NCBI GenBank assembly: GCA_947631115.1 | Contig: CANRKB010000007.1 | Span: 1 to 64,000, forward strand | Reading direction: 5' to 3' | DNA: 64,000 bases | Source of the DNA: an uncultured Clostridia bacterium | GTDB taxonomy: Bacteria; Bacillota; Clostridia; Oscillospirales; Ruminococcaceae | Shown: piece by piece, positions 1 to 64,000 of the stretch | How positions within the stretch are numbered: the first letter of the stretch is position 1 | Layout of the letters: each line of letters opens with the position of its first letter | Made by a program: the position numbers and the translations under genes | The notes under the pieces: generated by a model | Database searches by the model: none | Seen by the model: the letters and a program-made list of their open reading frames with translations, nothing else | What the model was told of the DNA's origin: nothing

Positions 1-304
1 AAACCGCAGATAACAAAAATCCTGAATCTATGCGGATTTCAGTGAATCATTGCTGCGAACTACACGGATTCAGGATATATCTCAATGCAAACGGATCGAA
101 TTTAATTCTATCGGTATTGCATAAACAAAAAGTTGTAAATTACGGCTGACATTGGGGAGGTGAAAACATAAGATCGGGCTGTATTTTTGCAATCGAGTTG
201 AAATAAAAAGGGGGAAAATATTCGGTAAAATTTCGGCTGTCGCCAAATACAAAAATATTCAATTGGTTCATGACAAAGTTTCAATTATTAAGGAGGAAAA
301 CTTT

Positions 305-472
305 ATGTCAAAGCAGTTTAAGATAGGAATAGGGCTGTTATTATTCGGGATAATTCTCGCAAACGCAAACGCTTTCAATATAGGCTGGATACTTTGGACC
401 GTTGCCTGCGTGCTGGGCGTTGTCGGCTTGGTTTTAATTTTCACGGATGGTATCAGCAGCAATAAACAATAA
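305..472 (+). CDS. small two-helix membrane protein, hypothetical
   Basis: ATG at 305 preceded by aggagg; MSKQFKIGIGLLLFGIILANANAFNIGWILWTVACVLGVVGLVLIF is hydrophobic. Confidence 0.55.
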   Translation: MSKQFKIGIGLLLFGIILANANAFNIGWILWTVACVLGVVGLVLIFTDGISSNKQ

Positions 473-548
473 TTTACAAGCATAACCGATCATAAGTGTA
501 TAATTTAAAAAATGTATAAACGTATAAGCGTAAAATAAGGAGGTCTAT

Positions 549-1184
549 ATGAATAAATTATTCGGCATAAGCGCGGCATTAGTTCTTTCAATGCTCTTAG
601 CAGGCTGCTCGGAAAATAATGATAAGCCAAACACTTCGGGAAATTCTTCTCCAAGCAGCCAAAGCGAAACAAGCAATTCATCTGAGGAGAGTTCAAAACC
701 CGAGGAGTCCGATACAGAGTCATCTGCCGACGCCGAAGCAATAAGCATAAACAGCGACGTTGTATGGGGACTTGGAAAGACGCTCGACGAGCTAAAGGGA
801 AAATACGGCGAGGTCAATGGCGGCTACGGAGCTATGAATGTTTATTATTTTGATAACGGCTATGGGAGATACATAGTACAAGACGGCGTCTGCACATGGA
901 TCGACGCCATTAATACGTCCGATATTCTCAAAGGCAGTTTCTCTGTTTTAAATTATGAGGAATTGGCAAGCCGCGCGGAAATTGATTATTGGCATATTGA
1001 TGATAAGCCCGATGATTTGTCTGACTGCTGGTGGGCATATTTTACTCACCCCGACTACAGCGGCGTTACTTTCGCGGTATATTCTCAGACGGCAAGAGAT
1101 GAGATAAAAGCCGATACAGTTGGAGTATCGATATGGCAAAGCGATCCCGAAACCTTGGTAGGTCCGTCCGACTATAACGGTTAA
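549..1184 (+). CDS. lipoprotein, hypothetical
   Basis: lipobox LLAGCSEN after signal sequence, Ser/Glu-rich linker; RBS aaggagg upstream. Confidence 0.7.
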   Translation: MNKLFGISAALVLSMLLAGCSENNDKPNTSGNSSPSSQSETSNSSEESSKPEESDTESSADAEAISINSDVVWGLGKTLDELKGKYGEVNGGYGAMNVYYFDNGYGRYIVQDGVCTWIDAINTSDILKGSFSVLNYEELASRAEIDYWHIDDKPDDLSDCWWAYFTHPDYSGVTFAVYSQTARDEIKADTVGVSIWQSDPETLVGPSDYNG

Positions 1185-1249
1185 ATAACAGCGTTCGGCA
1201 GTTTTATTTTCCGAATTGAGGACTTCCGTTAAACTTTTCAAATCTCCTC

Positions 1250-1278
1250 TTGAAATTTTTCGGAGTATGTTGTATAAT
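1250..1278 (+). promoter_or_regulatory. sigma-A promoter for the KDG kinase gene
   Basis: TTGAAA-N17-TATAAT (1250-1255 / 1273-1278). Confidence 0.7.
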
Positions 1279-1332
1279 GTTAGTTAGAGAATATTTTCTC
1301 TTATATCAAATGCAATTATAAGGAGATAAGCT

Positions 1333-2421
1333 ATGGAACATTATAACCCGCTCCTCCCGAAAGACGGAAATCAGAAAAAGTTTATTACCATTGGCGAGAT
1401 AATGCTTCGCCTTACGCCTCCGAATTATGAAAAAATTCGTATGGCTTCTACGTTTGAAGCAAGCTATGGCGGCAGTGAAGCCAATATCGCTCTTGCGCTT
1501 GCAAACCTTGGCGTTGACAGCACGTTTTTCAGCGTCGTTCCCAACAACAGCCTCGGAAAGAGCGCAGTGCGCATGCTGCGTTCAAACGACGTTCATTGCA
1601 CGCCCGTTATTTTGTCAACCGTCGAGGAAACGCCTACTCATAGGCTCGGAACTTATTATCTCGAAACAGGCTACGGAATACGCCCGAGCAAGGTTACATA
1701 CGACCGTATGCATAGCGCTATAACCGAGTATAATTTCGACAACTACGACATTGACTCGCTGCTCGAGGGATTTGACTGGCTGCATTTGAGCGGCATTACT
1801 CCCGCGCTCGGAGATAACTGCAGAAAGCTTATCATGAACTGTATTAAAAAGGCAAAGGAAAAAGGGCTTATAGTAAGCTTTGACGGAAACTTCCGCAGTC
1901 AGCTCTGGAGCTGGGAAGAAGCTCGCGACTATTGCACGGAGTGCCTGCCTTATGTAGACGTTCTTCTCGGAATCGAGCCTTATCATCTCTGGAAAGACGA
2001 GGGCGACCACTCGAAGGGCGACTGGAAAGACGGAGTTCCGCTCCAGCCCTCTTACGAGGAACAGGAAGACGTGTTCTGCCATTTTGTCGACAGGTATCCG
2101 AATTTAAAGTGCATAGCGCGTCATGTACGTTATGCTCATAGCGGAAGCGAGAACAGCCTTAAAGCGTTTATGTGGTACGACGGACATACCTTTGAGAGCA
2201 GACTGTTTACGTTTAACATACTTGACAGAGTCGGCGGCGGCGACGCATTTGCGAGCGGACTTATCTATGCCATGATGAACAACTTCAAGCCTATAGATAT
2301 GATAAACTTCGCCGTTGCGTCAAGCGTTATAAAGCACACCATCCACGGCGACGGAAACATAACCGATGACGTTCAGAGCATTCGCAACCTTATGAATATG
2401 AACTACGACATCAAGAGATAA
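1333..2421 (+). CDS. kdgK: PfkB-family sugar kinase, probably 2-keto-3-deoxygluconate kinase
   Basis: GEIMLRLTPP...GGSEANIALALANLG and C-terminal RVGGGDAFASGLIYA PfkB signature. Confidence 0.75.
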   Translation: MEHYNPLLPKDGNQKKFITIGEIMLRLTPPNYEKIRMASTFEASYGGSEANIALALANLGVDSTFFSVVPNNSLGKSAVRMLRSNDVHCTPVILSTVEETPTHRLGTYYLETGYGIRPSKVTYDRMHSAITEYNFDNYDIDSLLEGFDWLHLSGITPALGDNCRKLIMNCIKKAKEKGLIVSFDGNFRSQLWSWEEARDYCTECLPYVDVLLGIEPYHLWKDEGDHSKGDWKDGVPLQPSYEEQEDVFCHFVDRYPNLKCIARHVRYAHSGSENSLKAFMWYDGHTFESRLFTFNILDRVGGGDAFASGLIYAMMNNFKPIDMINFAVASSVIKHTIHGDGNITDDVQSIRNLMNMNYDIKR

Positions 2422-2442
2422 TTCAGGCACAAAGATGCGCAA

Positions 2443-2474
2443 GGGGGAAAACCTTTTGAAAAAGGTTTTCCCCC
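2443..2474 (+). terminator. perfect 15-bp hairpin downstream of kdgK
   Basis: GGGGGAAAACCTTTT-ga-AAAAGGTTTTCCCCC. Confidence 0.5.
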
Positions 2475-2567
2475 TTGGACCCTCTTTCCAAAACTTTTAT
2501 GTACCGCCGCTGACGCGGCGGACGAAGGACAAAAAACATTTCCGCTTTCCGACCGCACCGCAAGGCG

Positions 2568-2981
2568 CGGCACGAAAGTTTTTTGAAAAGGGAGTCCAGA
2601 GGGAAAAAATTTTTTTCAAAAAATTTTTTCCCTCTGGTCGCGGCGAAGCCGCGAAACTTCGCTTTATAGCGCTAAATGGTGCGGGGAAAACAAGAGTTTT
2701 CCCCGCATTGCCGTTTCAAAGCCGTGCTTTGAAACGGCAATCCTAAAACAAGTTTTGAGCGGGGAACCACCTCAAAAGTGAAATAACTTTAGAGCGGGAA
2801 AGAAAAACGTTAAGGCTATAAAAAAGTGATAAATGAGCGAACAGCTTTTCGGCTATTACTGAATACTGTACCCTGTACACTGTCAACTGCCCGACTAGAA
2901 GCTAGAGTCTAGAAGCAAGAGGCTAGAGTTTAAACTCCAGCCTCTTTTTATTCGTCATATTTGGCGAACAGCCTTTCGGCT
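2568..2981 (-). repeat. composite intergenic repeat, inverted copy of 28658-29140
   Basis: reverse complement shares the same module order and long near-identical blocks with 28658-29140 (aataaaaagaggctgg..., ggattgccgtttcaaagca[c/t]ggctttgaaacggcaatgcggggaaaactcttgttttccccgca, gggaaaaattttttgaaaaaa). Confidence 0.85.
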
Positions 2982-3070
2982 TAAACTCTAACCTCTTACC
3001 TCTAACCTCTAACCTCTAAATGCCGTCGCTTAATGGTATCTGTAAAAATCGGGAAAATTTATTTTTCGTA

Positions 3071-3127
3071 TTGACAAAGACAATATCAAGTGATATAATA
3101 TAACTAGTGTTATATAACATATGTTAT
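3071..3127 (+). promoter_or_regulatory. tetR promoter with tandem operator-like palindromes
   Basis: TTGACA-N17-TATAAT (3071-3099), then ATAACTAGTGTTAT (3100-3113) abutting ATAACATATGTTAT (3114-3127). Confidence 0.7.
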
Positions 3128-3145
3128 TCAAAAGGAGAACAAACA

Positions 3146-3712
3146 ATGCCGCCAAAATCAAAAATCACGAGAGAAATGGTAATAGACGCAGCGTTTGAGA
3201 TAGCCCGTAAAACGGGTGCGGAAAATATAAACGCGCGGTCGGTGTCAAAGGAACTGAAATGTTCTACTCAGCCTGTAATGTACCACTTCGCAACGATAGA
3301 GGAGTTAAAAAAAGCCGCCTATGAAAAGGCGGACAACTATCATTCGGAGTATCTGATGAAGATTGAAAACATAGAAGTTATGCTCGGGATAGGTTTAAAC
3401 TATATCAGATTTGCGATAGAAGAGCCGCATTTATTCCGTTTTCTTTTTCAGTCGGATTATTTTAAAGGCGCGACTTTGCTTGAATTGATAGACGCCGAAG
3501 AGCTTGCTCCTTTGCTTATGATGATGCAAGGTTCAATGGGAAAAAGCATGGAGCAGGTAAAAAAGATTTTTATAACGTTATTTTTATTTGCCCACGGCTA
3601 TGCAAGCATAATTGCAAACAATTCGCTGAAGTATGACGAAGAACTTATAAAGACTCATCTTGAGCAGGCGTACAGGGGCGCGGTATTAGCGGTAAAGGGG
3701 GAAGCGAAATGA
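3146..3712 (+). CDS. TetR/AcrR family transcriptional regulator
   Basis: N-terminal HTH MPPKSKITREMVIDAAFEIARKTGAENINARSVSKELKCSTQPVMYHFATIEELKKA. Confidence 0.85.
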   Translation: MPPKSKITREMVIDAAFEIARKTGAENINARSVSKELKCSTQPVMYHFATIEELKKAAYEKADNYHSEYLMKIENIEVMLGIGLNYIRFAIEEPHLFRFLFQSDYFKGATLLELIDAEELAPLLMMMQGSMGKSMEQVKKIFITLFLFAHGYASIIANNSLKYDEELIKTHLEQAYRGAVLAVKGEAK

Positions 3713-4371
3713 AAAACGAACAAGTTCATAATGATAAAAAGAGCGTTGTCCTGACGGTAATAGGCGCGGCGATAATGATATTGCTGACAATAACAAAAGT
3801 CGTACCGTCCTCAAAAATTGCCGGGATCTCCGTGTTTGTGGGAATAGCGTTTTTCTTTATTACGGAAATGGTTTCAAAAACCGAAAGAACAGGCTTAAGG
3901 TTCAATACTATCCCCGCGGATCTGAAAAAGCGCGGAGTGATCCTATGGGCGCTCATGCCGGTTGTTATCTGCATTTTAACGGGCATTGCGGGAAATCTGA
4001 TTTTTCATGAGGAATATAAAGCCCATATACTGGGACGTGCAGGCGACATACTGACTTTTGACAAAATAGCGTTGTTGATAGTTGAGGTCGTTATAGCCGG
4101 ATTCGGCGAGGAAATTGCATACAGAGGATTTTTCTTCGGAAAGACATCGAAAATATTTCCTGTTTGTCTATGCGCAGTTGTGTCATCGCTTACTTTTGCG
4201 GCGGGGCATATTTCCGAGGGGAACATAGCGGTTGTGATTTATGACGTCGCCTGCGTATTTATCGACAGCTTGATCTATACGGCGGTTTATTATAAATCGG
4301 GCAACTGCCTTATCAGCACCTTTTCCCATATCCTCGCAAACTCGGTTTCAATTGTCATGTTGCTCTTTTAG
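3709..4371 (+). CDS. CPBP-family intramembrane metalloprotease
   Basis: GEEIAYRGFFFG motif plus downstream HISEGN; ATGA overlap with tetR. Confidence 0.8.
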   Translation: MKNEQVHNDKKSVVLTVIGAAIMILLTITKVVPSSKIAGISVFVGIAFFFITEMVSKTERTGLRFNTIPADLKKRGVILWALMPVVICILTGIAGNLIFHEEYKAHILGRAGDILTFDKIALLIVEVVIAGFGEEIAYRGFFFGKTSKIFPVCLCAVVSSLTFAAGHISEGNIAVVIYDVACVFIDSLIYTAVYYKSGNCLISTFSHILANSVSIVMLLF

Positions 4372-4468
4372 AAGTAAGAGATAAGAGGTAGGAGGTAAGA
4401 ATTCAAACCGAAACTGAATACAGCGTTGCACGCGAAGCGTTCAATGCGTACACTGTACCCTGTATACT

Positions 4469-4507
4469 GCAAATCCCTTGCTATGAAAAGCATAGCAAGG
4501 GATTTGC
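4469..4507. repeat. perfect 17-bp inverted repeat
   Basis: GCAAATCCCTTGCTATG-aaaag-CATAGCAAGGGATTTGC. Confidence 0.9.
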
Positions 4508-4684
4508 AACTGTCTAACCTTTACAAAAAAGATTTTTTTCAAGTTAGAATTTAAAACCACTCTTCGGGGAGTGCGCATTTTTACGGTTTTGCGAGCAAAG
4601 CGAGCAAAATTGAATTGCCATAAGGGCAATTCAAAGTAAAAATGTGCAGCGTTGAAGCCCACCGTAAAGGTGGGCTTCAATGCG

Positions 4685-4773
4685 TGGCGGAAGCGGTGGG
4701 ATTCGAACCCACGGTACGTTGCCGTACAACTGATTTCGAGTCAGTCCCGTTATGACCACTTCGATACGCTTCC
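4685..4773 (-). tRNA. tRNA-Ser(CGA), CCA encoded
   Basis: reverse complement GGAAGCG...ACTGACTCGAAATCAGT (anticodon CGA)...GGTTCGAATCC...CGCTTCCGCCA; long variable arm. Confidence 0.95.
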
Positions 4774-4883
4774 GAATAAGGAAAATGCAACAATAATATT
4801 ATACACGCTCCTGCGGGATTTGTCAAGTAGTTTTGTGAATTAAAAATTAAAATTCGACTGAGCAGTAAAAAGGACAAAAAATA

Positions 4884-4912
4884 TTGACAAATAACAGATT
4901 ATGAGTTATAAT
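4884..4912 (+). promoter_or_regulatory. sigma-A promoter
   Basis: TTGACA-N17-TATAAT. Confidence 0.7.
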
Positions 4913-4973
4913 TTATATTAGGGTACTGTCAGTACAAATTTAAAACTTCAAGTTTTTGAAAGGCGGGAATTTT

Positions 4974-5567
4974 ATGGAACTCGACAAAATAAAAGCGCTG
5001 AGAAAAAATCTTATTCTCCTTGCAATGATAGAGCTTATCGGCGGATTGTTTATGATAATCTACCATACCGATACGCTCGACCTTATTGCCATAACCTTGG
5101 GAGTTGTGGCGGCGGCTTACGGCATTGTGTCGTTTCTTGTGTGGCTGGTAAAGAAAGAAAAGACAAACACGGTTTCCGTTATAGTTACGCTTGTTTTAGG
5201 CGTTGTGGTCGCGGCGTTTCTTATTTTCTTCAGAGACGAAGAGCATATAAAGATGATACTTACGTTAATTTTAGGTATCGTTGCGGCGGTCTTGGCTATC
5301 ATGAAACTCCCGAATGTCTTTGCTCTTAAAAAAGCGGGATATAAAAAGTGGGCGTTTGTGCTTATTCCTATCGCAATTACCATAGCTCTCGGCATTATTA
5401 TCGGACTCAAACCTTACGGCGATAACCCGATAGTTACTTCCGTGCTTCTCGGAGTTTCGCTTATAGGCGACTGCGCAACGGACATCTTCCTTTTTGCAGG
5501 CGCTACCGAAACGGAAAAGACATTTAAAAACTCTACCGAGATAGTTGAAGCGGACAAGGGCAAATAA
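4974..5567 (+). CDS. DUF308 / HdeD-like membrane protein
   Basis: six hydrophobic segments with the repeated LGVVAAAYG / LGIVAAVLA pattern. Confidence 0.6.
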   Translation: MELDKIKALRKNLILLAMIELIGGLFMIIYHTDTLDLIAITLGVVAAAYGIVSFLVWLVKKEKTNTVSVIVTLVLGVVVAAFLIFFRDEEHIKMILTLILGIVAAVLAIMKLPNVFALKKAGYKKWAFVLIPIAITIALGIIIGLKPYGDNPIVTSVLLGVSLIGDCATDIFLFAGATETEKTFKNSTEIVEADKGK

Positions 5568-5647
5568 TTCTTTTCACTAAGCGTCTTTCGACTGAAACGC
5601 CCGCGGCGTTTGCGGTATTATCTCAATAAAAACGGGAGTTAAAATAA

Positions 5648-8284
5648 TTGACTGATATTTCGGGAAACGAAAAAAGAATTTGGGAGAAAATACGCGGCTT
5701 TTTTAAGAAAAACTATGCGTATTTTCTCGTGTTCTTTTTGCCTCAGATCGTTCTCTTTACGGCATATGCGCTGTTTGACGTCTATCCTTTCGGAGAACGC
5801 TCGGTGTTGGCGCTTGACTTAAATGCGCAGTATGTGACGTATTTCGACTATCTGCACGATGTTTTTTCGGGCAGGGAAAGCCTGTTTTATAACTGGTCGG
5901 GTTCTCTGTCGGAGGGCTTTTTGGGGCTGTTCGCGTATTATCTGGCAAGCCCTTTTAACCTCATTATCGTTATGTTCCCTCGGGATATGATAACCGAGGG
6001 AATAATGACTATGCTTCTCGTAAAGTCGGGAGCGGTCGGACTTTCGTCGTGTTTCTTTCTTAAAAAACACCGCGGTTATTCGGATTATACGGCGGTGTTG
6101 TTTTCGTGCATGTTCGCGCTCTGCGGATATTTTACGGCGCATACCATAAACCCGATGTGGCTGGACGGACTTATTGCGCTGCCGCTCGTGCTGGCGGGGA
6201 TAGAGAGGATAGTAAAAGAACGCAGGTTCTTGGTTTATTCGCTTTCGCTGTTGTATATCTTCGTTGCGAATTATTATATCGGCTATATGGTCGGCATTTT
6301 TTCCGCGCTCTATTTTATCTGTTATCTCTTTACCTGCGGCGTTCTCAAAAAAATTAAGGAATATCTCTATGCGGCAATAACGTTTGCGCTTGCTTCGGTT
6401 AGCTCCGTCCTTATGTCGGGAGTAATTATTCTCCCCGCGTACAAGGCTTTGCAGAACGGCAAAATGGACTATAACGCCACCGCGGATTTTTCCTTTGCCG
6501 AAAACTTTAATATAGGCGATATTTATATAAAACTTTTCCCCGCGACTTATGACACGGAGCGCCCCGACGGGCTTCCGATGCTGTATTGCGGAACGCTGGC
6601 GCTTATATTTGCGGTGATTTATTTCATGATGAAAAAGATACCGTTTATAAAACGCATAGGCGGCGGAGCGCTGCTGGGCGTTATGACGCTGTCGATGTAT
6701 ATAAAGCCCGTGGACATGCTCTGGCACGGCGGACAAGTTCCCGTGTGGATGCCGTACAGATACTCGTTTACAATAATTTTCCTGCTGATAATCTTTGGCG
6801 CGGAGGCTTTCGAGAACATTTCGGACGTGCGCAGAAAGCAGATAGGAAAAGCGTTCGGGCTGCTTATGTCGGGGCTGGTGCTGGCGGATTATTATGAGGG
6901 CGGAGAACATTTTGACACATCGCTTATTATAGTTATCCCGCTTATTTCTCTTTGCGCAATGACCTGCGTTGTTCTTGCATACAGAATGAGCAGGAACAAC
7001 AGGATAATTAAAATACTCGCGGGAGCGGCGGTCTGCCTTGAGCTTTTCGTAAGCTGCAGAAGCTATATGAGTTCCATTCATAGCGACGTTTATTATTCGC
7101 CGCGAGAGGATTATTTCGGCGAGATACTGCCGACAAGAGACGCCGTTCAGAAGCTGAAAGAATACGACGACGGTTTTTACCGCATGGAAAAGACCTACCA
7201 CCGCACTGTAAACGACAATATGGCGCTCGGAATTTACGGCGTTTCACATTCCACAAGCACTTTCAATTCCCGCGCTCTTAAATTGCTCAAAGACCTGGGC
7301 TTCGGCTCGCGCGACCATTATTCGAGATACGACGGCGCGACAATGCTGACTGACGATATTCTCGGAATAAAATACGTCCTGTCAAAGCGCGAGATACTGA
7401 CGCCGTATGACAGCGTTGTTCCCGTTGACGCAGAAAATGATATAAAGGTTTATGAAAACACCGACGCTTTGGGAGTTGCGTTTTTAGCCGACAAGGGCAT
7501 AATAAACTCATATATCGCCGACAGCTTGCCGTTTGGTTTTCAGCAGACTTTGGCGTCGCTGCTTTCGGGCGAGGAGCAGGAGATATTCGTTCCCATAAGC
7601 GATACGATTTTCGACAGCAAGAATGTTTCCATAGGCTCTACGACCGACAATCACGCTTCATATAAGAAAAGGAGCGGCGAAGCGGAAATAACCTATACCG
7701 TATATCCCGAGCAGAGCGGAGCGGTCTACGCTTATTTCCCGAGCTATTATGAGCGCGAATGTAACCTTTATATAAACGGCGAGTATATCAAAAACTATTA
7801 TGAAAACGAAAACTACAGCATAGTTTATCTCGGCACTTACAAAGCGGGCGAGGGCTTTGACGTTACTTTGAGACTTTGTAAAGACGATCTTTATATAAAA
7901 AACCCCGAGTTTTATGTTCTCGACAGCGAGGCTCTCGAAAGGTTTACGGCGGGTATTCGCGCGAGAAGCTCGGAGGTTAAGAAAAACAACAGCACTTCCT
8001 TTACAATAAAGGTAAACGCAGCCGAAGACAGCGCGCTGTTTACGTCCATTCCCTTTGAAGAGGGCTGGACCGCGGCGATAGACGGCGTTCCAGCAGAAAT
8101 ATGCTCGGGAGTGAATGAAACGCTTTTGTGCCTGAATGTTCCGAAGGGCGAACACACCATAGAGCTTAATTATTTTCCCGCGGGTTTAAGAACAGGCGTA
8201 ATGCTCACCGTTGCGGGAGTCGTAATGCTTACGGTTATGGTAGTGGTTAAGAGTAAGCTTAAGAACAGAAAGAGCGTTAAGTGA
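5648..8284 (+). CDS. YfhO-family multi-spanning membrane protein
   Basis: 878 aa, FGERSVLALDLNAQYVTYFDYLHDVF and C-terminal FTSIPFEEGWTAAIDGVPAE typical of YfhO. Confidence 0.85.
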   Translation: MTDISGNEKRIWEKIRGFFKKNYAYFLVFFLPQIVLFTAYALFDVYPFGERSVLALDLNAQYVTYFDYLHDVFSGRESLFYNWSGSLSEGFLGLFAYYLASPFNLIIVMFPRDMITEGIMTMLLVKSGAVGLSSCFFLKKHRGYSDYTAVLFSCMFALCGYFTAHTINPMWLDGLIALPLVLAGIERIVKERRFLVYSLSLLYIFVANYYIGYMVGIFSALYFICYLFTCGVLKKIKEYLYAAITFALASVSSVLMSGVIILPAYKALQNGKMDYNATADFSFAENFNIGDIYIKLFPATYDTERPDGLPMLYCGTLALIFAVIYFMMKKIPFIKRIGGGALLGVMTLSMYIKPVDMLWHGGQVPVWMPYRYSFTIIFLLIIFGAEAFENISDVRRKQIGKAFGLLMSGLVLADYYEGGEHFDTSLIIVIPLISLCAMTCVVLAYRMSRNNRIIKILAGAAVCLELFVSCRSYMSSIHSDVYYSPREDYFGEILPTRDAVQKLKEYDDGFYRMEKTYHRTVNDNMALGIYGVSHSTSTFNSRALKLLKDLGFGSRDHYSRYDGATMLTDDILGIKYVLSKREILTPYDSVVPVDAENDIKVYENTDALGVAFLADKGIINSYIADSLPFGFQQTLASLLSGEEQEIFVPISDTIFDSKNVSIGSTTDNHASYKKRSGEAEITYTVYPEQSGAVYAYFPSYYERECNLYINGEYIKNYYENENYSIVYLGTYKAGEGFDVTLRLCKDDLYIKNPEFYVLDSEALERFTAGIRARSSEVKKNNSTSFTIKVNAAEDSALFTSIPFEEGWTAAIDGVPAEICSGVNETLLCLNVPKGEHTIELNYFPAGLRTGVMLTVAGVVMLTVMVVVKSKLKNRKSVK

Positions 8285-8363
8285 TCATTGTTATTCGGCA
8301 GCTTTCGGCACACGCAAAGGCTGCCGAATTTGTTTAAGAAAATACGAAAGGAGTTGAGGTCGT

Positions 8364-9692
8364 ATGATAATACCAAAGTCTGTTTCGGAAATAATCGAGC
8401 TTCTTGAACGGGAGGGTTTTGAAGCGTATGTTGTGGGAGGCTGCGTCCGCGACAGCATTATGGGAATTCCCGCTCATGATTATGACATAGCGACCTCTGC
8501 GCTCCCGTCTGACACAAAACGCGTTTTCGGCTTTTGCAAGGTAGTTGAAACGGGCATAAAGCACGGAACGGTCACCGTTTTATACAAGGGCAGCTGCGTT
8601 GAAATAACGACCTTTCGCATTGACGGAGATTATCTTGACGGCAGACACCCGCAGAACGTCGAGTTTTCGGGCAACCTGTACGACGACCTTTCGCGCCGCG
8701 ATTTTACGATAAACGGCATTGCCTACAGCCACACGCGCGGATTTTCCGATCCGTTCGGCGGCGCAAGAGATATACTTTCAAAAACGATACGCTGTATAGG
8801 AGACCCCGAAAAGCGCTTTTCGGAGGACGCTCTGCGAATATTGCGCGCATTGAGATTTTCGGCGGTATTGGGGTTTGAGATAGAGGAGCGGACAAAAGCC
8901 GCGCTTATCGCTCATAAAAGCGACATAAGGCGCGTTTCAAGAGAGCGCGTTTTTTCGGAGCTGAAAAGGCTTCTCTGCGGGAAATATGCCGAGGGCGTAA
9001 TAACGGAGTTTGCCGAAGTCCTGTCGGAGATAATCCCCGAGCTTAAAGCCGAGATAGGCTATGACCAAGGCTCAAAGTATCACAACAGAACGCTTTTGGA
9101 GCATACCGCCGCGGCTGTCGGCGCGGCTTCGGAAGAAATAAGGCTCAGGCTCGCTATGCTTTATCACGACATAGGAAAGCCCCTTTGCAGAACGACCGAC
9201 GAAAACGGAGAGTGCCACTATTACGACCATGCGAATATAAGCGCCAAGATAGCCGACGAGTCGCTGCGCGCTCTAAAATGCGACAACGAGCTTCGCGAGA
9301 GCGTGTGCGAGATAATAAAATATCACGATATGCCTATAGAGCCTACGGAAAAATTTGTCCGCAGACAGCTTTCGAGGCGCGGTTACGGCTTGTTCTGCGA
9401 CATTATCCGAGCGGAAATAGCGGACAATTCCGCGAAGATACCGAAAGCCGCCGAGCGCATACCCATGCTTAAAGAAACGCTTTCTCTCGCGGGAAAGATA
9501 AACTCCGAGCAGCCCGGGCTTTCGCTTCATAAGCTTGCGATAAACGGAAACGACTTAAAAAGTTTCATTCCCCCGTCGCCCGTTATGGGAGAGATACTCT
9601 CTAAATTGCTCGAAGAAGTGGCGGACGAAACAGTTGAAAACGAAAAAGCTGCGCTTATAGCCCGCGCCCGTGAGATATATAAAAGTAAGTAA
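8364..9692 (+). CDS. cca: CCA tRNA nucleotidyltransferase with HD domain
   Basis: AYVVGGCVRDSIMGIPAHDYDIATSA, RRDFTINGIAY, HD motif LYHDIGKP. Confidence 0.9.
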   Translation: MIIPKSVSEIIELLEREGFEAYVVGGCVRDSIMGIPAHDYDIATSALPSDTKRVFGFCKVVETGIKHGTVTVLYKGSCVEITTFRIDGDYLDGRHPQNVEFSGNLYDDLSRRDFTINGIAYSHTRGFSDPFGGARDILSKTIRCIGDPEKRFSEDALRILRALRFSAVLGFEIEERTKAALIAHKSDIRRVSRERVFSELKRLLCGKYAEGVITEFAEVLSEIIPELKAEIGYDQGSKYHNRTLLEHTAAAVGAASEEIRLRLAMLYHDIGKPLCRTTDENGECHYYDHANISAKIADESLRALKCDNELRESVCEIIKYHDMPIEPTEKFVRRQLSRRGYGLFCDIIRAEIADNSAKIPKAAERIPMLKETLSLAGKINSEQPGLSLHKLAINGNDLKSFIPPSPVMGEILSKLLEEVADETVENEKAALIARAREIYKSK

Positions 9693-9778
9693 TAAAGCGG
9701 GGAATTGCCCCGCTGATCATTATAAACAACTTTTATTTACATTTATCGGTCGTTTTGTAGATTTTAACTGTTTTTTAC

Positions 9779-9807
9779 TTGACAAACAGATATAATTGTG
9801 ATAGAAT
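9779..9807 (+). promoter_or_regulatory. sigma-A promoter for pfp
   Basis: TTGACA-N17-TAGAAT; the ORF-track start at 9779 is the -35 box. Confidence 0.7.
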
Positions 9808-9853
9808 GATTTTAGGAAAATCCGAAAAAATAAATTCTTTGGAGGTAATTATC

Positions 9854-11080
9854 ATGCAGCTCGGAAATGTTGTAGTCGGTCAGTCCGGCGGACCTACTTC
9901 TGTTATCAACTCAAGCCTTGTCGGAGTTTTCAAAACCGCAAAGGACGCGGGTTGTCCTCATGTTTACGGTATGAGAAACGGTATTGAGGGTCTTTTAAAA
10001 GAGAATTTTATCGAGATGTCGGATTATGTAAAGAACGATCTCGATATCGAGCTTTTAAAGCGCACGCCCTCGTCTTTCCTCGGAACGTGCCGCTATAAGC
10101 TCCCCGATTTTACAAAGGACGAGGAGACCTACAAAAAGATCTTTGCTATCTTAAACAAAATGGACATCAAGCATTTCTTCTACATCGGCGGAAATGACTC
10201 GATGGATACCATCGACAAGCTGTCGAAATACTCCGAAATAATAAAGAGCGATATTACTTTCATCGGTATCCCCAAGACCATAGATAACGACCTTGCATGT
10301 ACGGACCATACTCCCGGTTACGGAAGCGCGGCAAAGTACATAGCTGCGGCAATGAAAGAGATAATCCGCGACGCTACGACTTACAGCACCGACAGCATAA
10401 ACGTCGTTGAAATAATGGGACGCGACGCAGGCTGGCTTACTTGCGCGGCTACGCTCTCGCGCTCGGAGGACTGCGCGGGGCCCGACATAATCTGCCTCCC
10501 CGAAAAGGTTTTCGATTATGATAAGTTCATGAACAAGATAGCGGATATTCGTAAGGAAAAGAAAGTCATAACCATTGCGGTTTCCGAAGGTATAAAAACG
10601 GCTGACGGAAAGTATGTCTGCGAGGCGAACAGACGCTCGATGACAGAGGACGCTTTCGGTCATAAGACCCTGGGCGGTACGGCGCTTTATCTTGCGGACT
10701 TTATCGGCGGAGAAACGGGCGTCAAGTCCAGAGGTATCGTATTCTCGACGCTTCAGAGATGCGCTTCTCACCTTGTTTCGCGCCGCGACATAACCGAGGC
10801 GTTTACGGCGGGAGCGGACGGCGTTCAGCTTGCTTTAAACGGCGAAACGGGAAAGATGATAACGTTTGAGAGAATTTCAAACAATCCCTATCAGCTGAAG
10901 ACTTCTTCTTGCCCTGCTTCGGCAGTTGCAAACGTCGCGAAGATGGTTCCCGACGAGTGGATAATAAACGACGGCGCTTATGTTTCAAAGGAGTTTGCAG
11001 AGTATGCGCGCCCGCTTATAATCGGAGAGCTTTCTCCGTTTATGGTAGACGGTCTGCCCAGACATCTGTTCCTCGATTAA
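9854..11080 (+). CDS. pfp: PPi-dependent 6-phosphofructokinase
   Basis: GQSGGPTSVINSS, GGNDSMDT, GIPKTIDND (Lys rather than Gly before TIDND), MGRDAGWLT. Confidence 0.85.
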   Translation: MQLGNVVVGQSGGPTSVINSSLVGVFKTAKDAGCPHVYGMRNGIEGLLKENFIEMSDYVKNDLDIELLKRTPSSFLGTCRYKLPDFTKDEETYKKIFAILNKMDIKHFFYIGGNDSMDTIDKLSKYSEIIKSDITFIGIPKTIDNDLACTDHTPGYGSAAKYIAAAMKEIIRDATTYSTDSINVVEIMGRDAGWLTCAATLSRSEDCAGPDIICLPEKVFDYDKFMNKIADIRKEKKVITIAVSEGIKTADGKYVCEANRRSMTEDAFGHKTLGGTALYLADFIGGETGVKSRGIVFSTLQRCASHLVSRRDITEAFTAGADGVQLALNGETGKMITFERISNNPYQLKTSSCPASAVANVAKMVPDEWIINDGAYVSKEFAEYARPLIIGELSPFMVDGLPRHLFLD

Positions 11081-11091
11081 GACAACTGAAA

Positions 11092-11120
11092 ATAAAAGGA
11101 AGCCTTCGGGCTTCCTTTTA
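11092..11120. terminator. bidirectional rho-independent terminator
   Basis: aaaataaaaGGAAGCC-ttcg-GGCTTCCttttat. Confidence 0.8.
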
Positions 11121-11125
11121 TACTT

Positions 11126-11252
11126 AGATTGTATAAAAAGTCAAGTTGCAGACTGTATAGAAAGCCCCGTATACCGGGAAGCGCCGCTGCAACTAGCCTT
11201 TGTGGCTGTTGCAGCGGCGCTGACGAAGTAGATGGGGCTTTATATACAATCT
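11126..11252. mobile_element. MITE-like repeat, copy A (127 bp)
   Basis: perfect 10-bp TIR AGATTGTATA / TATACAATCT; internal 14-bp hairpin 11180-11193/11208-11221; homologous to the reverse complement of 61264-61391. Confidence 0.75.
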
Positions 11253-11871
11253 GACTCCCGCTCAACTGAGCGGGAGCGTCATATATTCAATTTTAAATTC
11301 ATCCTGCTTGTAAGCTGAATATTACATCGGACCGTACCTCTCAATAAAATTCGTATCTATCACAAATTTTACCGCCCATGGGACTCAATCCTCTCGGTCT
11401 AATTTTCCTCTCCTAAACTTCAAAGCGCACATTCTAATCACCTAATTCTTCTTGGGGGTTATATGTAAACGCCTTTGAGCGACTTCGTCGCTGCAAGCGG
11501 TAGAAAATGTCTGCGGACTGCCTCACACGCCAAGGTATTTATCAACCGGGTAATGACCCTCACATCGACGAATCAACGCACCAACTTGTGCGGATAAACG
11601 CCCTCAAATTCGACCCAAGCGGTAGGCGGAACACGAATCCGCAGACCGTTCAAAAAATCCTTCACTCATTTCCATTGGACTCGCTTCCTTTCTGCTTCAA
11701 GCTGAATTTTTTCGGCTTTCATGCCTTCGGATAATTCCTCATCTCTCACCGATTACTTAGCTATATACCTATAGACCTTTCCTCGGGTTTAAATCAGATA
11801 CCCATCGGACTGAACCGCCTTTCTTGGTTTTCATTAAGGAAGATCCGCCGTCGCGGTCTGTCTTTCCTTGT
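11253..11871 (-). ncRNA. candidate large structured non-coding RNA (unassigned)
   Basis: no plausible CDS; many local stems (11509-11517/11638-11646; 11478-11492; 11577-11592; 11761-11774; 11836-11841/11864-11869; 11255-11276); strong minus promoter immediately upstream. Confidence 0.55.
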
Positions 11872-11877
11872 GATTAT

Positions 11878-11906
11878 ATGATAACATATTTTTTGTTAAA
11901 AGTCAA
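11878..11906 (-). promoter_or_regulatory. sigma-A promoter driving the minus-strand ncRNA candidate
   Basis: TTGACT-N17-TATCAT on minus strand, A/T-rich upstream. Confidence 0.65.
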
Positions 11907-12109
11907 TAGAAGTTTTTAATTTTTTTGTTGTGAATTTGTATATATTTTTAAAAATCAATTTGGGCAAACTAATGATAATTTCGTGTAATCCACGTCAAAA
12001 CGCTGTTTTTCATAAATTTCCTATTGACACGAAATAAAAAATAGTGTAAAATAAATAAGTCGGCGTGATTCATATATGAAAATACAGCGCCGAAAAAGGC
12101 GGCGGTAAT

Positions 12110-12427
12110 ATGGCTGAAAATAACGATGCATTTCTTGACGAAGAAGAGGGAATAATTGAACTTGAGGACGAAGAGGGAAATGTCACGAGATTTGAATTTG
12201 TAGATCGTGCCGAGTATAACGGAACGGTTTATTATGCGCTTATTCCCGACGACGCCGAAGACGAGGGCTCGGCTGAATTTGTCGTTCTGAAAGAACAGGA
12301 AATAAACGGCGACATAATGCTGGCGACTGTCGATGACGACGACGAATACAACGAGGTCGGAGAAATGTTTCTGAAAAGGTTTTCGGAACTGCCCGATCTC
12401 GAAGAACCCGAGGACGATGATCTTTAA
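12110..12427 (+). CDS. DUF1292-family acidic protein
   Basis: LEDEEGNVTRFEFVDRAEYNGTVYYALIPDDAED...FVVLKEQE. Confidence 0.75.
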   Translation: MAENNDAFLDEEEGIIELEDEEGNVTRFEFVDRAEYNGTVYYALIPDDAEDEGSAEFVVLKEQEINGDIMLATVDDDDEYNEVGEMFLKRFSELPDLEEPEDDDL

Positions 12428-12438
12428 TTTCGTTTACA

Positions 12439-12624
12439 TACTGCCTTGCAGCGCGAATGTGTGCTGTTATAATCCCAACACATTGTAAAAGGGATCTCGA
12501 CTCCGTCAGCGGATTGCAGACCTCCTGTTCCGAAAGGACAGTTGGCGGGAGCGTGAAACTGTCGGGCGACTTTACCCACCCTGCTATCTGCGGGTTTTAT
12601 ATTGCATCTTACGGCAAGGCGGTA
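12439..12624 (+). ncRNA. ssrS: probable 6S RNA
   Basis: 186 nt; closing stem TACTGCCTTGC/GCAAGGCGGTA; A/T-containing asymmetric central bubble; apical CTGTTCC-GAAA-GGACAG hairpin; followed by T-run and a terminator. Confidence 0.6.
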
Positions 12625-12635
12625 CTTTTTAAAAG

Positions 12636-12666
12636 AAAACGCGGAGGGCTTGTTCTTCCGCGTTTT
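12636..12666 (+). terminator. hairpin after the probable 6S RNA
   Basis: AAAACGCGGA-gggcttgttct-TCCGCGTTTT. Confidence 0.6.
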
Positions 12667-12793
12667 ATTCTGGAGGGCGGAGCTTGTTTTACGTTATAGT
12701 AAACGGATTTTGCCGAGGTCTTTGCACATGACGGCTTACGGCTGTAAAATGCCGAAGTTATGCGGGAAAATTTTTAAATATTCAGGAGGACAC

Positions 12794-14041
12794 ATGACTT
12801 CATTCAGCAGAGCGGACATCTTGCTTCCGAAATTAACCGACGAGGATATGACAAAGTGGGCGGTCGTAGCCTGCGACCAGTATACGGGCGAGCCGGAATA
12901 CTGGCGCAAAGTTGAGAAAATTACCGAAAACAGCCCCTCGACGCTTCGCCTTATACTGCCCGAGGCTTTTCTCGGAGAGAACGACGAAGAGCGCACAAGA
13001 CAGGTAAACGCGAATATGCGCAGCTATCTTGAACAAGAGCTGTTCGACGAACACAAAAACTGCTTTGTATTGCAAAAGAGAACGCAGGCGGACGGACGGC
13101 TGCGCGTAGGTCTTATCGGAAAGATAGATCTTGAAATGTACGATTATAATAAGGGAAGTCGCTCGCAGGTCCGCGCGACAGAAGCTACCGTTGCGGCGAG
13201 AATACCGCCGAGAGTTAAGATCCGCATGGACGCGCCGCTTGAACTTCCGCATATAATGATACTTATTGACGACCCCGAAAACACCGTTATCGAACCGCTT
13301 CTTGAAAAGCAGCTCAAAAAGCTGTACGACTTTGAGCTTATGCAAAACGGCGGACATTCCGAGGGCTATCTTGTCGAGGGAGAAAACGCGGATACGGTAG
13401 AAAACGCTCTCGAAAATTTAGCGGTGAAGCTTGCTGAAGAACAGGGCTGTTCTGCGGAAAACGCGCTTGTTTTCGCTATGGGCGACGGAAATCATTCGCT
13501 TGCTTCGGCAAAGGCGTGTTATGAGAAAAAGAAGGCTGAAAAAAGCCCCGACGCTTCTCTTGCGCGCTATGCGCTGGTAGAGATAGTAAATCTGCATAGC
13601 AAAGCTCTTGAATTTGAGGCAATTCATAGAGTCCTGTTCAATGTCGACAGCGAAAAGCTTATTTCCGAAATGACAAAATCCCTCGGTCTTTCAAAAGCTC
13701 CCGCCGAGCAGGAAGTTGAAATCCTTATAAACGGAAACATCGAAAAATTCGGGATAACAAAACCAAGCTCGAACCTTACGGTAGGCTCGGTGCAGAATTT
13801 CCTCGACGGTTATCTTTCGGAAAACGGTGGGAAGATAGACTATATCCACGGCGAAGACACCGTTAAAAAGCTCTGCGAGAGAGAAAACGCGGTCGGCATA
13901 ATTCTTCCGTCGATGAAGAAAAGCGAGCTTTTCCCGACGGTAATAAAAGACGGCGCGCTTCCGAGAAAAACGTTTTCAATGGGACACGCGAACGACAAGC
14001 GCTTTTACTGCGAAGCAAGAAGAATATCATTCGGAAAATAA
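12794..14041 (+). CDS. DUF1015-family protein
   Basis: RADILLPK...VACDQYTGEPEYW, FAMGDGNHSLASAKACYE; RBS aggagg before ATG 12794. Confidence 0.8.
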   Translation: MTSFSRADILLPKLTDEDMTKWAVVACDQYTGEPEYWRKVEKITENSPSTLRLILPEAFLGENDEERTRQVNANMRSYLEQELFDEHKNCFVLQKRTQADGRLRVGLIGKIDLEMYDYNKGSRSQVRATEATVAARIPPRVKIRMDAPLELPHIMILIDDPENTVIEPLLEKQLKKLYDFELMQNGGHSEGYLVEGENADTVENALENLAVKLAEEQGCSAENALVFAMGDGNHSLASAKACYEKKKAEKSPDASLARYALVEIVNLHSKALEFEAIHRVLFNVDSEKLISEMTKSLGLSKAPAEQEVEILINGNIEKFGITKPSSNLTVGSVQNFLDGYLSENGGKIDYIHGEDTVKKLCERENAVGIILPSMKKSELFPTVIKDGALPRKTFSMGHANDKRFYCEARRISFGK

Positions 14042-14448
14042 TGCACGGTATTGACGAAATCTATTTTGTTGAGAAGAATTGCTTCGGCGACTCCTGGACA
14101 AGGGAAATGCTCGAAAGCGAAATATTAAACAAGCTGTCGGTTTTGGAAACCGAAACCAAAGACGGCGTATTGTGCGGATTTGCGCTGGGGAGAGTTGTAG
14201 CTGACGAAGCGGAGCTTTTCAAAATCGCGGTTTTGCCCGATTTTCGCAGGCAGGGAATAGCGGAAGAAATGCTTAAAGCGCTTCATGAAAAGATGAAAGA
14301 GCGCGGCGCGAGGGTATGCTTTCTTGAGGTAAGGTCAAGAAATATCCCCGCTGTTTCGCTCTATGAAAAGGCAGGTTATCGGCGTGTGCGCGTTATACCG
14401 AGGTATTACGGCGACGACGACGCAGTTGTTTTAAGGCGTGAGTTGTAG
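14041..14448 (+). CDS. rimI: ribosomal-protein-alanine N-acetyltransferase
   Basis: GNAT fold: FKIAVLPDFRRQGIAEEMLKAL, FLEVRSRNIPAVSLYEKAGYRRV; TAATG coupling to the previous gene. Confidence 0.8.
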   Translation: MHGIDEIYFVEKNCFGDSWTREMLESEILNKLSVLETETKDGVLCGFALGRVVADEAELFKIAVLPDFRRQGIAEEMLKALHEKMKERGARVCFLEVRSRNIPAVSLYEKAGYRRVRVIPRYYGDDDAVVLRREL

Positions 14449-14790
14449 TTTTCCGAATATAACTACGCTCCCTCCCGAAGTTCTGACTATCGTTATTAAA
14501 ACCGTTTTGCCTATGCTTATCCTCATTTCAAGGACAATGTCCGAAAGCATGATTTTTCGGATCTTTTTGATTAAAAGACCGCTTGTCGCTGTAAGTTCGT
14601 TTTCCGAAAGCTCATAGGTTACGGAGTGAAAATAAATGCACCAGTATAGTGCGGCGACCGTTCCGAAGATTAAAACGAATAATCTCGGAAATACCTCCGC
14701 TTCATTGAAAATAATAAAAAACAAAAGTATAAAAACCGCGATCGCTCCGAGCACAACGCAGAAAGCAGCGCGGTTTTTTGTTATTTTCAA
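14431..14790 (-). CDS. membrane protein with PH-like domain, hypothetical
   Basis: two TM helices then YELSENELTATSGLLIKKIRKIMLSDIVLEM. Confidence 0.5.
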   Translation of the reverse strand: MKITKNRAAFCVVLGAIAVFILLFFIIFNEAEVFPRLFVLIFGTVAALYWCIYFHSVTYELSENELTATSGLLIKKIRKIMLSDIVLEMRISIGKTVLITIVRTSGGSVVIFGKLQLTP

Positions 14791-14974
14791 TTTCCTTCAC
14801 CCTTGTCCTGTGTGATAATTTCCAAATTGAACGGCAGTTATTTGCAAAGATTTTATATAAACTGTGCAATAATATGAAATATTCGTGAAACTTTTTAACA
14901 TAGTATTGACAATGTTTTCAAAATGATGTAAAATAAAAATTGTTTTATAATAATAAAGTATAAAGGAGAAGACC

Positions 14975-17767
14975 ATGCTTGAGATAAAGAATATTACAAA
15001 GGATTATGTTACGTCAAGCGAAACCGTACACGCTCTGAGAGATGTGTCCATAAGCTTCCGCGAGAGCGAGCTTGTGGCGGTTTTGGGTCATTCGGGCTGC
15101 GGAAAGACTACGCTTTTAAACATAATCGGCGGTCTCGATCAGTATACCTCCGGCAACCTTATAATAAACGGGAAGTCGACAAAGCAGTTTAAGTCCAGAG
15201 ATTGGGACACTTACAGAAACCATTCCGTGGGCTTTATTTTCCAAAGCTATAACCTTATTCCTCATCAGACCGTTCTTTCAAACGTCGAGCTTGCGCTGAC
15301 GCTTTCGGGAGTATCAAAGCGCGAACGCAGAGAACGCGCGGCGCTTGCGCTGCAAAAGGTAGGACTCGGCGACCAGATGAACAAGCGCCCGAACCAGATG
15401 TCGGGCGGTCAGATGCAAAGAGTTGCCATAGCCAGAGCGCTCGTAAACGACCCTGATATTCTGCTTGCAGACGAGCCGACAGGCGCGCTCGACAGCGAAA
15501 CTTCCGTTCAGATAATGGATCTGATAAAGGAGATAGCCAAAGACCGCCTTGTTATCATGGTAACGCACAATCCTGAGCTTGCCGAGCAGTATGCGACAAG
15601 AATAGTCCGCCTTGTAGACGGTCAGATAAAGAGCGACAGCGATCCTTTTGACGCTTCAAAGGACGAAGCCAAGCCCGAAAAAACCGCCGAACCCAAGACC
15701 AAGAAAACCAAGATGTCTTTTTTTACGGCTCTTGCGCTTTCAAGAAACAACCTGCTCACGAAAAAAGGCAGAACGTTTCTTACGGCTTTTGCGGGAAGTA
15801 TAGGCATAATCGGAATTGCGCTCATTCTCTCGCTTTCAAACGGCGTACAGCAGTATATAGACAGCGTCGAGCGGTCTACGCTCTCGGCTTATCCCGTTTC
15901 CATACAGCAGGAAACCATAGATTATACCAGCATGATGTCGGCTATGATGGGAATACGCGATGAAGAAGAAGCCGAGCGCGACCCTGACCGCGTTTATACA
16001 AACAACATCTCGACCGAAATGATGAAGACAATGCTTTCGGAGATAACCACAAACAACCTCGCGGAGTTTAAGGAGTATATCGAAAGCAACCCCGACAACA
16101 TCTTAGACAGCGTTTCGGAGATAAAGTACAGCTATTCTCCCAGCCTTTATATCTACGGAAAAGACCTCAATGACGAGATATTCAGAGTAAATCCCTCGAC
16201 CGTTATGCAGTCTATGTTCGGCGACGGAATGGCTTCCAGCGTGGAGCAGATGACAGGCACATACAGCTCTATTTTCGGAAGCGCGAGCGGCGGAAGTATG
16301 TACGACGTATGGGAAGAACTTATGAGCGCGGACGCCGTAAAAGACCAGTACGAGGTTCTTTCGGGCAGGCTCCCCGAAAGCTATAACGAGGTCGTTTTGA
16401 TGGTAAACGAGCATAACGAGCTTTCGGATATAACGCTCTACGCGCTCGGACTGCGCGACCAGAAAGAGCTTGGGGATATGATGTCCGCAATTATGAGCGG
16501 CGAAACATTTGAAATTGACACGGGCGACCTTTCATTCACATATGACGAGCTTATGAAGCTTTCGTTCAGACTTCTTGTTCCGAGTGATTTCTATCAGAAG
16601 AACGAAGACGGCGGTTATGACGACATGACCAAAGACAAGGAGTTTATGCAAAAAGCCTTTGATAACGCTCCCGAAATAAGCATAGTCGGCATTGTCCGTC
16701 CGAACAACGACAGCCTTATAAATTCCGCGAACAGCGGCGGCATAGGCTATACTCACGCGCTTACGGAATTTATGATAGAGCGCGCGAACAACAGCGATCT
16801 TGTAAAACTCCAGCAGGAAAACCCCGATGTCGATATTTTCACGGGCATTGAATTTCCGAAGAAAGACGAAGAACCCGAAGAGCCTATGACCCAGGAAGAG
16901 GCCATGCAGGAGATTATGGGAATGTTAACTCCCGAACAGAACGCGCAGCTTTCCCAGACGCTTATCGCTTCGCTTACCCCCGAACAGCAGGCTCAGCTTA
17001 TGCAGCTTCCCCCCGAACAGCAGCAGGGCGCGCTGTTTACAATGGTTGAACAGACAAAGATAACCCAGGCTTTTATGTCGGTACTTACTTCCGAGCAGCT
17101 TCAGACGCTCATGCAGCTTACGCAGAAGCCCGAAACGACTGAAGCTACTTATGACGGAAACCTTGAGCTTCTGGGAGTTGCCGATCTTTTAAAGCCCTCT
17201 GCAATAAGCATCTATGCAAAGGATTTTGACGGCAAGGAAAAGATAACTCAGTTTATAACCGATTATAATAACAAAAAAATTCAAGAGGACAAACAGGAAG
17301 ACGCGATAAACTATACCGACTATGTGGGAATGATGATCTCGTCTGTATCGGACATTATAGATTCCATTTCGTATATTCTTATAGCGTTTGTCGCTATCTC
17401 GCTTGTTGTTTCCTCGATAATGATAGGAATTATAACCTACATTTCCGTTCTTGAAAGAACGAAAGAAATCGGTATTCTCCGTGCAATGGGCGCATCGAAG
17501 AGAGACGTTTCAAACGTATTCAACGCCGAAACGCTTATTATAGGATTTGCGGCGGGTGCGATAGGAATAATAGTAACGCTTCTGCTGAATATCCCGATAA
17601 ATATAATTATCGAATATCTCACGGATATTGAGAATATGTCGAAGCTCCCGTGGCAGGGCGGAGTTATACTTGTTTTGATAAGTATGTTCTTAACGCTTAT
17701 CGCAGGACTTTTCCCCGCGAGCATTGCCGCGAAGAAAGACCCTGTAGAAGCGCTAAGAACGGAGTGA
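14975..17767 (+). CDS. ABC transporter, fused ATP-binding (MacB/LolD type) and FtsX-like permease
   Basis: Walker A GHSGCGKTT, LSGGQ-type MSGGQMQRVAIARAL, C-terminal FtsX helices GILRAMGASKRDV. Confidence 0.85.
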   Translation: MLEIKNITKDYVTSSETVHALRDVSISFRESELVAVLGHSGCGKTTLLNIIGGLDQYTSGNLIINGKSTKQFKSRDWDTYRNHSVGFIFQSYNLIPHQTVLSNVELALTLSGVSKRERRERAALALQKVGLGDQMNKRPNQMSGGQMQRVAIARALVNDPDILLADEPTGALDSETSVQIMDLIKEIAKDRLVIMVTHNPELAEQYATRIVRLVDGQIKSDSDPFDASKDEAKPEKTAEPKTKKTKMSFFTALALSRNNLLTKKGRTFLTAFAGSIGIIGIALILSLSNGVQQYIDSVERSTLSAYPVSIQQETIDYTSMMSAMMGIRDEEEAERDPDRVYTNNISTEMMKTMLSEITTNNLAEFKEYIESNPDNILDSVSEIKYSYSPSLYIYGKDLNDEIFRVNPSTVMQSMFGDGMASSVEQMTGTYSSIFGSASGGSMYDVWEELMSADAVKDQYEVLSGRLPESYNEVVLMVNEHNELSDITLYALGLRDQKELGDMMSAIMSGETFEIDTGDLSFTYDELMKLSFRLLVPSDFYQKNEDGGYDDMTKDKEFMQKAFDNAPEISIVGIVRPNNDSLINSANSGGIGYTHALTEFMIERANNSDLVKLQQENPDVDIFTGIEFPKKDEEPEEPMTQEEAMQEIMGMLTPEQNAQLSQTLIASLTPEQQAQLMQLPPEQQQGALFTMVEQTKITQAFMSVLTSEQLQTLMQLTQKPETTEATYDGNLELLGVADLLKPSAISIYAKDFDGKEKITQFITDYNNKKIQEDKQEDAINYTDYVGMMISSVSDIIDSISYILIAFVAISLVVSSIMIGIITYISVLERTKEIGILRAMGASKRDVSNVFNAETLIIGFAAGAIGIIVTLLLNIPINIIIEYLTDIENMSKLPWQGGVILVLISMFLTLIAGLFPASIAAKKDPVEALRTE

Positions 17768-18035
17768 CTCCGTCAGTATACAGGGTACAGGGTACAGTAT
17801 TCAGTTAAGGAATCCGCCTTGCGGCGGATAAGATTAGATTGTTATCGGACTGAAACGTTTTGGAGCGTTATCTGTAGTCAGTTGACAATCATAATATTAA
17901 GCAAATTGAACAAGAGTAAAGAGCGTAAACCTATCGCAGGCTTACGCTCTTTAAATTATAGAACAATCTAAATAACGTCCGCCGCAAGGCGGACACATTC
18001 TACTGCATACTTTACACTGTAAACTGTATACTGGC
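17764..18035. repeat. nested inverted-repeat element, copy 1
   Basis: outer arms gtatacag...acagtattcagtta / ctactgcatacttta...ctgtatactgg; palindromes tccgccttgcggcgga and gtccgccgcaaggcggac; inner arms attagattgtt / aacaatctaaat. Confidence 0.8.
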
Positions 18036-18094
18036 ATATAAAACAAACAACGCCACCTAACGATACCCCTCTGATTTACCGTCAACCCAAAGGG

Positions 18095-18436
18095 TTAAAA
18101 GTTCCTGCCATTCCATCCCCAGTTTTCCGTGGGTGAATATTTTACATAGACCTTGTCTGCGGGAACGCCGAGGGTGTTTCCGAGGATATTGCAGACCTCG
18201 CCCGTAAACTTGTCGTAAGCGGAGCTTGAAGCGTTTCCGTAAAGGCTGACCTCTACAAACGCTATCTTCGGGCTTTTCTCGCCCTTGAAATAAAGCGGAA
18301 CGTTCTCTTCAAACCCGACCATAAGCCAGCTCTCGCTCTTTCCGAGAATCGACGCAGCTTTTCCGAAAGCGGTTTTTATTTCGTCCTGCTCTTCTCTTGT
18401 AATTTCTCCCGAGAATTTTGTGTTAATAAACGGCAT
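18095..18436 (-). CDS. tautomerase / MIF-family protein
   Basis: MPFINTKFSG N-terminal Pro2; SWLMVGFEEN; VYVKYSPTENWGWNGRNF. Confidence 0.75.
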   Translation of the reverse strand: MPFINTKFSGEITREEQDEIKTAFGKAASILGKSESWLMVGFEENVPLYFKGEKSPKIAFVEVSLYGNASSSAYDKFTGEVCNILGNTLGVPADKVYVKYSPTENWGWNGRNF

Positions 18437-18556
18437 AATAATTACCTCCTGAATTTTTCTTTATTGTATCATATTTTCGGCAAATAATCAAGAACTTATT
18501 GAAAAAAATCCCGTGATGTGTTATACTGTTATCAGACTTAAATAAGAGGTGATTCT

Positions 18557-19171
18557 ATGAGCAAAACAACTTGGAAAGGCGGAACGCTTTTAGCGCCCGT
18601 GCCTGTAGTTTTGGTGTCATGCGGGACGGTCGAAAAGCCCGCCGCGCTTACTGTAGCATGGACGGGAACAATAAGCTCCGACCCGCCGAGGCTTTATGTT
18701 TCAATAAGACCCGAGCGCAACTCCTATGAAATTATCAAAAATTCGGGGGAGTTCTGCGTAAATATGATGCCGTCCGAAACCGTCAGGAAACTCGACTATT
18801 GCGGCATTAAATCGGGAAAGAACGAGGACAAGCTCGTAAAGCAGAAGCTGACCGCATTGCCATGTTCAAAAATTTCCGCTCCGCAAATTGCACAAAGTAA
18901 AATTTCTCTCGAATGTAAAGTTGTCGACATTATCCCCCAGGGTTCGCACGATATGTTTATTGCGGATATTGCGGCGGTGAATGTAGACGACAGTATTCTT
19001 TCCGAGGACGGGAAACTGAAAATAGAACAAGCGGGACTTATCGCCTACGCCCACGGATCATATTTCACGCTCGGCAGGAAAATCGGCTCGTTCGGATTTT
19101 CATGTAAAAAGAAGCGCACGAAAAACGTTTCGGTTAAAGATCCGAAAACGCGCAAAAAGCTGAAGAAATAG
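18557..19171 (+). CDS. flavin reductase-like FMN-binding protein
   Basis: PVVLVSCGTVEKPAALTVAWTGTISSDPPRLYVSIRPERNSYE. Confidence 0.8.
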   Translation: MSKTTWKGGTLLAPVPVVLVSCGTVEKPAALTVAWTGTISSDPPRLYVSIRPERNSYEIIKNSGEFCVNMMPSETVRKLDYCGIKSGKNEDKLVKQKLTALPCSKISAPQIAQSKISLECKVVDIIPQGSHDMFIADIAAVNVDDSILSEDGKLKIEQAGLIAYAHGSYFTLGRKIGSFGFSCKKKRTKNVSVKDPKTRKKLKK

Positions 19172-19197
19172 CAGATGTTTAATTGCAAGGAGAAGAA

Positions 19198-19863
19198 ATG
19201 GTAAATATAGGGAACGAATGGGACGCGCTTCTTGCGGACGAGTTCAAAAAGGACTATTATTTAAAGCTGAGGCAGTTCCTTATTTCGGAGTATAATTCCC
19301 GGCGCATTTTCCCGCCGATGAACGATATTTTCAACGCCCTGCGCTATACGTCTTACAGCGATGTAAAGGCGGTAATTATCGGACAGGACCCTTATCATGA
19401 GATAGGTCAGGCTCACGGATTGTGTTTTTCGGTAAAAGAGGGAGTAGAGCCGCCGCCATCGCTTGTGAACATCTTTAAGGAAATTCATGACGAGCTTGGC
19501 ATTGAGCCGCCTAAAAGCGGAGAACTTACGAAGTGGGCGAAAAGCGGAGTGCTGCTCTTAAACGCAACTCTCACTGTACGCGAGGGGCAGGCTAATTCCC
19601 ATAAGGGCAAGGGCTGGGAGATACTGACCGACCGAGTTATAGAGCTGCTTAATGAGCGGGAACAACCGATAGTGTTCTTGCTTTGGGGAAGAAACGCCCG
19701 CGACAAGGCGCGACTTATCACAAACCGCCGTCATCTCATTCTGCAATGCGCCCACCCAAGCCCGCTTTCCGCATACAACGGCTTTTTCGGCTGCGGACAC
19801 TTTAAGAGGGCGAATGAGTTTTTAAAGGAAAACGGTATTGAGCCTATCGACTGGACGCTGTAG
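19198..19863 (+). CDS. ung: uracil-DNA glycosylase
   Basis: VIIGQDPYHEIGQAHGLCFSV, LLLNATLTVREGQANSHKGKGWE, HPSPLSAYNGFFGCGHF. Confidence 0.95.
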   Translation: MVNIGNEWDALLADEFKKDYYLKLRQFLISEYNSRRIFPPMNDIFNALRYTSYSDVKAVIIGQDPYHEIGQAHGLCFSVKEGVEPPPSLVNIFKEIHDELGIEPPKSGELTKWAKSGVLLLNATLTVREGQANSHKGKGWEILTDRVIELLNEREQPIVFLLWGRNARDKARLITNRRHLILQCAHPSPLSAYNGFFGCGHFKRANEFLKENGIEPIDWTL

Positions 19864-20050
19864 GCAGTTGACAGTTTACAGTGGACAGTATTCAGTTATG
19901 GTGTCCGCTTCGCGGACAATATTAGATTGTTATCGGACTTAAACGTTTTGGAGCGCTACCGTAAAAGTTATGCTCGTGTGCTGTTTAGCTAAAAACAATC
20001 CAAATCTTATCCGCCGCAAGGCGGATACCTTTTACTGCATACTGTAAACT
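19864..20050. repeat. nested inverted-repeat element, copy 2
   Basis: same architecture as 17764-18035: ggcagttgacagtttacag...agtattcagtta / tactgcatactgtaaactgtcaattgcc; attagattgttatcggact[t/g]aaacgttttggagcg; aacaatccaaat. Confidence 0.8.
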
Positions 20051-20463
20051 GTCAATTGCCAACAGGGGTTCGGGGGCGGCAGCCCCCCGCACTCTCCCCC
20101 TTCCCCTTCGGGGAAGGGGGTAGGGGGTTAGGGCGAGCAAACGTTATTTAGAAAAATATCGTTTGAAAAGAACCCCCAATGCATACTGTATACTTTACAC
20201 TGTCAACTGCCAACAGGGCGAGTAAACGTTATTTAGAAAAACACCTTTTCGGAAGTAAGAGGTTAGAGGTAAGATTTTAAATTAAAACGTTATCTGTTGA
20301 ATTTATTTTTTATCATCGGTAATACTATTTTATGTAATTTGACAGTTATTCAGGTCTTATTTTGTCACTAATTGCCAAAAATTACATCGGCTCTTGCATT
20401 TTAATTGGAAAAGGTGTATAATAAAGTAAGATTGAATTTTGAATAGCTCATAGGAGGTTTAAT

Positions 20464-20706
20464 ATGAAAGCATTCGGCATTTTTATGATAGGATTTCTTG
20501 CGGCTGCGGGAGGCGTTGCTGCGGCGACTTATCTCGCAAAGAAGAAGCTTGAAAAGGAAAATGAGGACGATTATTTCGACGCTTGGGACGACGAGGACGA
20601 CGAGGACTGGGATTTTGATTTTGACGACGACAGTTCTGTCGGAAACGAAGAAGCGGTTGAAAGCGCGGACGACATTTTCGGAGAAGACTCCGAGGATAAA
20701 GAATAA
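20464..20706 (+). CDS. single-TM protein with extremely acidic tail, hypothetical
   Basis: N-terminal TM then DYFDAWDDEDDEDWDFDFDDDSS; good RBS aggagg. Confidence 0.6.
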   Translation: MKAFGIFMIGFLAAAGGVAAATYLAKKKLEKENEDDYFDAWDDEDDEDWDFDFDDDSSVGNEEAVESADDIFGEDSEDKE

Positions 20707-20863
20707 GATCCCTGCTTATTAAAGAGAGCTTTTGTTGCGGCGTTTTGCGCTCAGTGTGACTGTTTGCGCAAAGCGCCTGTTTTTTTGTGAAAACCCCTTG
20801 AAAAAATCAATGGGTTATGTTATAATAATTTGTAGTGATTTTATAAAGAAAGAGGTGTTCCTT

Positions 20864-21010
20864 TTGAAGCATATTGTAACGGTAAATAAAGCGGATCTTA
20901 AAAAGAGCGCGGAAAAGGGCGGCTGCGGAAAGTGCCAGTCTTCTTGCCAGTCTGCCTGCAAGACATCCTGCACAGTTGCAAACCAGAAGTGCGCGTCTGT
21001 TGACAGGTAA
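20864..21010 (+). CDS. scfA: SCIFF ranthipeptide precursor (six cysteines in forty-five)
   Basis: TTG start; MKHIVTVNKADLKKSAEKGGCGKCQSSCQSACKTSCTVANQKCASVDR. Confidence 0.9.
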   Translation: MKHIVTVNKADLKKSAEKGGCGKCQSSCQSACKTSCTVANQKCASVDR

Positions 21011-21098
21011 AACTTAGCGAACAGAAAGCGCAGGTCAAGGCTTGCGCTTTTTGTTTTTGCAAAAAAATGATAATAAAATAGACGCTCTTTAAAGCCTT

Positions 21099-21302
21099 AG
21101 TCTGTATAAAAACCTATTTGTTGTTCTTTTCAAACGTAATTTTTCAGAATAACGTTTACTCGCCCCATCCCCCTGCCCCCTTCCCCGAAGGGGAAGGGGG
21201 AGAATGCGGGGACTCCGTCCCCGCAACCCCTGTTGGCAATATACGCATTGTCTGCCATTGGTGAATTATGATACAACGTTGATTAGGCTTTATATACAGA
21301 CT
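21099..21302. mobile_element. MITE-like repeat between scfA and scfB (204 bp)
   Basis: perfect 10-bp TIR AGTCTGTATA / TATACAGACT; interior shares aacgttattctgaaaaattacgtttgaaaagaac and G/C-rich modules with other repeats. Confidence 0.7.
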
Positions 21303-21344
21303 GAACAGACCGTTGATGAGGTCTGTAGTTATATGGAGATTAAG

Positions 21345-22706
21345 ATGATACATAAATTTAAACAGTTAGGACACAATATAGTACTCGATGTAAATTCAAA
21401 CGCAGTCCACGTTATGGACGACTGCGCGTTTGATATGATAGACCTGCTTGAAGTTCCTCTGCCCGAAAAAATGCCCGAGGAATTTGTCGGAAAACTTTCT
21501 GAATATCCCGAGGAGACCGTCAGGGAAACCTATGCGGAGCTTTTGGAGCTTGTAAAACAAGGCACGCTCTTTTCTCTCGACACCTACGAGCGTTTTTCCG
21601 ACACATCCGTAAAAAGCCCGATAAAGTCAATGTGTCTGAATGTCGCGCACGACTGCAACTTAAGATGCGAATACTGCTTTGCGAAAAAGGGAGATTTCGG
21701 CGGGAAGCGCGAAATAATGTCCCCCGAAATAGGAAAAAAGGCAATTGATTTTCTTATTGCAAATTCGGGAAACCGCGAAAATCTCGAAATGGACTTTTTC
21801 GGCGGCGAGCCGCTTATGGCTTGGGAAACGGTGACTTCAACCATCGAATACGCGCGTTCTCTCGAAAAGCGGCACGGTAAAAATTTCAGGTTTACAATTA
21901 CGACAAACGGAGTGCTTCTTGACGATGAGAAGATAGATTACATAAACCGTGAGATGTCGAACGTTGTGTTGTCGCTTGACGGAAGACGCGAGGTGACGGA
22001 CAGGATACGCACTTCTCTGAACGGAAAAAGCGTTTTCGACCTTATTGTTCCGAAGTTCCAAAAGCTTGTGGAAAAGCGCCCCAAGGGCAAGGACTATTAT
22101 GTCCGCGCTACGTTTACAAAATACAACCTCGATTTTGCGAATGATGTTCTTGCGCTCAGAGATCTTGGCTTTGACCAGCTTTCCGCCGAGCCGGTGGCTA
22201 CCGACCCGAAAATGGACTATGCAATAACTGAAAACGATCTGCCGACGGTGTTCGCCGAATACGACAGGCTTTGCGGAATAATGGCGAAACGCACCGAAAA
22301 CAAGTTCAATTTCTTCCACTTTATGATAGACCTCGACCAAGGACCTTGCGCGATAAAAAGGCTGAGAGGGTGCGGGTGCGGAAACGACTATGTCTCGGTA
22401 ACGCCGAACGGCGATATTTACCCGTGTCATCAGTTTGTGGGCATTGACGAATGGAAAATGGGCAGCGTCCTTGACGGAACTTTTAGCGACGACATAAAGA
22501 GCTATTTTGCCAAGACTCACATCTACAGCAAGAAAGGCTGCCGCGACTGCTGGGCGAAGTTTTATTGCTCGGGCGGCTGCAACGCAAACAGTTTTCTTTA
22601 CGAGGGCGACTGCCGCGCGCCGTACAAACTCGCCTGCGAAATGCAGAAAAAGCGCCTCGAATGTGCGATAGGGCTGGAAGTTGAAAAGGCGCTGTCTGAC
22701 AGTTGA
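21345..22706 (+). CDS. scfB: SCIFF-maturing radical SAM/SPASM enzyme
   Basis: radical SAM CNLRCEYCFA, SPASM-type CGCGNDYVSVTPNGDIYPCHQFVG...CRDCWAKFYCSGGC; adjacent to scfA. Confidence 0.9.
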   Translation: MIHKFKQLGHNIVLDVNSNAVHVMDDCAFDMIDLLEVPLPEKMPEEFVGKLSEYPEETVRETYAELLELVKQGTLFSLDTYERFSDTSVKSPIKSMCLNVAHDCNLRCEYCFAKKGDFGGKREIMSPEIGKKAIDFLIANSGNRENLEMDFFGGEPLMAWETVTSTIEYARSLEKRHGKNFRFTITTNGVLLDDEKIDYINREMSNVVLSLDGRREVTDRIRTSLNGKSVFDLIVPKFQKLVEKRPKGKDYYVRATFTKYNLDFANDVLALRDLGFDQLSAEPVATDPKMDYAITENDLPTVFAEYDRLCGIMAKRTENKFNFFHFMIDLDQGPCAIKRLRGCGCGNDYVSVTPNGDIYPCHQFVGIDEWKMGSVLDGTFSDDIKSYFAKTHIYSKKGCRDCWAKFYCSGGCNANSFLYEGDCRAPYKLACEMQKKRLECAIGLEVEKALSDS

Positions 22707-22979
22707 CAGTATATAATGTACAGTATTCAGTAATAGGTCGTCCACGCATTATGCTCTTCGGGCAAAACGCTACGGCGTATTTGATTTAGATTGTTTTCAA
22801 ACTAAAACGTTTTGAAACTGTCGGAAAAAATTTTTCCTTGCCCCGTAATTTCCCCCTATTTTAATTATTTCTTCAATTTTATGTCACATAAAAATCACAT
22901 TGACGGATTATAATCAAATCAGAAACCGAGATATACAAAGTTCATTCCCTTAAATGGGATTTTAGAAAGGATCTTAGAC

Positions 22980-24233
22980 ATGAACGACTATAATGAAAAC
23001 AACAATGAATTTAAAACGCCGTCAAAACCGCGCAAGGAACATCTTACCGCAAAGGTTGCGGCGCTTATTGCGGCAGTCGCTATCGTAGGCGGCGGTTCGG
23101 GTTTTGCGGGAACTTATTTCGCAAGCAAACAGTTTGCGAACACCGCCGTTGAGGACGAAGTTGTAAATACGGACGACTTACCGCCTGTTGATGACGAAGA
23201 AGAAAACAAGACCACTCCCACGCTCGACGACCTCCAGGCGGAAGTTTCCGCTCCCACGGCTAATACCGAGATAGAATACAACAGCGACGGCACTTATAAG
23301 TACACGCGGGATCTCGTACAAGCGGTTTCGGACAGCGTCGTATATATTGACGTTTCGATAAACTACAACGGCTCGAAAACTCTGTACAGCAGAGGAAGCG
23401 GCGTTATTATCTCCAAAAACGGTTATATCATAACGAACAACCACGTTGTTGAAAGCGGAGATTATTTCTCCGTTAAGGTCAATGACAATGCGCACGACGG
23501 CGAGTCTAAAACCTATGACGCAAAGCTTATAGGAATGGACAGCGACACCGACCTTGCGGTCTTGAAAATTGAAGCGGACGATCTTCCCGCGGCTGTTTTG
23601 GGAGATTCCGACAAGCTCCATATAGGCGACGACTGCTTTGCTATAGGAAATCCTCTCGGACTTGAAACATCTGTTTCAAAGGGCATTATTTCGGGACTTA
23701 ACCGTCAGGTCAACACCGCGAATTACGCGCTTACTTCGATACAGACCGACGCCGCTATAAACAGCGGAAACTCGGGCGGCGGACTTTTCAACGGTTATGG
23801 AGAGGTTATAGGCATTGTAAATGAAAAGTATGTTTCGAGCTATGCGGAAAGCCTTGGCTTTGCAATAACGATAAACGACGCCAAGAGCGTTATTGAAGAC
23901 CTTATTTCAAAGGGATATGTTTCGGGCAGAGCGCTTCTCGGAATTACCTACACCCTTATACCCGAATCATATGCAAGCAGATACGGCATACCCGCGGGAA
24001 TGCAGGTAAAGTCTATAGACAGCTCGCTTGCTATATCCAAGAGCGGACTTAAAGTAGGCGACACCATAACCGAGATAGACGGAGAGTCCGTTATCACGGG
24101 CGACGTAAGCAAGATCCTTGCGGCAAAGAAACCCGGCGATAAAGTTGAACTTACCGTAGTCCGCAGCGGAAACTCGACTAACAAGACCGTAAAGATAGAA
24201 GTAGTTCTTTCGGAGAATACGGGCAACACCTGA
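22980..24233 (+). CDS. HtrA/DegP-like S1C serine protease with PDZ domain
   Basis: ITNNHVV, DTDLAVLKI, NSGNSGGGL catalytic triad context; C-terminal PDZ. Confidence 0.9.
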   Translation: MNDYNENNNEFKTPSKPRKEHLTAKVAALIAAVAIVGGGSGFAGTYFASKQFANTAVEDEVVNTDDLPPVDDEEENKTTPTLDDLQAEVSAPTANTEIEYNSDGTYKYTRDLVQAVSDSVVYIDVSINYNGSKTLYSRGSGVIISKNGYIITNNHVVESGDYFSVKVNDNAHDGESKTYDAKLIGMDSDTDLAVLKIEADDLPAAVLGDSDKLHIGDDCFAIGNPLGLETSVSKGIISGLNRQVNTANYALTSIQTDAAINSGNSGGGLFNGYGEVIGIVNEKYVSSYAESLGFAITINDAKSVIEDLISKGYVSGRALLGITYTLIPESYASRYGIPAGMQVKSIDSSLAISKSGLKVGDTITEIDGESVITGDVSKILAAKKPGDKVELTVVRSGNSTNKTVKIEVVLSENTGNT

Positions 24234-24235
24234 TT

Positions 24236-24780
24236 TAGAGGTAAGAGTGTAAGCGCATTATCCGCCTTACGGCGGATAACGCTGTAAGAGGTAAGAATTT
24301 CAAGGAACTTTTGAAAGATAAAGTTTTTTGGTGTTCAGAGAAAGAGGCTAGAGGCTAGAGTTAAAACCCCAGCCTCTTTTTTCTGTTTATAAGTTATGTT
24401 CAGCGGAGAGTTTTGGCTGTTACTGACTACAGCGTTGTACGCGAAGCGTTCAATGTGTCCACTATACCCTGTCAACTGCGCGACAGGCGGGTCGCAGGGC
24501 GCGCCCGGCGCCCCGCTATTCCCCCTTCCCCTTTTAGAGATAAGAAATTAGAGGTAAGAGGTTAGAGTTTGAGAGGAGAGGTTATTCGATTTTCGTAAGT
24601 ATTCCAGCCTCCGGCTTCTTACATCTTACCTCTAACCTCTGGAAGCCGGGGCAGCGGGGGCGGCATCCCCCGCACTTTCCCCCTTCCCCTTCGGGAAAGG
24701 GGGCAGGGGGATAGGGCGAAAAAACGTTATTGAGATAAACAACGTTTGAAAAGAATCACAAATATGTTAAGCGTAAAACT
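24236..24780. repeat. composite intergenic repeat cluster
   Basis: agaggttagaggtaagag motifs, ccgccttacggcgg palindrome, tactgactacagcgttgtacgcgaagcgttcaatg, cccccttccccttcgggaaagggggcaggggg, aacgttattgagataaacaacgtttgaaaagaa. Confidence 0.75.
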
Positions 24781-24887
24781 TAAAAAGGTTTTCCCCTTGA
24801 ATATTATCTTTAGACCGACTTATTCGTCGGTCTAATTTTATCCCTTTATGCATATAAATAGACAAGTATCTTAAAGGGAGTGTTTAT

Positions 24888-25172
24888 ATGGGGATATTAT
24901 ACGACAGGCTTGTTGCGCTAGACGAGCTGTCATCACGCGAATGTGTGATAACTATACGCATAAATTCTTTCTCCGATATGTCGGAGATCTACATTGAAAA
25001 CTGTCGGAAAGTTTTGTCCTGTGACGAGGAATTTATAACGCTCGGCGTTTGCAAAACGGACATACGCATTTCGGGAACGCCGCTGGTGCTGGAAAATTTC
25101 GGCGTGGGCGGAGTCAAAATAACCGGGAAAATTTCCTCGGTGGATCTTGACTGTTCGGGAGGAAAGTCATGA
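24888..25172 (+). CDS. yqfC: YabP/YqfC-family sporulation protein
   Basis: EFITLGVCKTDIRISGTPLVLENFGVGGVKITGKI; adjacent to yqfD. Confidence 0.75.
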   Translation: MGILYDRLVALDELSSRECVITIRINSFSDMSEIYIENCRKVLSCDEEFITLGVCKTDIRISGTPLVLENFGVGGVKITGKISSVDLDCSGGKS

Positions 25173-26332
25173 AAAAAGAAAAGCGCTCCGACTTGTTTTT
25201 CGGAACAGTCGGTTTTTCGGGCATAGGCGGGTTTCAGGAAAACCTTGTGACGGCGCTTCTTGAAAGCGATATTCCCATAAGAAAACTTAAAGTTTCGGGA
25301 GCGGAGATAAGCGGAGAGGTGTCGCCGTTCAATTATTACAAGACGGCTTTACTTGCACGGAAAAACGGCGTAAGGATACGCGCGGGGAAGCGCAGAGGCT
25401 TATATTTCACCTTGTATAAATACCGCGCCAGAGCGGGGCTTTACGTGGGACTTCTCGTGTTTATACTGATAATATCCGTTTTCGGAACAAAGGTTCTGGA
25501 TATACAGTATGACGGCGAGGCGACCGCTTCAGAGATAAATCCCATTCTCGAAGAATGCGGGATAGGGATAGGCAAGAGCGTTTCAAAAATAAACTTTTCC
25601 GAAGCCGAACAGCGCATAATGCTCGAAGTTCCCGGCTGCGCATGGGCGGACGTTTCGTGCGAGGGGTTCAGGCTGAAAATAGAGGTGCATAAAGGAATAG
25701 AACCGCCCGAACTGGAAACCGCAGAGCCGAGAAATATTGTAGCTTCACATTCTGCGGTCATCATTTCGCAGATCGTCCGAAAGGGCGGCTCGGTAGTTAG
25801 CGTCGGAAGCGGCGTCAACGAGGGGGACTTGCTTGTTTCGGGAACAGTCTTTGACGGTGAAAATAAAACGATGTTCATACATTCGGACGCGGAAATAATC
25901 GGAGAATTTACGGAAACGAAAGAGTTTTTTGTTCCGTACAGTGAGACCGTAATGCGCGCGGAAGGCGAACAAAAGCGCTTTAGCTATCTTATTTTCGGAG
26001 ACGACGAATATCCGCTTTTCTTCGGCAGGGCGTTTGCCGAAAACTCGCTTTATTCCGAAGAAACAAAACTGATATTAAACGGAAATGTAAAAATAAGGAC
26101 GGAAATATTTACTGAGTATGTTCCCAAAGAAATAAAAAGAAGTCCCGAAAACGTCGTTTCGGAACTTAAAAAACAGATAGCGCTCTTTGAAGAGAATTTC
26201 TACAATGACTTCGATATAGTAACTTCAAACGAAAGATACTATCCCGAAGAAGACGGCATAAGGGTCATGGTGGATTATACTCTTCGCGGAGATATAGCGA
26301 AGCCTGTTGAAATAGAAATGGATCTGGGCTGA
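25169..26332 (+). CDS. yqfD: sporulation protein YqfD
   Basis: single TM with large extracytoplasmic part; RIRAGKRRGLYFTLYKYRARAGLYVG; overlaps yqfC. Confidence 0.75.
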   Translation: MKKEKRSDLFFGTVGFSGIGGFQENLVTALLESDIPIRKLKVSGAEISGEVSPFNYYKTALLARKNGVRIRAGKRRGLYFTLYKYRARAGLYVGLLVFILIISVFGTKVLDIQYDGEATASEINPILEECGIGIGKSVSKINFSEAEQRIMLEVPGCAWADVSCEGFRLKIEVHKGIEPPELETAEPRNIVASHSAVIISQIVRKGGSVVSVGSGVNEGDLLVSGTVFDGENKTMFIHSDAEIIGEFTETKEFFVPYSETVMRAEGEQKRFSYLIFGDDEYPLFFGRAFAENSLYSEETKLILNGNVKIRTEIFTEYVPKEIKRSPENVVSELKKQIALFEENFYNDFDIVTSNERYYPEEDGIRVMVDYTLRGDIAKPVEIEMDLG

Positions 26333-26348
26333 GAGCATTAAGCCTTTT

Positions 26349-27851
26349 TCAGTTCGTTTTATACAGCGCCGTCTGCCCTATAAGCCTCGGAACGCTGAAA
26401 TATGCGAACTTGTCGTCATAGCCGTCAAGTTTTTTCATCATCTTTAAATAATCATCAAGATCGTGAGAAGAATAACCGCTTTCTTTAAGGCTCGCTGCGG
26501 GGGCTAATGCGGAATAGCCGAGCTCGCCGAACGCTTCGGTATCCAGCTCTTCGATTGCACCGCTCTGATATGCGGCTATGTTGTACCTTGCGATCTGCCC
26601 GTCAACGTCCCCGAAGCATAAAACTGCGAACATTGCCGCAAATGAAATGAAAACAGCTTTCCAACAGCAGAAGTCTTTGAACTGCATTACGATAACGATA
26701 ACAAAAATTATCGCAAGCAATATCATAAACCACGAGGTGTAAATGCGAAGCGGCGTCATTCCGAGACTGCTTATATACATTATCATTTTGACAAGAGCGG
26801 TTGTTATAATTCCGAGCGTACATAAGCATAGCATGACGGTATAGATTTTCAGAGCTTTCGGTTTTTTGTCGTCGTTAAGGCGCTTGGTAAACGTCTGCAT
26901 AAGAACGATAACGCCAAGGTTTATAACGGCTATAATTACAAGCTCGAAAAATCCGCTTCTTGCGAAATCGGAGAGTTTCGAGGGAGTGTTAAGCGAAGAA
27001 TTGAAAATACGCGAGATCTGAATACCGATATAGAAAAGGTAGAACACGCAAGCGGGCGTTACGGCTACATATCCCGCAATCGGCGGAAACACGCGGTATT
27101 CCGGTTCGCCCATACTGTATGACGGGGCGCTTTTTTCCGCCGAGTAAAGCGCCCCCGACATATAGAGCGCAATGGGAATGGCAAAGATTATTTCGGGAAT
27201 TATACTTAGCGAGATAGGCGGCAAACTTTTAATTATGTTCAACATAAAGCCGCCGAAAATATCGTCGCTTGACATCAGAAGTCCTACTGCCGCAAGCGTA
27301 AGAGGAACTGCGAGCAGCAGACCCAGAAGCACGAACAAAACGTTTTTAGCGCGTTTCTTGCCGCTGAAGATCGAAAATGCAGCAGGAAACGCCTTTGCAA
27401 AGTTCATAAACGGGCGGACGATGACGGCTTGAAGCGCGTCAAGAACAAAGTGTCTGCCGAAAAGTTCCGCTCCGCTTATTGTTATAAGCAGATAAAAATC
27501 GAGCAAAAAAACGAAGCACGCCGAGAGAAAATTTATAAACACATTCGCGCAGAAAAACGGCGAAAGGCTGAACAGCTCGGCAATTACAAAAACGGCGATA
27601 CGGCTTTTTGAAACGGACATTTTTTTCGCCTTTACGAAAACTGCTCCCGCTATTCCGCTCAAAAACCAGAATATTCCTCCCCAGACGCCTCCCGCGTATT
27701 TAAACGCGAAATGAGTGAACACAAATCCCAGTGCGAACATTATCCATGCCGCGACCGCTTCGCTAAGCGGGAACTTTAAATTTTCACCGCTTCTTGCGGG
27801 GGCGTTTGCTTGTTCAAAATTATTATTCGGCTTGTTAAGTTGGTTTTCCAT
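26349..27851 (-). CDS. multi-spanning membrane protein (DUF4153/DUF4173-like)
   Basis: many TM helices, YIGIQISRIFNSSLNTPSKLSDFARSGFFELVIIAVINL. Confidence 0.6.
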   Translation of the reverse strand: MENQLNKPNNNFEQANAPARSGENLKFPLSEAVAAWIMFALGFVFTHFAFKYAGGVWGGIFWFLSGIAGAVFVKAKKMSVSKSRIAVFVIAELFSLSPFFCANVFINFLSACFVFLLDFYLLITISGAELFGRHFVLDALQAVIVRPFMNFAKAFPAAFSIFSGKKRAKNVLFVLLGLLLAVPLTLAAVGLLMSSDDIFGGFMLNIIKSLPPISLSIIPEIIFAIPIALYMSGALYSAEKSAPSYSMGEPEYRVFPPIAGYVAVTPACVFYLFYIGIQISRIFNSSLNTPSKLSDFARSGFFELVIIAVINLGVIVLMQTFTKRLNDDKKPKALKIYTVMLCLCTLGIITTALVKMIMYISSLGMTPLRIYTSWFMILLAIIFVIVIVMQFKDFCCWKAVFISFAAMFAVLCFGDVDGQIARYNIAAYQSGAIEELDTEAFGELGYSALAPAASLKESGYSSHDLDDYLKMMKKLDGYDDKFAYFSVPRLIGQTALYKTN

Positions 27852-27853
27852 AA

Positions 27854-28075
27854 TTACTCCTTATTATCATCATCGACAAATTCAAGAATATCTCCCGGCT
27901 GACATTTAAGCGCCGCGCATAGCTTTTCAAGCGTAGAAAAACGGATAGCCTTCGCTTTTCCCGTCTTTAATATAGACAGGTTCGCGGGGGTTATATCAAT
28001 TATTTCGGCAAGCTCGTTTGAGGAAATTTTACGCTTAGCCATCATTACATCAAGATTTACAATTATCATAAGCAA
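27854..28075 (-). CDS. XRE/Cro-type HTH regulator
   Basis: KRKISSNELAEIIDITPANLSILKTGKAKAIRFSTLEKLCAALKCQPGDILEF. Confidence 0.85.
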   Translation of the reverse strand: MLMIIVNLDVMMAKRKISSNELAEIIDITPANLSILKTGKAKAIRFSTLEKLCAALKCQPGDILEFVDDDNKE

Positions 28076-28078
28076 ACC

Positions 28079-28534
28079 TCATATCGTAAAGTCGTTTTCC
28101 TCGCGGATAGCAACCGCCTGCTGGAAGCAGTTCTTGACAACGCGAAGTATTATCCCGAAAAACAGTGCCGCCGCAACGATCACCCACGCAAACGGGCGCA
28201 ATATTGCAAAGTAAACAAAAATGACAGCTCCTGCAAAACAGCAGTATGAAATTATCCTGAGGTAGACAATATTTACTTTTATAAACGGCTTGTTCTGCTG
28301 GATATTTATAAGCAGCATATATAGGCTTATAAGCGCGGTGAGCGCGGGCGGCACGCAGCAATAAAGCGTTACTAAAAGCGGCGTGAAAACACTCGGAAGT
28401 CCCGCTTCTAATATAACGCGGTTGTCATATTCCCTCACTATCTGCGGCGCAAAAATGCAGCTCGCAATAATTCCGAGGACCATAATAACTATCAATATTT
28501 TTGAAAGCACAATAGACTTATCCTTGTTCCACAT
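28079..28534 (-). CDS. DUF2975-like membrane protein
   Basis: four TM helices; classic pairing with an adjacent small XRE regulator. Confidence 0.65.
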   Translation of the reverse strand: MWNKDKSIVLSKILIVIMVLGIIASCIFAPQIVREYDNRVILEAGLPSVFTPLLVTLYCCVPPALTALISLYMLLINIQQNKPFIKVNIVYLRIISYCCFAGAVIFVYFAILRPFAWVIVAAALFFGIILRVVKNCFQQAVAIREENDFTI

Positions 28535-28657
28535 ATTTTCCCTCCGAAATAAAGTCTGATTTATTTGCTGAACATATATTAACACAATAATTTATGTTTG
28601 TCAATAGGTTTTTATTGAAAAACAATAATTTTTTTATATTTTACAACAATAAGGCAG

Positions 28658-29140
28658 TAACAGCCGAAATGTTATTTGCAGAATATAACGAATAAAAAGA
28701 GGCTGGGGTTTAAATTCTAACCTCTTGCTTCTAACCTCTAGCTTCTAGTTGGGCAGTTGACAGTGTACGCATTGAACGCTTCGCGTACAACGCTATGGAC
28801 AGTATGCAGTAAGAGCCGAAAGACAGTTCTCTTATTTACCACTTTTAAAAAGTCTTAACGTTTTTCTTTTCCGTTCTGATGTGGTTTCACTTTTGAAGCT
28901 GTTCCACGCTCAAAACCTCTTTGTAGGATTGCCGTTTCAAAGCATGGCTTTGAAACGGCAATGCGGGGAAAACTCTTGTTTTCCCCGCACCCCAGGTTAA
29001 ATGCCGTAGGCATTTAACCTGATGCGCTATGCTGGCGATTGCGGGGACTCCGTCCCCGCACCCCTGCCAGAAGGGAAAAATTTTTTGAAAAAAATTTTTC
29101 CCCTCTGGACTCCCCTTTCAAAAAACTTTCGTGCGCCGCC
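28658..29140 (+). repeat. composite intergenic repeat, direct-orientation copy of the 2568-2981 element
   Basis: same ordered modules as the reverse complement of 2568-2981. Confidence 0.85.
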
Positions 29141-29272
29141 CGTTTTGTGGTTTGGAAATTAAACGTTGTCCGCCGCTTAAAACAGCTACTTACCTCTTAC
29201 TTCTATATTGACAAAACAGCTTTTCTATTGTATAATAAATATTGTAAAATTTTTCAATAGGAAGTGGAATAA

Positions 29273-30628
29273 TTGCCGAAAGAAAAGACTGTTTTCGTCT
29301 GCCGCGAATGTGGACAGGAATACCCCAAATGGGGCGGGAAATGCACCTCGTGCGGCGCTTGGAACAGCTTGGAAGAAACCGTTATCGCGGCTAATATCCC
29401 GACTAAAGCCGTTTCTTCCGCAGAGCTTAAATTCAGCAGAATGTCCGATATTTCCTGCGACAGCGAAATAAGATATAACACCGGCATTTCCGAGCTTGAC
29501 AGAGTTCTCGGAGGCGGCTTGGTAAAAGGCTCGCTCGTTCTTATAGGCGGCGACCCCGGAATAGGCAAGTCCACGCTATTGCTTCAGATATGCGGGAAAA
29601 TGGGCGGCGACCACACTATCCTCTATGTTTCGGGCGAGGAAAGCGAAAGGCAGATAAAATTAAGAGCGCAAAGGCTCGGTATTGAGAGCGAAAATCTTTT
29701 CATTTCTTCAAACAACAGCTGCGAGAGCATAATTCGCGCAGTTTCCGAAAACAAACCCGAAATTGTCATAATAGACTCTATCCAGACCATAACGTCTGCT
29801 TTAGTTTCAAGCTCAGCGGGGAGCATCGTCCAGGTCAGAGAATGTACGAATGCATTTATGAGAATGGCAAAGAGCGAAGAAATCCCCGTTTTTATAGTTT
29901 CTCATGTAAACAAGGACGGCGGCATTGCGGGTCCCAAGATAATGGAACATATAGTCGACACGGTGCTTTATTTCGAGGGAGAAAAACAGCTTGCGTTTCG
30001 TATGCTGAGAGCGGTTAAAAACCGTTTCGGCTCTACAAACGAGATAGGCGTTTTCAGTATGGACGACAACGGCTTAAGCGAAGTAAAGAACCCCTCGGAG
30101 ATGATGCTTTCGGGCAGACCGAAGGGCGTTTCGGGAAGCACCGTCGTATGCGCATTGGAGGGAAGCAGGCCTATTCTGGCGGAAGTTCAGGCGCTTGTGG
30201 CAAAGTCGGGATTTTCCGTTCCGAGGAGAACGGCTACGGGAGTTGACTACAACAGGCTTTATATGCTTATAGCGGTACTTGAAAAGCGGCTCGGGTTCAC
30301 TTTCGGAGGACTTGACGTATATGTAAACATCGTCGGCGGACTCAGGATAGACGAGCCTGCGGCGGATCTCGCGATAGCGGCGGCGCTTTATTCGGGACTT
30401 TGCGACAAGCCCGTCCCCGAGGATATGATAATGATAGGAGAAGTAGGTCTCGGCGGGGAAATACGCTCCGTCAGCCGCGTCAGAGAGCGCGTCAGAGAGG
30501 CGGCGAGGCTCGGTTTTAAAACGTGTCTTATTCCTGCAAACTCTGTTTCTAAAAACGAAGACCTCGGGATGAAAACAATTATAGTAAGAAACCTCGGACA
30601 GGCTTTTCGTGAAATAAGGAGCGAATAA
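29273..30628 (+). CDS. radA: DNA repair protein RadA
   Basis: zinc finger CRECGQEYPKWGGKCTSCGAWN, Walker A GGDPGIGKST, KNRFGS motif. Confidence 0.95.
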   Translation: MPKEKTVFVCRECGQEYPKWGGKCTSCGAWNSLEETVIAANIPTKAVSSAELKFSRMSDISCDSEIRYNTGISELDRVLGGGLVKGSLVLIGGDPGIGKSTLLLQICGKMGGDHTILYVSGEESERQIKLRAQRLGIESENLFISSNNSCESIIRAVSENKPEIVIIDSIQTITSALVSSSAGSIVQVRECTNAFMRMAKSEEIPVFIVSHVNKDGGIAGPKIMEHIVDTVLYFEGEKQLAFRMLRAVKNRFGSTNEIGVFSMDDNGLSEVKNPSEMMLSGRPKGVSGSTVVCALEGSRPILAEVQALVAKSGFSVPRRTATGVDYNRLYMLIAVLEKRLGFTFGGLDVYVNIVGGLRIDEPAADLAIAAALYSGLCDKPVPEDMIMIGEVGLGGEIRSVSRVRERVREAARLGFKTCLIPANSVSKNEDLGMKTIIVRNLGQAFREIRSE

Positions 30629-30629
30629 T

Positions 30630-31013
30630 ATGCCGTCAAGAAGATTGATTTTCGGATTATGGGCTGTAGCGCTGCTTTTTGCAGAGATATTGATAGCAAT
30701 ATTTGCGAAAGGCTTTTTAAGAGAATATATAGGAGACGTGCTTGCAGTCGTATTTGTGTATATGGTGGCGAGGGTGTTTTTCCCGCAAAAGCCGCACTTT
30801 ATGTCGGCGATCGCATTCGGAATAGCCGCCGTTGTCGAACTTATACAGCTTACTCCGCTGCACGGAATAATAAACGAAAAGTCCGAAGTACTGGCGGTCA
30901 TAGTCGGCGGAACATTTGACTATAGAGACATCATCTGCTATGTTATCGGCGGAGCGGTATGCGTTTTTATAGATATGTTCATAATAGGCGGATCTAAGAA
31001 GATAAGCGGTTGA
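30630..31013 (+). CDS. DUF2809 membrane protein
   Basis: FLREYIGDVLAVVFVYMVARVFFP...DYRDIICYVIGG. Confidence 0.7.
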   Translation: MPSRRLIFGLWAVALLFAEILIAIFAKGFLREYIGDVLAVVFVYMVARVFFPQKPHFMSAIAFGIAAVVELIQLTPLHGIINEKSEVLAVIVGGTFDYRDIICYVIGGAVCVFIDMFIIGGSKKISG

Positions 31014-31033
31014 ATGACTGATTGGAGAACAAA

Positions 31034-33430
31034 ATGGATTTCAGAGAATTGCTCAATAACGATGAATATATAGTGCTTGACGGAGCAATGGGAACAATGC
31101 TCCAGAAAAGCGGACTGAAGCTCGGCGGCTTACCCGAAGAGCTTAATTTTACAAATCCCGAAGCGGTTGCAAGCGTCCACCGCGCTTATATAAAAGCGGG
31201 CGCAAGAGCCGTTTATGCCAACACTTTCGGCGCGAACCGCATAAAGCTCTCAGACAGCAGTTATTCGGTTTCGGAAATTGTAAAAAAGGGAATTGAGATT
31301 GCAAAGGCCGAGTGCAAGGAAACGGGCGCGTTTGTAGGACTTGACATAGGCTCGCTCGGAAGAATGTTAAAGCCCATAGGCGATCTGCCCGTAGAAGAAG
31401 CGTATGATATGTTCCGCGAGATAATAGAGGCGGGAAAAAACGCCGACTTTATCGTTCTCGAAACAATGACCGACCTTATGGAAATAAAGACCGCGCTTCT
31501 TTGCGCAAAGGAAAACTCGGCGCTCCCCGTTATATGCACGATGACATTTGAGGACAATATGCGCACATTTACGGGCTGTACGGCGTCGGCTATGGTCATG
31601 ACATTACAGGGAATGGGCGCGGACGCCGTGGGAATGAACTGTTCTTTAGGTCCTAAAGACGCCCTGCCCGTTGCGGAGGAAATATTAAAGTGGGCTGAGA
31701 TACCCGTGCTTATCCGCGCAAACGCAGGACTTCCCGACCCTGTCACGAATGAATACGACATTACTCCCGAAGAATACGCGGATATTGCCCTGAAAATGGC
31801 TGATATGGGAGTAAAACTGTTCGGCGGCTGCTGCGGGACAAGCCCCGAATTTATTTCGGAAATAACAAAGCGCATAGGAGGGAAAAAGTTTGAGAAAAAA
31901 GCGCGCGATATTCCTGCGGCGGTATGCTGCGCGCAGAACACCGTAGTTATAGATACTGTCCGCGTTATCGGCGAAAGAATAAACCCGACGGGGAAAAAGC
32001 TGTTTAAAGAAGCGCTTAAGCGCGGCGATATTGACTATATCATGCGGCAGGCGGTAGAGCAGACGGAAGCCGGCGCGGAGATACTGGACATAAACGTCGG
32101 ACTCCCCGACATAGATGAAAAGGAAATGATGATAAAAGCGGTAGAAGCCGTTCAGGGCGTTGCGGAAGTGCCGCTGCAGATAGACACGACCGAGTCCGAT
32201 GTTTTAGAAGCGGCTTTGAGGAGAGTTTCGGGAAAACCCATAGTAAATTCGGTAAACGGCGAGGACGAAAAGCTGGAGAGCGTTCTGCCGCTCGTAAAGA
32301 AATACGGCGCGGCGGTAGTCGGACTTACTTTAGACAAGGACGGTATTCCCAAAACAGCCCAAAAGCGTTTTGAGATAGCGCAGAAGATCTTGAAAAAGGC
32401 GGAAGAATACGGCATACCGAAGCGCGACGTTTATATAGACTGCCTGACGCTGACGGCTTCTGCGGAGCAGGACGGAGCGGAGCAGACGCTGTCGGCGATG
32501 AGGAGGATAAAAAACGAACTTGGGCTAAAGACAGTTCTCGGAGTATCGAACATATCCTTCGGACTTCCGAACAGAGAGCTTGTAAACTCAACGTTTCTTA
32601 CAATGGCAATGAACAGCGGGCTTGACCTTCCGATAATGAACCCGAATTCTTCGGCGATGTCGGGCGCTGTCGCCGCATACAGACTGCTTTCGGGATACGA
32701 CCGCGGCGGCGCGGAGTTTATTGAAAACGCCGAGCGTTTCCAAATTGTACAGCAAAAAGCCCCAAAGCCCGCGGAGAATAAGCCCGAGGATAGCTTTAAG
32801 AACGAAAGCTCCGAGCTTTCAAAAGCGGTCTTAAACGGTCTGAACAACGAATGTTCTCAGCTAGCCAAAGACCTCTTAAACAGCGGCGTCGAGCCTATGA
32901 CTATAATAAACGAACTGCTTGTTCCTGCGCTGGACGAGGCGGGAGAGCGCTTTGAAAAAGGGAAGATGTTCCTCCCGCAGCTTATACGCGCGGCAGGAGC
33001 TGCGCAGGCTGCGTTTGACGAGGTAAAGGCGGCAATTGAAAAATGCGGCGGCGAAAACAAAGCGAGAGGGAAAGTAGTCCTTGCGACGGTAAAGGGCGAT
33101 GTTCACGACATAGGAAAGAATATTGTGAAAACGCTTCTTGAAAATTATGGGTTTGAAGTTGTCGACCTGGGAAAGGACGTTGAATACGAGGCTGTAGCTG
33201 ACGCCGCCGAAAAGACGGGCGCAAAGCTCGTAGGACTTTCGGCGCTTATGACGACGACCCTAAAAAGCATGGAAAACACTATAAAGCTTATAAGAGAGCG
33301 CGGCATTGACTGCAGGATAGTCGTGGGCGGAGCGGTCCTTACTCCCGAATATTCGGCAAAGATAGGCGCGGACTTTTATGCAAAGGACGCAAAGGAAACG
33401 GTGGATATTGCCAAAAAGGTCTATGAATAA
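31034..33430 (+). CDS. metH: MetH-like methionine synthase lacking the AdoMet reactivation domain (Hcy, pterin and B12-binding domains)
   Basis: DGAMGTMLQ, FGGCCGTSPEFI, GERINPTGKK, DVHDIGKNIV cobalamin-binding DxHxxG; protein ends after the B12 domain. Confidence 0.85.
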   Translation: MDFRELLNNDEYIVLDGAMGTMLQKSGLKLGGLPEELNFTNPEAVASVHRAYIKAGARAVYANTFGANRIKLSDSSYSVSEIVKKGIEIAKAECKETGAFVGLDIGSLGRMLKPIGDLPVEEAYDMFREIIEAGKNADFIVLETMTDLMEIKTALLCAKENSALPVICTMTFEDNMRTFTGCTASAMVMTLQGMGADAVGMNCSLGPKDALPVAEEILKWAEIPVLIRANAGLPDPVTNEYDITPEEYADIALKMADMGVKLFGGCCGTSPEFISEITKRIGGKKFEKKARDIPAAVCCAQNTVVIDTVRVIGERINPTGKKLFKEALKRGDIDYIMRQAVEQTEAGAEILDINVGLPDIDEKEMMIKAVEAVQGVAEVPLQIDTTESDVLEAALRRVSGKPIVNSVNGEDEKLESVLPLVKKYGAAVVGLTLDKDGIPKTAQKRFEIAQKILKKAEEYGIPKRDVYIDCLTLTASAEQDGAEQTLSAMRRIKNELGLKTVLGVSNISFGLPNRELVNSTFLTMAMNSGLDLPIMNPNSSAMSGAVAAYRLLSGYDRGGAEFIENAERFQIVQQKAPKPAENKPEDSFKNESSELSKAVLNGLNNECSQLAKDLLNSGVEPMTIINELLVPALDEAGERFEKGKMFLPQLIRAAGAAQAAFDEVKAAIEKCGGENKARGKVVLATVKGDVHDIGKNIVKTLLENYGFEVVDLGKDVEYEAVADAAEKTGAKLVGLSALMTTTLKSMENTIKLIRERGIDCRIVVGGAVLTPEYSAKIGADFYAKDAKETVDIAKKVYE

Positions 33431-33436
33431 AAAACA

Positions 33437-33470
33437 ACGCGGAGAACTTTCTGTTTCTCCGCGTTTTATT
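33437..33470 (+). terminator. rho-independent terminator after metH
   Basis: aACGCGGAGAA-ctttctg-TTTCTCCGCGTtttatttttt. Confidence 0.8.
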
Positions 33471-33491
33471 TTTTGTAATGTGATGTTATGG

Positions 33492-34013
33492 TCAATTGTC
33501 CTCGGGAACAAGCACCGCATAATTTCCGTCGTCGCGCTTGTAAACAACGTTTACAATGCCCGTCGTTGCATTCTTGAACATAAAGAAATTATGTCCGAGA
33601 AGATCCATTTGCAGAATAGCCTCTTCAACGGTCATGGGTTTCATACGGAAATTCTTGTAGCGTATAACTTCATAATCGGGTTCTTCGGGTTCGGGATCAA
33701 GTCCCGCGAAAGCGTTTTCACGCAGATTTTTTTCGACCCTTGTCTTATGCTTTCTTATCTGACGGATAATGCGGTCGATCGTAACGTCAAGCGCGTCGTT
33801 TTTATCTCTCGCGGTTTCTTCCGCGCGGTAGATCATTCCGTTATAGCTGACAGTAAGCTCCAGGACAATTTGATCGCGCCTTTCGGATAAAGTTATCTTT
33901 GCTTCCGCTTCTTCGGGGAAAAACCTGTCGAGCTTTGCAGCAAACTTCTTTTCCGCATAGTCGGTAAATGCTTGTGAGATGTTTATCTTTTTTGCCGTAA
34001 TCGTAACCTTCAT
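33492..34013 (-). CDS. hpf: long-form ribosome hibernation-promoting factor
   Basis: [32 protein letters not shown] and C-terminal [33 protein letters not shown]-type domain. Confidence 0.9.
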   Translation of the reverse strand: [173 protein letters not shown]

Positions 34014-34147
34014 CGGTCAGACCTTCTTCCGTTAAATATTAGGCTTAAGCCTTATCTAATTTTATCATATTCTTTAAATTATTGCAAGAGCGTAAGAACA
34101 TTTTCAGTCAATTTTCACAAAAAACTAATGAAAATTTCTCTATCTAC

Positions 34148-34395
34148 AGATTGTATAAAAACCTATTTGTGTTTATATTCAAACGCTATTTTTCTCAATA
34201 ACGCTCATTCGCCCTATCCCCCTGCCCCCTTCCCCGAAGGGGAAGGGGGAGAATGCGGGGCGCTGGCGCGCCCCGCGCCCCGCATTTAAAGAGATTAGAA
34301 ATAAGAAGTAAGAGATTAGATTTTTAACCCCTATCATTGACCTCTGAAAGGTCGCAGCCTCTCTCAGACCCTGAAAAGAGATTTTTATACAGACT
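34148..34395. mobile_element. MITE-like repeat (248 bp)
   Basis: TIR-like ends agattgtataaaaacct / agatttttatacagact; interior modules shared with 21099-21302. Confidence 0.65.
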
Positions 34396-34412
34396 ACTAA
34401 CAAAAATATTAT

Positions 34413-34817
34413 TTATTTAAGAACAAGCGAATGGTCGTAAGAATCCGTCTTGTCGTTTATCTGCCCGGTTATCATATCGAAAAGGGTTTTCCCTTCGTGC
34501 ATTTCGGCGGACTTTATTTTGCCGAGTATCCTTTCGCGGTTTGAGGGGTGGCATTTTTCGAGCAGTTTTTTATAATACCGCGCCGTCGCTTCATAACCGA
34601 GATCATTGCGGCTTTTTTCGGAGTTCAGCCACACAAATTCCGCCGACTCGCCGTATTCAAAAACGCCGAATCCCCCGCGCAAAAGGTCGTGAAAAGCGTC
34701 GAAATTATGTCCCGCTTTGAAATCCGTATCGTTCGTAAGAACGCGCTGCGCCTCGTCAAAAAACTCGTCGAGCGAAGAAAAGTTGTTCCCGTCAATTTCA
34801 ATTTTAATAACTGCCAT
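34413..34817 (-). CDS. barstar-family protein
   Basis: IDGNNFSSLDEFFDEAQRVL...GHNFDAFHDLLRGGFG...WLNSEKSRNDLGY. Confidence 0.75.
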   Translation of the reverse strand: MAVIKIEIDGNNFSSLDEFFDEAQRVLTNDTDFKAGHNFDAFHDLLRGGFGVFEYGESAEFVWLNSEKSRNDLGYEATARYYKKLLEKCHPSNRERILGKIKSAEMHEGKTLFDMITGQINDKTDSYDHSLVLK

Positions 34818-35054
34818 GGTTACTCCTCTATCATTATTAGTTTCAATTATAATAATTATAACATTATTTTCATTTTATTTCAAGTGCAATATAACAAATG
34901 TTAATAACTCAAACAGATTTGGTAAAAATAAATAAACGAAGGCAGGGCAATATGTCTTAACTTACAAAAATTGAAAATAAAAAACAAAAGCCTTGATTTT
35001 AAGGCGCGGCAGATGATAAAATAAAAACGGAAAACTTCAAAAAAGGAGAACAAA

Positions 35055-35957
35055 ATGGTCTATACTATAACGTTCAATCCCGCGGTAGATTATGTAATGC
35101 GCATAGGAAAAATAACGGCGGGCATTGTAAACCGCTCCGAAAGCGAGGAAATTTATTTCGGGGGAAAGGGCATAAATGTTTCGATAGTGCTGAACGAGCT
35201 TGGGGTAGAGTCGACCGCGCTCGGATTTATCGCGGGATTTACGGGAAAGGCTATTGAAAGCGGGCTTTCCGAATCTGGCATAAAAACGGACTTTATCTTC
35301 CTAAAAAGCGGATATTCGAGAATAAATGTAAAGATAAAATCGACCGAAGAAACGGACATAAACGGCAGAGGTCCCGACATTCCCGAAGAAGCGATAGATG
35401 AACTTCTGAAAAAACTGAAAGCGATAAAAGGCGGCGACACGCTCGTTTTGGCGGGGAGCGTTCCGAAAAGCCTGCCCGAAAATATCTACGAAAATATACT
35501 CGAAGAAATATCCGACAGGAAAATAAAGATAGTTGTAGACGCGGAGAAAGACCTTCTTTTAAACGCGCTGAAGTACAAGCCGTTTCTGGTAAAGCCGAAC
35601 AGCCGCGAGCTTGGAGATATGTTCGGCGTTTCGCTTAACACAAAAGAGGAGATAAATCTTTACGCAAGAAAGCTTAAGGAAATGGGAGCGCAAAATGTCC
35701 TTGTTTCAATGGCGGGCGACGGGGCGCTGCTGCTCGATGAAAACGGAGAAACGCACATCTGCGGCGTTTGCATGGGAGAAGTCAGAAACTCGGTCGGCGC
35801 GGGCGACTCAATGGTCGCGGGATTTATCGCTGGCTCGGTAAACGGCGACTATGAATACGCCCTGAAGCTTGGAACAGCCGCGGGCGGCGCAACGACCTTT
35901 TCCGAGGGCATAGGGAAAAGAGAGGAAATTTTAAGGCTTTTGGAACAGTTGGGGTGA
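35055..35957 (+). CDS. 1-phosphofructokinase / PfkB-family hexose-phosphate kinase
   Basis: ITFNPAVDYVMRI, GGKGINVSIVLNELG, VGAGDSMVAGFIAG. Confidence 0.8.
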   Translation: MVYTITFNPAVDYVMRIGKITAGIVNRSESEEIYFGGKGINVSIVLNELGVESTALGFIAGFTGKAIESGLSESGIKTDFIFLKSGYSRINVKIKSTEETDINGRGPDIPEEAIDELLKKLKAIKGGDTLVLAGSVPKSLPENIYENILEEISDRKIKIVVDAEKDLLLNALKYKPFLVKPNSRELGDMFGVSLNTKEEINLYARKLKEMGAQNVLVSMAGDGALLLDENGETHICGVCMGEVRNSVGAGDSMVAGFIAGSVNGDYEYALKLGTAAGGATTFSEGIGKREEILRLLEQLG

Positions 35958-36033
35958 GTGGAACAGTCATTTAAACAAACAAAAAATCCGCCGTGAGAAA
36001 TCACGGCGGATCTAGTTGTTTTAATTATAAGCG

Positions 36034-37035
36034 TTAAGCCTTCATAGCCTCTTCAACAGCAACCGCACAAGCAACAGTAGCACCAACCATGGGGTTGTTG
36101 CCCATGCCGATAAGACCCATCATCTCAACGTGCGCGGGAACCGAAGAAGAACCCGCAAACTGCGCGTCGGAGTGCATACGTCCCATTGTATCGGTCATAC
36201 CGTAAGAAGCGGGACCCGCCGCCATGTTGTCGGGGTGGAGGGTACGTCCCGTGCCGCCGCCCGATGCAACGGAGAAATACTTCTTGCCCCTTTCAACGCA
36301 CTCTTTCTTGTAAGTGCCTGCAACGGGGTGCTGGAAACGAGTGGGGTTGGTGGAGTTGCCCGTTATTGAAACGTCAACGCCCTCTTTCCACATTATCGCA
36401 ACGCCTTCCGTAACGTCGTTCGCGCCGTAGCAGTTTACCTTTGCGCGAAGTCCCGTAGAATAAGCCTTGCGGAATACTTCTTTAACTTCGCCCGTGTAGT
36501 AGTCCATTTCGGTCTCAACATATGTAAAGCCGTTTATACGAGCGATAATCTGCGCCGCGTCTTTTCCGAGACCGTTAAGTATAACTCTCAGCGGCTCCTT
36601 GCGGACCTTGTTTGCCTTTTCGGCAATTCCTATAGCGCCCTCGGCAGCCGCGAAACTTTCGTGACCCGCAAGGAATGCAAAGCACTTTGTTTCCTCTTCA
36701 AGAAGCATCTTTCCGAGGTTTCCGTGTCCGAGACCAACTTTTCTCTGATCAGCGACAGAGCCGGGAATACAGAACGCCTGAAGTCCCTCTCCTATAGCCG
36801 CAGCCGCGTCGGCAGCCTTTGTGCAGCCTTTCTTTATCGCGATAGCGCAGCCAACAGTATAAGCCCACTTTGCGTTTTCAAAGCAGATAGGCTGAATACC
36901 CTCGGTTATTTTATAAGGGTCAAATCCTTTAGCCTGACAAATTTCGCGACATTCTTCTATAGTGTTTATTCCGTATTCTTTCAAGACAGCGAGGATCTGC
37001 TTTTCGCGTCTTTCATAAGATTCAAATAAAGCCAT
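36034..37035 (-). CDS. GGGtGRT protein
   Basis: SVASGGGTGRTLHPDNMAAGPASYGMTDTMGRMHSDAQFAGSS. Confidence 0.9.
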   Translation of the reverse strand: MALFESYERREKQILAVLKEYGINTIEECREICQAKGFDPYKITEGIQPICFENAKWAYTVGCAIAIKKGCTKAADAAAAIGEGLQAFCIPGSVADQRKVGLGHGNLGKMLLEEETKCFAFLAGHESFAAAEGAIGIAEKANKVRKEPLRVILNGLGKDAAQIIARINGFTYVETEMDYYTGEVKEVFRKAYSTGLRAKVNCYGANDVTEGVAIMWKEGVDVSITGNSTNPTRFQHPVAGTYKKECVERGKKYFSVASGGGTGRTLHPDNMAAGPASYGMTDTMGRMHSDAQFAGSSSVPAHVEMMGLIGMGNNPMVGATVACAVAVEEAMKA

Positions 37036-37052
37036 TCTTCGTTACCTCCCCA

Positions 37053-37745
37053 TTACTGCTTTCTCGGGTCAATTATCTTGACCGCGTCGGCAACTCTTCC
37101 GTACTGACCCTGAGCTTTTTCATAGGCTTCTTTAACGTCCATTCCGCCCTTGATAAAGTCCATCATCTTGCCGAAGTTTATAAACTTATAGCCTATTATC
37201 TCATTGTCCTCGTTGAGAGCAAGTCCCGTTACATATCCGTCTGTCATTTCGAGATAGCGGGGACCTTTTTTAAGTGTGCCGTACATTGTGCCTATCTGCG
37301 AGCGCAAACCTTTTCCGAGGTCTTCAAGACCCGCGCCTATTGTAAGACCGTCTTCGGAGAAAGCGGACTGCGAGCGTCCGTAAACTATCTGTAAGAACAG
37401 TTCTCTCATAGCCGTGTTTATAGCGTCGCATACAAGGTCGGTATTGAGCGCCTCGAGAATAGTTCTGCCGGGGAGTATCTCCGCCGCCATAGCCGCAGAA
37501 TGTGTCATACCCGAACAGCCGATCGTTTCAACGAGAGCCTCCTGTATAACACCGCCCTTTACGTTGAGCGACAGCTTGCACGTTCCCTGCTGGGGAGCGC
37601 ACCATCCTATGCCGTGCGTAAAACCGTTGATGTCTGAAATTTCCTTTGCCTTTACCCATTTAGCTTCTTCGGGAATAGGCGCAGCGCCGTGAGCAACGCC
37701 CTGCGCAACAGGACACATTGCTTCGACTTCATGAGAATAAGTCAT
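37053..37745 (-). CDS. NifU-like iron-sulfur cluster scaffold-type protein paired with GGGtGRT
   Basis: ETIGCSGMTHSAAMAAEILPGRTILEALNTDLVCDAI. Confidence 0.75.
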   Translation of the reverse strand: MTYSHEVEAMCPVAQGVAHGAAPIPEEAKWVKAKEISDINGFTHGIGWCAPQQGTCKLSLNVKGGVIQEALVETIGCSGMTHSAAMAAEILPGRTILEALNTDLVCDAINTAMRELFLQIVYGRSQSAFSEDGLTIGAGLEDLGKGLRSQIGTMYGTLKKGPRYLEMTDGYVTGLALNEDNEIIGYKFINFGKMMDFIKGGMDVKEAYEKAQGQYGRVADAVKIIDPRKQ

Positions 37746-37991
37746 TTTAATTTCTCCTTTTTTCCAATATTTAGCAGGTTATCTGCCATACAACTTTATT
37801 ATACAATATTTTTTTCAATATTTCAAGTACATAATACCGAAAATTTTATCCGACAAACAATTTGAACTCTATCGAAATACCGATAATACTCGGACTGTTC
37901 GATATGTCTTTCCTAATTTCCCCAAAGGACTTGAAATTTACAAATGAATATGTTATAATTCAAGTTGCAGATTATTTTAAGGAGGTATTTT

Positions 37992-38885
37992 ATGGAGCTT
38001 CTTCATTTGTTGGAAAACATACGCACGCCTTTCGGGGATACGTTTTTGTCGATAATTACTTTTCTTGGCGGAGAAGCGGCGGTCATTGTGCTTTTTGCGC
38101 TGAATTTCTGGTGCATGGATAAACAGCTTGCATATGATATAGGCTTTTCGTTCTTTTCATCTGCGACTGTCATCCAGAACATAAAGATAACCGCGCGCGT
38201 TCCCCGGCCGTTTGTCCGCGATACAACGCTTAAACCCGTAGAAGCCGCGCTTGGCGGAGCGACGGGCTATTCGTTTCCGAGCGGTCACACTCAGACGGCG
38301 ACTTCGGTTTTTGTTCCGTGCGCAGTAAACTACAGAAAACGTATTTGGCTCTCAATAATATGCGTGCTTATGATACTGCTGACGGGTTTTTCGAGGCTCT
38401 ATCTCGGAGTACATACGCCCGAAGATGTTCTTTGCGGATTTTTGACTGCTGTCGGCTGTTCGGTGGTTATAATAATTCTCAGAGCAAAATTCAAGGACAA
38501 GTGGATAATGCCCGCGGCATATGTGCTTATCGCGGGTTCTGTAGGTTCTGTTGTCTACGGGATAATATTAAACAGCACGAACGTCATAACGACCGAGTTC
38601 CTTGCGGACACGATAAAGAACTCGGCGGCTTGCTTCGGATTTGCAATAGGAACTATCTTAGAGCGCAAGCTTGTAAACTTTGACCCGACGGGTACGAAGT
38701 TCAAGCAGGGGCTTGTACGCTTTCTTATAGGGGCGGCTGCGGGACTGCTTTTGTTATACGGACCGAAGCTTTTTTACAAGGGAATATTGCCGCTTGACGG
38801 TCTGCGTTATTTTACGGCAATTTTCTGGCTCGTATTTCTGTACCCGCTGATATTGAACAAGATTAAAAACAAGAAAAAAGCGTAA
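37992..38885 (+). CDS. PAP2-superfamily phosphatase, membrane
   Basis: KITARVPRPF, FPSGHTQTA, SRLYLGVHTPEDV motifs. Confidence 0.85.
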   Translation: MELLHLLENIRTPFGDTFLSIITFLGGEAAVIVLFALNFWCMDKQLAYDIGFSFFSSATVIQNIKITARVPRPFVRDTTLKPVEAALGGATGYSFPSGHTQTATSVFVPCAVNYRKRIWLSIICVLMILLTGFSRLYLGVHTPEDVLCGFLTAVGCSVVIIILRAKFKDKWIMPAAYVLIAGSVGSVVYGIILNSTNVITTEFLADTIKNSAACFGFAIGTILERKLVNFDPTGTKFKQGLVRFLIGAAAGLLLLYGPKLFYKGILPLDGLRYFTAIFWLVFLYPLILNKIKNKKKA

Positions 38886-38892
38886 ACCTTTT

Positions 38893-39459
38893 TTAACCGA
38901 ACACACCCAACCCCTCAAGCAGTATCTTAACGCCGAGCAGAACGAGGATAATTCCTCCCAGAAGCTCGGCTTTTGATTTGTATTTTGCGCCGAAAATGCT
39001 GCCTATCTTAATGCCGAACGCGGAGAGCAGGAAAGTGACTACGCCTATAAGCAACACCGCGGGTATTATCTTTACTTCAAGAAACGCAAACGTAACTCCG
39101 ACCGCCAGCGCGTCAATGCTTGTCGCAACAGCCAGCAAAAACATTGTTTTCACGTCCGTTATACTGCCGCCAAGGTCGTCTTCATCCTTTCCGAAAGCCT
39201 CTTTTATCATATTTCCGCCTATCATTGAGAGCAGTATAAATGCTATCCAGTGTGAAAAACGCGATACGATCCCCGAAAAGCCTATGCCGAGGAAATATCC
39301 CAGAAGCGGCATAAGCGCCTGAAATCCCCCGAACCACGCCCCCGCAGCGGTCATATCGCCAATCTTTATTCTGCCGAGTGAAAGCCCCTTACAGACTGAA
39401 ACGGCGAAAGCGTCCATTGAAAGCCCCGCTGCCAGAAAAAGCAGTTCCAAAACGCCCAT
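38893..39459 (-). CDS. mntP: MntP-family manganese efflux pump
   Basis: AGLSMDAFAVSVCKGL and ATSIDALAVGVTFA repeat motifs. Confidence 0.85.
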   Translation of the reverse strand: MGVLELLFLAAGLSMDAFAVSVCKGLSLGRIKIGDMTAAGAWFGGFQALMPLLGYFLGIGFSGIVSRFSHWIAFILLSMIGGNMIKEAFGKDEDDLGGSITDVKTMFLLAVATSIDALAVGVTFAFLEVKIIPAVLLIGVVTFLLSAFGIKIGSIFGAKYKSKAELLGGIILVLLGVKILLEGLGVFG

Positions 39460-39488
39460 TAGTTCTGTCCTTTCTTTTGAAAATAAAA

Positions 39489-39562
39489 AGTCCGCAGACG
39501 TTTTCCCGTTTGAACTCAATGATTTACCGTGTGTTCAAATGGATTTTTAACGTCTGCGGACT
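39489..39562 (-). promoter_or_regulatory. leader hairpin/intrinsic terminator upstream of mntP (candidate attenuator)
   Basis: AGTCCGCAGACGTT/AACGTCTGCGGACT 14-bp stem followed on minus strand by TTTTTATTTT; inner stem 39508-39515/39533-39540. Confidence 0.7.
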
Positions 39563-39582
39563 GCAAAATTTCGGTTTATTTT

Positions 39583-39611
39583 ATTTTAGCACCGAACCAT
39601 AAGCTTGTCAA
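39583..39611 (-). promoter_or_regulatory. mntP sigma-A promoter
   Basis: TTGACA-N17-TAAAAT on minus strand. Confidence 0.75.
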
Positions 39612-39715
39612 TTACTTTTCGCTAATTTAATGAAAAGGTTGTCGGACTATGTTGAAATAGGGTAAAACAAAAAAGAGCGCAAAACGCGCTCTTTCGGCTA
39701 TGCTGTTAAACGGAA

Positions 39716-40114
39716 TTATTCCTCGGGCTTTTCTTCCTCAACGGGAGTTTCCTTTTCGGGAAGCTTTGTGCCGCACTTCGGACAATAGAAATTCTCTTTC
39801 GAGGTCTTTGCTCCGCAGCTCGGGCAAGCTACAACATTTCTGAGGTCGTCAACCTGCTTCTGAATATCGGTGATCTCGGCGTAAGCAGCGTCGATCTCAG
39901 CTACCAACTTGTTGAACTCTTCTTCGTTCTTCTCGCCCGACTTTACCGCTCCATAGGCAATCTCTCCGAGTTTCGCATACTTAAACTTAATATCGCTGCG
40001 AAGTTGTGAAACTCTGAGTTTGAATTTTGAAAAGTTTACGGCGTCTTTGCCCTTTGAACCTGCGGTAGATACCACATTTTTACCCGTGTTTACAACATCA
40101 TCTAAAAAACTCAT
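39716..40114 (-). CDS. zinc-ribbon domain protein, hypothetical
   Basis: C-terminal CPSCGAKTSKENFYCPKCG. Confidence 0.7.
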   Translation of the reverse strand: MSFLDDVVNTGKNVVSTAGSKGKDAVNFSKFKLRVSQLRSDIKFKYAKLGEIAYGAVKSGEKNEEEFNKLVAEIDAAYAEITDIQKQVDDLRNVVACPSCGAKTSKENFYCPKCGTKLPEKETPVEEEKPEE

Positions 40115-40558
40115 CGCTAAATCGCTCCTTTCAATACTGACAGACAAATACTGCCTTATAATGAATTATAACATATATTTTCCGAATTTGCAAGACCATA
40201 ACTTATACAAAGATGATTCGACAAGTGCTTTAATAAAAAAATCAGCAGCCTGCACAAATTATCCAATTATAAATTGTGCATAATTTGTTTAAAATTTTAC
40301 AAAAAATAATTTAAGGTTACAAAATCAGACCTCTTTGGGGCGTTTGAGGGGTAATTTCAGGAAAAACGGTTAGTCGTTTTGCACAAAAAAGTTTTTTAAA
40401 AAAACAGATGTTTAATCAAACTCACAAAACGAAATTTCTCAAGATGAGAATGATTTAAAAAAAATAATTACAATCTTGTCATAATAGTTGACTTTTGCAA
40501 AAAATTAGAGTATAGTAATAAGGTATGGAATTATTTTGGAATTAAGTCTTTTAGGACG

Positions 40559-42262
40559 GTGAATGATTTGCGGAAAGAAACCAATCTTTGTATGGGATGT
40601 ATGAACGAAAAGGACTATGAGGGTCCTTGCAAGTTCTGCGGATACAGCGACAGTGATCTATGCATACCGACTTATCTTCTGCCCCGAACATTTTTAAACG
40701 AGCGCTATATAGTAGGAAAGCTCATGTCTTATAACGGCGAGGGCGCCGTATACATCGGCTATGATACCGCGACGGAAACTAAGGTAACTATAAAGGAATT
40801 TATGCCCGATACGCTCTGCTCGCGGAAAAAAGGCGAAGAAGAAATATCCGTGAACAATGCGGACAGCGCGCTTTACAAAACGTATATGTCGGAATTTGCC
40901 GATCTCTACCGCTCTCTCATAAAGCTTCGCGGAATGGCGCACATACAGGCGGTGCTGGATGTTTTCTATGAAAACGGGACTTGTTATGCCGTATCGGAAT
41001 TTATAAACGGCATAACGCTTAAAACTTATCTTGTAAATTCCGGCGGAAGCCTTTCTTGGGAACAGGTAAAAGAACTATTCCCGCCCATTTTCACGACGCT
41101 TTCTCTTATACACGCGGCGGGAATAATCCATAGAGGCATATCCCCGCAGACTATCTTTGTGACCGACAAAATGGAACTGAAGCTCTCGGGCTTCTGTATT
41201 TCCGCGGGCAGAACGACAAACACCGAGATTGCCTGCGAGATATTCAGCGGTTATGCCGCTCCCGAGCAGTATTCAAACGAAGTAAACGGGACATGGACGG
41301 ACGTATACGGCATTTCGGCGGTTTTGTACAAGACGCTCACGGGAACTGCTCCGGCAGAAGCGATAGCGAGAACGCAGGGAAGTTTGCTTGAGCCGATGAT
41401 AATAAACCGCAATGTTCCCCAGCACGTTTCAAAGGTCATTATGAGCGGCATGAGACTGTCGCCCGAAAAGCGCATAAGCACAATGACCGAATTTGTCGAC
41501 AAGCTGTTTTCTCCGCCGAAATACGCGGTAGAAAGCCCCGGAACTCCTATAAGCAAAAAAGAGGAAAAGAGGCTTGAAAAGAAGCAGAAAGAGCGCGTGA
41601 AAACGCTTGCCGCGCTTATACTTGTCGGAGCGGGACTTATCCTGTTCGCGCTGGCGTTTGCGCTCACTCTTTCGGGAGTATGCGCGCCCTCTCAGCCGAT
41701 ACAGTCCTCTTCTCAGAGTTCTTCTTATGTTCAGAGTTCTGTGCCTGTCGAAAGCTCCGATGCCTCGGACAGCACCGACAGCACGGAAAGCGAACCAGCG
41801 GAAAACAGCGAGGAGAACAGCTCTTCGGATATGTCGGCGGATATTGTCGTTCCCGATTTTACCGAAGCGATATATGAACTCACCGTGGCGAAATATCAGG
41901 GAACATTTGTATTTACCCCGACCTATGTTTATTCCGACGAATTTATAGCGGGAGTTATGTTTGAACAGTCTGTTGAAGCGGGACAAACCGTGACGGCGGG
42001 AACGCAAATAAAAGTAAAAGTCAGCAAAGGTCCGAGCAGCGTTCCTCTGCCCGATTATACGGGAAAGACGGAAGCGGATTACGTTGCCGAGCTTGAAAAG
42101 CTCAATATCAAGTACGACGTTATGAAAGAGAAGAGCAACGAAGTTCGTTCGGGCAATGTCATCAGATGCAGCAAGGAAATAGGCGATACGGTCGTAGTTG
42201 AAACGGAAAATGCAGAAACGGTGATCGTTTATATTGCTGAAAACGACAATTCGGAGGGCTGA
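40559..42262 (+). CDS. zinc-ribbon serine/threonine kinase-like protein with PASTA domains; probable pseudokinase
   Basis: CMGCMNEKDYEGPCKFCG, kinase fold with VTIKEFMP Lys, but HRGISPQT and KLSGF in place of HRDxxPxN and DFG; TM; two PASTA-like C-terminal repeats. Confidence 0.8.
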   Translation: MNDLRKETNLCMGCMNEKDYEGPCKFCGYSDSDLCIPTYLLPRTFLNERYIVGKLMSYNGEGAVYIGYDTATETKVTIKEFMPDTLCSRKKGEEEISVNNADSALYKTYMSEFADLYRSLIKLRGMAHIQAVLDVFYENGTCYAVSEFINGITLKTYLVNSGGSLSWEQVKELFPPIFTTLSLIHAAGIIHRGISPQTIFVTDKMELKLSGFCISAGRTTNTEIACEIFSGYAAPEQYSNEVNGTWTDVYGISAVLYKTLTGTAPAEAIARTQGSLLEPMIINRNVPQHVSKVIMSGMRLSPEKRISTMTEFVDKLFSPPKYAVESPGTPISKKEEKRLEKKQKERVKTLAALILVGAGLILFALAFALTLSGVCAPSQPIQSSSQSSSYVQSSVPVESSDASDSTDSTESEPAENSEENSSSDMSADIVVPDFTEAIYELTVAKYQGTFVFTPTYVYSDEFIAGVMFEQSVEAGQTVTAGTQIKVKVSKGPSSVPLPDYTGKTEADYVAELEKLNIKYDVMKEKSNEVRSGNVIRCSKEIGDTVVVETENAETVIVYIAENDNSEG

Positions 42263-42265
42263 CTG

Positions 42266-43405
42266 ATGGATCTGAAAGATATTCGCGTAAAGATAGACGA
42301 TATAGACGACAAGATACTTGAGCTGTTTGTGGAGCGCATGGAGCTTGCGACCGATGTTGCAAGATACAAGGCTGAAAACAATATGGTCGTTTATCAGGGC
42401 GACCGCGAAAAGGCTATAATAAACGACATCTGCGGGAAAACTCCCGACGGCTTAAAAAAGAGCGCGGCGTTTTTGTTCTACAATATCATAGACATTTCCA
42501 AATGCTCGCAGATAAATGAAATAACGCCCGACGAGCCGCTCGACTGCAAAAGAGAAATTAAAAGCGACCCCGTCGTAGCAGTCCAGGGCATAGAGGGCGC
42601 ATACGGACATGCCGCCTACAAAAAGCTGTTTACAAAAGGCGCGCCCCAGTTTTACGCGTCGTTCGGCGAGGTCTTCGCGGCAGTGGAAGAAGGCGCGGCG
42701 GACTATGGCGTTATACCTATCGAAAATTCAACGGCGGGCGAAGTTGCCGCGAATATGGATCTTCTCGAACAGCACAATGTGTTTATAACGAGGACGGTGG
42801 ACGTTGAGTGCGCGCATGTTCTTGCGGCTAAAAAAGGCGTAAGCGAAAATGACGTTAAGATAATATTCGGTCACGAACAGGCTATACGCCAGTGTTCGGA
42901 GTATCTCGGCGCGAGAGACGGCGTTACAGTTATACCTTATCACAACAACGCCGCCGCGGCGAAAATGGTGTCCGAAAATTCGAGCGACAACTTAGGCTGT
43001 ATCTGCTCGGCGGAATGTGCGCATTTACACGGGCTGGATATAGTTCATGCCGACATTGCCTCCGACCCCAACAACCGCACGCGCTTTATCTGCATATCAA
43101 AACAGCCCGAAGTCTACGAGGGAGCGGACACGGTTTCCGTTTCGCTTTCTATTCCGAATATTTCGGGAGCGCTATACAGGCTTCTTACTAAATTTGCGGT
43201 AAACGGCATTTCCATGTCGAAGATACAGTCAAAGCCTCTGCCGACAGGGTTCAAGACCCCGCGCTTCGAGGACTGTATGTTCTACATTGAATTTGAGGGA
43301 AGCATAGACGATCCCGTTATACGAAAGCTGCTTAAAAATTTCGAGCAGGAGCAGAACTATTTTAAATTTCACGGAAACTTCGGGAATATAAGCCGAAAGG
43401 AGTAA
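42266..43405 (+). CDS. pheA: chorismate mutase / prephenate dehydratase
   Basis: LKDIRVKIDDIDDKILELFVERM; PIENSTAGEV; ACT domain near C-terminus. Confidence 0.9.
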   Translation: MDLKDIRVKIDDIDDKILELFVERMELATDVARYKAENNMVVYQGDREKAIINDICGKTPDGLKKSAAFLFYNIIDISKCSQINEITPDEPLDCKREIKSDPVVAVQGIEGAYGHAAYKKLFTKGAPQFYASFGEVFAAVEEGAADYGVIPIENSTAGEVAANMDLLEQHNVFITRTVDVECAHVLAAKKGVSENDVKIIFGHEQAIRQCSEYLGARDGVTVIPYHNNAAAAKMVSENSSDNLGCICSAECAHLHGLDIVHADIASDPNNRTRFICISKQPEVYEGADTVSVSLSIPNISGALYRLLTKFAVNGISMSKIQSKPLPTGFKTPRFEDCMFYIEFEGSIDDPVIRKLLKNFEQEQNYFKFHGNFGNISRKE

Positions 43406-43406
43406 A

Positions 43407-44096
43407 ATGGTCTCGGTCATTATTCTTGCGGCAGGAAGCTCGTCCAGAATGAACGGCGTAAACAAACAGCTGTCGGAGATCGGCGGTATGCCCGTGTTTA
43501 TTGCGGCGGCAAAGGCGTTTGAAAAGTGCGAAAGCGTCGGTGAGATAATCATTGCCGCGCCGAAAGAAAATTGCAAAGAATTTGAAGAGCTTGCAAAAAC
43601 TTATGATATAAAAAAGCTTTCGGGCATTGTCTGCGGAGGAAGCTCGCGTTTTCTGTCAATGAAAAACGCGCTTTCAAAGGTAGACCCACGCGCGGAGTTT
43701 GTCGCTTTTCATGACGGAGCGCGCCCGCTTATAACGCCCGAAGAAATAGAAAAGGTAATAGCCGACGCAAAGAAATACGGCGCGGCTATCGCGGCGGTAA
43801 AAGCGGTCGATACGGTAAAGGTCGTATCGGACGGCATTATAAAAGCTACTCCTCCCAGAAGCTCGCTTTATTACGCTCAGACTCCGCAGGTGTTCGGAAA
43901 AGAGCTGTTTTTGTCATGTCTTGAAAAGATAGAAGAGCGCGGCGAAAGTATAACGGACGACAGCCGGATACTTGAGCTTTGCGGGGAAAACGTAAGGATA
44001 ACAGAGATCTCTTGCTGTAATATGAAAATAACGCGGCAGGAAGATCTTATCATGGCAGAGGCAATTTTTTCCGCGCAAAACGCAAAACGGAAGTGA
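43407..44096 (+). CDS. ispD: 2-C-methyl-D-erythritol 4-phosphate cytidylyltransferase
   Basis: [25 protein letters not shown]; adjacent to ispF. Confidence 0.93.
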
Positions 44097-44100
44097 TAAA

Positions 44101-44562
44101 ATGAAGATAGGATTCGGATATGACGTTCATAGGCTGACAGAGGGAAGAAAGCTCGTATTATGCGGAACTAGTATCCCCTGCGAAATGGGACTTCTCGGAC
44201 ATTCGGACGCCGACGTTGCCGTTCATGCGCTTATGGACGCAATACTCGGCGCTCTTGCGCTCGGAGATATAGGAAAGCTTTTCCCCGACAGCGACCCGCA
44301 GTATAAAGACATAGACAGCATGAAACTGCTCGCTCGGGTAATTGAACTGATGAAAGAAAACGGCTTTGCGCTCGGAAATCTTGATATAACCATAGTCGCG
44401 GAAAAGCCGAAGCTCGCGCCTTATATAATGCAGATGAGGGAAAATTTAGCGAACGCTTTCGGCTGCGACATATCCGAAATATCCGTTAAAGCCACAACGG
44501 AAGAGGGTCTCGGTCTTGCGGGACAAGGCATAGGGGCATATGCGGTCGTTATTATTGAATAA
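44101..44562 (+). CDS. ispF: 2-C-methyl-D-erythritol 2,4-cyclodiphosphate synthase
   Basis: [48 protein letters not shown]. Confidence 0.95.
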
Positions 44563-44600
44563 ATAATGCTTTTTCATAATGCCGAAGGAAGGTGAGCAAA

Positions 44601-46073
44601 ATGAAACATTTAAAGTTATTTGTTACAATAATCGTAATATCGGCAGTTTTGCTCCTTTCGGCGGGGTGCGACAATTCTCCGGTCACGGATAATTCAAACG
44701 GCAACAGCTCGGGGTCTTACAACACGGGCGTTTTCGGGAGCGGAAGCCGTTATGAAACGGTCTATCCCGAAGAATACAGCGAGATGTGGGAGTATATTCC
44801 CGAAGTTGAATATACTTCGGCGGATGAACTTGTTTATACATACAGCGAAGACGAGCGCGGTATAGTTGTTTCGGACTACAGCGGAGAAGCGTCGGTGTTA
44901 AGAATCCCCGATGAGATCGAGGACAAGCCCGTAGTCAGGGTTGATCTTAGCGAAACGCAGAAAGAATTGACGGAAGTTGTTTTCCCGAACAGCGTGCGTT
45001 CTTTTAAACTTTCGGGAGCGATAAGCGGCGCGCTTAAATATGCGAATGTGCCTGCGGCGGTCGATAAATATTCGTTCGGTTATTGCGAAAAGCTTGAAAG
45101 TATTTTTATTTCCTCGGGCGTTTCTAAAATTAACGAAGAAGCTTTCGCGAATTGTACGAGCCTGAAGAACATAAGAATGTCCGAAAGCCTGAGAGAGATA
45201 GGAAACAACGCTTTCAGCTATTGCACGGGAATTACGTCCGTAAAACTTCCCGAAAGCCTTTCGACTGTAGACGGTTCTCCGTTCAGCTTTTGTACAAACC
45301 TTACGGCGATCGGCGTTGACGAAAACAACCCCTATTTTGCAGCGCGCGACGGCGTTTTGTACAGCAAGGACATGACAAAGCTCGTTCAATGCCCCGCGGG
45401 AAAAAGAGGAAGTTTTCAGGTAAACAGCGGCATAACGGAAATAGGCTCCGCGGCGTTTTTCGGCTGTACGGGCATAACCGAGATAATTATCCCCGAAAGC
45501 GTGGAAAGAATAGGCGACTGGGCGTTCGCCTCGACGCAGATAACTTATGTCAATATCCCGAAGAAAATTACGAAAATAAACAGCGGAGTTTTCTATTCCA
45601 CAAAGCTTAATTTTGTAGAGATACCGGAAAATGTTACTTCAATAGGCGATTATGCTTTCGACGGCTGCGAACAGCTGGGTCAAGTAAATATACCCTACGG
45701 CGTAAAGGAGATAGGGAGCGGCGCGTTCAGCGGCTGCATAGCGCTTTCTGCGGCGGAGCTTTCTGACAGCCTTGAAAAAATAGGGGAGTGGGCGTTTTCA
45801 AAGTGCGAGGCTCTCAAGGAGATAAATATACCCGACAGCGTTATTTCCATAGGCGACAGTGCTTTTTACGGCTGCAGGGCGCTTGAAAACGCAAATGTTC
45901 CGAGCGGCGTCGCCGAAATGGGAGAAAGCGTTTTTGAAGAGTGCGGGGGAATTTCCGTTACATATAAAGGCGCGACCTATAATGCCGAAAACATCGGAGA
46001 ATTTTATCAGGCGGTAAATAACAACACCCCCGATGAAAGCGCCGAAAATCAAAGCAGCGACGCTGTTTCCTGA
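44601..46073 (+). CDS. BspA-type leucine-rich-repeat lipoprotein
   Basis: lipobox LLSAGCDN; repeats such as ITEIGSAAFFGCTGITEIIIPESVERIGDWAF. Confidence 0.85.
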   Translation: MKHLKLFVTIIVISAVLLLSAGCDNSPVTDNSNGNSSGSYNTGVFGSGSRYETVYPEEYSEMWEYIPEVEYTSADELVYTYSEDERGIVVSDYSGEASVLRIPDEIEDKPVVRVDLSETQKELTEVVFPNSVRSFKLSGAISGALKYANVPAAVDKYSFGYCEKLESIFISSGVSKINEEAFANCTSLKNIRMSESLREIGNNAFSYCTGITSVKLPESLSTVDGSPFSFCTNLTAIGVDENNPYFAARDGVLYSKDMTKLVQCPAGKRGSFQVNSGITEIGSAAFFGCTGITEIIIPESVERIGDWAFASTQITYVNIPKKITKINSGVFYSTKLNFVEIPENVTSIGDYAFDGCEQLGQVNIPYGVKEIGSGAFSGCIALSAAELSDSLEKIGEWAFSKCEALKEINIPDSVISIGDSAFYGCRALENANVPSGVAEMGESVFEECGGISVTYKGATYNAENIGEFYQAVNNNTPDESAENQSSDAVS

Positions 46074-46098
46074 TGAAAGATAATAACAGCCTAATATA

Positions 46099-46134
46099 AA
46101 AGAGGTATGATCGACGGATCATACCTCTTTTCAT
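46099..46134. terminator. bidirectional terminator hairpin
   Basis: aaaAGAGGTATGATC-gacg-GATCATACCTCTttt. Confidence 0.8.
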
Positions 46135-46142
46135 AATTACGA

Positions 46143-46775
46143 TCATCTTATTACCGTAAGAACTCCCTTATCCATTTCGCAGACCGTATCGCAAAGCGCG
46201 TCTATATCTTCGGATGAATGTGAAGCGATAAGTATAGTTTTGCTGCGGGCTTTAAGCTCCAGCAGATATTGCCGCATATCTTTTACGCCGTCTTTGTCTA
46301 AGCCGTTCATCGGCTCGTCAAGTATAAGCAGATCGGGGTCTTCCATTATTGCCTGAGCCAGACCAAGGCGCTGGCGCATACCGAGAGAGTATTTGCGGAC
46401 ATGGCGTTTAAGGTCGGGATCCAGACCCACTTGCTCCATAGTTTTGCGAATATCTTCTCTTTTTATTTTCCCGCGCAGGTCAGCCAACAGCTTTAGGTTT
46501 TTATATCCCGAATAATACGGTATGAATCCGGGATTCTCTATGATTATCCCGACGTTTTTCGGAAAGTCGCAGTCTTTTCCTATACGCTTGTTGTCTACAA
46601 TTATCTCGCCCGAATTAGGTTTTACAAATCCGCATATGCACTTCATCAGCATAGTTTTTCCGCTGCCGTTTCTGCCTATAAGTCCGTGTATCTTTCCGCG
46701 CTCAAAGCGAACGTTGATGTTCTTTAAGATCGGGTTCTTCTGCAAAGTCAGATTTACATTCTTGATTTCTATCAT
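46143..46775 (-). CDS. ABC transporter ATP-binding protein
   Basis: Walker A IGRNGSGKTM, signature YSLGMRQRLGLAQAI, LLILDEPMNGLD. Confidence 0.9.
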   Translation of the reverse strand: MIEIKNVNLTLQKNPILKNINVRFERGKIHGLIGRNGSGKTMLMKCICGFVKPNSGEIIVDNKRIGKDCDFPKNVGIIIENPGFIPYYSGYKNLKLLADLRGKIKREDIRKTMEQVGLDPDLKRHVRKYSLGMRQRLGLAQAIMEDPDLLILDEPMNGLDKDGVKDMRQYLLELKARSKTILIASHSSEDIDALCDTVCEMDKGVLTVIR

Positions 46776-46776
46776 G

Positions 46777-47625
46777 TCATTTATTCTCCGTAAATTTTAA
46801 TTTTTTCAAAGCAATAAAACATCCCGTAATAAGAACCGCCAGCAATACTCCGAAGTATAAGAACGAAGCCCATAAGGGATAGATAGGTTCGCTGAATATA
46901 TTTGTGTAGTGATACCAGAGTATAGTGTTCGACGTGGGCAGCGCCCATCTTATATCGGTAGAAAGATTTGCCGTCACTGTTCCCAGAGCCATTACCGCAG
47001 CTGCCGCAGCAAGTCCCGCGGGTCCGCCGTACAGAATTTTCACCAGATAAATTATAAGCGACAACGCCAGCAGATACGCTCCCAGCAGAACGCTTGTCTG
47101 CCAAACAGCCGTTATCATCGGCGTTTGGTTGTAAAGATTCGGCGGCAGAAGCTGACTGTCAAAGCTAAACGCCTCATCCGGGAATCGCGCCGCATATTTT
47201 CTTACAGCCTCGCTCCATTCCGTTCCGAAATGTCCTCCCGAAAACAGCATGCTTGCTATGAATATCGAGGCAATAAACGTCGTTATCGCCATTATCAGAA
47301 ACAATATCTGCCCGCAAAGCCAGTTCTTTTTTCCCGTCCTTGATATAAAGAACATGGAGTTTCCGCCGAGCCTCGGATAATCCGCCAGCAATATCAGAAA
47401 AACCAGCGGCATAAACAACAGCAGCACCGAGGAATTTCCTACGGCTATATACGGCTCGAATATTATCATCGTGTCGCCGAACTTGTCCGCGCGCATGGCA
47501 AGAGGGTCTATTACGAGAGTCTTTATGAATATCATCAGAACGCCGAGGACTATTATTCGGGGATCGGTTATCCAGTTTACATATTCGGTCCTTGCGACGC
47601 CCCATATCTTTTTCAGATTACGCAC
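46777..47625 (-). CDS. ABC-2-type permease
   Basis: six hydrophobic segments, adjacent to the ATPase; GTG start with gaggtg. Confidence 0.7.
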   Translation of the reverse strand: MRNLKKIWGVARTEYVNWITDPRIIVLGVLMIFIKTLVIDPLAMRADKFGDTMIIFEPYIAVGNSSVLLLFMPLVFLILLADYPRLGGNSMFFISRTGKKNWLCGQILFLIMAITTFIASIFIASMLFSGGHFGTEWSEAVRKYAARFPDEAFSFDSQLLPPNLYNQTPMITAVWQTSVLLGAYLLALSLIIYLVKILYGGPAGLAAAAAVMALGTVTANLSTDIRWALPTSNTILWYHYTNIFSEPIYPLWASFLYFGVLLAVLITGCFIALKKLKFTENK

Positions 47626-48454
47626 AAAAATCACCTCGTTTCCTTTGGATGATAATATACGCCGCCAATGAGGCTGCAAACAGTATGCCGTACATTATAA
47701 ACAGATCATAATATTTGGTCGAGGTGATGATGAGCAATCCGTCGGGGTCTATATATTTCTGGATAATAATAAGATTTTGGTCATAGCCTTCTGTCCACGG
47801 AGCCGTCAGCAATTTGTTTGATAATTGCGTCAGCGCGTATTTTAAGAAAAACGGTATGCACATGATAAGATATTTGTTTCTCAAAACGCTTGTAAGAAAC
47901 ATTGACGGAATACTCCAGAATATTGTGAACAACCACATTTCCAAAATAAGCTGATATATTTCGGGAACTCTGCCTTGTACAATTTCAGCCGCAAGAGGCT
48001 CCATCTCGGAAACATCCGGGAAAAGGAGCATTGTTATACTCAGGAATATTACATATCCCAAAGTGACCGCCGTGCCTCCCGAAATAATGCCTGTAAGATA
48101 TGTTGATAACTGCCACTTCGTTTTTGAAGAACGGAACACCTGAAAGCGCAAAGCGTTTTCTTCTCTCTCGGCGCACATTCCCGGAATGAAACAAAACGCG
48201 GCTATAAGCGGCGCAAAAAGTGAAAACCACGAACCTCTTGCAGCATTGATCACCATTCTGTTGCAAAGTTCCATGTGCTGTTTCATTTCGTCCGTCGAAA
48301 AACTCAAGAGCGCATTTATCACGGAATATCTGTTTTTCGTGTCATAATCCTCGTATATCTGAGAGATAAACAACATTACGACCGCCGCGCCCATGCAGAG
48401 CCAGAAATTCCATGAAGTTACTGTTTTTTTGAAAGATACTGCTATTTCACGCAT
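47618..48454 (-). CDS. ABC-2-type permease
   Basis: MREIAVSFKKTVTSWNFWLCMGAAVVM..., hydrophobic, overlaps the downstream permease. Confidence 0.65.
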   Translation of the reverse strand: MREIAVSFKKTVTSWNFWLCMGAAVVMLFISQIYEDYDTKNRYSVINALLSFSTDEMKQHMELCNRMVINAARGSWFSLFAPLIAAFCFIPGMCAEREENALRFQVFRSSKTKWQLSTYLTGIISGGTAVTLGYVIFLSITMLLFPDVSEMEPLAAEIVQGRVPEIYQLILEMWLFTIFWSIPSMFLTSVLRNKYLIMCIPFFLKYALTQLSNKLLTAPWTEGYDQNLIIIQKYIDPDGLLIITSTKYYDLFIMYGILFAASLAAYIIIQRKRGDFCA

Positions 48455-48509
48455 AATGATCCCTCGTTTCTGCTCTCCTTTCATAACGCCCCGATGGGCG
48501 TAAACTTTT

Positions 48510-49826
48510 TTATTCTTCAATAACTCCTAAATTATGAGACAAGGAGTACTGTCTTAAATTCCCGCCGTCTTTGGCGTCTATGTAGATGAAATATGTAACA
48601 AAGTCGTTCGGATTATAGGCGGTGAGTTTCCATGCGGGAACAACTTCGGATTCGTGCGTCAGCGGATTAAATCCGCCGAGTTCGGTCGGTACATAAGACG
48701 AATAGTATACAAACTCTAAATCGTTTATTTCAAATTCAACTTCTTTTGTCACTTCCTCGGAGAATATTTTTATCGCCTCCTCTGCCGAGATAACTTTATC
48801 AACGCTTTTTGCGTTTGAAATTCCCATATGCAAAGGCATTGACGAAAACATGTCTACATTATCGCTTTCTATCATCAGAGCGGTTGCGCCATCGCCGAGA
48901 TAGTGATTATTCATTTTGTCCTCGGAAACCGTACTTCCTACAGGACAATATTCGAAATTGACATCTTTAAGCTGCTTTTGCAGATCGAAATAATATCCGT
49001 ATATGTCGCCTATTTTCAAAACCCTTACGGCATAAACCTTTGTGGTCATGTTTTTTTCTACGCTTTTTCCTATAGGCGCGTTGTTGATATAATCTTCAAA
49101 GAAACGCACCGCGTCGCATATACTTGTTTCCTTGTCAAGCAACTTGAATGATTTTTCGCTTGTGGGACTGTATGTGCCTACTACGCGGAAATATTGATCC
49201 AAAGAAGCAAGCGGCGACATACGTTCATAAACCAAGTTATTTTCATATGCATATTCAAAGACCTTTCCATGGCATACGCTGAAACTCGAAATATTCGGCG
49301 TAGAGGACATATTGACGGGAATTTCCTCGCCCTCGCTGTAATTTAAACTGATTATTCCCTCTGTCTGCGCAAAGTCTTTCACAAGACCGCTTTCCACCTC
49401 GGGATCTTCGGGAAGATCTTTATAACTTTTCAGATCTTCTAAAGGCTCTGTCCATGTATAAGAAAAATAGTCTTCGTTAAGCTCGCTGTCGGGGAAGAAA
49501 TAAGAGTATGCATTTCTGAAATCTTCTATAGCCGTTTGGGGCGTATATTCTCTTCCGACATAATCGTTGTCGGAAAACGATCTGAATTCATAGACCTTTG
49601 CTTTTTCGGGAGCGTTTAAATAAAAGTTTTCCGAAGCCTTGAAATTATCGCAGGCGTCTATAGCGCTTCTTATCTCGTCTTTCGATTCGCTTAATATTTC
49701 AATTTCCTCCCCGCCCATTTCTTCTAAAGACATGTTTTTAAGTTCGCCTATCGGCGTGGTTTGGTCGCACCCCGACATAAGCGCTGCGCAAGTTAATACC
49801 GCTAAAATTGTTGTTTTTGTTTTCAT
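48510..49826 (-). CDS. lipoprotein, paralogue of 49922-51244
   Basis: lipobox LMSGCDQ; shared SEKSFKLLDKETSICDAVRFFEDYI and PAWKLTAYNPNDFVTYFIYIDA. Confidence 0.7.
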   Translation of the reverse strand: MKTKTTILAVLTCAALMSGCDQTTPIGELKNMSLEEMGGEEIEILSESKDEIRSAIDACDNFKASENFYLNAPEKAKVYEFRSFSDNDYVGREYTPQTAIEDFRNAYSYFFPDSELNEDYFSYTWTEPLEDLKSYKDLPEDPEVESGLVKDFAQTEGIISLNYSEGEEIPVNMSSTPNISSFSVCHGKVFEYAYENNLVYERMSPLASLDQYFRVVGTYSPTSEKSFKLLDKETSICDAVRFFEDYINNAPIGKSVEKNMTTKVYAVRVLKIGDIYGYYFDLQKQLKDVNFEYCPVGSTVSEDKMNNHYLGDGATALMIESDNVDMFSSMPLHMGISNAKSVDKVISAEEAIKIFSEEVTKEVEFEINDLEFVYYSSYVPTELGGFNPLTHESEVVPAWKLTAYNPNDFVTYFIYIDAKDGGNLRQYSLSHNLGVIEE

Positions 49827-49921
49827 GATGATTTTTTCCTTTCGTGTTTAAATTTGTAGATAGAGTTGTAGTTTGCATAGTGTGAAATTAAATGACATCG
49901 CTCTTTATAGTAATAACTTTA

Positions 49922-51244
49922 TCATCTCCCCCCGGAAAAATCTCCCGTCAGAGCGTCTAAATAAGCTACATACGTCACATCGTCATTGGGATTTTCGAGG
50001 GTCAGTTTCCATACGGGGCGAGCTCGTTCAAAGTTTTCGCCGATGATAGATCCCCAATATATTCTTTCGCTAACTTTATACATAAGTTCTGCTCTGGTGA
50101 CTTTAAAATCTACATAATCCGTCAGCTTCTCCGAGATAGTTTTCACCGCTTCTTCAAACGGAATAAATTCCGTATACCTTTTTTCGTCGAACGCCTCATT
50201 GGCATTATAAGGAGCGTATACCCAATCGACGTCGTCAGTAACTGCCATCAAGCCTTCAGACAAATCCGGTTCATCATTTCCCGTGCCGGTACCGTCCCAA
50301 AAAGTAAATGGTATATTATCAAACTCTCGTGAATTCCTGAAAAAATAAATATAATGTTCATTGTCCGGCAGCCTGTAAACATTAACCTCATCTACATGGA
50401 TATTATACCCCGAATGTTTTGAAGCGACCGGGATAGATACGATATAATCTTCAAAAAACTTTACCGCGTCTTTTACTGAGATTTCCTTGTCGTCAAGCAG
50501 TTTAAATTTTTCTTCGCTGTCGGGAGGAAGGCGTTTGACGCCCTCATAATCGCGAACAGAAACTATATCGCTTGCAGAGTAAGTTGTCTTACCGTTTAGT
50601 TCCGCGTCATATTTTTGAAGAACTCCTTTATTGAAAACACAATAATCGTTTCCGAACGGGCTGCGATAAAACAAACAAACGCTTTCCTCGCGTTTAGACC
50701 AAGCTTCTGTATAAGCCATAAACGTCAGACCGCCATGGACATATCCGCCCGCCATATATGTATCGTATACTTCTTTATTGCTGAGAGGAAAAAAAGCCTC
50801 ATTTACAGCCAAGGTATTATCAACATCATCATAACCATTATAATAATAAAGGCAGTTTTCATCTAATTCATGGTTTGGGAAAAGATATTTAAAAACGGTT
50901 TTAAATTCTTCGAGTTCTTCTTTCGGCTGGAGCTGGCAGGCAAGACCGGTGACAAACTCGCTCACATGATCTACGGTTTTGGGAACTAAAGCGTAAAAGA
51001 AACCATCGTTCACTTTGAGGTTTCCGTTTTTCTCTATCATTTCTTTTACTTCTTCTTTTGTATAATAAGTTATGGGATTTTCATGTTTATCTATAGGATC
51101 TCCGAAATTGAGATCGGGCTTAGAAGAGTCATCCGTGCTGGAAGTGTTGTCTGTATTTGAAGAATTGTCTATGGTCTGATTTTCGCAGGCAGAGCATAAA
51201 GTAAGTATGGCTATCGATAAGAATAGTGCCGATAATTTTTTCAT
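49922..51244 (-). CDS. lipoprotein, paralogue of 48510-49826
   Basis: lipobox LCSACEN; shared SEEKFKLLDDKEISVKDAVKFFEDYI and RPVWKLTLENPNDDVTYVAYLDA. Confidence 0.7.
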   Translation of the reverse strand: MKKLSALFLSIAILTLCSACENQTIDNSSNTDNTSSTDDSSKPDLNFGDPIDKHENPITYYTKEEVKEMIEKNGNLKVNDGFFYALVPKTVDHVSEFVTGLACQLQPKEELEEFKTVFKYLFPNHELDENCLYYYNGYDDVDNTLAVNEAFFPLSNKEVYDTYMAGGYVHGGLTFMAYTEAWSKREESVCLFYRSPFGNDYCVFNKGVLQKYDAELNGKTTYSASDIVSVRDYEGVKRLPPDSEEKFKLLDDKEISVKDAVKFFEDYIVSIPVASKHSGYNIHVDEVNVYRLPDNEHYIYFFRNSREFDNIPFTFWDGTGTGNDEPDLSEGLMAVTDDVDWVYAPYNANEAFDEKRYTEFIPFEEAVKTISEKLTDYVDFKVTRAELMYKVSERIYWGSIIGENFERARPVWKLTLENPNDDVTYVAYLDALTGDFSGGR

Positions 51245-51307
51245 AGTGATTACCTCCTTAAAAAATTGCTGCCCTTTTGCCCCTGCAGAAGGGCAGCAAA
51301 AACTAAT

Positions 51308-51757
51308 TTAAACGCGTACAGACTGCATTGTACCGTTTGCAGATATACTATTATTGACTATATCTATATCGGAGTATATTTCGAAATTAACTCCTACTAT
51401 TGGATTGGTTGGATCTACGAATATTGTTGTAGACTCTCCGGCTCTTGTTAACTTTGCTGAAACTTTTTTTATATCAGCGCTGGTAGTAACAGCAGTGACT
51501 GATCCGTTAGAATTTCCATATTTGACTGTCATTGACAGTAGTGTGAATTCAATACCGTAAGGTGAATATTTCATGTAGCAATTATCTTTTGTACCGGTGT
51601 ATGTGCTTGTGTTCGGGTGGTAGGTATAAGTTGTTTCCCACGTGGCATATTCTACTGGGTCGCTATCGTATGTGCTTGCAGAAATTCCCAAAGATGTGAT
51701 AGTTGCCGTCATAACAACAGCCATGGCTCCCGCCATAATTTTTTTAAGTGATTTCAT
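51308..51757 (-). CDS. secreted protein, hypothetical
   Basis: signal peptide MKSLKKIMAGAMAVVMTATITSLGISAS; RBS ggagga. Confidence 0.65.
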   Translation of the reverse strand: MKSLKKIMAGAMAVVMTATITSLGISASTYDSDPVEYATWETTYTYHPNTSTYTGTKDNCYMKYSPYGIEFTLLSMTVKYGNSNGSVTAVTTSADIKKVSAKLTRAGESTTIFVDPTNPIVGVNFEIYSDIDIVNNSISANGTMQSVRV

Positions 51758-51930
51758 AATGAAATCTCCTCCTTTTTTATAATTTTTTTATTTTATGCCA
51801 ATTTTACTTCTTCACTGTAAACAGTGAAACTTTCGGTTTTGCCCGCGCTGTTTTTCAGCGCCTGACATTTGCTTAAAAAGTTATTTATAATTATACAACA
51901 CCTCCTGTTTAGCATAATGGCTTTGTTTCT

Positions 51931-52356
51931 TTAAGAAACTGCTTTTTCGTCACTGTAGATCGTAATGGTTTCCGTTTCTCCGTTTTTGTCAGTCAAAGTG
52001 AATACCGTCTTCAGGCGATAGTTTCCCGATTCAAGCCCGCTCTTGGTATTGATCATAGAAAACGAATTTGAGAATCCGGTTTTATTCCAAGTTGTGTCCT
52101 CGTATGTATCCCAGAACCAAAGAAAGACCTGCTTTTCAAGTGTCTGATCGGCAATGACTCTTACTACGTTATCCACACAGTCGGCTGAGCTTTCGCATTT
52201 TGCTGTATTGCCTGTTATTGTAAGAATTGATTCCACGTTATGTGCTTTTTCATAGCATGGTTGAACAACATCGTATGGAACGGAGCTTGCACTCGTATTC
52301 ATCGGCACTGAAAGGCACATAAAAATGACTGCCAATACTGAAAATACCTTTTTCAT
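51931..52356 (-). CDS. secreted beta-rich protein, hypothetical
   Basis: signal peptide MKKVFSVLAVIFMCLSVPMNTSAS; NTKSGLESGNYRLKTVFTLTDKNGETETITIYSDEK pattern. Confidence 0.65.
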   Translation of the reverse strand: MKKVFSVLAVIFMCLSVPMNTSASSVPYDVVQPCYEKAHNVESILTITGNTAKCESSADCVDNVVRVIADQTLEKQVFLWFWDTYEDTTWNKTGFSNSFSMINTKSGLESGNYRLKTVFTLTDKNGETETITIYSDEKAVS

Positions 52357-52435
52357 TTTTTCACCTCCTCGCTTGGGAAATATAATTTCCCTTTCTATAT
52401 ATTGAAGCGAAATAAAAAACCCTTTCGTTACAGGT

Positions 52436-53128
52436 TTATATATTAATTTTTTTAAAATCAACGATTTTTGTAGAATACGCCAAATTTATCATTGAATCTT
52501 TGTCTAAATTGCCGACTAGTTCAAACAAATATCCGTCATAGATCCAAAATAATAAAGTTGCATTATCCGGAAATTCCATTATAAAACCGTCGTCTTCGGA
52601 ATATAACGCCAACATTACCACACTGGCTTTTTCAGTGTTGACATAACTGTTCACGCCATCTACTATTATGCGTTGACAGAAACAAACCTTTTTATCGCCC
52701 TTAGTATAATCCAGCATAGTACCGATTTCTCCGATTGCGGAATGTTTAAGTTCCCACCCCTCTTCTTCGGGCAATCCGTAATATTCTTCAAAATTGGTTT
52801 TGTCAGAGGAGTGTCTTTCTAAAATAACTTTGGTGCATTCGACTTTATCCTCAAATCCATATCTTCCGAATATTACAACAGCGGCAAAAGCTGTTCCGCT
52901 GAGAATAAGAAATGAAAATACAACGAGCATTATTGTTGTGGCTTTTTTTACTTTTTGCAAAGACCAATGGTTGTCGCTGCGTCCGCGGCGAAGATCACGA
53001 AGAGTTTTATATTCCCAAATTTTATACGCCAGTGAGAACTTGTGATTTTTTTCCACTTCCATCAGACGCTCGGTTCTTTCGTCGGAAGTTTCTTTAAATG
53101 CTTGTTCCAATTTTTCATCAAATGTCAT
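52436..53128 (-). CDS. DUF4367-like single-TM anti-sigma candidate 1
   Basis: cytosolic N-terminus, one TM, C-terminal LFELVGNLDKDSMINLAYSTKI; overlaps the sigma gene by 11 bp. Confidence 0.65.
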   Translation of the reverse strand: MTFDEKLEQAFKETSDERTERLMEVEKNHKFSLAYKIWEYKTLRDLRRGRSDNHWSLQKVKKATTIMLVVFSFLILSGTAFAAVVIFGRYGFEDKVECTKVILERHSSDKTNFEEYYGLPEEEGWELKHSAIGEIGTMLDYTKGDKKVCFCQRIIVDGVNSYVNTEKASVVMLALYSEDDGFIMEFPDNATLLFWIYDGYLFELVGNLDKDSMINLAYSTKIVDFKKINI

Positions 53129-53648
53129 AAGTGATCCCCCGTTTCTTTAAAATTTTTATAAGCCTTTGTTTTGCCCGATAAATGTATACACGAATATTCA
53201 ATTCGGATATTCCCGTTGCTTTGCTTATTTCCTTAGGGCGCATTTTTTGGAACAGGTACAAGTAAAGCATTTCATAGTCAATGTTTGACAGCTCATTCAT
53301 TGCGCTTTTAATTTCATCTACAGTCATCTCCGACATTACAGTTTTTTCAAGGTCTTCATTTGAGTTCAGATCATGTTGTTCTTCAATATTTTCAGTGGAT
53401 CGGGCTTTCCGTTTTCGACAAATGTCAATTGAACGGTGCTCTATAATAGAAGCGAAATAATGTGCCCTAGCGTTACAGGGTATTTCTGAAATTTTTTCAA
53501 TATTGTTAATTATCCACAAAAAAGCGTCTTGAACAGCGTCTTCTGAATCCGAAGAATTGTGCAAAATGTCATATGCGACCTTATACATCATTTGTCTGTA
53601 GTCGGAAAATAATTTTCTGATAAAATCTTCATTAAGATTTTTTGACAT
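53118..53648 (-). CDS. ECF-like sigma-70 family factor 1
   Basis: region 2 YKVAYDILHNSSDSEDAVQDAFLWI; region 4 MRPKEISKATGISELNIRVYIYRAKQRL. Confidence 0.85.
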   Translation of the reverse strand: MSKNLNEDFIRKLFSDYRQMMYKVAYDILHNSSDSEDAVQDAFLWIINNIEKISEIPCNARAHYFASIIEHRSIDICRKRKARSTENIEEQHDLNSNEDLEKTVMSEMTVDEIKSAMNELSNIDYEMLYLYLFQKMRPKEISKATGISELNIRVYIYRAKQRLIKILKKRGITYDI

Positions 53649-53967
53649 TTTCTTATCTTTCCTTTGTTGTTTTGATTTAAAACCGGGAACGATTTTTCAA
53701 TCTTAGTGCTTAATTCCTGATTTTAAGTATAGCACACGTTGATATTCAATAAACTTACGGGACTATATGCTATATCATAAGCCGGAGCAACAACATCATC
53801 GTCGGGCGGGAGCATCGTTTTTGCGCTTTATATTGTAGTAAGTCTTGTACTTAAAACAAGTGCAGAAAGTATCATCTTTTTTAAAATTTTTTCAGAGGAT
53901 TATTTTGTCCTCTATAATATAAGACCCTCAAAAAAATTAATTTTATACCTTAACTATTATTTTTTTA

Positions 53968-54699
53968 TCAAATTTCTGAAAGTTTGGCACTTTTAGCTAA
54001 ATTTAAAGCAGTATTTTTGTCAAAACTACACGAGAATATTAATAGGTACTCTCCGTCGTCCCATAGAATGTTGGTGAAATGATTTTCTTCAAGAATTTCT
54101 TCAATCATCAATCCTTTGTGACCGTTTATATCGATCTCGACCAACTTGCCGTGGTCCGTGTTTAAATTGACGGGACCATATGTTTTTTTGATCATCTGTT
54201 CAAACCAAATACTTCCATCGGTTTCACGATTTATGTATCTGGTACGCACACCGAACTCATCTTCTTTTTTGTCTTTGATTTCAAACCCCTCGGGAATATC
54301 GGTCAAAACGTATTTTTTCTCTATAGTCTCCGGACCGTTATTTTTATTTTTGAGGCGAATTTCGGTGTGGTCGGAATATGCCCTGCCGGTAAAATCCGTA
54401 AATATAACGCTGGGCTTTAAATAACAGCCCGATAATAACGCTAAAAAAACCACGATTAATATAATAAACGCCTGTTTAAAGGGATTAAACTTCCTTTTCG
54501 GCTCGGGCGAAAGTAAAATGCCTGTTTCGGCGTGGGCTTCCTGACGAAGAACAGCGGCATTGCGCTTATAGATCTTGAAGATCTTTTTCATTTCGGAGCG
54601 GTGTTTGCGGGAGAATATGTGGTCGGTCGCGTCGGGATAGGAATTAAACTCGCGATTGACATATTCGTCTATTATAGATTTAAATTCGCTTTCAGACAT
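53968..54699 (-). CDS. DUF4367-like single-TM anti-sigma candidate 2
   Basis: cytosolic N-terminus, one TM, C-terminal EYLLIFSCSFDKNTALNLAKSAKLSEI; overlaps the sigma gene by 8 bp. Confidence 0.65.
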   Translation of the reverse strand: MSESEFKSIIDEYVNREFNSYPDATDHIFSRKHRSEMKKIFKIYKRNAAVLRQEAHAETGILLSPEPKRKFNPFKQAFIILIVVFLALLSGCYLKPSVIFTDFTGRAYSDHTEIRLKNKNNGPETIEKKYVLTDIPEGFEIKDKKEDEFGVRTRYINRETDGSIWFEQMIKKTYGPVNLNTDHGKLVEIDINGHKGLMIEEILEENHFTNILWDDGEYLLIFSCSFDKNTALNLAKSAKLSEI

Positions 54700-55246
54700 C
54701 TTCTTTGCTCCTTTCTAAAATAAATTTCCTGACTGCTTTTCGCGCTGTATAAAGCCGCTTATAAACTGCCGAGACAGAAATGCCCAGAGTTTTTGCTATC
54801 TCGTTTGCCGACATTTCTAAGGAATATGTCAGCACCAGAACGCTTTTCTGCGCCTCCGGAAGCGTAGCGATGAAGTCGATTATTTCGTTTCGTGAGGCAA
54901 TATCAATTAAAGAATTTTCAATAATATTCTCGTCATATGGTATAATATCGTCTACTGTAGGTATTTCGCTATTGATAGGTTTTCTTTTTTTAAGATAATC
55001 TAAGCAGATGTTTTTGACTGTAATATACATATAATTGACCCGTTTAAAATAGCTTAGCGACAAAAAAACTTTGGGATTTTTTGCTATTCTCATAAAAGCT
55101 TCTTGAACAGCGTCCTCGGCGTTTTCTTGATTATTGAGAATTTTAAGCGCTATGTTGAAAAAGCGGACTTTGTACCTTTCATAAAACTCTGAAAGCTCGT
55201 TTCTCTCTTCTTCGCTTTCCATAACAGCCAATGCTGCGGAAATCAT
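54692..55246 (-). CDS. ECF-like sigma-70 family factor 2
   Basis: FFNIALKILNNQENAEDAVQEAFMRI; LEMSANEIAKTLGISVSAVYKRLYTARKAV. Confidence 0.85.
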   Translation of the reverse strand: MISAALAVMESEEERNELSEFYERYKVRFFNIALKILNNQENAEDAVQEAFMRIAKNPKVFLSLSYFKRVNYMYITVKNICLDYLKKRKPINSEIPTVDDIIPYDENIIENSLIDIASRNEIIDFIATLPEAQKSVLVLTYSLEMSANEIAKTLGISVSAVYKRLYTARKAVRKFILERSKEDV

Positions 55247-55446
55247 ATTGTCACACCCTTATGTTTTTATATGTTTAATGAATAATAACTGCCTTAGGAA
55301 TATTATACCACCTTTCCTTGAAAATTTCAATAGCGGTTCGAGATAAGAAAACGCACTTTATGAACAACAAAGCGCTCCCGCGCTGTATAACGTCTTGAAT
55401 GTCGATTAACAAAAGAACGGAATTCCAAAATGCATATTTACCGTAA

Positions 55447-55483
55447 ACAAAAAGCGCCGCGCGGACAGTGTTCCGCGCGGCGC
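55447..55483 (-). terminator. terminator of the 55508-55723 gene
   Basis: GCGCCGCGCGGA/TCCGCGCGGCGC hairpin with tttttgttt on minus strand. Confidence 0.8.
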
Positions 55484-55507
55484 AGGTTTATGTAGTTTTT
55501 CTTATCC

Positions 55508-55723
55508 TTAGAAATCAATGTCATTAACGGCAGAGTTCGCGAGCTGAAGCTCTTTCTTGGGTATTCTCTTCAGCGGGTTGTAGACATACTTCTTGCACGA
55601 ATCGTAGGACTTTACATCTCCGAATTTCGAGCAGGTTATTATATCGCCCGAAGCAGCCGTACCGAGAGCGCAGTATTTGCATGCGGGCTTTATGTTATTT
55701 CCGAACAAAGCTTTTCTTGCCAT
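55508..55723 (-). CDS. small Cys-containing protein, hypothetical
   Basis: MARKALFGNNIKPACKYCALGTAASGDIITCSKFGDVKSYDSCKKYVYNPLKRIP; good RBS and own terminator. Confidence 0.7.
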   Translation of the reverse strand: MARKALFGNNIKPACKYCALGTAASGDIITCSKFGDVKSYDSCKKYVYNPLKRIPKKELQLANSAVNDIDF

Positions 55724-55891
55724 AATAAAAATACCTCCATAAAACAGATTTACCTATTTACATTATATCACGTTTTTTTTAAAATGTCCACATGAATTTT
55801 CTTTCAAAGCATAAAAATAAAGGAAACATTTTTGGTCATTTTAACAATACAGATTGAGGTTTGACTAATTTTACAAGCCGAACAATAAACA

Positions 55892-56695
55892 TTATTTCGA
55901 GTATATCGGCAGAACGTTAAGCGTAGCTTTTCTTCCGAGATCTCCGTTCAGCGGAACTATATGCAGCGGGAATTTCCCTATGAAGTCCTTTCCCGCTATG
56001 CCGAAAACGTCGTAAAAGCGGTCGGCTTGCGGCGCGTTTATAACGAGCAGATAACCCTTGTCGCCGTTTAAGGTAATTCCGCGCAGCCATAAACTGTTGA
56101 CTTCGGGAATGTTTTTCGCTATCTCGCAAAGCTTGTTTGAAAGTTGGAGAGGATAGGGGTTAGGCGTATATACATCGACGGGCGTATTTCCCGTGACAAG
56201 GTGATTTGCGCGGCCCGTTTTCAGTATCTGCTTTTTCTCACGCCATTTTGAAACGGCGTTCCGGCTTATAAACATATTGTCGTCGAAAGGGTTTATCATC
56301 ATTCCCTCGCAAACGCCGCCGTCCGCAATTACTCCCGAAACATAGTCGAAGTCGGTTATTATCGTATAATAATCGCTGAACGCTCCGCATTTTTCAAGCT
56401 CGCTTTCGTCCGTAAAGACAGGGAATATCTTTCCGAATTTTTCGTTTTCAAGCAGCATAAATGAAATTTTTGCCTTGTCGTCAATCTTAAATGTCCCGTC
56501 GCTTTCTTTTACGGGTTTTGGCGTAAAGGTAACGGCGCAGACAAATTCCGCTTTCATTACTATTTCCGTAGCTATAGCGTCCATAAGCTTGTTTTGCGCC
56601 GCTGTATCGTTTTCTGCCGTCGAGCGTCTGGCCGTCAGAAGCCTATGAAGCTCCTGCGGTTTGAGCTTTTCGTTTATCCTGTATTTATTTGGCAT
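55892..56695 (-). CDS. SseB-like protein
   Basis: FMLLENEKFGKIFPVFTDESELEKC and C-terminal LWLRGI...YLLVINAPQ. Confidence 0.65.
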   Translation of the reverse strand: MPNKYRINEKLKPQELHRLLTARRSTAENDTAAQNKLMDAIATEIVMKAEFVCAVTFTPKPVKESDGTFKIDDKAKISFMLLENEKFGKIFPVFTDESELEKCGAFSDYYTIITDFDYVSGVIADGGVCEGMMINPFDDNMFISRNAVSKWREKKQILKTGRANHLVTGNTPVDVYTPNPYPLQLSNKLCEIAKNIPEVNSLWLRGITLNGDKGYLLVINAPQADRFYDVFGIAGKDFIGKFPLHIVPLNGDLGRKATLNVLPIYSK

Positions 56696-56737
56696 TTTGA
56701 CCTCCGTGTTTGTATTATGTGATAATAGGATCCGCGC

Positions 56738-57547
56738 TCAGAAATTGTCTTTATATATTACCGCAACGGAAATATCGTCCCTGCTGCCGCTAAGCGAGCG
56801 CGTTCTGAGATGTTCTTCGAGAGCGTCTGCGGTGTCGGTTTCGATAGCCGAGAAGATCCTTTTCCCGAATTTCATAAAATCCCCGACATTCACAAACGAA
56901 TTTATCAGCCCGTCGCTTGAAAGCGAAACGCCCGAAAAGTTCCCCTCGCTGTAAAATGAACGGAAGCTTTCAATGGCGTTGCTGTCGCAAAGCGAAGTCG
57001 TAAGATTTCCGACAAGCTCCGCGTCGTCCGGCATAGGGCAGAATATCTCTCCGTCCTTTTGCACGAGAAAGTTCCCGTCGCCTATCTGAAGTCCGAAACA
57101 GCCCTTTTCGCTAATGCCTGCGACAATAAGCGTCGCTCCGTACATGACTTCGTTCGTTATGCCGCCGTATTTTTCGCAGACAGCCCTTTCGCTTTCACTA
57201 AGCGGATTTTCCCGAATATGTTCGGTTATCTCGCTGTTCCAGCCGCAGATTATGTTTGCGGCGATTCTCCGTGCGGCGTTAACGCGGTCGTTTTGAAATA
57301 TCCTGTCGATACCGCCGTTCTGCGCGGCAAAATCACTGACGGAACGCATTGCGATATTGACAGCCATTTCGCTTCCGAACGCGCTGCGAAAATGTCTTTC
57401 GCTGCCGTGACCGTCGGAAAGCACGGCTAATGCCAAGTCTTCCGACAGGCAGACCTTTGCGCTGTCCTGGCAGGGCAGACCCTCGCACTCGTGAGAAGCG
57501 CCGCACACCGACAGAGCGTATCCCCTGAATTTTTTGTTTTCAAGCAT
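56738..57547 (-). CDS. PP2C-family protein phosphatase
   Basis: LAVLSDGHGSERHFRSAFGS, SLSSDGLINSF, GSRDDISVAVI metal-binding Asp motifs. Confidence 0.85.
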   Translation of the reverse strand: MLENKKFRGYALSVCGASHECEGLPCQDSAKVCLSEDLALAVLSDGHGSERHFRSAFGSEMAVNIAMRSVSDFAAQNGGIDRIFQNDRVNAARRIAANIICGWNSEITEHIRENPLSESERAVCEKYGGITNEVMYGATLIVAGISEKGCFGLQIGDGNFLVQKDGEIFCPMPDDAELVGNLTTSLCDSNAIESFRSFYSEGNFSGVSLSSDGLINSFVNVGDFMKFGKRIFSAIETDTADALEEHLRTRSLSGSRDDISVAVIYKDNF

Positions 57548-57566
57548 AATTTACCCTATAGAGCAA

Positions 57567-58295
57567 TTACCAGCCCTCTTCTATATCGTCGCTTATTTCG
57601 GAGCTTTCGGCATACTCGCGTATCTGTTCTGCGGCAGTTTCCTGTTTTGTGCGGAAATCTTCTTCCGTTTCCGCAAGGCGAATACTCCTGCTGCCTATTT
57701 GAGAAGACGTTATTGCGACAAACTTTACGAGTTTTGCAAGCGCTTCGCCGTTATGCGCCGCGACAACACTGTCGGGGTTTTCGGTAAAGCGGGATAAAAT
57801 GTCTAAGTCTGCGTCCTCGCCTATTGCAACGGCGGCTTTTATTCCCGCGGAATACCAGCGGTTTCTGCGAAGTTCTTCCAGTCCTTTTTCAAAGTTGTCC
57901 GTAGGATAACCGTCCGACATAAGTATCATAACGGGCGCGAAAGACAGCGACGGACTGTTCATAAACGAATTTCTCGACAGCTTTGAGTTAAGTTCGGAGA
58001 ACGCGCTTCCAAGGTCCGTAACGTTTTCCGCGTCGAGAGGTTTCCATTCAAAGTTTTCGACAGAGATAGGCTCGGGATACATCCACTCGCTCCCGCCAGA
58101 AAATTTCAATACCGCTATTTTTATATCCGCGTCCGCTCCGCCTATCCCGCGTATTTCCGAAATAAGCTCTTCCATAACGGCGTTTACTGTTCCTATCTTA
58201 GAGCCGCTCATACTTCCCGAGCAGTCTATAAGCAGGAAAAGCACCATTGATTTTTTGGCGATCTCTTCTGCGTCGTCAAAGGGATTTACAGGCAT
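57567..58295 (-). CDS. VWA-domain protein, TerY-like
   Basis: MIDAS motif LLIDCSGSMSG; VILMSDGYPTDNF. Confidence 0.85.
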   Translation of the reverse strand: MPVNPFDDAEEIAKKSMVLFLLIDCSGSMSGSKIGTVNAVMEELISEIRGIGGADADIKIAVLKFSGGSEWMYPEPISVENFEWKPLDAENVTDLGSAFSELNSKLSRNSFMNSPSLSFAPVMILMSDGYPTDNFEKGLEELRRNRWYSAGIKAAVAIGEDADLDILSRFTENPDSVVAAHNGEALAKLVKFVAITSSQIGSRSIRLAETEEDFRTKQETAAEQIREYAESSEISDDIEEGW

Positions 58296-58483
58296 TTTAC
58301 TTCCTCCCTCAATAATTACATGAGCCGATACCGCGACGGGTAAAAGCCCGTTCTTTTGATTACACATTACAATTATATCATATTTCTTTTTATTCGTCAA
58401 GTTTTTTCTGTATGTTTTTTGAATATAAAATTTCGCAAAAAAGAGGGACCCTGAATAGGATCCCTCTCGGTATGTTGATGTTT

Positions 58484-59533
58484 TTATGACATAAGTTTCT
58501 TTTCCATTTCGGGCGGGTTGTTTGAATATTCAAGCGCTGTCTGGTAGGAGATCTTTCCTGCCGCATACAGCTTTGCGAGAGCGTCTATAAGGGTCTGCAT
58601 TCCTTGTTGTGAAGCGCCCTGCATGGTGGTTTCCATCTGCGCTATCTTGTTTCCGCGTATGAGGTTCTTTATTGCGTCGGACCCGAGCATTATCTCATCG
58701 CACGCAACTCTTCCCTTGCCGTTTGAAGTAGGTATAAGAAGCTGAGCTACAACGCCCTGGATCATGTTTGCGACCTGAGTTCTTACCTGTTCTTTAGCGT
58801 CGGCAGGGCAGACGTCTATGATACGGTCGATAGTCTGCGCGGCGGACGAGGTGTGGAGCGTTCCGAACACAAGGTGTCCCGTTTCAGCGGCGGTAAGCGC
58901 AAGAGAAATGGTTTCATAGTCTCTCATTTCGCCGATAAGTATAACGTCGGGGTCTTCACGCAGCGCGCTTCTCAGCGCGTCGGAGAAGCTCGTAACGTCG
59001 CGTCCTATCTCACGCTGATGTACTGTCGCTTTGCCCTGGGTATAGCGGTATTCTATCGGGTCTTCTATGGTGATTATATGACAAGCGCGGGTCATATTTA
59101 TGTGCTGGATCATTGCGGCAAGAGTCGTGGATTTTCCCGCGCCCGTAGGTCCCGTTACAAGTATAAGTCCCTTGCGTTTTTTTGCAAGTTCGAGAAGAAT
59201 AGGCGGAAGTCCGAGTTCGTCGAGAGAGGGTATTTCCTCGTTCAGCAGACGAATGGAACAAGCGAGCTTTCCGCTCTGGTGGAACACGTTTACACGCTGA
59301 CGCGCGCCGTTCTTAAGCTCAAAACTGAAGTCAACGTCTTTACCCTTTGCAAGGATCTGTTCCTGTTCGGGAGTAAGGATAGACATAATTGTACGGTGAA
59401 CGACCTGATCGGACAGATCCTGATAAGGTCTGAGCTCGCCATGTACTCTTATAACGGTAGGCAAACCGACAGAAAGGTGAATATCCGAAGCTTTCATTTC
59501 GCGCGCCTGCATGATAAAATCTTCAAACGTCAT
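58484..59533 (-). CDS. pilT: type IV pilus retraction ATPase PilT
   Basis: GPTGAGKSTTLAAMIQHIN, IEDPIEY, LREDPDVILIGEMRDYETISLALTAAETGHLVFGTLHT. Confidence 0.93.
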   Translation of the reverse strand: MTFEDFIMQAREMKASDIHLSVGLPTVIRVHGELRPYQDLSDQVVHRTIMSILTPEQEQILAKGKDVDFSFELKNGARQRVNVFHQSGKLACSIRLLNEEIPSLDELGLPPILLELAKKRKGLILVTGPTGAGKSTTLAAMIQHINMTRACHIITIEDPIEYRYTQGKATVHQREIGRDVTSFSDALRSALREDPDVILIGEMRDYETISLALTAAETGHLVFGTLHTSSAAQTIDRIIDVCPADAKEQVRTQVANMIQGVVAQLLIPTSNGKGRVACDEIMLGSDAIKNLIRGNKIAQMETTMQGASQQGMQTLIDALAKLYAAGKISYQTALEYSNNPPEMEKKLMS

Positions 59534-59724
59534 AACAAAATCTCCTTAAGTTATTAAATACTCCCGAATTGAGCGAGGCTTTCTTCGCTCGGTTTCGGAC
59601 ATATACATTTACACACATCATATTATAACATATTATTTTAAAATTGTAAAGAGCTTTATTAAAAATTTTTGAGTATAATTTTTTCGTTCATTTTACGGCA
59701 GCAGAAAATGATAATAATGCGCAT

Positions 59725-60435
59725 TTACGCGTTGTCAAAGTTAATACCCGTAATTCTGTACAGCTCTCCCACTTTTTCAAACGTTATGCGAAGCGTTCCC
59801 GAAGAGTCTCCCGCGGTAATGCTGTCGCCCTCAAGTTCGAATGAATAACCGTTCCCATGTAAAAATCCCGCGCAGAGGAGCTTGTGGTCGCAGTAAAACG
59901 AGCTTATTATTTCGACCGTCTGATTTGCAATATCATTGAGCGGCGCAGGCTCGAATATTTCATCGGGAAGCCCGTTTATCTGTACAAAAAGCGCTCCGCC
60001 CTTATACGGACAGCGGTAATAACAAACGTTGTTCTCCGCCGCTCCCACGGTTACCATTGAGAGGTTGTGACCGCTATGCAATTCGTCGAGCGTGAATTTT
60101 TCAAAGCGGATCTCCGCGCAGTCCGGCAAGTTTCGTTTTGCGCGGCGCGCGGGAGCAAAAGCGATTTCGGAAAGCCCGCTTTCGTTTACCGCCCAACCCC
60201 AGAGCCAAGTGTTTGAGCGGTAGTCCTCCGAGCCTATTATCCCGCAGTCAAACGTCTTTTTCCCGAAAGAGATAAGGCGTTCTCTGACGTCGACGTGCCA
60301 GCCGCTGTTTCCTATGACGAGCTTTCCCATGCGCTTCTGACGGTAAATTGCGTTTCCTGCCGAAAGCGACAAAAGGCTTAAAAAATCGCTTTTGTCGAAA
60401 TCAACCGGAGTTGTAAGTATGCTGATATTTTTCAT
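59725..60435 (-). CDS. hypothetical protein (DUF6882-like)
   Basis: TWLWGWAVNESGLSE segment; complete ORF. Confidence 0.5.
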   Translation of the reverse strand: MKNISILTTPVDFDKSDFLSLLSLSAGNAIYRQKRMGKLVIGNSGWHVDVRERLISFGKKTFDCGIIGSEDYRSNTWLWGWAVNESGLSEIAFAPARRAKRNLPDCAEIRFEKFTLDELHSGHNLSMVTVGAAENNVCYYRCPYKGGALFVQINGLPDEIFEPAPLNDIANQTVEIISSFYCDHKLLCAGFLHGNGYSFELEGDSITAGDSSGTLRITFEKVGELYRITGINFDNA

Positions 60436-60573
60436 CGGCTGCTCCTTTATTTAATGTTGTCAATTATCATTGTATCACAATTTCTCTAGAATTTCAACAT
60501 CGCTTATATTTTTTTCAAAAAATAATGACAAGCCGATAAAAATATGTTATAATCGTAGAGTGATTATATATTT

Positions 60574-61209
60574 ATGTCCACGACATCCGAAAGTCCAATT
60601 CTTGAATTGTTGCAGCGTCTGAATCCATTCGCGGAAAGGAAGTTTATGAACTTAAAGCAAGATGAAATAAAGCCTTTAGCGCGCGGAACAATGAACCTTA
60701 TAAAAAGTCCCCGCCTCTGGCTTATTCCCTATATATCGGTATTTGCACTCTGGGGAATAGCTATGGTCGTCATTTATCTTACGTTGTTTTCGGACGGCTC
60801 TTTTCCTTTTGTCATTCTGCTTTCGATAGTAATACCGGGCGTTATCGGCGGCATTATTTATGTTTCGGCAAAATCGGGAAAGCCTGCGGAATATATCGCC
60901 GACAGCGAAAAGTTTATTATACGTCAGAAGAACAAGCCCGAAGAATGTATTTACTATTCGGAAGTACGCAGCGTTACAATTGAACCTTTGTCTATGGGAA
61001 CTTTGCTCGAATATCTTCACGCGGGGTATACCGTGACAATCAAAACGGCTTATAGAAATTTAGTCTATTATTACGCTCTCAGCGGACCTTATTCAAAAAC
61101 CGCGCCCGAGGACACCCCGTTTGCTATAATAGGCAATAATATCCCAAAGCCGAAAAATAACGAAGAAAAAATTGTAGGATTAGAAGATTATCATGCGAAT
61201 ATTCCGTAA
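60574..61209 (+). CDS. membrane protein with PH-like domain, hypothetical
   Basis: two TM helices and ADSEKFIIRQKNKPEECIYYSEVRSVTIEPL; alternative start at 60646. Confidence 0.5.
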   Translation: MSTTSESPILELLQRLNPFAERKFMNLKQDEIKPLARGTMNLIKSPRLWLIPYISVFALWGIAMVVIYLTLFSDGSFPFVILLSIVIPGVIGGIIYVSAKSGKPAEYIADSEKFIIRQKNKPEECIYYSEVRSVTIEPLSMGTLLEYLHAGYTVTIKTAYRNLVYYYALSGPYSKTAPEDTPFAIIGNNIPKPKNNEEKIVGLEDYHANIP

Positions 61210-61263
61210 TAAAAGGCTTTGTGCAACTAATGCTTTATATGCGGGATAAACCGAATTCTTACC

Positions 61264-61391
61264 GGACTGCAGATAAAGCCCCATCTACGTCGTCAGAAGC
61301 CCAGCGGCAGGCACAAAGCCTAGCCGCAGGACTTCTTCCCAGTATCCGGGACTTTCTCTACAGTCTGAAGCAGGACTTTTTATACAGTTTG
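61264..61391. mobile_element. MITE-like repeat, copy B (128 bp)
   Basis: reverse complement aligns end to end with 11126-11252; hairpin 61295-61308/61323-61336 with changed but largely complementary arms. Confidence 0.75.
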
Positions 61392-61429
61392 TTCTTATTT
61401 CTTATAATTGAAAGGAATTGAAAATCATT

Positions 61430-62101
61430 ATGCGAATGCGCCGTAAGAAAAACCTTGACGAAAGGCTTGAAAAATGCCGCGGGTCAATGCTTTATATGCA
61501 GTGTCAGAACGAGCATGCAAACGACCCGCTGTCCGAAGAATTTTTCGCCGACAGCAGAAAAACTTTCGGGAATGATAATCCGCTGTATCTTGAGATAGGC
61601 TGCGGAAAGGGAGGCTTTGCGATAGAATTTGCAAGGCAAAATCCCGATATAAATCTCATAGCCGTAGAAAAAACGCCGAACGTTCTTATAACGGGAATGG
61701 AAGCGCAGGAGGAATTAAAGCTCCCGAATCTTAAATTCTGCATGGGACAGGCGGAGTATCTCTGCCATTTGTTTCACGAGAATACTATTGACAGAATCTT
61801 TCTTAATTTCAGCTGTCCTTTCCCGAAAAATCATTATGCCGCGCACCGCCTTACGCACGAGCGCTTTCTGGAAATATACCGCGCCATCATGAAGCCCGAA
61901 GCGGAAATTCACCAGAAAACCGACAATATGCGCTTTTTCGAGTTTTCGGTAGAAAAGTTCTCGCAAAACGGCTTCGGCTTAAAAAACGTTTCGCTCGATC
62001 TACATAACAGCGGCTTTGAGGGGAATATTATGACTGAATACGAAAAGCGCTTTGCCGATCTCGGTCAGCCTATCTACAGGCTCGAAGCGTTTTTAAGATA
62101 A
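61430..62101 (+). CDS. trmB: tRNA (guanine-N7)-methyltransferase
   Basis: YLEIGCGKGGFAIEFA, RIFLNFSCPFPKNHYAAHRLTHERFL. Confidence 0.9.
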   Translation: MRMRRKKNLDERLEKCRGSMLYMQCQNEHANDPLSEEFFADSRKTFGNDNPLYLEIGCGKGGFAIEFARQNPDINLIAVEKTPNVLITGMEAQEELKLPNLKFCMGQAEYLCHLFHENTIDRIFLNFSCPFPKNHYAAHRLTHERFLEIYRAIMKPEAEIHQKTDNMRFFEFSVEKFSQNGFGLKNVSLDLHNSGFEGNIMTEYEKRFADLGQPIYRLEAFLR

Positions 62102-62112
62102 TGGGAGAGCCT

Positions 62113-63030
62113 ATGAAAAAGATAACGGGAAAATTTCCGAGTACGACCGAACTTTGCGATATTCGCTTTTATATCTACACCCCCGAAAAACCGAAAGCCG
62201 TCGTTCAGTTTTCACACGGAATGTGCGAGTTTGTGGAGCGGTATGAGGAGTTTGCAAAGTTCTTGTGTGAAAACGAAATTGCATTTTGCGGACACGACCA
62301 TATAGGACACGGAAATTCCGTGGCTCACGACGACCTGCTCGGCTATTTCGGCGCGCACGACGGCTATAAGAATATGGTGCGCGATATGCATAGAATGAAC
62401 GACATTATCCGAAAAACTTTTCCCGATATGCCTGTTTTCATTATGGGTCATAGCATGGGCAGCTTTATCGAAAGAATCTATCTATCCAGATACGCCGATA
62501 AATTCAGCGGAGCGGTCATAATGGGAACGGCGGGAGGAATAACGGGACAAGCTCCCCTTAGAAAACTTCTGGATACGGCGGTAAAAAGAAACGGCGACCT
62601 ATACCGCCGCAAGAATATAACAAAGATGGTCTACAGCGTTTTAAATCTGAGGACGGAAAACCGCCGCACGGAATTTGACTGGCTTTCGCGGGACGACGCG
62701 GACGTTGATTATTTTCTTTCAAATCCGAAATGCAATTTCACTTTTACCGTTGCGGGCTACCGCGATATGCTGAACGCGCTTCTTTGCTGCAACTCCGCGG
62801 CTGTCGTAGAAAACACGCCGACGGATATTCCTTTGCTGTTTCTCAGCGGCGGCATGGACCCCATAGGAGAATACGGAAACGGCGTAAGAAAAGCGGTCAT
62901 AAAATATCTCGAACACGGCTGCGACGTGAATTTGAGGATATACCGCGAGGCAAGGCACGAGCTTTTATTTGAACTTAACAAAGACGAAGTAATGAACGAT
63001 ATACTTGATTTTATATTAAAGCGTATTTAA
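62113..63030 (+). CDS. alpha/beta hydrolase, monoacylglycerol lipase-like
   Basis: VVQFSHGMCEFVERYEEFAKFL, IMGHSMGSFIERIYL; C-terminal REARHELLFE. Confidence 0.85.
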   Translation: MKKITGKFPSTTELCDIRFYIYTPEKPKAVVQFSHGMCEFVERYEEFAKFLCENEIAFCGHDHIGHGNSVAHDDLLGYFGAHDGYKNMVRDMHRMNDIIRKTFPDMPVFIMGHSMGSFIERIYLSRYADKFSGAVIMGTAGGITGQAPLRKLLDTAVKRNGDLYRRKNITKMVYSVLNLRTENRRTEFDWLSRDDADVDYFLSNPKCNFTFTVAGYRDMLNALLCCNSAAVVENTPTDIPLLFLSGGMDPIGEYGNGVRKAVIKYLEHGCDVNLRIYREARHELLFELNKDEVMNDILDFILKRI

Positions 63031-63158
63031 AAGAATAATCTTGACAATTATATAAATTTGTGATAAAATGTAAAAGTTGGTAGCAGATAAGTTGGTTATA
63101 ATTTTTCAAATAATCTTACCTCTAACCTCTTACTTCTAAAAGGGAAGGACTTGATTTT

Positions 63159-63869
63159 TTGCTTGAAATAAAAGATTTATGTTGGACGACGTCCGACAAA
63201 AACGAAATATTAAAGGGCGTTTCATTTAAGACGAGCGGCGCGCTTACGGTAATAACGGGTCCGAACGGCGGCGGAAAGACCTCTCTCGCAAAGCTTATTG
63301 CGGGAGTTGAACAGCCGACCTCGGGGCAGATATTGCTGGACGGGGAGGACATAACCGCGCTTTCCGTTACAGACCGCGCAAACAAAGGCGTAGCTTATGC
63401 TTTTCAGCAGCCCGTCAGATTTAAGGGCATAACCGTAAGAGATCTCTTAGAGCTTGCCGCAAAGGACAAAACAGGCTATAAGGGATACTGCGATCTTCTG
63501 GGAAAAGTGGGGCTTTGCGCCGAAGAATACATTGACCGTGAGATGAGCAGCGCGCTTTCGGGCGGCGAAGCAAAGCGCATAGAGATAGCGACCGTTCTTG
63601 CGAGAAAAGCAAGGCTTTCCGTTTTTGACGAACCCGAAGCGGGAATAGACCTCTGGAGCTTTTCGAGGCTCGTTGAAACCTTTGAAGAGATACGAAAGGA
63701 AAGCGCGGGAGAGCTTATTGTTATCTCGCATCAGGAGCGTATTCTGAAAATAGCGGACACTATCATTGTCATAGCGGACGGAAAGATCCGCGTTTCGGGA
63801 CCGAGAGACGAAATTCTTCCCCAGCTTATGCAGGGAGAATATACCTGCTCTTGTCCGAAGAGATGTTGA
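63159..63869 (+). CDS. sufC: SufC-like Fe-S assembly ATPase
   Basis: GPNGGGKTSLAKLIAG, MSSALSGGEAKRIEIATVLAR, DEPEAGIDLWSF. Confidence 0.8.
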   Translation: MLEIKDLCWTTSDKNEILKGVSFKTSGALTVITGPNGGGKTSLAKLIAGVEQPTSGQILLDGEDITALSVTDRANKGVAYAFQQPVRFKGITVRDLLELAAKDKTGYKGYCDLLGKVGLCAEEYIDREMSSALSGGEAKRIEIATVLARKARLSVFDEPEAGIDLWSFSRLVETFEEIRKESAGELIVISHQERILKIADTIIVIADGKIRVSGPRDEILPQLMQGEYTCSCPKRC

Positions 63870-63889
63870 GCGCAAACGAGGTAAATTGA

Positions 63890-64000
63890 ATGGATACGAA
63901 TTTTAACGATATAACTGCGGGAATGTTGAAAATCATTTCCGACTATGACGAAACAACGGGCTTTAAGGGCGCTTATAATATCCGCGAGGACAGTTCCTGC
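63890..64000 (+). CDS. N-terminus of a probable SufB/SufD-type protein, truncated by the window edge
   Basis: open frame MDTNFNDITAGMLKIISDYDETTGFKGAYNIREDSSC directly after sufC. Confidence 0.55.
   Translation, partial: MDTNFNDITAGMLKIISDYDETTGFKGAYNIREDSSC

Follow-up and report, generated by a model that had tools for sequence, protein, structure and literature searches.

The closest known relatives of the elements described here are insertion sequences of the IS1182 family. IS1272 and TnSha1 of Staphylococcus target stem-loops and terminators without sequence preference (PMC5678879, PMC4923244); the target stem-loop is lost with no duplication upon insertion of IS1272 (PMC5678879) and partially deleted by TnSha1 (PMC4923244), and duplication of the whole stem-loop has been drawn as a hypothetical 'pathway b' (PMC5678879). 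In Clostridium group III, the portion of PMC3098183 considered here places every insertion site of ISCbo5/ISBma2 but one in a gene-end hairpin, and it deals with a full-length insertion sequence, describing no MITE and giving no details on what becomes of the hairpin copies. The elements reported below share with IS1272 and TnSha1 the stem-loop or terminator targets and an IS1182-family transposase (in our case the putative mobiliser), and with ISCbo5/ISBma2 the location in gene-end hairpins, but they duplicate the whole stem-loop where IS1272 and TnSha1 delete or replace it.

Repeat lengths in the IS1182 family are very variable in ISfinder. Short bacterial MITEs such as ERIC and Correia/NEMIS possess terminal inverted repeats and many intergenic copies, and some of them fold into hairpins; ERIC and Correia generate TA target duplications, and their ends and targets are unlike those of the present MITE. 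Palindromes with variable stems and a strand preference, as found here, are also typical of REPINs/BIMEs and integron attC sites, which are moved by HUH transposases or tyrosine recombinases and lack the combination of long terminal inverted repeats with a duplicated target. MITEAba12 is likewise short and has terminal inverted repeats and many intergenic copies, with different ends and targets according to the part of the source considered (PMC6382973).

The window (the whole stretch of 64,000 nucleotides analysed) belongs to a 2.06-Mb genome of 60 contigs. An initial annotation had noticed in it two MITE-like units, copies A and B, with a covarying internal hairpin. Sequence comparisons make it very probable that copy A belongs to a non-autonomous MITE family moved in trans by an IS1182-family DDE transposase, which often inserts at the feet of stem-loops with duplication of the whole hairpin. 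Within the open-access PMC literature, three features appear to be new: the whole-hairpin duplication, a MITE of the IS1182 family and the covarying hairpin core. Hairpin targeting by IS1182/IS1272 was already known.

Anatomy and distribution of the MITE family

Both units are real, but their true ends lie one base wider than the 127 bp (copy A) and 128 bp (copy B) originally assigned (Table 1). The 10-bp terminal inverted repeat, the 14-bp central stem and the single G-U pair and single mismatch in the stem of copy B are as first described. The same holds for the loop, AGSC-TTTGT-GSCT, in which the flanking C/G swap is itself a covarying pair (GC in 17 copies, CG in 13). The inner terminal inverted repeat has 4 matches in the window versus 0 in 100 shuffles.

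Table 1. Coordinates of the MITE copies, their parts and their immediate surroundings in the window
Feature	Position	Strand	Basis
Stem-loop 3' of pfp (ORF 9779-11080), on the left side of copy A	11092..11121	.	Adjacent-hairpin scan, sequence
MITE copy A, long form, 129 bp	11125..11253	+	BLAST, covariance-model hits; ends by family alignment
Outer left terminal repeat TAGATTGTATAAAAAGTC (family: CAGNYTGTATAAAAAGTC)	11125..11142	+	Family alignment; common to IS1182 elements of the genus
Inner left terminal-repeat copy CAGACTGTATAGAAAGCCCC	11149..11168	+	Start of 105-bp short form, hairpin 5' arm
Hypervariable central stem-loop with compensatory changes	11180..11221	+	
Right terminal repeat CAGATTGTATATAAAGCCCC, read on minus	11234..11253	-	Hairpin 3' arm
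Terminal stem-loop of the conserved non-coding region, immediately right of copy A	11254..11277	.	Adjacent-hairpin scan
Second MITE family member, same terminal repeats	21098..21303	+	
Second MITE family member (~230-250 bp), same terminal repeats	34147..34396	+	
Target duplication TTCTTA, copy B, one side	61256..61261		Sequence, direct-repeat scan
MITE copy B, 129 bp	61263..61391	-	Covariance-model hit
Target duplication TTCTTA, copy B, other side	61392..61397		Sequence, direct-repeat scan

The family consensus reads CAGNYTGTATAAAAAGTC-N6-CAGACTGTAGAGAAAGCCCC-(central stem-loop)-GGGGCTTTATATACAGTCTG. The 129-bp long form carries both an outer and an inner left terminal repeat; this extra 24-bp left end parallels the IS1272L variant, which has a 25-bp tandem left-end duplication. 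The 105-bp short form starts at the inner repeat, and two short-form copies (L057, L135) display whole-hairpin target duplications at that very end. A third form of ~153 bp contains nested palindromes of ~27 bp, some of them within the stem. Inner left repeat, central stem-loop and right end together form a single hairpin (-70 kcal/mol, folding z-score -10.5).

BLAST detected 47 matches at ~40 places in the genome to which the window belongs, and a covariance model built from 30 copies returned 75 hits there under strict filters and 102 under looser ones, some hits being one palindromic copy read on both strands; a reading in which only two copies exist is thereby rejected. Within the genus, 39 of 43 genomes contain matches to the model; in 8 genomes drawn from other families of the order, there is none. 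Sequence records of the other family members bear the names uncultured Clostridia or Oscillospiraceae, and many are apparently of gut origin (Lapin, Water_deer_Colon isolates). A search of 2.9 million viral contigs with the loop pattern matched one stretch. Copies are intergenic in 153 of 157 cases and situated within ~30 nt of gene 3' ends, in random orientation relative to the flanking genes (45, 40, 23, 18); copy B lies directly upstream of a trmB-like methyltransferase gene (61418-62101; gene call from Pfam). The family is thus short, non-coding, bounded by terminal inverted repeats and dispersed in several length forms, as MITEs are, and copy number, covariation and target duplications all support the initial view of MITE-like elements whose hairpin covaries.

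A second MITE family, 231-243 bp long, possesses the same terminal repeats (Table 1) and is flanked by hairpin duplications at L083, L085 and L089, so one enzyme probably serves both families. It has no element-long hairpin, and its terminal repeats are unpaired in the predicted fold; since it moves nonetheless, such a hairpin is not essential for mobility. Several strong GC-rich hairpins are present within this second family.

Other repeats also occur in the window. The 27-bp palindromic repeat AGCGTTNTNCGCNNAGCGNNNAATGCG is found at 4422-4448, 24431-24457 and 28768-28794, with 46 copies in the genome versus 0 for the reversed pattern, and similar palindromes are nested within MITE copies L021, L033, L035, L036 and L041-L044. 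Dispersed intergenic repeats of the TAACCTCTTACCTCTAACCTC and CAGTTGACAGTTTACAGTGGACAG types (2978-3018, 24601-24641, 28707-28747, 17774-17808, 19865-19899) apparently represent several further repeat families.

Target sites and duplications

Among the 120 copies whose outer left end is defined, 47 (39%) are bordered by exact flanking direct repeats of at least 5 bp, versus 2% in a null of unrelated flank pairs given the same treatment, the boundary being allowed to shift by 1-2 bases; the other 61% have no detectable duplication. These repeats fall into two classes, one of 5-11 bp, mostly AT-rich, and one of 21-34 bp. In the long class, each of the 14 repeats comprises an entire stem-loop (AAACTCCTGCGGATTGTTTCTGCAGGAGTTC is one), indicating that the target is often a hairpin that is duplicated whole. 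The TA-type duplication that the initial annotation had proposed to look for was not seen. Globally, 43 of 157 copies have a stem-loop directly adjoining them (both sides in 15, one side in 28), against a null of ~2% per side measured 10-60 nt away, and in the 15 copies with a hairpin on both sides the two are mostly identical. The target is therefore often a stem-loop, as in IS1272, but it is retained and duplicated rather than lost.

Sites without the element were also found, and these hold one copy of the repeat (L129/L177, L117/L082; for example, AATAAG and ATTCTTA); in a further comparison (L035/L149) the two loci also differ by 6 bp. At the ortholog of the L019 site in genome G005, there is one hairpin and no element. 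For L041, orthologs were too diverged past the gene end, and a search for an empty site in the neighbourhood of L196 returned mostly other repeats.

Copy B is flanked by a 6-bp target duplication (Table 1). No such duplication borders copy A, whose neighbours are two different hairpins: the pfp-side one and the terminal hairpin of a conserved non-coding region. This is precisely where the initial annotation had placed it. Orthologous hairpins corresponding to the right-hand one are present in G002 and G005, where the element is absent beside the non-coding region; downstream of pfp, the element is absent in five relatives. In G005, pfp and the conserved non-coding region lie ~8 kb apart on the same contig. 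Considering this distance and the absence of the element at the relatives' sites, copy A may mark a rearrangement junction. The non-coding region itself (11270-11900) is conserved in the genus (94% in G002, 93% in G005, 75% in G006 and 67% in G001), has no Rfam match and is probably a large structured RNA encoded on the minus strand.

IS1182 elements as the candidate mobiliser

Searches of the genus with DUF772 and with protein sequences retrieved IS1182-family elements whose ends match those of the MITE. One, of 1551 bp (L195:544-2094, genome G044), encodes an intact transposase of 476 aa, ends in CAGCTTGTCCAAAAACC / CAGTCTGTATATAAACCCC and is flanked on both sides by identical 34-bp hairpins. 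Another, of 1532 bp (L196:1317-2848, G039), lies between identical 23-bp hairpins, AAAGCTCCCCGTTACGGGGAGCT on both sides. Partial elements with shared ends were found at L190, L197 and L198. The transposase carries DUF772 and DDE domains and is assigned to the IS1182 family by NCBIfam NF033551 (379 bits, cut-off 270). Because these full-length elements combine matching ends with whole-hairpin duplications, we infer that the MITE family is non-autonomous and mobilised by an IS1182 transposase. In genome G044, the IS1182 element occurs together with 67 MITE hits.

The same searches found no IS1182 transposase in the MAG that contains the window, and a recognisable one is present in ~6 of the 43 genomes of the genus; insertion sequences are often lost from MAG assemblies. 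Candidates for an autonomous element were rejected: a pair of terminal inverted repeats 2.9 kb apart on C54 encloses host genes, and the single terminal inverted repeats at C42, C51 and C11 have no transposase. Beyond the genus, identical AAGCCTAGTTTTAACTAGGCTT hairpins occur on both flanks of an IS1182 element in Cetobacterium somerae. The IS1182 elements of Thermocaproicibacter melissae (L266) and Enterococcus faecium (L269) have different hairpins on their two sides, like copy A.

Covariation and strand asymmetry of the element-long hairpin

In 28 distinct copies, 98.4% of cells are paired, and both partners vary in 18 of 39 pairs. Double-sided changes affect 107 cells versus 34 +/- 6 in shuffles (0 of 500 shuffles as high), and the covariation score is 0.309 versus 0.134 +/- 0.008; sliding the partners by 1-3 columns lowers pairing from 98% to 24-45%. 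The covariation first noticed between two copies is consequently significant over the family, and it extends into the terminal repeats. Watson-Crick pairing holds at 12.2 of 14 positions across 94 distinct stems, versus 8.7 with the arms exchanged, the former figure leaning upward because these 94 were preselected from 114 stems by requiring 10 or more paired positions.

From 76 ungapped cores of 105 nt, parsimony inferred 92 compensatory double changes and 26 losses to other mismatches, along with 58 changes to G.T versus 19 to A.C (3 to 1 on one strand), all counts being approximate as they derive from a single tree of short sequences. The underlying C-to-T and G-to-A changes in paired columns are about equal (60 and 55), and a mutational strand bias behind the G.T excess was rejected. 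Read-through from neighbouring genes was likewise rejected as a source of the asymmetry, since the orientation to flanking genes is random. A G.T pair is tolerated only in a single-stranded fold of the listed strand; the excess of G.T over A.C therefore suggests that one strand, as RNA or single-stranded DNA, is the folded form.

The arms could instead covary solely through self-correction of the palindrome during replication (template switching, quasipalindrome correction), with no selection on the fold. Compensatory double changes are indeed very common even within the terminal repeats, as arm-to-arm copying predicts. Such correction is strand-symmetric, however, and predicts equal numbers of G.T and A.C; moreover, copies occur in both orientations relative to genes. 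We therefore consider it unlikely as the sole cause, and the two processes may act together. Of the alternatives initially put forward, structure under selection or inversion-symmetric replication, the former is the better fit, because the 3-to-1 excess of G.T over A.C has no matching bias between C-to-T and G-to-A. The compensatory changes and the G.T excess thus suggest that the hairpin is maintained by selection acting on one of the two strands in its single-stranded state. The hairpin's likeliest use would be as a structure recognised in transposition, possibly a preferred donor structure, or as an RNA hairpin insulating the element.

A dispersed gene for a regulatory or structured RNA, as opposed to a transposon, is a very improbable identity for the element. 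Its strong, strand-specific, RNA-like covariation and the location of copies within ~30 nt of gene 3' ends would suit such a gene, but exact target duplications, empty sites, random orientation and terminal repeats common to IS1182 elements and an unrelated 243-bp family all argue against it. Identity with a known Rfam RNA was rejected: the only match in the window at the gathering score is a tRNA, and at E values up to 1 the element has only a weak, sub-threshold miRNA match. Least credible of all is movement by a single-strand system, whether of the REP/RAYT type (Y1 HUH transposase) or of the integron attC type. The imperfect palindromes, hypervariable stems and preferred strand recall such systems, but the DDE hallmarks of long terminal inverted repeats and matching target duplications, ends that match IS1182 elements and a terminal CAGNYTGTATA in place of the attC end boxes RYYYAAC/GTTRRRY speak against them.

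Proposed mechanism and implications

If an IS1182 transposase moves the MITE, as we infer, it would recognise the CAGNYTGTATA-AAAAG ends and place the element in AT-rich DNA between genes or at a stem-loop's foot, the stem-loop being in most cases an intrinsic terminator. Where the target is a stem-loop, perhaps extruded, the presumed strand transfer would link each transposon end to the hairpin's 5' foot on the respective strand, so that gap repair would copy the whole hairpin to both sides; away from stem-loops, the stagger would be 5-11 bp. A more speculative possibility, in which we place little confidence, is that stem-loop feet are what the IS1182-type transposase recognises, in donor as well as target, and that the MITE evolved into an element-long hairpin, the fold of one strand being the transposition substrate. 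If true, both ends of a DDE reaction, donor and target, would be structure-directed.

The two families provide many natural cases in which a complete stem-loop was duplicated by a DDE element, which in the IS1272 study was only hypothetical (PMC5678879). They reveal a large MITE load, probably carried by IS1182, across an uncultured gut genus and explain the origin of terminator-MITE-terminator arrays at the ends of genes that are left undamaged. They also offer a clean test case for whether DDE transposases can read the structure of DNA and not its sequence.

Follow-up and report, generated by a model that had tools for sequence, protein, structure and literature searches.

To our knowledge, only a few large structured bacterial RNAs of unknown function have been described; we know of no mini-ORF arrays in OLE, ROOL or GOLLD, nor of any described class that would accommodate serial ribosome entry sites whose frames span one or a few codons. 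The staphylococcal RNAIII is a structured RNA of ~0.5-0.6 kb that also carries a small ORF. The OLE RNA of C. acetobutylicum is 577 nt long (PMC12286853). Minigenes such as lambda bar and mg2 of axe-txe combine a strong Shine-Dalgarno (SD) sequence with an AUG and a frame of 1-3 codons, and occur singly in phage or mRNA leaders, where they act in cis. Minigenes of two codons behind a strong SD lead to peptidyl-tRNA release and re-initiation, and their overexpression inhibits growth (PMC8708949).

We examined, on both strands, positions 11253-11906 of a 64,000-nucleotide stretch of DNA (the window) from an uncultured Clostridia bacterium of the Ruminococcaceae. On the sequence evidence, the minus strand of 11250-11880 is a genuine, structured stand-alone transcription unit with a putative transcript: a candidate structured RNA of ~620 nt, previously undescribed, that gut bacteria of a single order appear to have kept together with its own promoter. 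It resembles OLE, ROOL and GOLLD in size, stand-alone state and extensive conserved structure, and the likeness to these classes drawn in the original prediction holds for size and layout; it does not extend to family membership, for which there is no Rfam match even at permissive E-values. With minigenes the RNA shares the strong SD, the AUG and the very short frame; unlike them, it carries several start-stop modules in one structured stand-alone molecule conserved across genera. The likeness to RNAIII as a dual-function RNA lies in size and the presence of a small ORF; homology was not found, and the repeat of the new RNA is SD-like and G-rich whereas RNAIII has C-rich anti-SD loops. Finally, 6S RNA is encoded at the same locus, and the analogy that we propose with it is that of a mimic of an initiation site occupying the machinery; 6S RNA differs in being separate, recognisable by Rfam and active on RNA polymerase.

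The transcription unit, its relatives and its neighbors

The sigma-70-type promoter that had been predicted on the minus strand (TTGACT-N17-TATCAT, 11906-11878) is present, includes an extended -10 element (TG), scores 10/12 and is kept in nearly all aligned homologues. Transcription is predicted to start just 5' of CAAGGAAAG, and the proposed transcript (11251-11872, minus strand, ~620 nt) takes its start from the -10 box and its 3' end from a conserved hairpin. The latter, the perfect 10-bp hairpin noted earlier at 11255-11276, is conserved among the homologues, as is the adjacent 3' motif AATTGAATA (11284-11292, minus strand). It is terminator-like, with a U-tract that is weak in the window copy, where it has no T-run and was not called as a terminator; the terminators that were called are located beyond the hairpin, at 11179-11165 and 11121-11092. 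Another conserved element, GCGTTTACATA, lies at 11462-11472 (minus strand). The promoter and 3' hairpin are thus conserved while the genes downstream vary (phosphofructokinase, SIR2-like, HAD-like and NAD(P)H-hydrate epimerase-like, neighbor names beyond those tested with Pfam being readings of the sequence), which marks the putative transcript as stand-alone. Between the 3' hairpin and the convergent phosphofructokinase gene we also observed a near-perfect long inverted repeat (11165-11237, ~70 nt in total), for which Rfam returned only chance matches to miRNA families.

Homologues are present both in the same genus and in the wider order. Using blastn, matches were recovered in 32 of 61 genomes, all of them from the window's genus (37 genomes including the window's own, with 31 of the 36 others matched), and in none of the 24 genomes of other families; the homologue alignment spans the promoter through the 3' hairpin. 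Two covariance models, which cover the core module only and yield rough E-values, detected the element in 45 of 396 genomes of the order, nearly always as one copy per genome, in families f1, f13 and f24, with doubtful matches in f17 and f20. A class-wide sample of 392 genomes gave six covariance-model matches, all in the same order, and none elsewhere in the class. Scanning for exact occurrences of the best-conserved 21-mer returned 45 contigs, at least three of them chance matches, with titles naming Oscillospiraceae, Ruminiclostridium, Ruminococcus, Clostridiales and uncultured Clostridia. Because the contig pattern demanded R-T-G at the start, our statements on start-codon conservation rest on the blastn and covariance-model matches. 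Set aside as doubtful were L051 and L066 (rbfA starts), L075, L097, L102, L110, L112 and the lipoprotein leaders L109 and L119. In these two, from family f20, the leader of a lipoprotein-like gene contains the module AAAGGAAGTGAGTCCAATGG and an ORF of ~25-30 codons that may be an unrelated leader ORF. The copies from family f13 (L100, L101, L104, L116) show a repeated ATGGGCATACCGATGGGTATGG hairpin 3' of the core ORF and adjoin an asparaginase-like or alcohol-dehydrogenase-like gene. An origin from mobile elements or phages was considered and rejected: the RNA is chromosomal, with no match in viral contigs or in phage or plasmid collections. The best explanation of these data is a new family of large structured RNAs inherited vertically within the order of the host.

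A cmscan search against 4227 Rfam families matched no known family at its gathering score, and relaxing the threshold to E <= 10 added nothing but chance matches to eukaryotic and mycobacterial families, scoring far under their cut-offs. Diverse homologues of the element had no Rfam match either. The covariance models of OLE, ROOL, GOLLD, HEARO and raiA were unmatched at both thresholds. The original prediction correctly set the RNA apart from RNase P and tmRNA, both of which occur on other contigs: the genome's RNase P is of type A (268.6 bits, contig C25), with no match at the RNA locus, and its tmRNA lies on contig C1 (161 bits), with none found in the window by ARAGORN. Identity with 6S RNA is likewise rejected, as the latter is a separate locus (12435-12629). 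The motif was absent from the literature found in a search that left preprints and most subscription journals outside.

Upstream and divergent, throughout family f1, is a gene for a DUF1292 protein (Pfam; 12110-12427, plus strand, in the window), directly followed by the 6S RNA on the same strand. At 43.6 bits against an Rfam cut-off of 46.4 (E 1e-7 for that stretch) this 6S RNA had escaped the gathering-threshold scan. A 6S RNA is also close to the structured RNA in the distant members L098, L113 and L117; the shared locus could merely reflect old gene order. Conserved upstream elements, ATAATCATTAG..ACCAAA and AAAATATATACA (11930-12030, minus strand), lie between the promoter of the RNA and that of the divergent DUF1292 gene and are possible regulator sites or UP elements.

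Covarying helices

Since the predicted fold of the window copy is barely better than that of shuffled sequences (z = -1.9), the structural claim rests on comparison and not on energy. Among 23 genus homologues, 94% pairing is kept over the 25 pairs of five helices, and the covariation score reaches 0.342, versus 0.210 +/- 0.014 for shuffled controls and at most 0.099 for slid partners; as the homologues are related, these numbers do not count independent events. Compensatory base changes in long-range and local stems accordingly exceed both controls, and together with the homologues they support the earlier proposal of a large structured stand-alone RNA outside Rfam.

The long-range stem P2 (GTCTGCGGA/TCCGCAGAC; 11509-11646, minus strand) encloses hairpins P3 and P4. 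It was foreseen as a 9-bp stem joining 11509-11517 to 11638-11646, and eight of its pairs are 99.5% paired in the 23 genus homologues, with an end pair that covaries as GC, AU and GU. P3 (CGCAC..GTGCG; 11577-11592, minus strand) covaries strongly together with its base, five of seven pairs having changed on both sides, and P4 (GGGT..ACCC; 11548-11559, minus strand) recurs in homologues in GGG/CCC, GGC/GCC, GGT/ACC and AGT/ACT versions. Both had been picked out from the single sequence; a further hairpin picked out in the same way, AGCGAC..GTCGCT at 11478-11492, is missing from most homologues.

Start-stop modules and the core ORF

The unit had been described as gene-free, with no credible ORF on either strand. 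Neither statement is supported: the minus strand contains tiny ORFs preceded by SD sequences and kept as start-stop modules, and these predicted ribosome-entry modules and their frames organise the unit and share in its conservation. Across the alignment a module of the form GAAAGGA-N4/5-(G)UCC-R-AUG is repeated, both halves of which are complementary to the 3' tail of 16S rRNA, GGAUCACCUCCUUUCU (GAAAGGA to UCCUUUC and UCC to GGA), while its R can pair with the preceding U of that tail. This 16S end is matched exactly in complete or near-complete relatives, the assembly of the window's MAG being without its own 16S tail. The predicted pairing energy is -14 to -18 kcal/mol for the modules of ORF1, the core, ORF5 and ORF6, and -12.5 for that of ORF4, against a median of -10.6 kcal/mol for 51 genes of the window, each taken at the best of its possible starts.

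All modules lie on the minus strand. Module 1 (11794-11824; -18.0 kcal/mol) consists of GAAAGGCGGTTCAGTCCG followed by ATG GGT ATC TGA, with the ATG at 11805, and would encode the mini-ORF MGI*; it is lost in some close relatives (L005-L008), and other branches keep MGC*, MES*, MGH* or MN*. The core module GAAAGGAAGCGAGTCCAATG (11673-11692) is the most conserved stretch and unites an SD, the 5' arm of a stem and the start codon. It opens the core ORF MEMSEGFFERSADSCSAYRLGRI (11604-11675, ATG at 11675), which has 23 codons in the window and 16-23 in every homologue whose contig is long enough; the start is GTG in L023-L025, L027 and L114. ORF4, MCALKFRRGKLDRED* (11385-11432, ATG at 11432), follows AGGTGATT. 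Module 5, GAGAGGATTGAGTCCC with its ATG at 11379, opens ORF5, MGGKICDRYEFY* (11341-11396 in all), and overlies a hairpin that covaries in relatives. In module 6 (11322-11342), seen by SD pairing and in homologues, GAGAGGTACGGTCCG precedes ATG TAA (ATG at 11327), a stop directly after the start; homologues have M*, MN*, MC*, MY*, MES* or MHG*. The extra modules are numerous chiefly in the window's genus, and distant members retain two or three.

Stem P1 (11633-11684) pairs GCGAGTCC (11684-11677) with GGATTCGT (11640-11633) inside the core ORF. Its 5' arm, GYGAGUCC, sits between the SD and the AUG, and its 3' arms lie 30-45 nt downstream within the core ORF; a partner is present in 54 of 54 distinct homologues, with a C-G to U-A exchange between forms that pair GCGAG with CUCGY and GUGAG with CUCAC (L100, L105, L116). 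As the partner was in each case the best-scoring one, individual p-values for P1 are modest (median 0.035). Depending on the lineage, the GGCUCGU arm conserved within the core ORF falls in any of the three reading frames, which points to a constraint on the RNA.

The minigene pattern of an SD, an AUG, 1-3 sense codons and a stop is found here at the sequence level. In frame, 83 of 115 non-core modules (72%) end within three codons, compared with 29 and 23 in frames +1 and +2 (25% and 20%) and with 14% of AUGs lacking an SD. When distinct 15-mers are collapsed the counts are 67/88 in frame versus 40/176 (Fisher 1e-16, which is no strict probability because the sequences are related). The stops do not derive from one frozen sequence, as the frames include M*, MN*, MC*, MY*, MES*, MHG*, MGI*, MGC*, MVC*, MA*, MAR*, MET* and others. 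In the window copy alone a generic count of SD-ATG pairs exceeds dinucleotide shuffles weakly (p = 0.11), and hence the claim rests on comparison among homologues and on the test for in-frame stops; the SDs are predicted to be no more accessible than other purine stretches (p = 0.22). A role as a sponge mimicking a motif of ordinary gene starts was also considered and rejected: with no mismatch the module pattern occurs at the RNA locus only, and with up to two mismatches in three other places.

One alternative, to which we accord a limited probability, is that the transcript serves as a polycistronic mRNA in which the core ORF, ORF4 and ORF5 encode small functional peptides, with the shortest frames as couplers and the structure regulating translation. 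The narrow length range of the core ORF, the ATG/GTG exchange at its start and the preservation of frame by most indels (L020, L026) are in line with this, as are BLOSUM scores of the aligned frames above column-shuffled nulls (p = 0.0025 and 0.0065 for the core ORF in two clades, 0.005 for ORF4 and 0.006 for ORF5). However, changes at third positions are not clearly in excess, so that a peptide function is possible at most; the use of the GGCUCGU arm in all three frames implies that no peptide is conserved in the C-terminal half of the core ORF; with 1-3 codons, most of the remaining frames are too short for a product, and Pfam gave no match.

The chance is similarly small that the molecule acts in trans as a structured RNA, resembling RNAIII or serving as a protein sponge, with GGA..UCC modules that bind a protein or C-rich targets and AUGs that are incidental or serve only to protect the RNA. 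Repeated short GGA-N-UCC elements, strong structure, an own promoter and 3' hairpin and the absence of a protein gene would all suit such an RNA, but conserved start codons and early in-frame stops are unexpected of mere binding sites, and both conserved module halves match the 16S tail. It is most improbable that the locus is what remains of a protein gene, serves as the leader of one or arose as an artefact of assembly. Lack of annotation is the only point in favor of this reading, which is already contradicted by the hairpin that closely follows the conserved 3' motif in the aligned genus homologues, by the differing downstream genes and by the presence of the element in many independent assemblies.

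A possible engagement of initiating ribosomes

Comparison shows an RNA with a predicted promoter of its own, a covarying structure, a core entry module with an ORF of 16-23 codons, and extra SD-AUG modules at which translation would quickly stop. Tiny frames, often of 1-3 codons, behind putative ribosome-binding sites suggest a ribosome-engaging RNA rather than an mRNA for a normal protein. We tentatively propose, as the best single reading although one somewhat less likely than not, that this is a new class of RNA that engages 30S subunits through mini-ORF initiation. The modules would recruit 30S subunits through an extended duplex with the 16S 3' tail. Initiation there would give way directly to termination, after one to three codons or at the end of the core ORF, or to peptidyl-tRNA drop-off and re-initiation; the RNA might thereby hold or sense initiating ribosomes. 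As P1 pairs the SD-AUG region with the ORF's own codons, each initiating ribosome would open it, so that folding and ribosome loading would be coupled. Since the effects of single minigenes are known, an RNA that carries several and is made from a strong promoter could conceivably hold or gauge initiating ribosomes. It is possible, if doubtful, that the RNA occupies or gauges 30S subunits by means of its extended-Shine-Dalgarno start-stop array as a translation-side counterpart to the adjoining 6S RNA. The adjacency to 6S RNA, which occupies RNA polymerase, makes this analogy attractive and proves nothing.

The building blocks, namely SD sites, minigenes and structured RNA, are each known already. 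Should the RNA indeed bind initiating ribosomes, translation capacity would be under the direct control of an RNA, and a "non-coding" RNA can, on this example, be defined by translation starts that lie beyond what gene finders report.
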